Below, in pieces: positions 1-33,847 of a stretch of 33,847 nucleotides of DNA (the stretch's first letter is position 1; the number at the start of each line of letters is the position of its first letter). The notes below the pieces were generated by a model. That model was given only the letters and a program-made list of their open reading frames with translations. It searched no databases and had not been told where the DNA came from. A program made the translations under genes and the position numbers. Source of the DNA: a virus; IMG/VR virus record IMGVR_UViG_3300027752_000059, positions 1 through 33,847 of that record. One strand, 5' to 3'.

Positions 1-1
1 T

Positions 2-1966
2 TTCCTGAACATTGTCGAAGATGCTCGCATCGAACGCAAAATCAAATCACGGTACCCAGGGCTTGTTCGTTCATTCTACTCGGCTTATCGTGAATTGTTT
101 GAGCGTGATTTCTTCGGTGTCAAGGATATAGATACAAATGCTCTTCCTCTTATTGACCGTATCAACCTACACTTTAAAGTAGGCACTCATCTCAATTTAC
201 AGTTTAGCGACAGTGAACAATCTTTTGTTGACCGTTGTGCTAATACTGAAACTTGGGAAGATGTTGAGGCTTTAGCCCGTGAACTTCATGGCAAAGCGTC
301 GGAAGAAGTTCAGACCGATATTGACAATCTTATGGATCAATTCTCTTCAGATGATGATGACGATTCAGATGTAGATATGTCCTCTGATATGGATATGGAT
401 GGAGAGGAGGCTGATGATGCTGACGCAGAAGGTGAAGGTACTGCTCCTGGTCAGGGTCTTGACTCGGATGAAGAGGAACAAGATGCGTTTGATGAACTCT
501 TCGGAGATGACGAGGAAGATCAACTTCCAACGCCTATCCGAGAATTTGTTGATACTAATGAGCCAGGCTCCATCACAGATAAAGTTTTCCGTGAAATGGA
601 ATCAAGTCTAGTAGATACCGCTGAACAAAAGAAAAAGTTATATGTAAACATTCCTAAAGTGGATTTGAATAGAGTTATCACACCTGCAAAGGACGTTTAC
701 AAGTTATCTGACATCACATTGCGTTTTGCTCGCAATAATGAGACAGTAGAAGACATGGCAAAAACTTTATACAAAGAGTTTTTGGCCAAGAACACTAAAA
801 CTGTCAATCAGATGGCTGCTAATTTTGAGATGAAACGCAAAGCCTCTCTATACATCAAAGCAAAAACTGCTAAAACAGGTGAGATTAACGACAAAAAGCT
901 GTGGTCATACAAGACTTCTGACGATTTGTTCAAGCAAATCACTTCAGTTCCAGACGGCAAAAATCACGGTATGATTATGTATCTTGATATGTCCGGATCT
1001 ATGTTCCGTAACATGTCAGGTACTATTGATCAACTAATTAACCTTAGCATGTTTTGTCGTAAAGTAAACATTCCTTTTGAAGTTTACGGATTTACTTCTA
1101 CCGACTCATACTATGGGCAACGACCTGTATGCACTCAAGAAAAAGTTTTGGGTGATCTTTCAATTCAAGATGCTAAGGTTGTTCATTTGCTTTCATCGTC
1201 ATTCAACAAGCGACAAAACGAAGAAGCCTACAAGTATCTGCTAGTTTGGAAACAGTCGTTTTACAATCGTTTGAACCGTGAAGGTTGTTCAATCGAAATG
1301 AACAACCCTGCTATGGATATGATTGCTACTCCTCTCAATGCTACTATTGTTATTGGTATAGAGATTGCAAAGAAATTCCGTGAGGCGCACAAGGTTGAAA
1401 TTCTCAATACAATCTATCTGACAGATGGCGGTGCAACCGATTATGTTGAATCTTTTCAAGAAGCCAAGTGGCGTGATGAAGGTGAGCTAGGTCCAACCAA
1501 GCCTGCATATCAAGAAGCACCTGTTTTCACATATGGATCAGCGTCATATCCTTTGGTCGGTGGTAATGTTTTCAAAAACGTTGCAGTGACTGTGACTATG
1601 TTAGAGATTTATAAAGAGATCACAGGATCTAAGGTTATTAACTTTCATCTTTTGGATCGCTGGACACCTTCAGAGTTGTCAAACTGTGATGACTACGCTA
1701 AGGCAGGTAATCAGAATTTTTGTTATGAAGGATGGGACACGCTAATAAAGTCACAGAAGTCTTCTGGTGTCATTGAAGTAAAAGATTTTAAAGGCTTTGA
1801 TGTTCGTTACCTTGTTAAGGGCGGGAAGTCATTAAACTTACAAGACAGCGACCTCGAGGTCAAGTCTAACACTAGGGGTGATCTGCTCAAAGGCTTCCGG
1901 AAATTTGCGTCAAATAAGTCTCAAAGCCGAGTATTTGTGCAAAAATTCATTCCTCAGGTAGCGTAA
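2..1966 (+). CDS. VWA-domain protein, CobT-like (5' partial)
   Basis: The reading frame is open from the first bases of the window, so the true start lies upstream; 654 residues are visible. A very acidic Asp/Glu-rich linker (nt about 345-530) separates an N-terminal region from a C-terminal von Willebrand A domain. The MIDAS motif DMSGSM starts near visible residue 329, and the second metal motif LTDGGATD follows at nt about 1420-1440. This layout (N-terminal domain, acidic linker, VWA) is that of CobT. The next gene is its usual AAA+ partner. In CobST and MoxR-VWA pairs the ATPase works with the MIDAS protein to remodel a client or insert metal. No other cobalamin gene is nearby, so a cobaltochelatase role is not supported and the client is unknown. 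Confidence 0.85.
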   Translation, partial: FLNIVEDARIERKIKSRYPGLVRSFYSAYRELFERDFFGVKDIDTNALPLIDRINLHFKVGTHLNLQFSDSEQSFVDRCANTETWEDVEALARELHGKASEEVQTDIDNLMDQFSSDDDDDSDVDMSSDMDMDGEEADDADAEGEGTAPGQGLDSDEEEQDAFDELFGDDEEDQLPTPIREFVDTNEPGSITDKVFREMESSLVDTAEQKKKLYVNIPKVDLNRVITPAKDVYKLSDITLRFARNNETVEDMAKTLYKEFLAKNTKTVNQMAANFEMKRKASLYIKAKTAKTGEINDKKLWSYKTSDDLFKQITSVPDGKNHGMIMYLDMSGSMFRNMSGTIDQLINLSMFCRKVNIPFEVYGFTSTDSYYGQRPVCTQEKVLGDLSIQDAKVVHLLSSSFNKRQNEEAYKYLLVWKQSFYNRLNREGCSIEMNNPAMDMIATPLNATIVIGIEIAKKFREAHKVEILNTIYLTDGGATDYVESFQEAKWRDEGELGPTKPAYQEAPVFTYGSASYPLVGGNVFKNVAVTVTMLEIYKEITGSKVINFHLLDRWTPSELSNCDDYAKAGNQNFCYEGWDTLIKSQKSSGVIEVKDFKGFDVRYLVKGGKSLNLQDSDLEVKSNTRGDLLKGFRKFASNKSQSRVFVQKFIPQVA

Positions 1967-2005
1967 GTGATTGATTTCTATTCGGAAAATAAGTTAAATA
2001 AAGGC

Positions 2006-2034
2006 TTGACAATATACGTTATTAACGCTATAAT
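2006..2034 (+). promoter_or_regulatory. Early sigma70-type promoter
   Basis: TTGACA (2006-2011), a 17-bp spacer and TATAAT (2029-2034) are a full consensus match, with the -35 preceded by GC. It drives the AAA+ gene from a start near 2041. The -10 region and leader are nearly repeated at 16209-16258. Confidence 0.9.
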
Positions 2035-2091
2035 GTATACATAAACTGAAAAAACAAACTATTTTTAACTATGACTGTGAGGGTCTATATT

Positions 2092-3246
2092 ATGAATAAC
2101 TCTAAAGAAACGCTAATCAACAATCTCCGTTCGTTCGCAGACGATAATTCATATGTGAGCCGCAAGTGCATTATCCGTGAAGCTAAGGCTCTCGGTATCA
2201 ATCATCCGAGCTTCCTTCTTAAAGATAAGTTTAAGGTTGAGTCAGGTGTATATAATCTGACCGAGATGTTCAGCGGTGTACAATCAATCTCTGCTCCAAA
2301 AGCACCTAGGGTCGTAGTCGATAATACTACACCGGTAGCTAAAAAAGTTACACAGGCTAAACTTGATATGGAAATACAAAACTTGATTCCTGCAAAGGAT
2401 TCAACCTTTGTTCCCTTTGGCTTCTATACGGATCTCAAAAAGATTCTAACAGCCAAAATCTTTTACCCTGTATTCATTAGTGGTCTGTCAGGTAACGGCA
2501 AGACTACAATGGTAGAACAAATTTGTGCGAATCTCAAGCGTGAGGCAATTCGTGTTAATATTAGTGTTGAAACCGACGAGGATGATTTAATCGGTGGCAA
2601 CACACTAGTTGATGGTAACGTAGTCTATCGAGAAGGGCCCGTCCTCACCGCTATGAAGCGGGGCGCAGTTCTCATTTTAGATGAAGTAGATCGTGGATCG
2701 AATAAGCTGATGTGTCTCCAAGCTGTCCTCGAGGGTAAGTCCTACTTCAATAAAAAGACTGGCGAAACCATAACTCCTGCTAGCGGATTTACAATCATGG
2801 CAACGGCTAATACAAAAGGTCGTGGCTCTGATGATGGTAAATTTATTAGCGCCCAGTTACTTGACGAGGCTTTCTTGGAGAGATTTGCCATCACCGTTGA
2901 GCAGGAGTACCCTACAATGTCAGTTGAGAAGAAGATTGTTCTCAACAAGATGGAACGTGCAGGGTGTGTCGATGAGGACTTTGCTACACATCTCGTCACA
3001 TGGTCTGATGTTATCCGTAAGACCTTTAATGAAGGTGCAATTGATGAACTCGTCAGCACTCGAAGGCTGGAACATATTGTGAATGCTTATGCTGTTTTTA
3101 AGAACAAGCTCAAAGCAATCACACTGTGTACAAATCGCTTTGATGAGGACACTAAGCAAGCCTTCATCGATTTGTACACTAAGGTAGATCCTTCTAACGA
3201 GCAGGATGAGGTCTCGGAAGAAACTACAAATGATGTCAGCTTTTAG
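2092..3246 (+). CDS. AAA+ ATPase, CobS/MoxR-like
   Basis: A 384-residue AAA+ ATPase of the CobS/MoxR (AAA_5) type. Walker A GLSGNGKT is at residues 131-138, Walker B LILDEVD has its catalytic DE at 197-198, and a sensor-1-like MATANTKGRGS and an arginine-finger-like LERF follow. The start at 2092 is chosen because GAGGG (2079-2083) sits 8 nt before it; an in-frame ATG at 2071 would add 7 residues. It has its own consensus promoter but lies just after the VWA gene, so the two probably act as a pair. CobS homologues are common in marine T4-like phages and usually labelled cobalamin genes. Here the neighbours do not support that, and a phage-specific remodelling role is equally likely. Confidence 0.87.
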   Translation: MNNSKETLINNLRSFADDNSYVSRKCIIREAKALGINHPSFLLKDKFKVESGVYNLTEMFSGVQSISAPKAPRVVVDNTTPVAKKVTQAKLDMEIQNLIPAKDSTFVPFGFYTDLKKILTAKIFYPVFISGLSGNGKTTMVEQICANLKREAIRVNISVETDEDDLIGGNTLVDGNVVYREGPVLTAMKRGAVLILDEVDRGSNKLMCLQAVLEGKSYFNKKTGETITPASGFTIMATANTKGRGSDDGKFISAQLLDEAFLERFAITVEQEYPTMSVEKKIVLNKMERAGCVDEDFATHLVTWSDVIRKTFNEGAIDELVSTRRLEHIVNAYAVFKNKLKAITLCTNRFDEDTKQAFIDLYTKVDPSNEQDEVSEETTNDVSF

Positions 3247-3249
3247 GAC

Positions 3250-3278
3250 TTGACATCATCAATTTAATTTAGTATTAT
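3250..3278 (+). promoter_or_regulatory. Early sigma70-type promoter
   Basis: TTGACA (3250-3255), 17 bp, TATTAT (3273-3278). The expected start is near 3285, giving a leader of about 97 nt that begins almost directly with a hairpin (3292-3312). Confidence 0.8.
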
Positions 3279-3291
3279 AGTAGTAAGACTT

Positions 3292-3312
3292 GGGACTGTC
3301 TATAAAAGTCCC
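3292..3312 (+). other. Hairpin at 5' end of the leader
   Basis: GGGACT (3292-3297) pairs with AGTCCC (3307-3312) across a 9-nt loop. It has no T-run, so it is not a terminator. Its place at the predicted mRNA 5' end suggests RNA stabilisation; that is inference. Confidence 0.5.
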
Positions 3313-3381
3313 ACTCACAGGAATAACTTACTAGTCCTGGGCGCTGCCAAAACGCAAGTATTTAAACTAAAGGAAACAATT

Positions 3382-4635
3382 ATGAAACTTTCAAGCACAG
3401 TAGTATATGTAGGACCTACAGTGTCCAGAGTATCTAAAGCAGATACTCTCATCAATCACCCAGCTAATAATACAATCCGCCGGTGCCGTGTAGGACAGGC
3501 CCTTGAGGAGCGACAGAATCTCCGGGCCTCTATTGCAAAGGAAGGCCTCAACGAGGCTATAAAAGTATTTTCTAATTCTAATTATATTGTAGGTGGTAAT
3601 ACTCGCTTTGAGACTTTACTTGATTTAGGCTGTGAAGACATACCTGTGCAGGAATTGCCGAGACCCAAGGTGCTGATTCAGCTTTACGGTGAGACCGGCG
3701 AGATAGATCCTATGCACCCTGTTGTATTGTCTAAGCTGCGGGCTGACAATACCAGTGTAACGGTTCCTGTTATTGATCGTTACTTACAGGCACAGGAAGG
3801 CATGGATCGTGAGGAAGAAACTTACGGTGACATTACTGTAGGCCGTAAGAAAGAAATCATGCGTGAGGCTAACATTGCTGTTCTTACATTTGAGATGTTG
3901 GCTAAGTTGCAGTTTGGATACTATGACAAAAAGTTAAAGGCTCAGGTAGAGGCAAGGGAAGATTTATTTGACGAGCTCCAAGAGTATAAGCAAGGTAAAA
4001 ATGTTGAAGGTCAATTCAAGGCTCAGTATCAAGACTTTGCTGAGCAGCATGATCCTAGCAAACGTACCTATGACCGGTCTGATGAGATGGATGATTTGTT
4101 AGATGAGTTTCCATGGGATACATTGCAGGATGCTGTGCTTACCGAAGTAGCTTATATGCGTAAGCGTAAATGGTTTGACATGTGTAACGAGAAGAACTTT
4201 AAGGGTGCTATGGTGCACCATGTACTCGCACATTACTTTGCCGAGTTTTGGAATACTTTAGACACGGACATTCATGCTATGACTGTAGATAATCAATCAC
4301 GTTATGATATTCACTTTATGAAAGGTGATAAGATTATTAACAGCATTGAGATCAAGACTACTATGGCAACTGCTTGGTCTACTGTATCTAAGAAGTATGG
4401 TTATGTTCTCTTATATAAATTCTCATCTGAGATGGATAGAGCATCTATCATTACTTCATGGTTAGATAAAAATTGGACTAACAGTAAGGACAAGGAGCTT
4501 TGGAAATCTGCAGGTAAAGGTGCTGTGCTTCAGGCTAAGGATTTGTATGAGTATGGTAATTATGATGTACGTTTAGGTTCCATGTATGTCGAGAACGGTA
4601 CAGTTAAAGTTGCTACAGGAGATATTGATGAGTAA
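3382..4635 (+). CDS. ParB-like N-terminus with PD-(D/E)XK-like nuclease C-terminus
   Basis: A 417-residue protein. Residues about 25-95 look like a ParB/sulfiredoxin-type N-terminal domain: a call to avoid one-residue matches is needed, but AKEGLNEAIKVF followed by YIVGGNTRFETLLDLG matches the ParB pattern of a short helix, a strand and a G-x-x-R-x-E-like loop. The middle is charged and helical. The C-terminal part has a PD-(D/E)XK-like arrangement: D309 in RYDIHF and E323-x-K325 in SIEIKTT, on adjoining predicted strands. The start has AAAGGAA 7-8 nt upstream. The gene has its own promoter. The fusion points to a DNA-acting protein, perhaps a nuclease targeted by the ParB-like domain. Neither activity is proven and both matches are by eye. 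Confidence 0.6.
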   Translation: MKLSSTVVYVGPTVSRVSKADTLINHPANNTIRRCRVGQALEERQNLRASIAKEGLNEAIKVFSNSNYIVGGNTRFETLLDLGCEDIPVQELPRPKVLIQLYGETGEIDPMHPVVLSKLRADNTSVTVPVIDRYLQAQEGMDREEETYGDITVGRKKEIMREANIAVLTFEMLAKLQFGYYDKKLKAQVEAREDLFDELQEYKQGKNVEGQFKAQYQDFAEQHDPSKRTYDRSDEMDDLLDEFPWDTLQDAVLTEVAYMRKRKWFDMCNEKNFKGAMVHHVLAHYFAEFWNTLDTDIHAMTVDNQSRYDIHFMKGDKIINSIEIKTTMATAWSTVSKKYGYVLLYKFSSEMDRASIITSWLDKNWTNSKDKELWKSAGKGAVLQAKDLYEYGNYDVRLGSMYVENGTVKVATGDIDE

Positions 4636-4909
4636 AAAAGTATACAAGTTCCGTGAGGACGAGTTGATTGAGGAGTTTAAGAAGTACATAGACTCTACTT
4701 ACGGGGGACACTACGGTCAAGGCGGACTACAGTCCGCTGAGGTCATCGTAGACAGAGGACACGGTCTAGGATTCTTTCTAGGTAATGTCGATAAGTACAA
4801 TGCTCGGTACGGTAAGAAAGGTGAACCGGCTGATCATCGTAAGGACATCTTGAAAGTGATTCATTATGCATTCCTAGCATTGAATGAACACGATAGAATA
4901 AACTCTTGA
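4628..4909 (+). CDS. DUF3310-like small protein
   Basis: A 93-residue protein. Its central part (SAEVIVDRGHGLGFFLGN, then KYNARYGKKG and a KDILKVIHYA helix) follows the DUF3310 pattern seen in many phages: a helix, G-F-x-x-G-N, K-Y-x-x-R, then a basic turn and a helix. The function of this family is not established. The start at 4628 is set by AGGAG (4617-4621) 6 nt upstream, and the gene overlaps the end of the previous gene by 8 nt, so they are co-transcribed. Its stop codon lies within the -35 box of the clamp promoter. Confidence 0.75.
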   Translation: MSKKVYKFREDELIEEFKKYIDSTYGGHYGQGGLQSAEVIVDRGHGLGFFLGNVDKYNARYGKKGEPADHRKDILKVIHYAFLALNEHDRINS

Positions 4910-4934
4910 CTTTGAACTACAAGTTATGTATACT
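4906..4934 (+). promoter_or_regulatory. Early promoter for the sliding clamp
   Basis: TTGACT (4906-4911), 17 bp, TATACT (4929-4934). The -35 overlaps the stop codon of the preceding gene. It probably drives gp45 and the replication genes downstream. Confidence 0.85.
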
Positions 4935-4963
4935 GTAGGTACAATAAATTTTAAGGATATATT

Positions 4964-5623
4964 ATGAAAATAAGTAACGATACACTCTCGGTTCTAAAAA
5001 ACTTCGCAGGTGTTAACACTAACATTCTGATCCGTGAAGGTAATGTTTTGTCTACTATCAGTGCTGGCAAGAATATCTTTGCTCGTGCTACTGTAGCCGA
5101 ACGCTTTGATCGTGAGTTTGCAATATACGATCTTAACAGTCTGTTAGGTTTGTTGACTCTGATGGAAGATACTGATGTAGCTTTTGGTGATGAGTCAATC
5201 ACGGTATCAAAGGATCGCAGTCTGTTTGAATATTACTACGCTGATCCTGAGATCATTGTGTCAGCTCCTGACAAGCAAATTGAAGTAGATGATTATTTCA
5301 GTTTTGATCTTTCTGCTACTGACTTAAATATGGTGATGAAGGCAGTTGGTATTACAGCAGCACCGATGATGAGTATTATAGGTGATGGTTCTGAGGTTGT
5401 TCTTACTGTAGGTGACCCGGCAACTGCTAAGAGCAATAGCTTCAAGCAAGTTATTGGTGCTAGTGAAAAGAAGTTTGCAGCACATCTTCAGATTGAAAAC
5501 TTAAAAGTCATCTCAGGCGATTATCGTATTATTATTTCCGAGAAAAGGTTCATGCATCTTATAAATACTAATACTGATGTAAAATATTGGTTGGCTCTTG
5601 ATAAGACTTCGGAGATCTCATAA
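4964..5623 (+). CDS. 45: Sliding clamp, T4 gp45
   Basis: A 219-residue protein, close to the 228 of T4 gp45. The start MKISNDTLSVLKNFAGVN and the strand-rich body, with LIREGNVLSTISAGKNIFARA and a C-terminal half built to the same pattern, fit the T4-type clamp, which encircles DNA as a trimer and tethers gp43. In T4 the clamp is also a co-activator of late transcription, which matters here because TATAAATA late promoters are present. AAGGAT lies upstream of the ATG. gp44 and gp62 follow in the usual T4 order, with small genes inserted between them. Confidence 0.93.
   Translation: MKISNDTLSVLKNFAGVNTNILIREGNVLSTISAGKNIFARATVAERFDREFAIYDLNSLLGLLTLMEDTDVAFGDESITVSKDRSLFEYYYADPEIIVSAPDKQIEVDDYFSFDLSATDLNMVMKAVGITAAPMMSIIGDGSEVVLTVGDPATAKSNSFKQVIGASEKKFAAHLQIENLKVISGDYRIIISEKRFMHLINTNTDVKYWLALDKTSEIS
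5560..5567 (+). promoter_or_regulatory. TATAAATA inside gp45 (possible late promoter)
   Basis: The octamer TATAAATA followed by CTAATA is the same 14 bases as at the late promoter 18073-18086. It lies inside the clamp gene about 55 nt before the next ORF. It could feed the genes downstream late in infection, or it could be chance in AT-rich coding DNA. Confidence 0.3.
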
Positions 5624-5805
5624 TGAATGAAGATCGCCTTGAAATTCAAATAAGAGAAGCTACTAACGGTTGGGTAGTAGAATTTAATAAATTTGGCGAG
5701 ACTATAGAGTACATATACTCTCGCCCTGGCCCTGCTATTAGTTTTGCTAAAAAAGTAATGACAGGTGATGCAGATGTTTTTAACGGAGCAGCAGATGAAT
5801 CCTAG
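5623..5805 (+). CDS. Small hypothetical protein
   Basis: A 60-residue protein whose ATG overlaps the stop of gp45 (TAATG), a sign of translational coupling. The N-terminal half looks like a short beta hairpin (RLEIQIREATNGWVVEFNKF), followed by a short helix (PAISFAKKVM). I do not recognise the family. It sits in the clamp/clamp-loader operon. Confidence 0.7.
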   Translation: MNEDRLEIQIREATNGWVVEFNKFGETIEYIYSRPGPAISFAKKVMTGDADVFNGAADES

Positions 5806-5929
5806 TAAAGAAAATCTCGAATCAGAAGTAACTATCGAAGATGATAATTCTTCAGAAGATGAGACTGAAGGTAGGCACATTGAGTTAGTCATCAACGATG
5901 ATACTTCAATTAAAGAGAAGTTTGGTTAG
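5795..5929 (+). CDS. Very small acidic protein (44 aa)
   Basis: A 44-residue ORF overlapping the end of the previous gene by 11 nt, with GGAG (5785-5788) 6 nt before the ATG. The product is strongly acidic (runs such as TIEDDN and EDETEG), ending in KEKFG. Spacing and ribosome site support a real gene. Function is unknown; small acidic phage proteins often bind and inhibit host proteins, but nothing here shows that. Confidence 0.6.
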   Translation: MNPSKENLESEVTIEDDNSSEDETEGRHIELVINDDTSIKEKFG

Positions 5930-5977
5930 TGAATTTGTTCTTTTTCTTATTAAAATATATTATGACTGGTGTAAACG

Positions 5978-6913
5978 ATGAAAGAACATTTCCTCTGGGT
6001 CGAGAAATACAGACCCCAAACAATCGATGATTGTATCCTACCTGAAGATACAAAGGCGACTTTTAAAGAGTTTCTAAAGAAAGGAGAAGTTCCTAATCTT
6101 CTCCTTTGTGGTACAGCAGGCACAGGTAAGACTACAGTTGCTAGAGCCTTATGTGAAGAACTCGGTTGTGATTATATTGTTATCAATGGTTCAGATGAAG
6201 GTCGTCAAATCGATACTCTCCGAACTAAGATCAAAAGTTTCGCTAGTGCTATCAGTTTCGAAGGTAAAACTAAGGTCGTAATCATCGATGAGGCTGACTA
6301 TCTTAACAAGGATAGTGTACAGCCTGCTCTTCGTGCATTCATAGAAAACTTCTCAGAAAATTGTAGATTTATATTTACTTGCAATTATAAGCAGCGTATC
6401 ATAGCTCCTTTACATAGCCGAACAACTGTAATTGAGTTTAAGTCGGACAAGAAAGATAAAGCAGTACTTGCAACTAAGTTTATGAAGCGTATGCAAGGCA
6501 TCCTTAATAGTGAAGGAGTTACATACAAAGATCCGGTATTAGCAGAACTGCTAATGAAATATTTCCCTGATTATCGTAGAGTCATAAACGAACTTCAACG
6601 ATATAGCTCTGCTGGTACTATTGATGAAGGAATCCTTAACAATATAGCAGAGATAAATACGAAGGAACTTGTCAATTCTTTGAGAGAAAAGGATTGGAAG
6701 AAGATGAGGCAGTGGGTTGCTAACAATGTTGATAGTGATCCTCAATGTATATTCAGATTTATTTTTGATAGTTTGGTGCCTGAAATTTCTACTGTTCCTC
6801 AGATGGTTCTTCTTATTGCAGACTATCAGTATAAATCGGCATTCGTGGCCGATCAAGAGATAAATCTTATAGCCTGTTTGACTGAAATAATGGCAAGCGT
6901 GAAATTCAAATGA
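5978..6913 (+). CDS. 44: Clamp loader large subunit, T4 gp44
   Basis: A 311-residue AAA+ ATPase (T4 gp44 is 319). It begins with the family signature LWVEKYRPQTIDDCILP. Walker A GTAGTGKT is at 45-52, Walker B VVIIDEAD has DEAD at 104-107, sensor 1 is FIFTCNY, and the SRC-like arginine-finger motif appears as LHSRTT. With gp62 it forms the ATP-driven complex that opens gp45 and loads it on primer-template DNA. The start follows a weak GGTG. Its stop overlaps the next ATG (ATGA). Two small genes separate it from gp62. Confidence 0.95.
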   Translation: MKEHFLWVEKYRPQTIDDCILPEDTKATFKEFLKKGEVPNLLLCGTAGTGKTTVARALCEELGCDYIVINGSDEGRQIDTLRTKIKSFASAISFEGKTKVVIIDEADYLNKDSVQPALRAFIENFSENCRFIFTCNYKQRIIAPLHSRTTVIEFKSDKKDKAVLATKFMKRMQGILNSEGVTYKDPVLAELLMKYFPDYRRVINELQRYSSAGTIDEGILNNIAEINTKELVNSLREKDWKKMRQWVANNVDSDPQCIFRFIFDSLVPEISTVPQMVLLIADYQYKSAFVADQEINLIACLTEIMASVKFK

Positions 6914-7134
6914 TAAAATATATACACGTTAATCAACATAAAATTCGTTCTAACAAAAAGCATGGGACTAATGAACCTGTAATTACTATCAAAGAAGGCA
7001 GGAAAAATACTTACTGCCATGAAGTAGAGATACACGGTCCTAGTAAAATGTTTTATGGTGGTAACGACAAACCAATTCTACCTTGCGGGGCAAGAGTAGT
7101 AATAGAGACAGAAGCGTCGGTGACATTCAAATGA
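6910..7134 (+). CDS. Small conserved-looking phage protein
   Basis: A 74-residue protein starting within the gp44 stop (ATGA) and ending within the start of the next gene (ATGA), so it is tightly coupled on both sides. It looks strand-rich: MIKYIHVNQHKIRSNKK, then CHEVEIHGPSKMFY and GARVVIETEASVTF. I recall similar small proteins near the clamp loader in marine T4-like phages, but no function is known to me. The position suggests replication-linked expression. Confidence 0.75.
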   Translation: MIKYIHVNQHKIRSNKKHGTNEPVITIKEGRKNTYCHEVEIHGPSKMFYGGNDKPILPCGARVVIETEASVTFK

Positions 7135-7739
7135 AAACTAAATTTTCAACAGTAGATTATCACTCTAAGGTCAGAGTGGTTTTTAAAAATGGCTTTTCAC
7201 ATGAAGTTTGGGTGAAAGGTATTATATTTGATGATGATGGTCAAATTGGATGGGAACACATACACGACCATAATGAATTCCTCGAGTTCTTACCAGATGA
7301 AATTCTATGCATACTTAGAGTAAAGTATAAAAAAGTCAGACAATGGCACATTCTTCGAGGTCTGATTGGCTTATTTTCTAGCACTTCTACTAGTGTCAAG
7401 ACTGCTTCATCAACTGCTTCTAGTGGCATAACCGGACTATTCTCATCTATCGGGTTTGCTATAAAGAAAGTGGTATCAGGAATCTTTAACGGTATTAGAA
7501 GAATAGTATTAGGAATTCTTAATGGTATTAAGCGAATAGTTTTAGGAATACTTATTGGTATTAAAACAATAGTATTAGGAATTCTTAATGGCATCAAACG
7601 AATAGTTTTAGGAATTCTCAATGGTATTAAAACCATACTTTCTGCTATTTGGGCTAACATAAAGAAATTGTATATCATAGTGCAAAAGATACGACAAATG
7701 ATAACTAAAACTAGAAGACGGCTTTTTGGAATAAAATAA
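7131..7739 (+). CDS. Protein with 11-residue amphipathic tandem repeats
   Basis: A 202-residue protein; the start is the ATG overlapping the previous stop. Residues 1-80 form a soluble, strand-rich domain (KVRVVFKNGFSHEVWVKG; IIFDDDGQIGWEHIHDHNE). Then comes a Ser/Thr/Ala/Gly-rich stretch (about 88-110), then five tandem 11-residue units at 117-171 of the form GILNGIKRIVL, and a basic tail ending TRRRLFGIK. The repeat puts Ile/Leu/Val on one face and Lys/Arg/Asn/Gly on another, as in membrane-surface helices with 11-residue periodicity. It lies between gp44 and gp62, which are usually adjacent. Possible roles are membrane association of replication or a host-membrane activity; both are inference. 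Confidence 0.8.
   Translation: MKTKFSTVDYHSKVRVVFKNGFSHEVWVKGIIFDDDGQIGWEHIHDHNEFLEFLPDEILCILRVKYKKVRQWHILRGLIGLFSSTSTSVKTASSTASSGITGLFSSIGFAIKKVVSGIFNGIRRIVLGILNGIKRIVLGILIGIKTIVLGILNGIKRIVLGILNGIKTILSAIWANIKKLYIIVQKIRQMITKTRRRLFGIK
7479..7643 (+). repeat. Five tandem 33-bp repeats within a gene
   Basis: Five in-frame 33-bp units begin at 7479, 7512, 7545, 7578 and 7611, each starting GGAAT. Units 2 and 4 are the most alike, suggesting expansion by unequal exchange or slippage, possibly as pairs of units. They encode the 11-residue repeat. Confidence 0.9.
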
Positions 7740-7740
7740 T

Positions 7741-8196
7741 ATGAGTTTTCTTGAAGAATTGGGTCCGCCTGTTGAAGTAGTGAACGAAAAAGATTACGAA
7801 GAAAAGATATCAAAGATTAGTCCTTTTCAGTTTGCCGACAGCATTAGTAATACTAAAGTAGATTTAATGGATACTGAACATGCTGAATCTCAGTATAATC
7901 CTTTTATAGTAAACCGTGCATTGAGCTTCGGGCATGACACTGTAATTGCTGCTAATGAGATGAATAGTAGACCTCACATAGATGCAAGAATGCAGTATGA
8001 TTTTTTGAGAGCAGTAATCAGGAAAGGTAAACGATACAATAAATGGTTAAAACCTGAAGAGTCTGATTTAGAAGCGATACAAGAATATTTTGGGTACAGT
8101 TTTAACAAAGCTAAAGAAGCATTGCGAATTCTTTCCAACGATGATATTGAGCGAATAAAACTAAAATTGAGAACCTCTAAAGGTGGTAAAGTATAA
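7741..8196 (+). CDS. 62: Clamp loader small subunit, T4 gp62
   Basis: A 151-residue protein (T4 gp62 is 187). The diagnostic stretch is YNPFIVNRALSFGHDTVIAA followed by NEMNSRPHIDARMQYDFL and RKGKRYNKWLK, matching the T4 gp62 pattern of 'N-x-A-L-S, D-T-V, A-N-E-M-N, Q-Y-D-F'. The N-terminal SPFQFADSISNTK also fits marine relatives. It completes the gp44/gp62 loader as the non-ATPase subunit. It is shorter than T4 gp62, as expected for marine forms. The start is one base after the preceding stop. Confidence 0.88.
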   Translation: MSFLEELGPPVEVVNEKDYEEKISKISPFQFADSISNTKVDLMDTEHAESQYNPFIVNRALSFGHDTVIAANEMNSRPHIDARMQYDFLRAVIRKGKRYNKWLKPEESDLEAIQEYFGYSFNKAKEALRILSNDDIERIKLKLRTSKGGKV

Positions 8197-8199
8197 ATA
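8192..8199 (+). promoter_or_regulatory. Late promoter before regA
   Basis: TATAAATA overlaps the last codons of gp62. A start near 8205 would give a leader of about 36 nt carrying AGGTGA, 7 nt before the regA ATG. RegA would then also be made late. Confidence 0.65.
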
Positions 8200-8240
8200 C
8201 CTATGTTAAATTGAACAGCATTAATATAGGTGAAATAAAA

Positions 8241-8660
8241 ATGGATGACCGTAGTAATTTTTTTGACATTGATTATCCTGGATATTCTCCCTTGGAGATA
8301 AGATTAGACAATCCAGAAAATTTTCTTAAAATAAAAGAAACACTCTCTAGGATTGGAGTAGCTTCCCGCAAAGATCAAATTCTTTATCAGTCTTGCCACA
8401 TTCTTCATAAGCAAGGCAGATACTTTATAACTCATTTCAAAGAGCTGTTTGCTTTAGATGGCAAGATTGCTGACTTCACTGAAAATGATATACAACGAAG
8501 AAACACTATTGCCAAATTATTGCAGGAATGGGGTTTAATTGCTATATTAAATACAGAAGAATTGTCAGGTTGTCCGATGAGCCAAGTTAAAATTGTTTCG
8601 TTCAAAGAAAAAGTTGAATGGGAATTGGTGCCTAAATACAATATAGGCAAAAAAAGATAA
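8241..8660 (+). CDS. regA: Translational repressor RegA
   Basis: A 139-residue protein (T4 RegA is 122). The conserved core is plain: LDNPENFLKIKETLSRIG, LYQSCHILHKQGRYFITHFK, then RRNTIAKLLQEWGLI. RegA binds the start regions of many early phage mRNAs, including those of clamp and clamp-loader genes in T4, and blocks ribosomes late in infection. The start at 8241 is chosen for AGGTGA (8228-8233) 7 nt upstream; a TTG at 8211 would add 10 residues. Compared with T4 there is an N-terminal extension of about 17 residues. The order gp45-gp44-gp62-regA is as in T4. Confidence 0.93.
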   Translation: MDDRSNFFDIDYPGYSPLEIRLDNPENFLKIKETLSRIGVASRKDQILYQSCHILHKQGRYFITHFKELFALDGKIADFTENDIQRRNTIAKLLQEWGLIAILNTEELSGCPMSQVKIVSFKEKVEWELVPKYNIGKKR

Positions 8661-8666
8661 AAAAAG

Positions 8667-8695
8667 TTGACGTTAGCATATAAATGATGTATAAA
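8667..8695 (+). promoter_or_regulatory. Early promoter for hsp20
   Basis: TTGACG (8667-8672), 17 bp, TATAAA (8690-8695). The start is expected at about 8702, right where the first leader hairpin begins. The -10 is shared with a TATAAATA late element. Confidence 0.75.
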
Positions 8696-8697
8696 TA
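8690..8697 (+). promoter_or_regulatory. Late promoter overlapping the early -10 of hsp20
   Basis: TATAAATA at 8690-8697 includes the whole sigma70 -10 hexamer. Both would start RNA near 8702, giving the same leader early and late. Confidence 0.6.
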
Positions 8698-8700
8698 TTA

Positions 8701-8779
8701 GTGTCAGATGAACTGACACCAATACCCGGGATGCCGCAAGGATCCCATTACATACTCGCTGAAAAGGAGACGCAAGATG
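8701..8779 (+). promoter_or_regulatory. ROSE-like RNA thermometer in the hsp20 leader (candidate)
   Basis: The leader of about 75 nt folds by eye into three hairpins. SL1: GTGTCAG (8701-8707) pairs with CTGACAC (8713-8719). SL2: GGGAT-G-CC (8728-8735) pairs with GGATCCC (8740-8746) around a GCAA tetraloop, with one bulged G. SL3: C-TCGCT (8755-8760) pairs with AGGAG (8765-8769) around a GAAA loop, burying the Shine-Dalgarno and leaving G8758 unpaired. UYGCU opposite AGGA with an unpaired G is the hallmark of ROSE thermometers, which control small heat-shock genes. The match of motif, place and gene is strong, but no folding calculation was run. Confidence 0.7.
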
Positions 8780-9220
8780 GTAACTCGTAAGTTCAATGTA
8801 GCCGACATGGCTGAAATTTTAGATAATGTAAGACCATTCACAGTGGGCTTTGATCGTATATTTGACAATCTCAACAATGTATCAGAGATTGCAAGCAACT
8901 ATCCCCCCTACAATATCATTAAACAAGATGATGAACACTTTGTAATAGAACTTGCAGCCGCAGGTTTTTCTAAAGAAGAGTTCAACATACATCTTGTACC
9001 AGAAGGCAATAAACTTGTTGTCCAAGGGGTACAAGATAGAGGTGAAGACACAAAAGAATACTATCATAAAGGCATTGCTGCTAGAAACTTTACACGAACT
9101 TTTGCTTTGACAGAAGATGTAGAAGTAGAAGGTGCGGAGTTTACAGATGGTATGCTTAACATTTCTCTCGTTAGGATTATTCCTGAGGAGAAAAAACCGA
9201 AAGAAATTACAGTGAAATAA
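8777..9220 (+). CDS. hsp20: Small heat-shock protein, Hsp20 family
   Basis: A 147-residue alpha-crystallin family chaperone. The domain spans about 42-135, with the typical NIIKQDDEHFVIELAAAGFS start, RNFTRTFAL at 103-111 and DGMLNISLVRIIPEE at 124-138, equivalent to the family's G-x-L-x-I/V motif. It is closest in style to the IbpA group. Such proteins hold unfolding proteins for refolding; hsp20 genes are common in marine T4-like phages, perhaps to aid capsid assembly or survive stress. AGGAG is 7 nt upstream of the ATG but paired in the proposed thermometer hairpin. Expression may be both early and late. Confidence 0.95.
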   Translation: MVTRKFNVADMAEILDNVRPFTVGFDRIFDNLNNVSEIASNYPPYNIIKQDDEHFVIELAAAGFSKEEFNIHLVPEGNKLVVQGVQDRGEDTKEYYHKGIAARNFTRTFALTEDVEVEGAEFTDGMLNISLVRIIPEEKKPKEITVK

Positions 9221-9233
9221 ATAGGATATTATT

Positions 9234-9575
9234 ATGGCCAACGTACAAATTATAAAGCTTTCTTCAGGCGAGGATATCATCGGTGATGTTACTGAGATAA
9301 ATCTTGAAGGCGGTAAGATGATTCAAATTTCTAAACCGTGTTATATTATGATGAGACCTAAGCCCGAGAATGAGTATGAATATGTACTTGGCCTTACCCC
9401 ATACTGTCCGTATGCGAAAGATCAAATCATCCCAATCATGCCTACGCATGTCATTTCAGTATATAATCCCACTACTGCGTTGTTGAATGAATACAATAAC
9501 AGATATGGTAGCGGTATTGTTGTTCCTGATGATAAAGTAGCTGCCCCCGCACCTAAACAAATCATCACAGGATAA
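9234..9575 (+). CDS. LSm-like small protein
   Basis: A 113-residue protein. The N-terminal part reads like an Sm/LSm strand pattern: VQIIKLSSGEDIIGDV, then GGKMIQISKPCYIMM, followed by a longer loop and PIMPTHVISVYNP. The C-terminal tail is flexible and ends in APAPKQIITG. Proteins of this type are frequent in T4-like marine phages near hsp20 and polymerase. RNA binding would be a guess from the fold alone. AGGATAT lies upstream of the ATG. It is probably in the hsp20 transcript. Confidence 0.75.
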   Translation: MANVQIIKLSSGEDIIGDVTEINLEGGKMIQISKPCYIMMRPKPENEYEYVLGLTPYCPYAKDQIIPIMPTHVISVYNPTTALLNEYNNRYGSGIVVPDDKVAAPAPKQIITG

Positions 9576-9578
9576 ATC

Positions 9579-9725
9579 ATGGATGCTGAAACATTAAAAA
9601 TTGTTGTTGAAGATTTGGACCGCATAATCAATTTAACAGGTATAACTCTTCTTCGTGGCAAGTATTTTCAAAAGATAGAAGAACTAGAAAAGGAGGCACT
9701 ATGTACGAATACCGAGCAACGATAA
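9579..9725 (+). CDS. Small hypothetical protein (48 aa)
   Basis: A 48-residue ORF with AGGAT 6-7 nt before the ATG. It overlaps the nuclease gene by 25 nt, and the last third of its sequence contains the nuclease ribosome site. The product is mostly one amphipathic helix (ETLKIVVEDLDRIINL and KYFQKIEELEKEA). It may be a genuine small protein or mainly a translated leader that couples the nuclease to upstream translation. Confidence 0.5.
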   Translation: MDAETLKIVVEDLDRIINLTGITLLRGKYFQKIEELEKEALCTNTEQR

Positions 9726-10144
9726 GAAGAGTCGTGGACGGGGATACCGTAGACGTTGACATCGATCTCGGATTTGGTGTCTGGTTAAAGGATGAGCGTG
9801 TCCGTATCATGGGCATCGACACACCTGAGTCTCGCACCAGAGATAAGGTGGAAAAGAAGTTTGGAAAAGCTGCCGGTGCCAGATTGAAAAGTTTATTAGG
9901 AAAAACTGCTGTACTGAAAACTCGTGTAGCAAAAGGCGGCGAGGATATGAAAGGTAAGTTCGGACGAATTCTAGGAGACTTTCAGGTTTACTATGAAGCT
10001 GAAGACAGGTACTGCCTTGCAGGTGAGATTCTAGTGAAAGAAGGCTATGCTGTACTGTATGAGGGTCAATCTAAGGACGATGTAGAAGACGCTCATATGA
10101 AAAATCGCCAGAGGCTCATATCAGAAGGAAAAGTATCTGTATAA
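9701..10144 (+). CDS. Staphylococcal-type nuclease (SNase family)
   Basis: A 147-residue protein of the thermonuclease family. Key residues are visible: VVDGDTVDVDI (11-21), VRIMGIDTPESR (34-45) with R35, D40 and E43, and the second arginine in GKFGRILGDF (R89), equivalent to R87 of the staphylococcal enzyme. There is no signal peptide, so it should act in the cytoplasm, unlike the secreted enzyme. Roles could be host DNA or RNA breakdown or processing of phage nucleic acid. A very strong AAAGGAGG lies 4-5 nt before the ATG. A promoter for gp43 follows directly. Confidence 0.9.
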   Translation: MYEYRATIRRVVDGDTVDVDIDLGFGVWLKDERVRIMGIDTPESRTRDKVEKKFGKAAGARLKSLLGKTAVLKTRVAKGGEDMKGKFGRILGDFQVYYEAEDRYCLAGEILVKEGYAVLYEGQSKDDVEDAHMKNRQRLISEGKVSV

Positions 10145-10148
10145 GTGC

Positions 10149-10177
10149 TTGACATATACTCTCTATCGTTGTATAAT
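10149..10177 (+). promoter_or_regulatory. Early promoter for DNA polymerase
   Basis: TTGACA (10149-10154), 17 bp, TATAAT (10172-10177): full consensus, with GC before the -35. The leader is short, about 17 nt, with AGGGAG before the ATG. Confidence 0.92.
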
Positions 10178-10200
10178 AGTTGAAATGATAGGGAGTTTAT

Positions 10201-12687
10201 ATGTTTTACACATACGCTAGACACTACGGCAACAAAATTCTTTACAGAGGTATAAGCACCTCAGGTAAACGACAAACAGCTAGACACGATTTTCAACCTA
10301 CTCTTTTTGTCCCCTCCGACAAGCCAAGCATATACAAGTCTATGTTTGGAGAATCTGTTTCTCCTATCAAGTTTGAATCTAATACTGAAGCAAAAGAATT
10401 CATTCAAAGCTATTCAGATGTTTCTAATTATCCTATCTATGGTCAATCTGATTGGAACTATCAATATCTAACTGAAAAGTTTCCTGACGAAGTTGATTGG
10501 GATCAGAGTAAAATTAAACTCATATCAATAGATATTGAAACGACAGTTGATAATGGGTTCCCTGATGTCAACAATCCGCTAGAGCAAGTCACACTTATTA
10601 CTATTCAAGATGCGGTTACTAAGAAGATTATTACTTGGGGCTGCGGTGAGTATACTCCTACTGAACATACCGCTCACTTGAATGTAGACTATCGATGGTG
10701 TGAAAACGAGAAGGCATTGTTTACTAGCTTTTTAAACTGGTGGGCTATGGATCCTCCTGATGTGGTGACTGGGTGGAATATTCAGTTATTTGATATTCCG
10801 TATTTAGTTTCTCGTACCGACAAGTTGTTCGGTGACGATATGAAAAAAGCCTTTAGTCCTTTCAATCTTGTTAAGAAGCATGTCGTAAAACTAGGCGCTC
10901 GTGAATTCTTACGCTATGAACTATGGGGAGTAGCTCAGTTAGACTATCTTGACTTGTACAAGAAGTTTACTTATGTCACTCGTGAATCTTATAAATTGGA
11001 TCACATTACTGAAGTTGAATTGGGTCACAAAAAGTTAGAAAATCCGCATGACTCGTTCAGAGAGTTTTACGAAAAAGATTGGAATCTGTTTGTAGAATAT
11101 AATATTATTGATACTGTGCTTGTTGACGAATTAGAAGACAAGCTCAAATTGATTGAACTTTGTTTTACTATGGCATATGATGGTAAGATGAATTATTCCG
11201 ATGTATCTTCTCCTGTAAAAACGTGGGACTGTTTGCTGTACAATCATCTTTGGCAACAGAACGTTGTCTTTGGACAGAAGGAAAGTAAGCAAAGTCGTAG
11301 CATTGCAGGTGCATATGTGCAAGAGCCTGTTCCAGGTCAATACGAATGGGTCGAGAGTTTTGATGCAACCTCACTCTATCCTTCTATCATCATGCAATAC
11401 AACATGTCACCTGAGACGCTAGTGTCAGGCGAAGTGTACGATGTGACTGTTGATGGCATGTTAGAGAAAAAGTATTCCTTTGATGGTAAGTATGCGGTTG
11501 CGTCTAACGGTCAATGCTTCTCTCGTGATAAGCTAGGATATATGCCAGAGATTGTACAGAAGTTTTTTGATGATAGACAGCGATATAAGAAGTTGATGAA
11601 GGAGTCTGAACAGTTACTTGAGGACACGAAAGATCCTAAGTATAAGAACGAGATTGCTAAATACAATAACTTTCAGATGGCTCGTAAGATTCAACTTAAC
11701 TCACTTTATGGTGCGATGGCGAATGAGTACTTCAGATTTTTTGATACTCGAATAGCAGAAGGCATCACACTATCAGGACAAGTTATCATTCGTGAAACTG
11801 CAATTGCTTTGGATGCTTATGTTAATGAAGTGTGCGGGACAAAGGGAGAAACCTACAGTTTCTATTCTGACACTGACTCCTGTTACATCACACTCAAAGC
11901 AGTTGTTGACAAATTCTTTGCAGACAAAGATACGAATAAACTAGTTGACATACTCGATAAGATTGGCACAGATCAAATTGAACCTTGCATATCAAGAGCA
12001 ATGGACAAACTAGTAGACTATACACACGCCTATGAGAAAAAGATATTCTTCAAGCGAGAAGCAATAGCAGATAAGGCTATTTGGATCGCTAAGAAGCGAT
12101 ACGCTATGAATGTGTATGACAATGAAGGAACTCGTTATCAAGTTCCTCAATTGAAGGTAATGGGATTAGAGATTGTTAGATCATCTACTCCTGCACCTGT
12201 TCGGGCTAGTTTGAAGGAAGCTGTTAGGCTTACTCTTACTACAGATGAGAAAACTCTTCAAAAGTTTATAGAGAAAACGCAAAAAGAATTTAAGTCAATG
12301 TCTCCTGAGGAGATCGCATTTCCTCGAGGGTGTAATAATATCGGCAAATACACTTGCGATACTGACATATACGCTAAAGGTTGTCCTATACACGTTCGAG
12401 GAAGTTTGTTGTATAATCATTACTTAGATGTAAATAATATCTCGCACAAGTATGAGAAAATACAAGAAGGGGACAAAGTAAAGTTCTTGTATTTAAAAGA
12501 GCCTAATACCATGCGTGAGAATTGCATATCATTCAACTCAAAAATACCTGCTGAGTTTAATGTACATCGCTATGTAGATTATGATGTGATGTTTCAAAAA
12601 GCCTTTCTTGATCCTATGGACACTATCGTTAAATCACTAGGATGGGAAACCGAAGAGACACATACACTAGAAGATTTGTTTTCTTAA
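10201..12687 (+). CDS. 43: DNA polymerase, family B (T4 gp43)
   Basis: An 828-residue replicative polymerase (T4 gp43 is 898). Exonuclease motif I is SIDIETTV with D111 and E113 (T4 D112/E114); Exo II is WNIQLFDIPYL and Exo III is EYNIIDTVLVDEL. Polymerase motif A is DATSLYPSIIMQYN with D388, motif B is ARKIQLNSLYGAMANEY, and motif C is YSDTDSCY with D557 and D559. KKRYAMNVYDNEG matches the late KxY motif. All catalytic acids are present, so it should be active in synthesis and proofreading. The end LEDLFS resembles a clamp-binding tail, as in T4-type polymerases. It is alone behind its own promoter. Confidence 0.97.
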   Translation: MFYTYARHYGNKILYRGISTSGKRQTARHDFQPTLFVPSDKPSIYKSMFGESVSPIKFESNTEAKEFIQSYSDVSNYPIYGQSDWNYQYLTEKFPDEVDWDQSKIKLISIDIETTVDNGFPDVNNPLEQVTLITIQDAVTKKIITWGCGEYTPTEHTAHLNVDYRWCENEKALFTSFLNWWAMDPPDVVTGWNIQLFDIPYLVSRTDKLFGDDMKKAFSPFNLVKKHVVKLGAREFLRYELWGVAQLDYLDLYKKFTYVTRESYKLDHITEVELGHKKLENPHDSFREFYEKDWNLFVEYNIIDTVLVDELEDKLKLIELCFTMAYDGKMNYSDVSSPVKTWDCLLYNHLWQQNVVFGQKESKQSRSIAGAYVQEPVPGQYEWVESFDATSLYPSIIMQYNMSPETLVSGEVYDVTVDGMLEKKYSFDGKYAVASNGQCFSRDKLGYMPEIVQKFFDDRQRYKKLMKESEQLLEDTKDPKYKNEIAKYNNFQMARKIQLNSLYGAMANEYFRFFDTRIAEGITLSGQVIIRETAIALDAYVNEVCGTKGETYSFYSDTDSCYITLKAVVDKFFADKDTNKLVDILDKIGTDQIEPCISRAMDKLVDYTHAYEKKIFFKREAIADKAIWIAKKRYAMNVYDNEGTRYQVPQLKVMGLEIVRSSTPAPVRASLKEAVRLTLTTDEKTLQKFIEKTQKEFKSMSPEEIAFPRGCNNIGKYTCDTDIYAKGCPIHVRGSLLYNHYLDVNNISHKYEKIQEGDKVKFLYLKEPNTMRENCISFNSKIPAEFNVHRYVDYDVMFQKAFLDPMDTIVKSLGWETEETHTLEDLFS

Positions 12688-12692
12688 AGTGC

Positions 12693-12721
12693 TTGACTTA
12701 TGGTATTATATTATGTACAAT
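12693..12721 (+). promoter_or_regulatory. Early promoter before the uvsX group
   Basis: TTGACT (12693-12698), 17 bp, TACAAT (12716-12721), with GC before the -35 and GTA-like bases after the -10. It serves the small gene at 12751, and probably uvsX, the zinc-ribbon gene and gp41. Confidence 0.8.
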
Positions 12722-12750
12722 GTATTTAATAATATGAAAGGGGGATACCC

Positions 12751-12999
12751 ATGAAAAGAATAAAGCTTTGGTGGACAAGTTTGTGGTTTGAACAACACGA
12801 ATTAATAATTACCGTTCCAGTGGATATCATATATCACGAAGACGGCTCTAGGACTGAAACAACACGAATGGATACATATCAAGTATCTAAATTGATAAAG
12901 ACTACACCTAAAATTTTCATATTCGAAGATATAGATGGACGAAGGCATGAAATTAGATTTTTGAAGCCTGTAGTTTTTCACATTATAAAAGTATGGTAG
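12751..12999 (+). CDS. Small hypothetical protein
   Basis: An 82-residue protein with AAAGGGGGA before the ATG. It starts with an aromatic segment (KLWWTSLWFEQHELIITV) and continues with alternating strand-like stretches (VPVDIIYHEDGSRTE, KIFIFEDIDGRRHEIRFLK). The pattern suggests a small beta protein. I do not recognise a family. It is the first gene of the uvsX operon and ends 9 nt before uvsX. Confidence 0.75.
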   Translation: MKRIKLWWTSLWFEQHELIITVPVDIIYHEDGSRTETTRMDTYQVSKLIKTTPKIFIFEDIDGRRHEIRFLKPVVFHIIKVW

Positions 13000-13008
13000 G
13001 AGAAATAA

Positions 13009-14088
13009 ATGAGTTTATTAGAAAAATTGAAGAAGAATAGTACGATTAAAGATACGTCTATTCTCACTGATTCAAAGTTCTTTGGTGCAAAGGACTTAAT
13101 ACAAACTGCTGTCCCTGCTCTGAATGTTGCGTTGAGCGGCAAGCTAGACGGTGGGTTAACTCCTGGGCTGACAGTATTTGCTGGTCCTTCTAAGCATTTT
13201 AAAACTGCTTTCTCATTGTTGCTTGCTAAATCATACTTAGACAAGTATGATGACGGTGTAGTTTTGTTTTACGATTCAGAGTTTGGTACACCGCAGGCAT
13301 ACTTCGATACTTTTGGTATTGATACTAGCCGAGTGATTCATACGCCTATCACAGACATCGAACAGTTGAAGCATGATGCAATGTCACAGATGAATGGCTT
13401 TGAGCGAGGCGATCATGTAATTGTGATTGTAGACTCTGTTGGCAACTTAGCATCTAAGAAAGAAGTTGATGACGCACTTGATGGTAAGTCTGTTGCTGAT
13501 ATGACACGAGCAAAGCAGATGAAGTCATTGTTCAGAATGATTACGCCTCACTTAACAATCAAAGACATTCCTATGGTGGTTGTGAATCACACTTATCAGA
13601 CTATGGAAATGTTTAGTAAGGCAGTTGTGTCAGGCGGGACAGGTATCTACTACTCAGCAGATAATATCTACATCATTGGTCGGCAACAAGAGAAGACAGG
13701 TACAGACCTAACAGGCTATAACTTCATTATCAATGTTGAGAAGTCTCGTTTCGTTCGTGAGAAATCTAAAATTCCTGTTGAAGTATCGTTCACAGGCGGC
13801 ATTGCAAAGTGGTCAGGGCTGCTTGATATGGCAATGGAATCAGGTCATGTTATCAAGCCTAGCAACGGTTGGTATCAGAGAGTAGACACTGATTCAGGAG
13901 AAGCAGTAGAACCTAAAGTAAGAAACAAAGATACTTACACTAAGGATTTCTGGTTGCCTATTCTTCAAGATCAGACATTCATCGATTGGATTGAAAAACG
14001 ATATACAATCTCAAGTTCAGACGGCATAATGAAAGAAGAAATCACTGAGGAAGACATCGCAGATGTTTACGAAGCAATTGAAGTCTAA
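13009..14088 (+). CDS. uvsX: RecA-like recombinase UvsX
   Basis: A 359-residue RecA-family recombinase (T4 UvsX is 391). Walker A is GPSKHFKT at 59-66, the variant found in UvsX rather than RecA; Walker B is HVIVIVDSVGNLA; and VVVNHTYQTMEMFSKAVVSG forms the DNA-binding loop region. UvsX coats single-stranded DNA and drives the strand invasion that primes recombination-dependent replication. GGAGAAATAA lies before the ATG. gp41, the helicase loaded at such forks, follows after a small zinc-ribbon gene. Confidence 0.95.
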   Translation: MSLLEKLKKNSTIKDTSILTDSKFFGAKDLIQTAVPALNVALSGKLDGGLTPGLTVFAGPSKHFKTAFSLLLAKSYLDKYDDGVVLFYDSEFGTPQAYFDTFGIDTSRVIHTPITDIEQLKHDAMSQMNGFERGDHVIVIVDSVGNLASKKEVDDALDGKSVADMTRAKQMKSLFRMITPHLTIKDIPMVVVNHTYQTMEMFSKAVVSGGTGIYYSADNIYIIGRQQEKTGTDLTGYNFIINVEKSRFVREKSKIPVEVSFTGGIAKWSGLLDMAMESGHVIKPSNGWYQRVDTDSGEAVEPKVRNKDTYTKDFWLPILQDQTFIDWIEKRYTISSSDGIMKEEITEEDIADVYEAIEV

Positions 14089-14230
14089 GGGTGCATGTGA
14101 TCGTTGTCAAATGACGATTTATGAAAGTGACGAAGCAATATGTTTCCACACAGATGCAGAAGAATTGTATCTGTGTGGAGAGTGTGTTGAAATAATCCGT
14201 GAAGAATTTATGCGTGAGGAAAACATTTAG
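14063..14230 (+). CDS. Small zinc-ribbon protein (55 aa)
   Basis: A 55-residue ORF overlapping the end of uvsX by 26 nt and the first base of gp41 (TAG/GTG share a G). It has two paired cysteine knuckles, CDRC (12-15) and CGEC (38-41), which is the spacing of a small treble-clef or ribbon zinc site, with C27 and H29 between them. AGGAAG lies about 10 nt upstream. Its nested position suggests coupling to recombinase and helicase synthesis. It could be a nucleic-acid-binding accessory, but the function is unknown. Confidence 0.7.
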   Translation: MFTKQLKSKGACDRCQMTIYESDEAICFHTDAEELYLCGECVEIIREEFMREENI

Positions 14231-15615
14231 TGCAACAAAACATTGAAAGAATTATCCTATCTAATCTATGTTATAATGAAGACTTCCTCAGAAAAGTTAT
14301 TCCTTTTCTAAAGCCTGAGTATTTTTCGAATGGTTCAGAGCGAGTTATATTTAATAAAATATCAGAGTATACTGTTAATTATAATGCGCCTCCGTCGAAG
14401 CAAGCTATTATCATCTCTGTTACAGATGACAAATCGGTTTCAGAAACTCAATACAATGAGATTCAAGAAATTGTAAATGATATTGAGAACGAAGACAGTA
14501 ACTCAGAATGGCTATTAACTGAAACCGAAAAGTTTTGTAAAGACAAAGCTCTATATAATGCAATCATGGAAGGTATTCAGATAATAGATGGTCGTAATAA
14601 GGATATGGGTAAAGACGCTTTGCCTAGTATATTGTCTGATGCGCTTGCGGTAGGATTTGATAACAATGTAGGACATGACTATATTGATAACGCACCTGAG
14701 CGATATGATTTCTATCATAGATTAGAAGAAAAACTACCTTTTGACCTAGAAATGTTTAATAAGATTACTGATGGCGGACTTGCAAACAAAACACTGAATG
14801 TGGCGTTAGCAGGTACAGGTGTTGGTAAATCATTGTTCATGTGTCACATGTCTGCGGGTCATATAGCTCAAGGCAGAAATGTTTTATATATTACTATGGA
14901 GATGGCAGAAGAAAGAATCGCAGAGCGTATTGATGCAAATCTAATGAATGTTCCTATTCAGCAATTGAAAGATTTATCAAGAGAAATGTTTGATGATAGG
15001 ATTGATAAGATAAACAATAAGATTCAAGGTAGGCTTATTATCAAAGAATATCCTACTGCATCTGCACATGCAGGACATTTTAAGGCACTACTGAATGAGT
15101 TGAAGTTGAAAAGAAATTTCATGCCTGATATAATCTTCATAGATTATTTGAACATTTGTGCGAGTAGTAGATTCAAAGCAGGGTCAGCAGCAAACTCATA
15201 TACAATCATTAAGAGTATTGCAGAAGAGCTTAGAGGTCTTGCAGGCGAGTTTAATGTTCCTGTTGTTACTGCTACACAAACAACTCGTAGTGGCTATGGT
15301 AACAGTGATGTAGAATTGACAGACACATCAGAATCTTTCGGTCTTCCTGCTACAGCAGACATCATGGTTGCTCTTATAAGTACTGAAGAGCTAGAGAAAC
15401 AAGGTGTGATAATGGTGAAGCAATTGAAGAATCGTTATGCTGATCCTACTTCAAACAAAAGATTTATGATAGGTGTTGACAGGTCAAGAATGAAATTATT
15501 TGACTTAGAAGATTCTCAGGCTGGATTAACTGATTCAGGTGCGTCTCAGCAAGATTCAACACCTGTATTCGATAGAGGAACTTCTTCGGATAAATTTGAA
15601 GGTATTAAGTTTTAA
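14230..15615 (+). CDS. 41: Replicative DNA helicase, T4 gp41
   Basis: A 461-residue DnaB-type helicase (T4 gp41 is 475). The N-terminal helical domain is followed by a RecA-like motor: Walker A AGTGVGKS at 194-201, the ITMEMAEERIAERIDAN motif, Walker B IIFIDYLNIC, and the TQTTRSGYGN and DRSRMK motifs. It unwinds the fork 5'-3' and works with primase gp61, which lies at 29250. The start is a GTG overlapping the stop of the previous gene, with GAGGAAA upstream; no nearby ATG fits. The acidic tail is typical of T4-type gp41. Confidence 0.94.
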   Translation: MQQNIERIILSNLCYNEDFLRKVIPFLKPEYFSNGSERVIFNKISEYTVNYNAPPSKQAIIISVTDDKSVSETQYNEIQEIVNDIENEDSNSEWLLTETEKFCKDKALYNAIMEGIQIIDGRNKDMGKDALPSILSDALAVGFDNNVGHDYIDNAPERYDFYHRLEEKLPFDLEMFNKITDGGLANKTLNVALAGTGVGKSLFMCHMSAGHIAQGRNVLYITMEMAEERIAERIDANLMNVPIQQLKDLSREMFDDRIDKINNKIQGRLIIKEYPTASAHAGHFKALLNELKLKRNFMPDIIFIDYLNICASSRFKAGSAANSYTIIKSIAEELRGLAGEFNVPVVTATQTTRSGYGNSDVELTDTSESFGLPATADIMVALISTEELEKQGVIMVKQLKNRYADPTSNKRFMIGVDRSRMKLFDLEDSQAGLTDSGASQQDSTPVFDRGTSSDKFEGIKF

Positions 15616-15619
15616 GATT

Positions 15620-15627
15620 TATAAATA
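15620..15627 (+). promoter_or_regulatory. Late promoter for the EF-hand gene
   Basis: TATAAATA follows the gp41 stop by 4 nt. The start is expected near 15633, giving a leader of about 19 nt with AGAGGA before the ATG. It looks like a classic late promoter with a ribosome site. Confidence 0.75.
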
Positions 15628-15651
15628 GTAGAACCCCAAGAGGACACTACT

Positions 15652-15990
15652 ATGTCAGAACAAAAACTTACGCTTGATTCATCTGAAGAGTTAAAGCAGG
15701 CCGATTTAAACAGTGACGGCCACCTTTCTACACAAGAAATGGAGTTGATGTTGGACGCTAAAAAAAAGCGATTAGAAGATGAAGATGCCATGCGAGACGC
15801 ACAGCGTAAAATGGCATGGTTTGCTCTCGGCGGCATGCTATTATATCCTTTCGCTGTCGTTATTGCTGAAATGGCTGGATTGCAAAATGCCTCCAGTACA
15901 TTAGGCGATATGGCACCTACTTACTTCGTTTCAGTTGCTGCTATAGTAGCTGCATTTTACGGCAAATCTGCTCTAGAAAGCAAGAAGTAG
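15652..15990 (+). CDS. Membrane protein with an EF-hand motif
   Basis: A 112-residue protein. Residues 18-29 (DLNSDGHLSTQE) form a perfect EF-hand calcium loop with D18, N20, D22, H24 and E29. A charged helix follows, then two hydrophobic segments at about 54-74 and 89-105, and the tail SALESKK. The likely topology has both ends on the same side of the membrane. It has its own late promoter, so it may act in lysis or the envelope. Size and two membrane spans allow a holin-like role, and calcium could regulate it, but both ideas are inference. Only a single EF-hand is seen, whereas they usually pair. Confidence 0.75.
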   Translation: MSEQKLTLDSSEELKQADLNSDGHLSTQEMELMLDAKKKRLEDEDAMRDAQRKMAWFALGGMLLYPFAVVIAEMAGLQNASSTLGDMAPTYFVSVAAIVAAFYGKSALESKK

Positions 15991-16003
15991 CACTCCAAGT
16001 AAC

Positions 16004-16051
16004 ACGTTATAGTCTAGAAATAACGTTCAGCACAGGCGCTCACAGAGCGTC
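16004..16051 (+). other. Two consecutive inverted repeats in an intergenic region
   Basis: ACGTTAT (16004-16010) pairs perfectly with ATAACGT (16020-16026). GGCGCTC (16035-16041) pairs with GAGCGTC (16045-16051), with one G-T pair and a 3-nt loop. Neither is followed by a T-run. They could be an RNA end or processing site, or operator-like sites. Confidence 0.5.
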
Positions 16052-16094
16052 TGATGCGATCTATAAGTCATTGATTCCATTATATTTTTAACGC

Positions 16095-16123
16095 TTGACA
16101 ATAGCCCTTTATATTGCTATACT
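16095..16123 (+). promoter_or_regulatory. Early promoter, upstream of a tandem pair
   Basis: TTGACA (16095-16100), 17 bp, TATACT (16118-16123). Its transcript would start near 16130 and run through the second promoter at 16186. Confidence 0.8.
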
Positions 16124-16185
16124 GTATAGACAATATAGGTTTATAGGTTATTGATTTGAGTGTGGAAAAAAAGTGAAAATAAAGC

Positions 16186-16214
16186 TTGACATTTCGGTAG
16201 TTAGTCTGTATAAT
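16186..16214 (+). promoter_or_regulatory. Early promoter, downstream of a tandem pair
   Basis: TTGACA (16186-16191), 17 bp, TATAAT (16209-16214). The -10 and the following leader nearly repeat the sequence at 2029-2094, including a 17-base shared block (16221-16237). Confidence 0.92.
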
Positions 16215-16255
16215 GTACTTATAAACTGAAAAAACAAGCTGTGAGGGCTTATATT

Positions 16256-16516
16256 ATGATGAACACTACCGAGCGAGACGAGTTAGCCAGCTACATTTCA
16301 GATTCGTACAAGAGTCTTTACGGCCATCGTCCCAGATTTTACCAGTGGGAAAGCGCAAGTCTTGTTTTTTTACGGTCTGAGGCAAAAGACCTTAGCGCCC
16401 AGATCGAGTACGAGATCCATCGTGACCGTCTTGAGATGGAAGCGGCTCTCGGCGCAATGTTGCAGTATGCTCCAGACTTAGAAACAGCCCAACGATGGGC
16501 ACAGGAGGTGGCGTAA
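16256..16516 (+). CDS. Small hypothetical protein
   Basis: An 86-residue protein. The start at 16256 follows GAGGG (16243-16247) by 8 nt; a GTG at 16241 would add five residues but would contain the ribosome site. The sequence is largely helical. ELASYISDSYKSLYGHRPRF resembles the opening of small early proteins found in many marine phages, which I recall only as conserved and uncharacterised. The stop overlaps the next start (TAATG). Confidence 0.75.
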   Translation: MMNTTERDELASYISDSYKSLYGHRPRFYQWESASLVFLRSEAKDLSAQIEYEIHRDRLEMEAALGAMLQYAPDLETAQRWAQEVA

Positions 16517-16725
16517 TGAATTACTCTAAGTATCCTTGTCAGGTTGAGATGGTTAAATATCATCTAGATGGCATGAAAGCAGGTATGCACACCAAAGAGA
16601 ACATGGGCTTTATGTCTTGGAACGATGCTTGCACATGGGCAGGGTCAGTTACCGAAAGCAAAAAAGTTGGGTATGTTGTTTTGGAGATGCGTAATCTCGA
16701 AACAAATGAGTTAGAAAAGTTTTAA
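16516..16725 (+). CDS. Small hypothetical protein
   Basis: A 69-residue protein. The start is the ATG overlapping the previous stop, with a very strong GGAGGTG 5-6 nt upstream; an in-frame GTG at 16495 is less likely. The protein has a short helical start (QVEMVKYHLDGMKAGMH), an aromatic middle (MSWNDACTWAG) and a strand pair at the end (KVGYVVLEMRNLET). No family is recognised. It is co-transcribed with the gene before it. Confidence 0.75.
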   Translation: MNYSKYPCQVEMVKYHLDGMKAGMHTKENMGFMSWNDACTWAGSVTESKKVGYVVLEMRNLETNELEKF

Positions 16726-16732
16726 TTAATGC

Positions 16733-16761
16733 TTGACATTGTACCCCTGATTCTGTATAAT
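16733..16761 (+). promoter_or_regulatory. Early promoter for the winged-helix gene
   Basis: TTGACA (16733-16738), 17 bp, TATAAT (16756-16761): full consensus, with GC before the -35. The leader is about 85 nt and structured. Confidence 0.92.
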
Positions 16762-16781
16762 GTTTAGTATAGTAAAGAATT

Positions 16782-16815
16782 TGAGAGTGATCTCAGATAG
16801 CGACCGTAAAGTCGT
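16782..16815 (+). other. Two small hairpins in the leader of the winged-helix gene
   Basis: TGAGA (16782-16786) pairs with TCTCA (16791-16795) around a GTGA (GNRA-type) loop. GCGAC (16800-16804) pairs with GTCGT (16811-16815), with one G-T pair. They lie well before the ribosome site (AAAGGTGAT), so they may stabilise or mark the RNA. Confidence 0.45.
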
Positions 16816-16853
16816 TTAATTTTAAATGAAAGTAACTTAAAGGTGATTTAATT

Positions 16854-17132
16854 ATGGCTACAACTACAACTACAACCACGGCAGCAACTAAGACACAAAA
16901 CGCTAAGATTCTTAATTTTCTTCGTTCTGGTCAGTCTTTGACAGCCGCACAAGCAGTTTCTATGTTTGGTGTTAAAACTGTCAGCGCTCGTGTTGCAGAA
17001 CTCCGTGCAGCAGGACAGCCTATTTACACTAATGTAAGCAAGGCTGGCAAAACTTCATATCGTCTAGGTGTCCCTAGCAGCGCTATGATTGCAGCAGCAT
17101 ATGCCGCTGTTGGTTCTTCAGTCTTCGGCTAA
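16854..17132 (+). CDS. Winged-helix DNA-binding protein
   Basis: A 92-residue protein. After a Thr/Ala-rich N-terminus (ATTTTTTTAAT) comes a compact winged helix: QNAKILNFLRSGQSLTAAQA, then SMFGVKTVSARVAELRAAG as recognition helix, then the wing PIYTNVSKAGKTSYRLG. The C-terminus is Ala-rich and hydrophobic (MIAAAYAAVGSSVFG). The helix-turn-helix pattern is common in small phage proteins. Its very strong promoter suggests abundant early synthesis, as for a regulator or DNA coat. The target is unknown. Confidence 0.8.
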   Translation: MATTTTTTTAATKTQNAKILNFLRSGQSLTAAQAVSMFGVKTVSARVAELRAAGQPIYTNVSKAGKTSYRLGVPSSAMIAAAYAAVGSSVFG

Positions 17133-17215
17133 GAACTATTTGGTAAATCCAAATCGTCCTGGGATATGACATAAAACTGTCCTACCACTTTTTTTGTATT
17201 CGGTCGGAGATACTA

Positions 17216-17764
17216 ATGGCGAACCATGTAGATAATGTATTAAGTATTACCACCGAAATACCAGAAGCAGCAAAATTATTCAATGAAGTATTCTCTAGCA
17301 TACAAAATCTTGATGAATCCGGGCTTCAATACTCAAACTTCCTCCCGCAATGGGATGGAGATTGGCCTTCAAGAGATTACATGGAAGAAATCATCGGTGC
17401 TAAATGGGCGAATATTGAATCTGTTGCTGCTCGGCGTGTTGTGATAACTTCTGCTTGGTCCTCTATATATGCATATGTTAAGAACATGGGTCATTATCTT
17501 TCGGAAATAGATCCTAATGTTATTATCTCATGTAGGTATGAAGATGAATTTTATAATTTTGCAGGCGCAATGGTTTATTTTGATGGCGGTCTTGATTGGC
17601 AAGAAGAAAGTCTAGATTGGTTTATTGCAGACCGTTGTGAAGATTTAGGAATGATTAAAACCGACTGGGATTCATCTGAAGACTATGGGTGGTACAAATC
17701 AGTTGATAACAAACTGATTGAATGGGAAACTGACTTAATTGAAAAATCAAGGATTAATATATAA
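17216..17764 (+). CDS. Hypothetical protein (182 aa)
   Basis: A 182-residue, acidic and Trp-rich protein with GGTCGGAG upstream of the ATG. The opening MANHVDNVLSITTEIPEA and the later ITSAWSSIYAYVKNMGHYLS and ISCRYEDEFYNFAGAMVYFD recall the phage YubB/Api92-like (DUF1281) family, which starts 'M-x-N-x-x-x-N-x-L-x-I' and has the same aromatic pattern. The match is by memory and partial. No promoter or terminator separates it clearly from the winged-helix gene 83 nt upstream. Confidence 0.7.
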   Translation: MANHVDNVLSITTEIPEAAKLFNEVFSSIQNLDESGLQYSNFLPQWDGDWPSRDYMEEIIGAKWANIESVAARRVVITSAWSSIYAYVKNMGHYLSEIDPNVIISCRYEDEFYNFAGAMVYFDGGLDWQEESLDWFIADRCEDLGMIKTDWDSSEDYGWYKSVDNKLIEWETDLIEKSRINI

Positions 17765-17955
17765 TGGATACTAACACTGCAAAAAGAAAGATCGCTAACT
17801 GTATAGCTGCTAGTAAACGTTCTCTCAACCCAAGTTTTCAATCTTATTGGAAAGATACTGCTAATAAATTGGGTGTTAAATACAATGTAGATGTGAAGGA
17901 AATTGAAAAGTCTCCGGAATTTTATCAGTCAGCCAACTCTGCTAGTATGCACTAA
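17764..17955 (+). CDS. Small hypothetical protein
   Basis: A 63-residue protein whose ATG overlaps the previous stop (TAATG). It is basic in the first half (TAKRKIANCIAASKRSLNP) and looks helical throughout. No family is recognised. It is the last gene of the early group; a terminator follows 41 nt after its stop. Confidence 0.65.
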   Translation: MDTNTAKRKIANCIAASKRSLNPSFQSYWKDTANKLGVKYNVDVKEIEKSPEFYQSANSASMH

Positions 17956-17995
17956 CAGGTAGCGTATTATAAACTACTTGATAGAATGTAAATAT

Positions 17996-18032
17996 ATCCC
18001 GGGGATTCTATATGATAGTCCTGGGATTTTTT
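17996..18032 (+). terminator. Rho-independent terminator
   Basis: ATCCCGGG(G)A (17996-18005) pairs with TCCTGGGAT (18019-18027), with one G-T pair and one bulge, followed by TTTTTT (18027-18032). It closes the early group and separates it from the late block. Confidence 0.85.
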
Positions 18033-18072
18033 ATTTGTAATAAAGAAAAACATTTCTCCTATAATTAATTGT

Positions 18073-18080
18073 TATAAATA
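18073..18080 (+). promoter_or_regulatory. Late promoter, predicted to make a leaderless mRNA
   Basis: TATAAATA is followed by only 5 nt before the ATG at 18086, with no ribosome site. The usual start distance for T4 late promoters puts +1 at or within a base or two of the A of the ATG. Confidence 0.75.
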
Positions 18081-18085
18081 CTAAT

Positions 18086-19249
18086 ATGATTAAATTTAGC
18101 AAGTTTATAACCGAATCAGCGTCAAATGACGATAAGTTGACACACCTTGAACATGTGGAAGATCATGTTGTTCACGGTGGTTCAGACGGATTTGCCCACG
18201 CTTTTCATACGCTCAACGGTGTACATGAACAATTGCGAGGCGCTAAAAATAATACTAAGATTACTATGAAGTATGATGGTAGTCCTTCTGTTGTATTCGG
18301 TACACACCCAGAAACTGGCAAATTCTTTGTCGGTTCTAAGTCAGTGTTCAACAAAACGCCTAAGCTAAATTACACACCAGAAGACATTCAACAGAATCAC
18401 GGACACGCACCTGGTCTAGTATCAAAACTGCAAGCAGCATTGACACATCTTCCGAAAATACATGACGGCAAAGGTATCTATCAAGCTGACATTATGCATG
18501 CCGGAGATGTTAAGCACGAAGGTCACCGAGTGTCATACAAGACAAACACACTTACATACCATCATCCTGCTGATTCAGAACATGCACAGAAAGCAGTAAA
18601 TTCTCACATAGGTGTAGCGGTGCATACAGCGTATGAGGGTAATAAGTTTGAAGACATGAAAGTTAAACAAGGACATGTACCAGAGCTTAAAGAACACGCC
18701 GATGTACATCAATTGCCGATTCACCATGATGTTTCAAAGGCAGTATACACCCCTTCTCATCAAGCAGAATATAAGAAGCATTTGGATGCAGCAGTATCAG
18801 AGTTTAAGAAAGCACCTAAGGAGTCTCACGCAGCGGTGGCTAAACATATTATACCTATAAAAACTTATATGAATGCTACCGTGAGAGATGGTACAACTCC
18901 TACACATGATGGATTTTCAAAGCATTACTCTACTGCAATGAAAAAGAAAGTTGCCGGTGTTAAGACTGAGGCTGCTAAGAACAGGCATACTAAGACGCAT
19001 GACGATACCATGCAACATGTTAAACAGAATAAAGCACACATTGAAAGCGCCATTGCAATGCAGCAACACTTACAAAAAGCTAAGACTGTGTTGACAGATG
19101 CGCTTAACTCACATAATACAATAGGACACGAAATAGCAGGAGCTCCTGCAAATCCTGAAGGGTATGTTGTCCATCATAATAATAAACCATCTAAGTTTGT
19201 GCATAGACACGAGTTTAGTGCTGCAAACTTTGCAAGGGCTGGTGATTAA
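18086..19249 (+). CDS. Ligase-like nucleotidyltransferase, late protein
   Basis: A 387-residue, His- and Lys-rich protein. It carries what look like the motifs of covalent nucleotidyltransferases (DNA/RNA ligases, capping enzymes): motif I MKYDGSPS with K62-x-D64-G65, Ia-like VGSKSVFN, a motif III region GIYQADIMHA, motif IV PEGYVV (E358-G359) and motif V region NKPSKFVHRHEF with K367/K370. Between them is a long His/Lys-rich helical section. I recall the family in marine T4-like phages as DUF6267. The N-terminus MIKFSKFITE resembles the T4 capsid-targeting sequence, so the protein may be packaged in the head. It overlaps the next gene by one base. Confidence 0.75.
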   Translation: MIKFSKFITESASNDDKLTHLEHVEDHVVHGGSDGFAHAFHTLNGVHEQLRGAKNNTKITMKYDGSPSVVFGTHPETGKFFVGSKSVFNKTPKLNYTPEDIQQNHGHAPGLVSKLQAALTHLPKIHDGKGIYQADIMHAGDVKHEGHRVSYKTNTLTYHHPADSEHAQKAVNSHIGVAVHTAYEGNKFEDMKVKQGHVPELKEHADVHQLPIHHDVSKAVYTPSHQAEYKKHLDAAVSEFKKAPKESHAAVAKHIIPIKTYMNATVRDGTTPTHDGFSKHYSTAMKKKVAGVKTEAAKNRHTKTHDDTMQHVKQNKAHIESAIAMQQHLQKAKTVLTDALNSHNTIGHEIAGAPANPEGYVVHHNNKPSKFVHRHEFSAANFARAGD

Positions 19250-19884
19250 TGGCTGACAAGCATATGGTATTCTCATTCGGCAGGATGTCTCCTCCGACGG
19301 CAGGACACAGTAAAGTTGTGGATCATGTTACTAATACTGCTACTAAACTAGGTGCGGATCATCGGGTTATTGTAAGTCATTCACAAGACAAGAATAAGAA
19401 CCCGCTACACCCACAGCATAAAGTAGATTATTTGAAGCATGTTCACCCGACTGCAAACGTTGAATCCTCTTCTAAAGAGCATCCTCATTTTATGGCACAT
19501 CTAGCTAAGATGCACAAGGAAGGCTACTCCCATGTTACAATGGTAGCAGGATCTGATAGAGTAGGAGAGTTTCAAAAATTAGCTGATAAATACAATGGTC
19601 CGAACGGCAGTTATAACTTTAAACATTTGAAAGTAGTATCAGCAGGACATAGAGATCCTGATGCAGAAGGCACTGCTGGAATCAGTGGTACTAAGATGCG
19701 TTCACACGCTGGTAATAACGATTATAAATCATTTAAGTCAGGGTTGCATCCTAATGCATCTGACGATCATGCGAAGAAATTATTTACTGCAACTCGCACT
19801 GGTATGGGATTACATAAAGAACAAACAAGATTATCTTTTGGAGCATTTTTGAATGAACATAGAAGAAGTATACACTCAACTTAA
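19249..19884 (+). CDS. Nucleotidylyltransferase (NMNAT/cytidylyltransferase-like)
   Basis: A 211-residue protein of the HxGH nucleotidylyltransferase superfamily. It has GRMSPPTAGH (11-20), with T-x-G-H as the active-site signature, VAGSDR (99-104), and ISGTKMRS (145-152), equivalent to ISSTxxR. Members transfer AMP or CMP from a nucleotide triphosphate, as NMN adenylyltransferase does in making NAD. It follows the ligase-like gene directly, and the two are probably functionally paired. Its C-terminus has LSFGAFLNEH (195-204), similar to the N-terminal motif of its partner. The substrate cannot be read from the sequence. Confidence 0.8.
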   Translation: MADKHMVFSFGRMSPPTAGHSKVVDHVTNTATKLGADHRVIVSHSQDKNKNPLHPQHKVDYLKHVHPTANVESSSKEHPHFMAHLAKMHKEGYSHVTMVAGSDRVGEFQKLADKYNGPNGSYNFKHLKVVSAGHRDPDAEGTAGISGTKMRSHAGNNDYKSFKSGLHPNASDDHAKKLFTATRTGMGLHKEQTRLSFGAFLNEHRRSIHST

Positions 19885-20311
19885 AATTGACGAAGGTATT
19901 AGATATAAAATCTATGCAGACCATTTAGGTCTAGCCACTTTCGGTATTGGGCATCTAGTAATAGCAAGTGACCCTGAATATGGTCAACCTTTGGGTACAG
20001 AGGTATCCGAAGATAGAGTGCGTGAATGTTTTGAGAGAGATTTAGACACATCTATATCAGAGTGCGGTGTACTATACGGCAAAGAAGAATTTGGTGCATT
20101 TCCAGAAGAAGTACAGCAAGTCCTAGTTAACATGATGTTTAACATGGGACGTCCTCGTCTAACTCAATTTAAGAAATTCAATGCTCATATTCTTGCTCGA
20201 AACTGGTTGAGAGCTGCACATGAAGGTAGAGATTCTAAGTGGCATAGGCAAGTTAATAATAGAGCAGAAAGATTAATGATGAGATTAGATGTATTGAAGG
20301 GAGTAGAATAA
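19853..20311 (+). CDS. e: Lysozyme, T4 gene e-type (GH24)
   Basis: A 152-residue muramidase (T4 lysozyme is 164). The catalytic set is clear in LKIDEGIRYKIYADHLGLAT: E14, D23 and T29, with the same spacing as T4 E11, D20 and T26, then FGIGHLV. The helical C-terminal lobe is present (VLVNMMFNMGRPRLTQFKKF, NRAERLMMRL). There is no signal peptide, so it needs a holin to reach the cell wall. GGAG lies 9 nt before the ATG. The gene overlaps the previous one by 32 nt and the next by one base. Confidence 0.95.
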   Translation: MNIEEVYTQLKIDEGIRYKIYADHLGLATFGIGHLVIASDPEYGQPLGTEVSEDRVRECFERDLDTSISECGVLYGKEEFGAFPEEVQQVLVNMMFNMGRPRLTQFKKFNAHILARNWLRAAHEGRDSKWHRQVNNRAERLMMRLDVLKGVE

Positions 20312-21027
20312 TGTTATCAACTGAGTTTCATGCACATGCTTGTATTGCAGAGCTTGCATACAAAGACATAGATAAAGATGTCAGAAAAGAATTTAAAGCC
20401 CTAGGATTTACTACAATCAAGTTTATAGATATTGATGGCGCTCAAGCATATGTTCTAAGCAACAAAGAAAGAATCACTGTCGCATTTCGTGGAACTGAAG
20501 CGACTGAAAAAAGTGATATATACGCAGACTTAGAAATCACGCACGAAAAAGGATTTCACGAAGGATTCTACGAAGAGTACGAGAAACTAGAATTAGCAGT
20601 GCATGGTGAAGTTGCTAAACTCAGAGGACGAAAGAAGCGTCCAGTATATGTAACTGGTCATAGTTTAGGAGCAGCTATTGCTTCTATTTTCTGCTTTAAT
20701 TATCACGAAGCAGTAGCATTATATACATTTGGTTGTCCTAGAAACGCATCTTGGTCAAAGTCTAAAGAACTTAAAGTACCACATTATAGATGTGTAAACA
20801 ACAATGATATAGTACCTAAGATGCCACCTGCTATCTTGAACTATAGACATCACGGTGAATTGCATTACATCAATTTTTATGGTAATGTTCGTGTGATGAC
20901 TTGGTGGCAAAAGTTTAAAGATTCTTGGCGTGGTCGAAGGGCGGCGTGGAGAAATAAAGATAAGTTTGACGGTATCAGTGATCACAGCATGACTGAATAT
21001 TGCAGATGTTTAGAAGACAATAAATAA
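20311..21027 (+). CDS. Class 3 lipase-like hydrolase
   Basis: A 238-residue alpha/beta hydrolase of the lipase class 3 type. The nucleophile elbow is VTGHSLGAA with S118, the acid is in NNNDIVPKMPP (D166), and the histidine in ISDHSMTEY (H225), so the full triad is present. RITVAFRGTE (54-63) supplies the usual oxyanion region. No signal peptide is seen. The C-terminal third has a basic, aromatic patch (TWWQKFKDSWRGRRAAWR) that could bind membrane. It starts within the lysozyme stop and is followed by a membrane protein, so a part in host envelope breakdown is likely, but not shown. Confidence 0.88.
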   Translation: MLSTEFHAHACIAELAYKDIDKDVRKEFKALGFTTIKFIDIDGAQAYVLSNKERITVAFRGTEATEKSDIYADLEITHEKGFHEGFYEEYEKLELAVHGEVAKLRGRKKRPVYVTGHSLGAAIASIFCFNYHEAVALYTFGCPRNASWSKSKELKVPHYRCVNNNDIVPKMPPAILNYRHHGELHYINFYGNVRVMTWWQKFKDSWRGRRAAWRNKDKFDGISDHSMTEYCRCLEDNK

Positions 21028-21043
21028 AAAAGGAGATTGCTAA

Positions 21044-21325
21044 ATGTGGTTCTTGTTACTTAAAGCAGCTTTTACTGGTATATTTGGATCAGCATTTGGC
21101 AAATGGTTTTTAACAACTCGTATGGGCAGATGGTTTCAAGATAAACTTAATGCCTATATGCAATACTTAGCAGTTAAATATGATATAAAAGTAGCTAAAA
21201 GAGAAGCTAAGTGGAAATCAGAATATCCTGGATTGGTAAAACGATTAGATGATATGGAAAAAGAAATAAAAACAATAAAAAAAGCCTCATCGGGAGTAAA
21301 GAGAGTCCCTAGGAAGAAAGCATGA
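21044..21325 (+). CDS. Small membrane protein, holin candidate
   Basis: A 93-residue protein with AAGGAG before the ATG. The first 23 residues are hydrophobic (WFLLLKAAFTGIFGSAFGKW), forming one membrane helix or an amphipathic entry helix, followed by a positively charged helix and a coiled coil (LVKRLDDMEKEIKTIKK) and a basic tail (GVKRVPRKKA). It sits right after lysozyme and lipase and before the spanins, where a holin is expected. It could also be a membrane adaptor. Confidence 0.7.
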   Translation: MWFLLLKAAFTGIFGSAFGKWFLTTRMGRWFQDKLNAYMQYLAVKYDIKVAKREAKWKSEYPGLVKRLDDMEKEIKTIKKASSGVKRVPRKKA

Positions 21326-21624
21326 AGACATTTAGCGAATGGTTAGAAGAAGAAAGAGGGTCAGATTCAGATGGTCATAAACGATCTACCGAGTCAGGCG
21401 CTGGATTGACAAAGAAAGGAGTCGCTGCACATCGCAGGGCTAATCCTGGTTCTAAACTACAAACTGCTGTGACTACGCCTCCTAGTAAACTAAAAAAGGG
21501 CAGTAAAGCAGCTAAGCGCCGCAAATCTTTTTGCGCTAGAATGTCTGGTATGAAAGGTCCTATGAAAGATGAGAAAGGTCGCCCAACTCGTAAGGCTATG
21601 TCATTGAGACGGTGGAACTGCTGA
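21322..21624 (+). CDS. Small basic late protein (DUF6321-like)
   Basis: A 100-residue, highly basic protein. It contains the well-kept block RSTESGAGLTKKGVAAHRRA, NPGSKLQTAVTTPPSKLKKG, KAAKRRKSFCARMSGMKGPM and the end RKAMSLRRWNC, which I recall as DUF6321 from marine T4-like phages. The two cysteines may bind metal. The N-terminus MKTFSEWLEE closely resembles the T4 internal-protein capsid-targeting sequence and ends in an L-x-E site of the kind cut by the prohead protease. A DNA-binding protein packaged in the head is the simplest reading. It overlaps genes on both sides by a few bases. Confidence 0.8.
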   Translation: MKTFSEWLEEERGSDSDGHKRSTESGAGLTKKGVAAHRRANPGSKLQTAVTTPPSKLKKGSKAAKRRKSFCARMSGMKGPMKDEKGRPTRKAMSLRRWNC

Positions 21625-22013
21625 TGAAAATTGCATTATTCTTCTTTCTAATTATGTGCGGCATGGGCGCTGTCGGATACTTTTACTACAACGACACGCA
21701 AGATAGATTGGCGCAACTCAGAGAGAATAATACTAGACTTGAAATTGCTGCACAGACTAGCCAAGAAACAATTGGCCGAATGCAAGCAGATGCTACACAG
21801 TTTGCAGAAGCTAATACAAAACTGCGAGAAGAACTTGATGAGGCAGAAGAATACTCAGACGACCTCGCAAGTAAATTGAGAAGACATAATCTAACTGTCC
21901 TGACTTTACAAAAACCAGGCCTTATTGAAACGAGAGTGAACAATGCAACAGCAAAGTTATTTGATGAAATGGAAAACATTACGGGTAAGTCTGCTCCTGC
22001 TACTGCTGAGTAG
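21624..22013 (+). CDS. i-spanin-like protein (Rz analogue)
   Basis: A 129-residue protein with an N-terminal membrane helix (MKIALFFFLIMCGMGAVGYF) followed by a long coiled coil (about 25-90: RLAQLRENNTRLEIAAQTSQ and onward), the design of an inner-membrane spanin. The start is the ATG overlapping the previous stop; a GTG at 21612 would add four residues. A lipoprotein gene overlaps its end in another frame, as in many Rz/Rz1 pairs. Spanins fuse inner and outer membranes in the last step of lysis, so the host should be Gram-negative. Confidence 0.8.
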   Translation: MKIALFFFLIMCGMGAVGYFYYNDTQDRLAQLRENNTRLEIAAQTSQETIGRMQADATQFAEANTKLREELDEAEEYSDDLASKLRRHNLTVLTLQKPGLIETRVNNATAKLFDEMENITGKSAPATAE

Positions 22014-22362
22014 TACGACCGCCTGTTCTCTATTTCCTTCACGCAAACCTGAAGAAGTTGTAATAACTCAGGTAGAATATGTAGAAAGGACTATTCCTAC
22101 ACAACCTCGTCCTAAGCCTGTATCTCTATATGACATAGAGTTTTATGCTGTCACAGAAGAAAACCTAGATGAGTTTTTGGAAAGATTCGAAAAAGAAAAC
22201 GGCGACATAGTATTCTTTGCTATCAGTGTTCCTGATTACGAAAACATATCACTAAATATGGGTGAGTTAAGACGATTTATAGAACAACAAAAATCTATCA
22301 TTCTATACTACGAAGAGAATGTGAAACCGAGAGAAGCGGAAGGGACTGATGAAAACATTTAA
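21943..22362 (+). CDS. o-spanin-like lipoprotein (Rz1 analogue)
   Basis: A 139-residue protein with a clear lipoprotein signal: a basic start (MKWKTLRV), a hydrophobic core LLLLLLSS and lipobox STTAC, with Cys at residue 28 from the first ATG (21943) or 21 from the second (21964). A weak GAGAG favours 21943. Then follows a Pro-rich stretch (RTIPTQPRPKP), common in o-spanins. It overlaps the i-spanin gene by about 70 nt in a different frame. It is long for an o-spanin, with an extra acidic helical domain at the end (about 65-139). Confidence 0.75.
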   Translation: MQQQSYLMKWKTLRVSLLLLLLSSTTACSLFPSRKPEEVVITQVEYVERTIPTQPRPKPVSLYDIEFYAVTEENLDEFLERFEKENGDIVFFAISVPDYENISLNMGELRRFIEQQKSIILYYEENVKPREAEGTDENI

Positions 22363-24016
22363 GACCTATCTACTAGACGAAGACTTGCGAAAGTGGTTCG
22401 GCAAAGGAAAAGAAGGCGATTGGGTTCGTGTAGGGACTGACGGTGAAATTAAAGGCGATTGTGCTAGAGAAGAAGGCGAAGGCAAGCCCAAGTGTATGCC
22501 TAGAAGCCGAGCGCATGGCATGGACAAAGATGATAGAGCAAAGTCTGCTAGAAGAAAGCGCAGAGAAGATCCTGTAGCAGATAGAAAAGGCAAAGGCGGC
22601 AAGCCTGTTATGGTAGCCACAGAAGAAACTATCATCGAAAAAAATGTTCCCACTAAACCTGCTTTATGGTCTAAGTACAAGTCACAAGCAAAGGCTAAGT
22701 TTGATGTTTATCCTTCCGCATATGCTAATGGTTGGGCATCAAAGATGTACAAGAAAGCAGGCGGTGGTTGGAAGTCTGTGTCTGAGGGTGTACAAGCAGG
22801 CGTTGCTGAAGCGTGTTGGTCTGGATACAAACAGAAAGGCATGAAGAAGAAAGGTAATAAGGTTGTTCCTAACTGTGTACCAGAAGAAATGGTTAGCGAA
22901 ATGCCTATGAGCGGTCCTACTGGCTCTATGTTTGCTATGAAGAAAGAAGGCAAAGAGCATTCTTGGAAGTCAGAAGGTCATTACACTAAAGACGGCAAAG
23001 AGTGGACAGGGCCTCAACACGCACACGATGGCCAAGTAATGACAGGTGAGAAGCACACCGCTGATAGTCAAGACTTGTATCACTACAAAGCACTTCCTGC
23101 TGATGTTAGGAAGAAAGTCGCAAAGACTATTGAAGAGAAGCTTCTTGCTAGAAAGAATAGCATCGGCGACTATATTAAAGATTTCAAGAAATCTGACGCT
23201 CCCCAGTTCAAAGGACGTGGTGAATCAAAGCGTAAACAGATGGCAGTGGCAGCTTACTTAAAGTCCAAAAGAAGAGACGGCGAGAGAGCATTGGGCGAAG
23301 GTATCAAATACGACTCAAACATGGGTGCTATGGATTGGGGAACACCCGAAGGCACTGAGTACATGAAAGATGTTACTCCTGGTCAAAATAAAAAGAAGTC
23401 AAAAGCAATCAAAGAATCAGGTGCTGCACACGAAACTAAAGCAGAATACAGAAAAGATAATGCTGAAGATGCACCTGAGTTAGGAGATTATGCTTTTAGT
23501 AAACAAGATATTAAAGAGCTAGAATATGAAGCAGATAATTTGTCATATGAAGATGCACTTAGTTTAGGTGTGTTTGATGACGAAATAGATGACACGGAAG
23601 TAAATATTACTGAGGTGTTATCAGTACAAGGTCGTCTCAAAAGACGATTCGCAGCAAGAAAGAATAGACAGAAACTTAAAGTAGCCCGAGGCATAGCTTT
23701 AAGGCGTGGTTCATCACCTGATCGGTTGAAGAAAAGAGCAACTCGTGGTGCAAGGGGTATGGTATATAAACGTCTCCTAAAAGGCAGAGATAAGTCAGCT
23801 CTCCCACCAGCAGAGAAAGGCCGTTTAGAGAAATTGATAGGAATGTATGCACCGCTAGTGTCTAGACTGGCAGTTAGAATGTTGCCAGGTATGCGGAAGA
23901 TGGAAATCAATCGCATGAAGAGCAGGAAAGCAGGAACTAAGTCTTCTAAGAAGTATAAAGCAGCAAGACCTACAGCTAAGAAGCAAACAGCGAAGAAATT
24001 CAAAATTAAGAAATAA
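22349..24016 (+). CDS. Large basic late protein, probable head or virion protein
   Basis: A 555-residue, Lys/Arg-rich protein of several short modules. They include KEGDWVRVGTDGEIKGDCAR with a Cys pair, WSKYKSQAKAKFDVYPSAYA with NGWASKMYKKAGG, CWSGYKQKGMKKKGNKVVPN with a Cys, SIGDYIKDFKKSDAPQFKG, and a very basic C-terminal third (375-555). I recall such modules in many marine T4-like phage proteins. The start MKTFKTYLLDED is a capsid-targeting-like motif, and Glu sites after L-x are frequent, so prohead protease processing is plausible. The role is probably DNA-associated and inside the head. It overlaps the lipoprotein gene by 14 nt. Confidence 0.7.
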   Translation: MKTFKTYLLDEDLRKWFGKGKEGDWVRVGTDGEIKGDCAREEGEGKPKCMPRSRAHGMDKDDRAKSARRKRREDPVADRKGKGGKPVMVATEETIIEKNVPTKPALWSKYKSQAKAKFDVYPSAYANGWASKMYKKAGGGWKSVSEGVQAGVAEACWSGYKQKGMKKKGNKVVPNCVPEEMVSEMPMSGPTGSMFAMKKEGKEHSWKSEGHYTKDGKEWTGPQHAHDGQVMTGEKHTADSQDLYHYKALPADVRKKVAKTIEEKLLARKNSIGDYIKDFKKSDAPQFKGRGESKRKQMAVAAYLKSKRRDGERALGEGIKYDSNMGAMDWGTPEGTEYMKDVTPGQNKKKSKAIKESGAAHETKAEYRKDNAEDAPELGDYAFSKQDIKELEYEADNLSYEDALSLGVFDDEIDDTEVNITEVLSVQGRLKRRFAARKNRQKLKVARGIALRRGSSPDRLKKRATRGARGMVYKRLLKGRDKSALPPAEKGRLEKLIGMYAPLVSRLAVRMLPGMRKMEINRMKSRKAGTKSSKKYKAARPTAKKQTAKKFKIKK

Positions 24017-24039
24017 TTTAATATATAAGATTATTTTAT

Positions 24040-24047
24040 TATAAATA
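24040..24047 (+). promoter_or_regulatory. Late promoter
   Basis: TATAAATA in an AT-rich gap. The start is expected near 24053, giving a leader of about 53 nt with AGGAAA before the ATG at 24106. Confidence 0.75.
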
Positions 24048-24105
24048 AAGTGTAAATAATTTTATTATTGCAACATTAACTTTAAAGTAAAACTAGGAAA
24101 CAAGT

Positions 24106-24378
24106 ATGAAAACTATTGTAGACAGCACAACAAATGTATCAAAGTATCTTCTTGCAGATGATAAAGCTGTTGCCATGGGCGCAGACGTTATCACTGTTGG
24201 TGATCCAGCAGAGTTCATTATCGGTGATATGAACAGCGGCAACGCTACTTTAATCGAAGGCGTATCAACTCCTGAGGATTATATGGGTTGTAAGTACACC
24301 TGCGCTGCTGATGGCACTTTTGCCGCAGTTGAAGGCTGGGTTGATCCTCGTATAGAAGCAGAAGAAGACGGCGAGTAA
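24106..24378 (+). CDS. Small late protein, probable structural
   Basis: A 90-residue acidic protein. The opening MKTIVDSTTNVSKYLLADDK and the later DVITVGDPAEFIIGDMNSGN and GCKYTCAADGTFAAVEGWVD are a pattern I recall as conserved in marine T4-like phages near virion genes; no function is known to me. It has its own late promoter and terminator, so it is a single-gene unit, which suggests high or separately timed expression, as for a small head or tail protein. Confidence 0.75.
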   Translation: MKTIVDSTTNVSKYLLADDKAVAMGADVITVGDPAEFIIGDMNSGNATLIEGVSTPEDYMGCKYTCAADGTFAAVEGWVDPRIEAEEDGE

Positions 24379-24410
24379 ACTTTAACTCGTTATAAATCTT
24401 TGCAAAGATT

Positions 24411-24445
24411 AAAAGCTCCTGTATCTACGGTACGGGAGTTTTTTT
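24411..24445 (+). terminator. Rho-independent terminator
   Basis: CTCCTGTA (24416-24423) pairs with TACGGGAG (24431-24438), with one G-T pair and a 7-nt loop, followed by seven T residues (24439-24445). It closes the single-gene late unit. Confidence 0.9.
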
Positions 24446-24475
24446 ATGTCTCCATATTATGCAATATTAATTTTG

Positions 24476-24483
24476 TATAAATA
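24476..24483 (+). promoter_or_regulatory. Late promoter, predicted to make a leaderless mRNA
   Basis: TATAAATA with 5 nt before the ATG at 24489 and no ribosome site. Geometry is the same as at 18073-18088. Confidence 0.75.
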
Positions 24484-24488
24484 CAAGT

Positions 24489-25538
24489 ATGGACAAGAAA
24501 AAAAAACAACGATTAGAACAGTTAGTGCGTCAAGGAATTGTTCCTAGCAGCAAGCTTCCTATACTGATGCAAGCCATGAGCAATCTTCACATGGGCAAAC
24601 AACTTATGCCAAAAGAAAGAGATGTTTTGGCGAAGTATATGTTCAACATGACTGACATAATGTTGAAAGATACAACCGTATTTAATCGTGCTAAATTACA
24701 CACACAAAAAACAAGATACCAAACAGAGGAGACTGAAGTGGACTCTATAGATGAAAAAATGATTGGCGGCGTTGATGTTGTTGACGGCCCAGAAGATGAA
24801 GAGCGTATGAGACACGCCGCTCAAACTAAAGCTAAAAAGCTTTCTATTAAGAAGCGTGATAAATTCAGGCTACTATCACCAGAAGTAAAAAAAGAAAAAA
24901 TGAAAGCAGGTGTAGAAGAGCAAGTACTCAAAATGAATGAGGACTATAAAGCTAAGTTTGAAGCCGCACTCAAGAAGTTCGGTGTTTCTAACATTCGTGA
25001 TTTGCCTGCTGATAAGAAGAAAGAATTCTTTAATCATGTTGATGCTTCACATGTAGCGCAGAACGAAGAAGTAGAAATTGAAGAAGATATGCAAGTCAAG
25101 CAAGCTATCGGTATTGCTTCTGATAAGCGTTACAAAGGCGGCGACATGACTGGCGCTGTTAGTGCAATCGAAAAGATGCGTAAAGGTTTGTCAGATCATC
25201 CTCAAGTTAAGGCAGTTCTCAAGCGACAAAACGAAGAGACAGAACAGCTAGACGAGTATGGCAACCCTGCTGCTACACCTGACAGACTTTCTATGATTAG
25301 AAAAGCGGCTGACAGAGTACAAAGTGGACAATCTGGTAAAGATGCTCAAAAACGAGCTAAAGCAGACATGAAGCAGAAAGGCGCTCAAAGGGGCATGGCT
25401 CCTACGAAGAAAGAAGTTGAAGAGCAAATAAATATAATGAGAAAAACTATTAAAGAAGGAACCGTTAGAGAAAAGGTTGAAGCTTACACTGAGTTGAATA
25501 GATTAATAGAACAATTTAAAATAACTGGAGAATTATAA
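24489..25538 (+). CDS. Basic, modular late virion protein
   Basis: A 349-residue charged, mainly helical protein. The start MDKKKKQRLEQLVRQGIVPS and the following LMQAMSNLHMGKQLMPKERD form a globular-looking unit. Later come two modules: KFEAALKKFGVSNIRDLPAD with KKKEFFNHVD (153-183), and QVKQAIGIASDKRYKGGDMT with GAVSAIEKMRKGLSDHP (202-240), both of a kind I recall in marine T4-like structural proteins. The end is a coiled coil. Core-scaffold or head roles are possible. No ribosome site exists, so translation is probably leaderless. It overlaps the next gene by one base. Confidence 0.65.
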   Translation: MDKKKKQRLEQLVRQGIVPSSKLPILMQAMSNLHMGKQLMPKERDVLAKYMFNMTDIMLKDTTVFNRAKLHTQKTRYQTEETEVDSIDEKMIGGVDVVDGPEDEERMRHAAQTKAKKLSIKKRDKFRLLSPEVKKEKMKAGVEEQVLKMNEDYKAKFEAALKKFGVSNIRDLPADKKKEFFNHVDASHVAQNEEVEIEEDMQVKQAIGIASDKRYKGGDMTGAVSAIEKMRKGLSDHPQVKAVLKRQNEETEQLDEYGNPAATPDRLSMIRKAADRVQSGQSGKDAQKRAKADMKQKGAQRGMAPTKKEVEEQINIMRKTIKEGTVREKVEAYTELNRLIEQFKITGEL

Positions 25539-27361
25539 TGTCAGGATGGGGTAAGGCAGACGATAAAACAAGCACGGGTACGGTAGCTCTAGCAGCTCCT
25601 ACTTCTACTTTTAACGGCGCATCTAATGTGGATAGTAATATTATTACAGTTGCTGCTCATCCATTTCGCAATGGCGATAGAGTCAATTACATTGATGGCG
25701 GCGGCACACAAGTTGTTGGTCTTGTAGATACTACAAACTATTTTATTACTAATGCTACCACAAACACAGTTCAACTAGCGTCTTCACAAGAAGATGCACT
25801 TCGAAATGTTCCAGCAGTCATTACACTTGCTGATGGTGCAGGTGCAGCACACAAACTTACTCTCGCCTTTGCACCTGGCACTCGTGGACTTATTACTGGT
25901 GCTTCATCAGCAGACTTTGAAGGCGCCGGTCAAGAAGCATTTGTTGGTGATATTATCACCGTTCTAACACAACAAATGCTTATCCTTTCAATTGAAAGCG
26001 CAACTAAATGTACTGTAATGAATCTTGACCGTTCAGTAGCTCTTGCAGCCTTTAGTGCAGCCCAATATACATTGAATGAAAAGCCACTCTCAATTGGTTC
26101 TGATGCTAATGTTAGTTCTTCTGATGTTTATGGTATTGATTCTGCTGAGATGGTTGGTGGTGCTGACAATGTTGTTGCGTCATCAATTTCAAACGCTGGT
26201 ACATCATACCTTGAAGCTCCTGCTGTAACTGTAACTGCTCCGGCAGGTCTTGTAGTTGCTACGTCAGCAGTAAGTATTGCCGCAGACACCATCACTATAA
26301 CAGGTCACAATCTTAATACTGGTGACAAGCTTACTTACACCCATCAAGGTGGTACTGCTCTTGCTGGTCTTGCTAATGCTACAGCTTACTTTGTAATTAA
26401 AGTAGACGCAAACACAATTCAAGTTGCATCTAGCTTGAGCAATGCAAACGCTGGAACTAAAATTACATTGACTGGTACTGGTAACAACGCACAAAAATTC
26501 ACTGGTGATACTGCGGCAGTTACTGCTTCTGTTGCTGGCGGTGTTGTTTCTGCTCTTACTATTACAGACGTAGGTTCAGGTTATACTGCTGCACTTCCTA
26601 CAATGTCTATGCCGATAGCTCGCCGTACTATTCCACTCGCATCTGTTGCGGATGGTGTCACTGATACTATTACATATACTGCTCACGGTTTAAATACTGC
26701 CGCTGAAGTTAAATACCAAGACGGCGGCGGCACTGCCCTTGCTGGTTTAGTTGATAATACTTCATACTTTGTTTCTGCGCTCGGCTCCACTGCTGATAAG
26801 TTCCGTCTTGCTACTTCTGCTGTTATAGCTGCAGGTTCTAACTTAGGAACTGTTGTTATTGGCGGAACAGGCGGTCAGTTTACTTGTGCGGCTGCTACAT
26901 TGGCAGCAGGCGACCGTATCCAGATATCTGGGACATTAGGTGGCACTGGTGCGATTGCTGGTTATACTACAGGCACTGTGTATAAAGTTTCTGCTGTAAC
27001 TGGTTCTTCACCTAACGTAACTGGATTCACCTTAGAAACTGAAGCAGACCAAGCTATTGTAACGACTGCTGGTACACCAACTGGTCTAACATATCTAGCT
27101 GCTACTGTTATTAACTTTACTGGCCAAGGCAATAACGCTCAATTCTTCGAGCTTATTGGTGAAACAACTGCAACTGGCGTATTTAGTCGTGGTATTGGCG
27201 GCGCTGAAGACGGTGCGGGTGGTGTTGCTCACTCAGGTTGGGTAAAACGTACAGTTGGTACTGGCGCTCGTGCAGGTCGTATACAGTATGAAGTTCTTGT
27301 TGCACTATCTAAGAACGGAATTACTAGTGATGCGGCTGACGATATTCAGATTCCAGACTAA
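25538..27361 (+). CDS. Repetitive virion protein
   Basis: A 607-residue, Ala/Thr/Gly-rich protein without cysteine clusters. It contains at least three copies of a unit of about 75 residues, at 37-110, 249-323 and 371-445, each with HxLNTGDxLxYxxxGGTALAGL-like and xxYFVxxxxxxxxxLAxS parts; a fourth, more diverged copy is at 452-540. The C-terminus HSGWVKRTVGTGARAGRIQY, EVLVALSKNGITSDAADD matches the end of structural proteins known in T4-like cyanophages. It is probably exposed on the particle as a fibre-like or decorating protein. The start is an ATG overlapping the previous stop (TAATG). Confidence 0.8.
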   Translation: MSGWGKADDKTSTGTVALAAPTSTFNGASNVDSNIITVAAHPFRNGDRVNYIDGGGTQVVGLVDTTNYFITNATTNTVQLASSQEDALRNVPAVITLADGAGAAHKLTLAFAPGTRGLITGASSADFEGAGQEAFVGDIITVLTQQMLILSIESATKCTVMNLDRSVALAAFSAAQYTLNEKPLSIGSDANVSSSDVYGIDSAEMVGGADNVVASSISNAGTSYLEAPAVTVTAPAGLVVATSAVSIAADTITITGHNLNTGDKLTYTHQGGTALAGLANATAYFVIKVDANTIQVASSLSNANAGTKITLTGTGNNAQKFTGDTAAVTASVAGGVVSALTITDVGSGYTAALPTMSMPIARRTIPLASVADGVTDTITYTAHGLNTAAEVKYQDGGGTALAGLVDNTSYFVSALGSTADKFRLATSAVIAAGSNLGTVVIGGTGGQFTCAAATLAAGDRIQISGTLGGTGAIAGYTTGTVYKVSAVTGSSPNVTGFTLETEADQAIVTTAGTPTGLTYLAATVINFTGQGNNAQFFELIGETTATGVFSRGIGGAEDGAGGVAHSGWVKRTVGTGARAGRIQYEVLVALSKNGITSDAADDIQIPD

Positions 27362-27373
27362 GGATTATTTCAT

Positions 27374-27814
27374 ATGGCAGATGCGAAACTATCAGAACTA
27401 ACAGCGGCCACTACGGCCGCTGGAACTGATTCATTATATTTGGTGCAATCAAGTAGCAGTAAAAAAATTACTATTGCTAACTTGTTTGCTGATGTAGCCA
27501 CACCGGTTAAATTTAGCGATACTATCGCTATCACTGATACTAACACACAAACTACTGCAGGCGCAATTCTGACTACTACTAATATTACTCATATTAGCAA
27601 TGTAGATGCAGCAGGAGTTTGCACATTAGCAGCAGGCGTTGATGGTCAAATTAAAATCATTATTATGGTTTCTAATACAGGCTCTCATACTGTAACATTG
27701 CAAGACACAACGGTTGCTAACGATATAACATTTACTGCTGCAGGTCACTCTGCAACCTTACTATATACTAATAGCAAATGGTATTTCATCGGGGGTACCG
27801 CTACAGTATCATAG
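27374..27814 (+). CDS. Small virion protein, probable fibre or decoration
   Basis: A 146-residue, Ser/Thr/Ala-rich beta protein. The N-terminus KLSELTAATTAAGTDSLYLV with KKITIANLFAD is a common attachment-type start of phage tail or fibre proteins. The rest has regular strands (HTVTLQDTT, ATLLYTNSKWYFIGG). It follows the repetitive protein by 12 nt and probably shares its late transcript. Its exact place in the particle cannot be told. Confidence 0.75.
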   Translation: MADAKLSELTAATTAAGTDSLYLVQSSSSKKITIANLFADVATPVKFSDTIAITDTNTQTTAGAILTTTNITHISNVDAAGVCTLAAGVDGQIKIIIMVSNTGSHTVTLQDTTVANDITFTAAGHSATLLYTNSKWYFIGGTATVS

Positions 27815-27823
27815 GACTTTATA

Positions 27824-28201
27824 ATGTTTCAATTGAATGAAGATAATTTTTTGCTTTTCGCTGTAAAAAATTATCACAACCCAGGGTCAATGGGTATGTC
27901 TGACCTTGAGAATGATTTAAAAAAAATTAAGTATGTAAAACGGCTTCTTAACCGGTATCAAAAGACTGGTGAAATAAGTGAAAGGCTTGTACTGAATCAT
28001 TTAGTAATTCTGTACAATGTCTTTGGTGACGCTACTACGGATATGTTATTTTACAAATTGGACAAAGAATTTTGGACTGATTTAAAAACATATTTAGTTT
28101 ATTTACAACGAATGCCATTAGAGACAGTAGTTTCTCCGGGCATTAAAGAAACAGACATATCGTTAAATGTTGAGTTAATAGAAGTGTTAAGGGCGCTGTA
28201 A
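27824..28201 (+). CDS. Conserved-looking late protein
   Basis: A 125-residue helical protein with an opening MFQLNEDNFLLFAVKNYHNP and a helical middle (LKKIKYVKRLLNRYQKTGEI, LVLNHLVILYNVFGD). I recall this pattern as a small T4-like phage family (DUF7207-type) with no known function. It ends within the start of the next gene (TAATG), so the two are coupled. The context is virion assembly. Confidence 0.7.
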   Translation: MFQLNEDNFLLFAVKNYHNPGSMGMSDLENDLKKIKYVKRLLNRYQKTGEISERLVLNHLVILYNVFGDATTDMLFYKLDKEFWTDLKTYLVYLQRMPLETVVSPGIKETDISLNVELIEVLRAL

Positions 28202-28725
28202 TGGGAAGATTAGCAGACGGATATATAACATTAAGAATTCTTAAAATGTTATCCACTCCTATAGAAAAAACCAAAGCATACGAATTGGGCCTCGTTGACT
28301 CTGATGGAAAACAACTAAAAAAAGCTGTTTCTACATCAGAAAAAGATTCCTATTCTATGCTTCAAAGATTCGTTTTCAAAGTTCAACGGTCTTTGATGAA
28401 ATCTCCTGACAGAAATTCTAAAAGATTATTGACATTAGCAGCAGCTCTTAGTATACTAAAAGAGAATGATGACTTAGACGATTTAGACGTTGATACGTTA
28501 TTGGAAATGTATTCTTCATTTGAGGACGTAGAACAAAACGCAAGACTACTAGAATACAACTTACTTTCCTTCAATACCTTTTTAGATGAAGAAGTAGCTG
28601 CTAATTCTGCTGGTAGTGGTAGTGTTGATGGGATAGGAGTAGGGGACGAAGGCGAACCCGGAAAAGACGCTCTTATTATGCCAATGATAAGACGCAAAAA
28701 GAAGAAGAAATATGGCAACAGTTAA
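28201..28725 (+). CDS. Late protein with a C-terminal F-x-x-F-L-x-E motif
   Basis: A 174-residue protein, helical at the N-terminus (GRLADGYITLRILKMLSTP, DSYSMLQRFVFKVQRSLM). Near the end it has LLSFNTFLDEEVAANSAGSG (121-140), followed by a Gly-rich stretch and a very basic tail (MIRRKKKKKYGNS). This region is typical of a T4-like marine family I recall only as hypothetical or structural. The L-D-E step within the motif could be cut by the prohead protease. It overlaps the next gene by 14 nt. Confidence 0.7.
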   Translation: MGRLADGYITLRILKMLSTPIEKTKAYELGLVDSDGKQLKKAVSTSEKDSYSMLQRFVFKVQRSLMKSPDRNSKRLLTLAAALSILKENDDLDDLDVDTLLEMYSSFEDVEQNARLLEYNLLSFNTFLDEEVAANSAGSGSVDGIGVGDEGEPGKDALIMPMIRRKKKKKYGNS

Positions 28726-29182
28726 AAGTATAGATACAGAACTTGCAGTAGTGAAAAACGAAGTAGGTCAAATGGGCCAACTGTTTACTAAGTTAGAAAT
28801 TGCACTTGATAAGATAACAGATGTCTCTAATAATATTGGGCAAATTTTAGCGGTACATGAAAGAAGACTCGAAGAAGGTGAACACCACTTCGATGAATTG
28901 AAAACTGACATGCATCATGCAGAAGAAAAGTTTGACGATGAAGTCAAAGATTTGCATTCTCGCCTTACAACCAATAGTAGAGAGATAGAAACTAAAATGA
29001 CAAACGAGATAGATAAAGTCTTGGATGCCATAAAAGACCTCAAGTCGCATATGGTAGATAAGCATAATCAACTAGAAGTACGCTTGGCCGCATTAGAAAG
29101 ATGGAGATGGATATTATTGGGTGCGTTTGCTGTGGGTGGTGCATTGTTGGGTAACGGGGTAGAGTTTTCTAGTTTGTTTTAA
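28712..29182 (+). CDS. Coiled-coil protein with a C-terminal membrane anchor
   Basis: A 156-residue protein. Residues 5-125 form a long coiled coil with regular heptads (for example VVKNEVGQMGQLFTKLEIAL and LKSHMVDKHNQLEVRLAALE). A single membrane helix follows (WRWILLGAFAVGGALLGNGV). The shape is like XhlA-type phage membrane proteins, so a role in lysis or envelope binding is possible, although it sits in the virion gene block. It is the last gene before the promoter/terminator at 29192-29249. Confidence 0.75.
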   Translation: MATVKSIDTELAVVKNEVGQMGQLFTKLEIALDKITDVSNNIGQILAVHERRLEEGEHHFDELKTDMHHAEEKFDDEVKDLHSRLTTNSREIETKMTNEIDKVLDAIKDLKSHMVDKHNQLEVRLAALERWRWILLGAFAVGGALLGNGVEFSSLF

Positions 29183-29191
29183 AAAAACAGC

Positions 29192-29220
29192 TTGACAAAC
29201 ACCTAAGTTTATACTATAAT
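29192..29220 (+). promoter_or_regulatory. Early promoter for primase and nucleotide genes
   Basis: TTGACA (29192-29197), 17 bp, TATAAT (29215-29220), with GC before the -35. The start is expected near 29227, inside the left arm of the terminator hairpin that follows. Confidence 0.92.
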
Positions 29221-29249
29221 AAACCTATACTCATGCTATAGGTTTTTTT
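29221..29249 (+). terminator. Rho-independent terminator interlocked with the promoter
   Basis: AAACCTATA (29221-29229) pairs perfectly with TATAGGTTT (29237-29245), with a 7-nt loop and a run of seven T residues (29243-29249) that touches the primase ATG. It should end late transcripts entering from upstream. RNA started at about 29227 lacks the left arm. Confidence 0.85.
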
Positions 29250-30281
29250 ATGTCGCTGTTTGTAGATTTGAAATATATAAATATGATTTCTCATCGTTTG
29301 GAACGATTCAAGCGTAAGGATGATTACCTGTTTAATTGCAGATGTCCAATTTGCGGTGACTCTTCCGGCAGTAAAATAAAAGCTCGTGGATACATTTATA
29401 AAAAAGAAGATGGATTATTCTATCGATGTCATAACTGTGACTTCGGAACCACTCTCGGCAAATTTGTAGAACAACTTGATCCTACTTTGTACAAAGAGTA
29501 TGTTTTAGAAAAATTCATTGAACCTAAGAAAAAAATAGTAACGATAAAGAAAAAAGAACCTAACCCAGAATACGCTTTCGATTTTAAACCTGCATTTGAT
29601 AAGCCATCATCTCTTATCAGCAGCTTAATGGATCGCCTAGACACCTTGTCAGATAACCATGAAGTTGTTAGATATGTCAAAGCTAGAAAGATACCTGAAT
29701 CAACCTACAACAGATTGTACTACGTTGACGATATTAGGGAGCTTTCACAATTAAACTCCAAATACGCAAAAGCACTAAATATAAAGCAGCCTCGCCTGGC
29801 CATGCCGTTTATCCGCATGGATGGTCAACTGTCGGGTGTAGCTCTTCGGGATATCCGAGGCGGAAAATTAAGATACATCAATCTAAAAGTGAAAGAAGAA
29901 GATCCTACTGTCTTCGGTATGGATGTAGTTGATCTCAAGCGTGAAATCTTCGTAGTCGAAGGTCCTATAGATAGTTTGTTCATCGACAACTCAATAGCAG
30001 CCGCCGGTTCAGCATTCAACAAAATTGACTTGTTGGGCTTGACGCACTTTACTGTGATTTTTGATAATCAACCTAGAAACAAGGAGATATGTAGTTTAAT
30101 ACATAAACAAATAAAATCCGGTAATCGGGTTTGTTTATTTCCAGAGGACATAGTAGAGAAAGATATTAATGATATGGTGTTAGCAGGCTTGACAACAGAC
30201 AATATTAGTAGTATAATAAACAATAATACATACGAAGGTCTTGAGGCCGAACTACGATTTACAGAATGGAGAAAATGCTAA
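29250..30281 (+). CDS. 61: DNA primase, T4 gp61
   Basis: A 343-residue primase (T4 gp61 is 342). The N-terminal zinc ribbon has CPIC (32-35) and CHNC (60-63). The Toprim part has EIFVVEGPIDSLFID with its Glu and Asp, followed by FTVIFDNQPRN, which supplies the acidic metal site. It makes RNA primers and works with helicase gp41. The ribosome site is poor (ATAGG), because the leader is short and shares sequence with the terminator; translation initiation may therefore be modest, which suits a protein needed in small amounts. Confidence 0.93.
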   Translation: MSLFVDLKYINMISHRLERFKRKDDYLFNCRCPICGDSSGSKIKARGYIYKKEDGLFYRCHNCDFGTTLGKFVEQLDPTLYKEYVLEKFIEPKKKIVTIKKKEPNPEYAFDFKPAFDKPSSLISSLMDRLDTLSDNHEVVRYVKARKIPESTYNRLYYVDDIRELSQLNSKYAKALNIKQPRLAMPFIRMDGQLSGVALRDIRGGKLRYINLKVKEEDPTVFGMDVVDLKREIFVVEGPIDSLFIDNSIAAAGSAFNKIDLLGLTHFTVIFDNQPRNKEICSLIHKQIKSGNRVCLFPEDIVEKDINDMVLAGLTTDNISSIINNNTYEGLEAELRFTEWRKC

Positions 30282-30282
30282 G

Positions 30283-30936
30283 ATGTCTGTTTGCCTAATA
30301 GGAATGACTACACCATCCGCTGTAACTGGATGTAATACTGCTAATGAACTCATTGCATATGCTGCACGAGTAAGTAACCCAGAGAACCAAAACAACACAG
30401 AAACAGCATCAAAACTGTTAAAATACCTCATAAAACACGAACATTGGAGCCCTTTTGAGATGGTTTCTGTCACTATGGAGATTACTACTACCCGTGACAT
30501 CTCTAGGCAGATTTTAAGGCATCGTAGTTTTAGTTTCCAGGAATTTAGTCAAAGATACGCAGTCTCTACAAACTTTCAGACTAGAGATTGTAGGTTACAA
30601 GATAGAAAGAACAGGCAAAATAGTATAGAAACAGATGACCCTGATCTATCTAAATGGTGGAAGATGGCACAAGAAGAATTGATACGAAAGTCTAAGTTGG
30701 TATATCAATCAGCATTAGACCACGGAATTGCAAAAGAACAAGCAAGGGCTGTACTACCAGAAGGTAATACAGAAACAACACTATACATGTCAGGCACACT
30801 TCGTTCGTGGGTACACTACTGCAAACTTAGAACTGGCCCGGAAACACAACAAGAACATATCGATGTTGCAGCTAAATGTTGGGACGTTCTCAGCCAACAT
30901 TTTCCAGATGTAGCAAAAGCGGTAGAGGAGCTGTAA
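30283..30936 (+). CDS. thyX: Flavin-dependent thymidylate synthase ThyX
   Basis: A 217-residue enzyme that makes dTMP from dUMP using FAD and methylene-tetrahydrofolate. The ThyX signature RHRSFSFQEFSQR is at 79-91, followed by AVLPEGNTETTLYMSGTLRS and the QQEHIDVA helix. The start is the ATG two bases after the primase stop, with GGAGA upstream; a TTG at 30241 is less likely. T4 itself uses ThyA-type gene td; ThyX is usual in marine relatives. It overlaps nrdA by one base and feeds the same dNTP pathway. Confidence 0.95.
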   Translation: MSVCLIGMTTPSAVTGCNTANELIAYAARVSNPENQNNTETASKLLKYLIKHEHWSPFEMVSVTMEITTTRDISRQILRHRSFSFQEFSQRYAVSTNFQTRDCRLQDRKNRQNSIETDDPDLSKWWKMAQEELIRKSKLVYQSALDHGIAKEQARAVLPEGNTETTLYMSGTLRSWVHYCKLRTGPETQQEHIDVAAKCWDVLSQHFPDVAKAVEEL

Positions 30937-32738
30937 TGGCAAAGAAAGAATATTTAGGAATACAAATAGATTATGCAAGAGACTCCTTGTTTGATAAACT
31001 CGGCGTAGCTCGTTTACAAGAAAGTTATATGCGTGAAGATGAAACTTCACCGCAAGAAAGATTTGCACATGTGAGCAATACATTCAGTAGCAATCCTGAA
31101 CACGCTCAACGACTCTATGATTATAGCAGTAAACATTGGTTATCGTATTCTACTCCTATTCTTTCATTCGGGCGATCTACTAAAGGAATGCCCATCTCAT
31201 GTTTTTTAAATTACATAAATGATACAGCAGAGGGTCTCGTTGAAAATCTTTCTGAAACAAATTGGTTATCTATGCTTGGCGGGGGCGTTGGGATTGGTTT
31301 TGGTATCCGTAGCTCCGATGATAAGTCTGTGGGTGTTATGCCTCATCTCAAGACTTACGATGCATCGTGCCTCGCATATCGCCAAGGACGCACTCGCCGC
31401 GGCTCTTACGCTACTTACTTGGATATTTCTCACCCAGACGTTTTAATGTATCTGGAGATGAGAAAGCCTACAGGTGATCCAAATGTTCGCTGTCTGAATC
31501 TACATCACGGCATCAACATCTCAGATAGGTTCATGGAACTAATTGAACGAGCAATGACCGATCCTAACGCAGATGATGGGTGGAATCTTATTGACCCTCA
31601 CTCAGGTGTAATCAGAGAAACAGTATCAGCTAAATCTCTTTGGCAAAAGATTCTTGAACTACGAATGGAAACAGGTGAACCTTATGTTCACTTCATTGAT
31701 ACTAGTAATCGACACTTGCCTGAGTGGCAGAAAGAATTAGGACTCAAAGTACATCAATCAAACCTGTGTTCAGAAATAATTTTACCAACTAATAAAGATA
31801 GAACAGCCGTTTGCTGCCTTTCTTCTGTAAATCTAGAGTACTATGATGCTTGGAGCAAGAACGGCTTATTCTTAAAAGATATGGCGGAAATGCTAGACAA
31901 TGTATTACAGTACTTTATTGACAATGCCCCTGACCAAGTAGCACGAGCTAAATTCTCAGCAACTCGTGAAAGAAGTATTGGTGTCGGTGCATTAGGCTTT
32001 CACGCTTATCTACAAAGCAAGAATATACCTTGGGAAAGTGCAATAGCTAAGGGTACTAATCTGAGAATGTTTAAACACATACGAGGAAAACTTGATGTCG
32101 CAAATACCGAACTCGCAGAAGAAAGAGGAGAAGCTCCAGACGCTAAAGGAAGAGGCAAGCGATTTAGCCACGTCATGGCGATTGCTCCCAATGCGTCTAG
32201 TAGTATTATTATGGGGAACACTTCGCCTAGTATTGAACCTTTTAGGGCTAATGCTTACCGCCAAGATACATTATCTGGAGCTTTTCTTAATAAAAATAAG
32301 TATCTTGTGGAGCTTATTAAAAATAAGATTGAAACTGGAGCGACTAAACAGGCAGAAGACGAAATCTGGTCCTCAGTAATATCAAACGACGGATCAGTAC
32401 AACACTTAAACTTCCTTGATGCTTGGGAGAAAGATGTGTTCAAAACATCAATGGAAATAGATCAGAGATGGGTTATTGAACACGCTGCAACTCGACAAGA
32501 GTTTATTGACCAAGCACAATCACTCAATCTGTTCTTCCGACCAGACTCTAATATTAAGTATTTACATGCTATTCACTACATGGCATGGAAGCAGGGATTG
32601 AAAACACTTTACTATTGCCGCTCAGAGAAGCTAGGTAAAGCAGATAAAGTATCTAACAAAATAGAAAGGCAGATTATCAAAGAGCTTGATATGACTGCTC
32701 TTGTAAACGATGACACTTGTTTGGCATGTGAAGGCTAA
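30936..32738 (+). CDS. nrdA: Ribonucleotide reductase large subunit (class I NrdA)
   Basis: A 600-residue alpha subunit, much shorter than the 761 of E. coli. It begins close to the catalytic barrel without the N-terminal ATP-cone, so overall activity control by dATP is probably lost. Catalytic residues are N276-x-C278-x-E280 (NLCSE), the redox pair C89 (PISCFLN) and C293 (VCCLSSVNL), and the C-terminal shuttle cysteines DTCLACEG (595/598). It reduces ribonucleotides for phage DNA synthesis with NrdB, which follows. AGAGGAG lies before the ATG, which overlaps the thyX stop. Confidence 0.96.
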   Translation: MAKKEYLGIQIDYARDSLFDKLGVARLQESYMREDETSPQERFAHVSNTFSSNPEHAQRLYDYSSKHWLSYSTPILSFGRSTKGMPISCFLNYINDTAEGLVENLSETNWLSMLGGGVGIGFGIRSSDDKSVGVMPHLKTYDASCLAYRQGRTRRGSYATYLDISHPDVLMYLEMRKPTGDPNVRCLNLHHGINISDRFMELIERAMTDPNADDGWNLIDPHSGVIRETVSAKSLWQKILELRMETGEPYVHFIDTSNRHLPEWQKELGLKVHQSNLCSEIILPTNKDRTAVCCLSSVNLEYYDAWSKNGLFLKDMAEMLDNVLQYFIDNAPDQVARAKFSATRERSIGVGALGFHAYLQSKNIPWESAIAKGTNLRMFKHIRGKLDVANTELAEERGEAPDAKGRGKRFSHVMAIAPNASSSIIMGNTSPSIEPFRANAYRQDTLSGAFLNKNKYLVELIKNKIETGATKQAEDEIWSSVISNDGSVQHLNFLDAWEKDVFKTSMEIDQRWVIEHAATRQEFIDQAQSLNLFFRPDSNIKYLHAIHYMAWKQGLKTLYYCRSEKLGKADKVSNKIERQIIKELDMTALVNDDTCLACEG

Positions 32739-32766
32739 CTAAGAACAAAAATAAGGTAAAGATTCA

Positions 32767-33747
32767 ATGGCAAAAGAAAAACTAAAACTCCAAGACGAAC
32801 GAGCTACGTTCAAACCTTTCAACTATCCTTGGGCCTACGATGCTTGGATAAAACATGAGCAGTCTCATTGGCTGCATACAGAAGTACCGATGAATGAAGA
32901 TGTTAATGATTGGAAAAGTAAACTAAATGAAGCTGAGAAGGGGTTTCTTACTAACATTTTTAGATTCTTTACTCAGGGCGACATTGATGTTGCAGGTGGG
33001 TATGTAAATAATTACTTGCCACACTTTCCGCAACCTGAAGTCCGTATGATGCTAATGGGATTTGCAGCAAGAGAAGCACTACACGTTGCAGCATACTCTC
33101 ACTTAATTGAAACTCTAGGTATGCCTGAGTCAACGTATAATGAGTTTCTTGAATACGAAGCGATGGCTAATAAGCATGAATACTTTTTAGATTTGTCTAA
33201 TGATACACAAGACAAAACAACCATAGCAACTAACATTGCAGCCTTCTCAGCATTCACTGAAGGTATGCAGTTATTCTCTTCATTCATTATGTTGTTGAAT
33301 TTCCCACGACATGGTAAGATGAAAGGCATGGGACAAATTATTACTTGGTCTATTGTTGATGAAACTATGCATGCCGAGTCTATGATTAAATTGTTCCGAG
33401 AGTACATTGAAGAGAACCTTGATATCTGGAACGATGATCTAAAGGGCAAGATATATGCTATTGCTGAAAGAATGGTAGAGCTTGAAGACAAGTTTATTGA
33501 CTTAGCGTTTACACTCGGTGACATGGAAAACTTATCAGCAGATGATGTTAAAAAGTATATCCGATACATATGTGACCGAAGACTGATTAGCTTGGGTCTC
33601 AAAGGCATCTTCAAAGTGAAGAAGAATCCTCTACTGTGGGTCGAGGAAATGATTAACGCACCAACGCATACAAACTTTTTTGAAAACAAAGTGACTGATT
33701 ATAGTAAAGGTGCTATAAGCGGCGATTGGGGTGATGTTTGGGCATGA
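32767..33747 (+). CDS. nrdB: Ribonucleotide reductase small subunit (class I NrdB)
   Basis: A 326-residue beta subunit. The diiron ligands can be placed: D72 (TQGDIDV), E103 and H106 (REALHVAAY), E164 (FTEGMQLF), E198 and H201 (VDETMHAES), with the same spacing as in E. coli NrdB. The radical tyrosine is Y110, so it is a standard Tyr-radical type rather than a metal-only variant. The end GAISGDWGDVWA resembles the tail that binds NrdA. AAGGTAAAGATTCA precedes the ATG. Its stop overlaps the next start (ATGA). Confidence 0.96.
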   Translation: MAKEKLKLQDERATFKPFNYPWAYDAWIKHEQSHWLHTEVPMNEDVNDWKSKLNEAEKGFLTNIFRFFTQGDIDVAGGYVNNYLPHFPQPEVRMMLMGFAAREALHVAAYSHLIETLGMPESTYNEFLEYEAMANKHEYFLDLSNDTQDKTTIATNIAAFSAFTEGMQLFSSFIMLLNFPRHGKMKGMGQIITWSIVDETMHAESMIKLFREYIEENLDIWNDDLKGKIYAIAERMVELEDKFIDLAFTLGDMENLSADDVKKYIRYICDRRLISLGLKGIFKVKKNPLLWVEEMINAPTHTNFFENKVTDYSKGAISGDWGDVWA

Positions 33748-33847
33748 AGCCAAAATTTATAAAATACTTTGCTAAGATAGCAGAAGAGACTGCAAAGTTA
33801 TCTACTGCTAAAAAGCTGCAAGTAGGGTGTGTCATTGTAAAAGATAA
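33744..33847 (+). CDS. Probable dCMP/cytidine deaminase (3' partial)
   Basis: The first 34 residues are visible and run off the window: KPKFIKYFAKIAEETAKLST followed by KKLQVGCVIVKD. The last part matches the 'S-x-x-x-x-V-G-x-V-I-V-K-D' strand that opens the active site of dCMP deaminases such as T4 Cd. The zinc motifs lie beyond the window. Deamination of dCMP to dUMP would supply ThyX, which fits its place behind thyX-nrdA-nrdB. Confidence 0.75.
   Translation, partial: MKPKFIKYFAKIAEETAKLSTAKKLQVGCVIVKD

Follow-up and report, generated by a model that had tools for sequence, protein, structure and literature searches.

A candidate ROSE-type RNA thermometer in the leader of a phage hsp20 gene, with related elements before other phage chaperone genes

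The hsp20 locus and the fold of its leader

The window, that is, the whole stretch of DNA that was analysed, is a virus record of 33,847 bases with T4-type genes. The features that bear on the hsp20 leader are as follows.

5978-6913 and 7741-8196: clamp loader genes, T4-type
8211..8660, plus strand: regA, T4-type translational repressor (Pfam PF01818, 152 bits), directly upstream of hsp20
8667-8695, plus strand: TTGACG 17 nt before TATAAA, seen by eye
8690..8697, plus strand: T4-late-type promoter box TATAAATA, seen by eye
8701..8719, plus strand: hairpin I, GUGUCAG-AUGAA-CUGACAC, from the minimum-energy fold, at the presumed 5' end
8728..8746, plus strand: hairpin II, GGGAU-G-CC-GCAA-GG-AUCCC with G8733 bulged, from the fold and covariation; conserved core
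8755..8769, plus strand: hairpin III, CUC-G-CU (8755-8760), GAAA loop and AGGAG, with G8758 bulged, from the fold and a match to covariance model R1
8765..8769, plus strand: Shine-Dalgarno site AGGAG, 7 nt before the ATG at 8777
8777..9220, plus strand: hsp20, 147 aa (Pfam HSP20, 59 bits; PHROG 432)
10201-12687: DNA polymerase gene, of the T4-type set
13009-14088: UvsX gene, of the T4-type set

When the window's DNA polymerase was compared with 2582 phage records, the best 30 were all cyanophages, each at less than 50% identity. The order regA, hsp20, polymerase is common to the window and cyanophage S-SM2.

The initial annotation had folded the leader by eye into three hairpins, the last of which pairs C-UCGCU with AGGAG through a GAAA loop and leaves G8758 unpaired. 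This description was exact in its coordinates and agrees with the sequence and with the minimum-energy fold that had been proposed as a check; the fold of 8701-8785 contains all three hairpins, with AGGAG paired, at -23.9 kcal/mol. Shuffles of the same segment averaged -15.75 kcal/mol (sd 2.83; z -2.88), and 2 of 200 were equally low. The bulge at G8733 in hairpin II was unnamed in that annotation. Among the 21 sequences of alignment A1, hairpin I occurs in the window, L002 and L004, and in partial form in L021 and L026. Thus, while both upstream hairpins on which the annotation relied are present in the window, hairpin I does not belong to the conserved element. By sequence comparison hairpin I is lineage specific, confined to the window's nearest kin, and the conserved element consists of hairpins II and III.

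How unusual the hidden Shine-Dalgarno site is

At 25 C, opening AGGAG costs 3.44 kcal/mol, which ranks ninth among the 23 window genes with a Shine-Dalgarno site of at least four of five letters, out of 38 starts tried. A second calculation of opening gave 3.47 for the window leader and 3.50 for the ibpA leader of Escherichia coli. The predicted opening of the window's site climbs smoothly with temperature, as it would for any short hairpin. On its own the hidden site is therefore weak evidence, since occlusion of Shine-Dalgarno sites is common in the window.

Sequence comparison shows that the observation does exceed chance, mainly through its relatives. An arm of the form UYGC(U/G) paired with the Shine-Dalgarno site was found before 71 of 80 hsp20 open reading frames (window plus L001-L080) and before none of the 579 other reading frames of at least 80 aa in the same DNA, which speaks against chance Shine-Dalgarno pairing. 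The nine hsp20 frames without the arm comprise seven in which an earlier in-frame ATG was used as the start, one that is truncated and one that was parsed otherwise. A looser pattern, any paired arm with any bulge, occurred before 47 of the 579 other frames, and a UYAC arm before seven, six of which represent one gene.

Scores with Rfam and custom covariance models

No Rfam family was reached in the window at gathering cut-offs, and ROSE, ROSE_2 and ROSE_3 gave no gathering-level match in any phage source tried. In a lax search, the alignment of ROSE_3 to 8725-8782 scored 10.8 bits, where the cut-off is 43, and preQ1-II had the most bits in the leader (14.2; E 7.8; cut-off 47); both are at chance level. 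Of nine relatives searched in the same way, four showed ROSE_3 at the leader, none above the cut-off of 43, and the other five showed no ROSE model at E <=1; preQ1-II was absent from the leader in all nine at that threshold. The ROSE_3 score was 34.1 bits (E 6.4e-4) for the leader of Methylophilales phage Melnitz-1 and 28.2, 24.9 and 22.5 bits for L146, L207 and L092. The Rfam check suggested in the initial annotation thus went against formal membership. Because gathering scores were not reached, we call the element ROSE-type rather than a member of RF00435, RF01832 or RF02523.

Two models of our own were used for comparison. R1 covers hairpins II and III and is a covariance model built from 22 sequences, none of them a dnaK leader. 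R2 is broader, and many of its training leaders, some of them from dnaK, are among those that it later matched. The window, itself one of the 22 sequences behind R1, is matched by R1 at 8725-8770 with 54.9 bits.

Relatives in IMG/VR and covariation

A protein search of IMG/VR supplied hsp20 loci L001-L080, the best 80 of 106, which are 45% to 100% identical. R1 matched 72 of the 80 at E <=1, once each, on the hsp20 strand and in the hsp20 leader, with no match elsewhere in the 356 kb of these loci; the count is not fully independent, as L001 and L012, for example, are contigs behind R1 or identical to the window. The eight misses are the truncated L028 and L034 and the loci L075-L080, which carry a diverged form visible by eye and of which R2 recovered L075, L078 and L080. 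In L075-L080, a UYACU-type arm also pairs with the Shine-Dalgarno site of the gene after hsp20 (L076:2464), by chance or as a further member. A search of genome contigs for host kin yielded four loci. One, L082, has the element by R1; the three weak loci L083-L085 had no R1 match. L082 is labelled as a Candidatus Pacearchaeota MAG and holds a phage-type hsp20 with the element, and is probably a phage contig in the bin.

We also searched for the DNA pattern GCCG.AAGG, gap, CTCGCT.AA, gap, GGAG, which returned at least 120 stretches; some of the contigs overlap L001-L080. By blastp, 110 of the 120 listed stretches lead into hsp20. The remaining ten are a cut-off hsp20 (L092), a dnaK (L141), a 54-residue reading frame (L180), a 74-residue frame (L137, L171 and L177) and four stretches that are chance-like (L107, L143, L169 and L200). 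R2 matches L137, L171, L177 and L180, but not the chance-like four. In L137 (2183-2407), the 74-residue protein behind the element is followed by hsp20 and has no Pfam match above cut-off.

The initial annotation had called for a search for compensatory changes among related leaders, and they are present, as double changes in hairpin II and as three swaps, read by eye, in the Shine-Dalgarno helix of cultured phages. In 79 sequences, 98.6% of hairpin II cells are paired and five of seven pairs covary. Cells with a double change number 155, compared to 45.0 (sd 4.9) in shuffles, none of 500 being as high, and this count far exceeds every slid control. Two of five pair measures showed no clear excess over shuffles in these sequences; pairs with change on both sides numbered 5 against 5.0 in shuffles, and pair types numbered 19, a value as high being reached in 20 of 500 shuffles. 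The A2 and R1 sequences hold GCCG.AAGG by choice, which fixes the inner two C-G pairs of hairpin II. In A5, a set of 104 model-fitted hsp20 and dnaK leaders, double changes occur at all seven pairs of hairpin II, at the inner two in one sequence each, and pair types were as numerous in 260 of 500 shuffles. Hairpin III in A5 has no pair with changes on both sides. At its Y position, 51 of 100 sequences have C-G and 49 have U-G, a split that corresponds to the ROSE motif U(U/C)GCU, and its last pair varies once.

Putative promoters and the start of the leader

Among 97 distinct segments of the pattern set, 71 have TATAAT, TATAAATA or TTAAATA within 45 nt upstream of the core, compared to 177 of 4505 control windows. 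The box most often lies 15-20 nt before GCC, and the usual leader therefore probably begins near hairpin II. In the window, hairpin I stands between TATAAATA and the core, and the box starts 43 nt ahead of GCC; a scan of the window leader with the sigma-70 consensus did not report the box seen by eye. In the L006 group (L006:1860-1960), the place of the window's hairpin I, between a TATAAATA box and the element, is taken by a long stretch that is strongly folded and contains conserved blocks. Of the 80 dnaK loci, 19 have TATAAATA upstream of the gene.

The element in cultured phages

GenBank held 508 phage records with an hsp20 match, from which 18 phage loci and one contaminant were examined. 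The element was found by model in 15 of the 18, with R1 accounting for 13 and R2 adding PA5oct and S-H9-1. These 15 belong to phages of Synechococcus, Prochlorococcus, Pelagibacter, Methylophilales and Pseudomonas and to a single-cell marine virus record. S-TIM5, HTVC103P and Salicola phage SCTP-2 have variants by eye, with a different arm in SCTP-2. Read by eye, the outer pair of the Shine-Dalgarno helix is compensated in S-TIM5 (CACGCU/AGGUG), HTVC103P (AUCGCU/AGGAU) and S-H9-1 (GUCGCU/AGGAC). When R2 was run on whole records, the hsp20 leader was the top match in 14 of 17 phages, although 13 of those 14 leaders had helped to build R2, and the only further matches were three weak ones (E 0.04 to 0.8). 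The contaminant is the record of Campylobacter phage A11a (L219, MG065691.1 73830-74801), which holds E. coli ibpAB with a ROSE leader and is therefore contaminated. Its ibpA leader has a match in 5367 of 5426 E. coli genomes and is annotated as ROSE in the five matches listed.

dnaK, groES and other genes behind the element

In L141, a contig with a bilin reductase, dnaK (3541-5487) and hsp20 (3014-3448), on the minus strand, each have a ROSE-type leader. Starting from this contig we collected dnaK loci from IMG/VR, the best 80 of at least 590. R1 gave 67 matches at E <=1 in 79 of these loci, all on the gene strand, with 38 just before dnaK (37 of 79 loci) and 29 just after it. R2, which was partly trained on such leaders, gave 117 matches in 80 loci, again on the gene strand only and just before or just after dnaK (63 of 80 loci have one before the gene and 54 have one after it). 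The first reading frame found after dnaK is hsp20 in 68 of the 80. A pairing parser recovered a bulged Shine-Dalgarno hairpin before dnaK in 78 of 80 loci, with UYGCU in 54 and UYACU in 24; it missed the truncated L272 and L262, where the hairpin is visible by eye. The parser's score of 67 of 67 for hsp20 beside dnaK is partly circular, as the hsp20 starts were chosen with the motif's help. With plain first-ATG starts, a UYGC or UYAC arm is present in 71 of 80 dnaK and 59 of 69 hsp20 frames, compared to 6 of 432 other frames in the same set (UYAC five times, one of them before groES, and UYGC once).

Across 32 whole dnaK contigs, R2 had a match at E <=0.3 in 25. Five matches lay off dnaK, before one hsp20, one groES and two small proteins and, in a chance-like case, in L352 (14.5 bits); four further matches outside dnaK and hsp20 were weaker (11.3 to 13.5 bits). 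A search for GroES gave four loci, three with the element. The groES leaders with a model match are L353, L354 (same contig as L351), L355, L253 and L314, and the groES leader L356 had none. With the element before dnaK and a few groES genes, the arrangement looks like a small chaperone regulon in large phages. Proteins of 87 and 88 residues stand directly behind the element in L349 and L350, and Pfam gave nothing above cut-off for the small proteins behind elements. Such proteins, 74 to 88 residues long, may also belong to the regulon.

Some neighboring features were recorded along the way. A UYACU-type arm pairs with the Shine-Dalgarno site of a reading frame that is ClpS-like by eye, at L259:3789, L261:3949 and L315:3942 in three dnaK contigs, by chance or as further members. 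A tmRNA gene lies near dnaK or hsp20 in two IMG/VR contigs (L138:619-918 and L275:4583-4866). Hallmark genes were few in the 32 dnaK contigs. The T4-type capsid protein gp23 was above cut-off in three contigs of 214, 245 and 278 kb, which are among the four longest, but not in the other 29; many of the contigs are fragments. Terminase was above cut-off in one. The phage nature of most dnaK contigs therefore rests on IMG/VR.

Two bulge types and a residue of Hsp20

The bulged G is replaced by A (UUACU or UCACU) in 24 of 78 dnaK leaders, or in 23 if L301, whose bulge is ambiguous and whose near-twins L275 and L303 have G, is read as G. In A-type leaders, the bulge of hairpin II is also A wherever the parse is canonical. 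Counting only leaders with a canonical inner pair, which leaves out 27 of 78 dnaK leaders, the bulges of hairpins II and III agree in 50 of 51 dnaK leaders (31 G/G, 19 A/A and one mixed, L301) and in 66 of 66 hsp20 leaders (45 G/G, 21 A/A, none mixed). Likewise, the dnaK and hsp20 leaders within one contig have the same bulge type in 65 of 65 cases. On the DnaK tree, where L301 was scored as G-type and L262, by eye, was scored as A-type, bulge type changes four times. The four independent pairs all agree (on supported branches, two pairs for dnaK and three for hsp20), a number with which sign tests cannot reach 0.05.

Bulge type also follows one position of the Hsp20 protein. The residue aligned with A54 of IbpA is T in 22 of 22 A-type contigs and A in 47 of 47 G-type contigs, in a column picked by a search over all alignment columns for separation of the bulge types; it is A in 46 of 46 other phage Hsp20 proteins, the window's included. 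On an Hsp20 tree with two of the separating columns (IbpA A54 and N26) blanked, the A type needs four changes, and a single A-type clade is not rejected (p-AU 0.053). The match between bulge and residue could thus reflect repeated joint switches of RNA and protein, or an A-type hsp20 that moved with dnaK leaders following, or one clade-wide event.

Interpretation and alternatives

We interpret the hsp20 leader of the window as a ROSE-type RNA thermometer, with a probability of about 0.78. The predicted fold, the covariation, the position before chaperone genes and the spread among phages come from sequence and comparison. ROSE elements have two to four stem-loops in total with at least one stable upstream hairpin, a place taken here by hairpins I and II, and they lie in leaders of small heat-shock genes, as this one does according to Pfam. 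With U(U/C)GCU facing the Shine-Dalgarno site, an extra G, a stable upstream hairpin and compensatory changes, the initial ROSE-type reading is upheld. Transcription would probably start at hairpin I or just before it. Stable hairpin II would then set the fold of the leader, and weak hairpin III would sequester AGGAG in a helix of five pairs and one bulged G, keeping translation low at normal temperature. On warming within the physiological range, hairpin III would melt first and let the ribosome enter. The outcome for the phage would be a burst of Hsp20 when infection takes place under heat.

The idea, also raised in the initial annotation, that the phage kept a host control element with a captured gene turned out to be too narrow, given that the element occurs in phages of very different hosts and also before dnaK and groES. 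Because the same two-hairpin switch, which closely resembles bacterial RNA thermometers, precedes chaperone genes in many different phages, it is probable that phages have their own small heat-shock system.

An alternative, or addition, is that the leader is a protein operator. Phage Hsp20 would bind the bulged hairpins and repress chaperone mRNAs, its own among them, until it is titrated by aggregates; heat would act mainly through aggregates, and melting may act alongside. There is a precedent in IbpA of E. coli, which binds its own 5'UTR and represses translation, with R93 essential (PMC10474464). Of 115 phage Hsp20 proteins, 114 have R at the aligned position, the window's among them. Hsp20 as an added repressor would also account for the conservation of the bulges, for which pairing alone gives no reason. 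The agreement of bulge type between the two hairpins, its agreement between the dnaK and hsp20 leaders of a contig, and its match to a single residue of Hsp20 point in the same direction. Yet R93 is common in alpha- and gammaproteobacterial IbpA (PMC10474464), so its presence may be inheritance only, and PA5oct has K in that column. Furthermore, the correlated residue was chosen by an all-column search, and the independent switches are few, with four on the DnaK tree and a single Hsp20 clade fitting the data. We give the operator somewhat less than even odds. An extended version would join a chaperone regulon of hsp20, dnaK and groES, each with its own ROSE-type leader, to an Hsp20 that reads the bulges as a self-titrating repressor; in this version G/G bulges would go with Ala and A/A bulges with Thr, RNA and protein having changed together. 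This extension is possible, though on balance doubtful.

Other explanations appear much less probable. RegA is encoded next door, its gene adjoining hsp20 upstream in the window and in the five cyanophage loci viewed, and could bind the hsp20 start region with the hairpin as its site. However, RegA was not found in 7 of 20 element-bearing records (HTVC115P, HTVC103P, PA5oct, S-TIM5, G009, G011 and G026, the last three being contigs that may be incomplete), and the element is present in all seven, with model matches in five (weak in two, E 0.05 and 0.19) and by eye in S-TIM5 and HTVC103P. For this reason we regard a RegA site as very unlikely. It is improbable, too, that these are ordinary 5' mRNA-stability hairpins, or Shine-Dalgarno pairing by chance, with no role in control. 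Such readings can draw on the commonness of occluded sites in the window and on a core near the presumed 5' end, but they leave unexplained the covariation and the conservation of motif and bulge among distant phages, nearly always in front of chaperone genes. As for a metabolite riboswitch, preQ1-II was the highest-scoring family when the leader was searched laxly, but with an E value and a cut-off that place it at chance, and it appeared in none of the nine relatives while ROSE_3 appeared in four; its probability is negligible.

In a comparison of 16 cyanophages, hsp20 is a core gene, for which a guess of help in capsid maturation has been offered (PMC3037559). If the leader is a ROSE-type thermometer, the place of hsp20 in the core of these cyanophages would have a direct explanation that can be tested, and infection would be tied to water temperature. 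If the regulon with Hsp20 as its reader were true, a thermometer and an aggregation sensor would be joined in one switch. The G and A bulges with their matching Hsp20 residue would offer natural variants for studying the recognition of an mRNA by the small heat-shock protein that it encodes.

Comparison with known systems

ROSE elements before bacterial small heat-shock genes are known already, as are a few phage thermosensors of other kinds. Among the systems closest to the phage element are the short ROSE-like ibpA thermometers of Pseudomonas. These two-hairpin ROSE elements repress at 25 C and allow translation at 42 C, and they resemble the phage leaders in having a stable first and a short second hairpin before an Hsp20-family gene and U(U/C)GCU facing the Shine-Dalgarno site with flanking G-C pairs (PMC3669281). 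The ibpA promoter is a sigma-32 promoter (PMC3669281), whereas the phage boxes are of sigma-70 or T4-late type by eye, and in comparison the second bulged G, in the upstream hairpin, is a phage feature. The consensus of Rfam ROSE_3 (RF02523) aligns end to end with phage leaders, which score below its gathering cut-off of 43.

The E. coli ibpA and ibpB leaders likewise have CUCGCU facing AGGAG with a bulged G, and that of ibpB also has GCUC-G-CC-GUCA-GG-GAGC, scoring 16.4 bits with R2. Unlike the phage leaders, both are bacterial with extra or longer hairpins, and ibpA is recognised by Rfam ROSE_2 at 100.4 bits. Of the ROSE elements of rhizobia and sphingomonads (RF00435), L226 and L227 have a hairpin with a bulged G before CC..GG and UUGCU near the Shine-Dalgarno site. 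The Sphingomonas hairpin of this form scored 14.5 bits with R1, and its leader passes Rfam ROSE. When R1 was applied to four plasmid sHsp leaders, L227 was clear, L226 was at E 3.2 and two were unmatched; the Rhizobium etli and Phenylobacterium leaders had no R1 match. ROSE elements of this group have more hairpins than the phage element (PMC3669281).

Outside the proteobacteria, the sHsp leader of Anabaena variabilis, a cyanobacterial gene, is described as having ROSE-like control of the Shine-Dalgarno site (PMC4166951). Among phage genes, lambda cIII is described as controlled by a leader structure that responds to temperature (PMC4166951), and blyA of SP-beta by a fourU thermosensor (PMC10586365); both have other structures and neither belongs to a chaperone. 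We found no report of ROSE-type elements in phages in the open-licence literature searched. As far as that literature shows, what is new here is the phage-wide occurrence of ROSE-type elements, also before dnaK and groES, together with the A-bulge type and the link to a residue of Hsp20.
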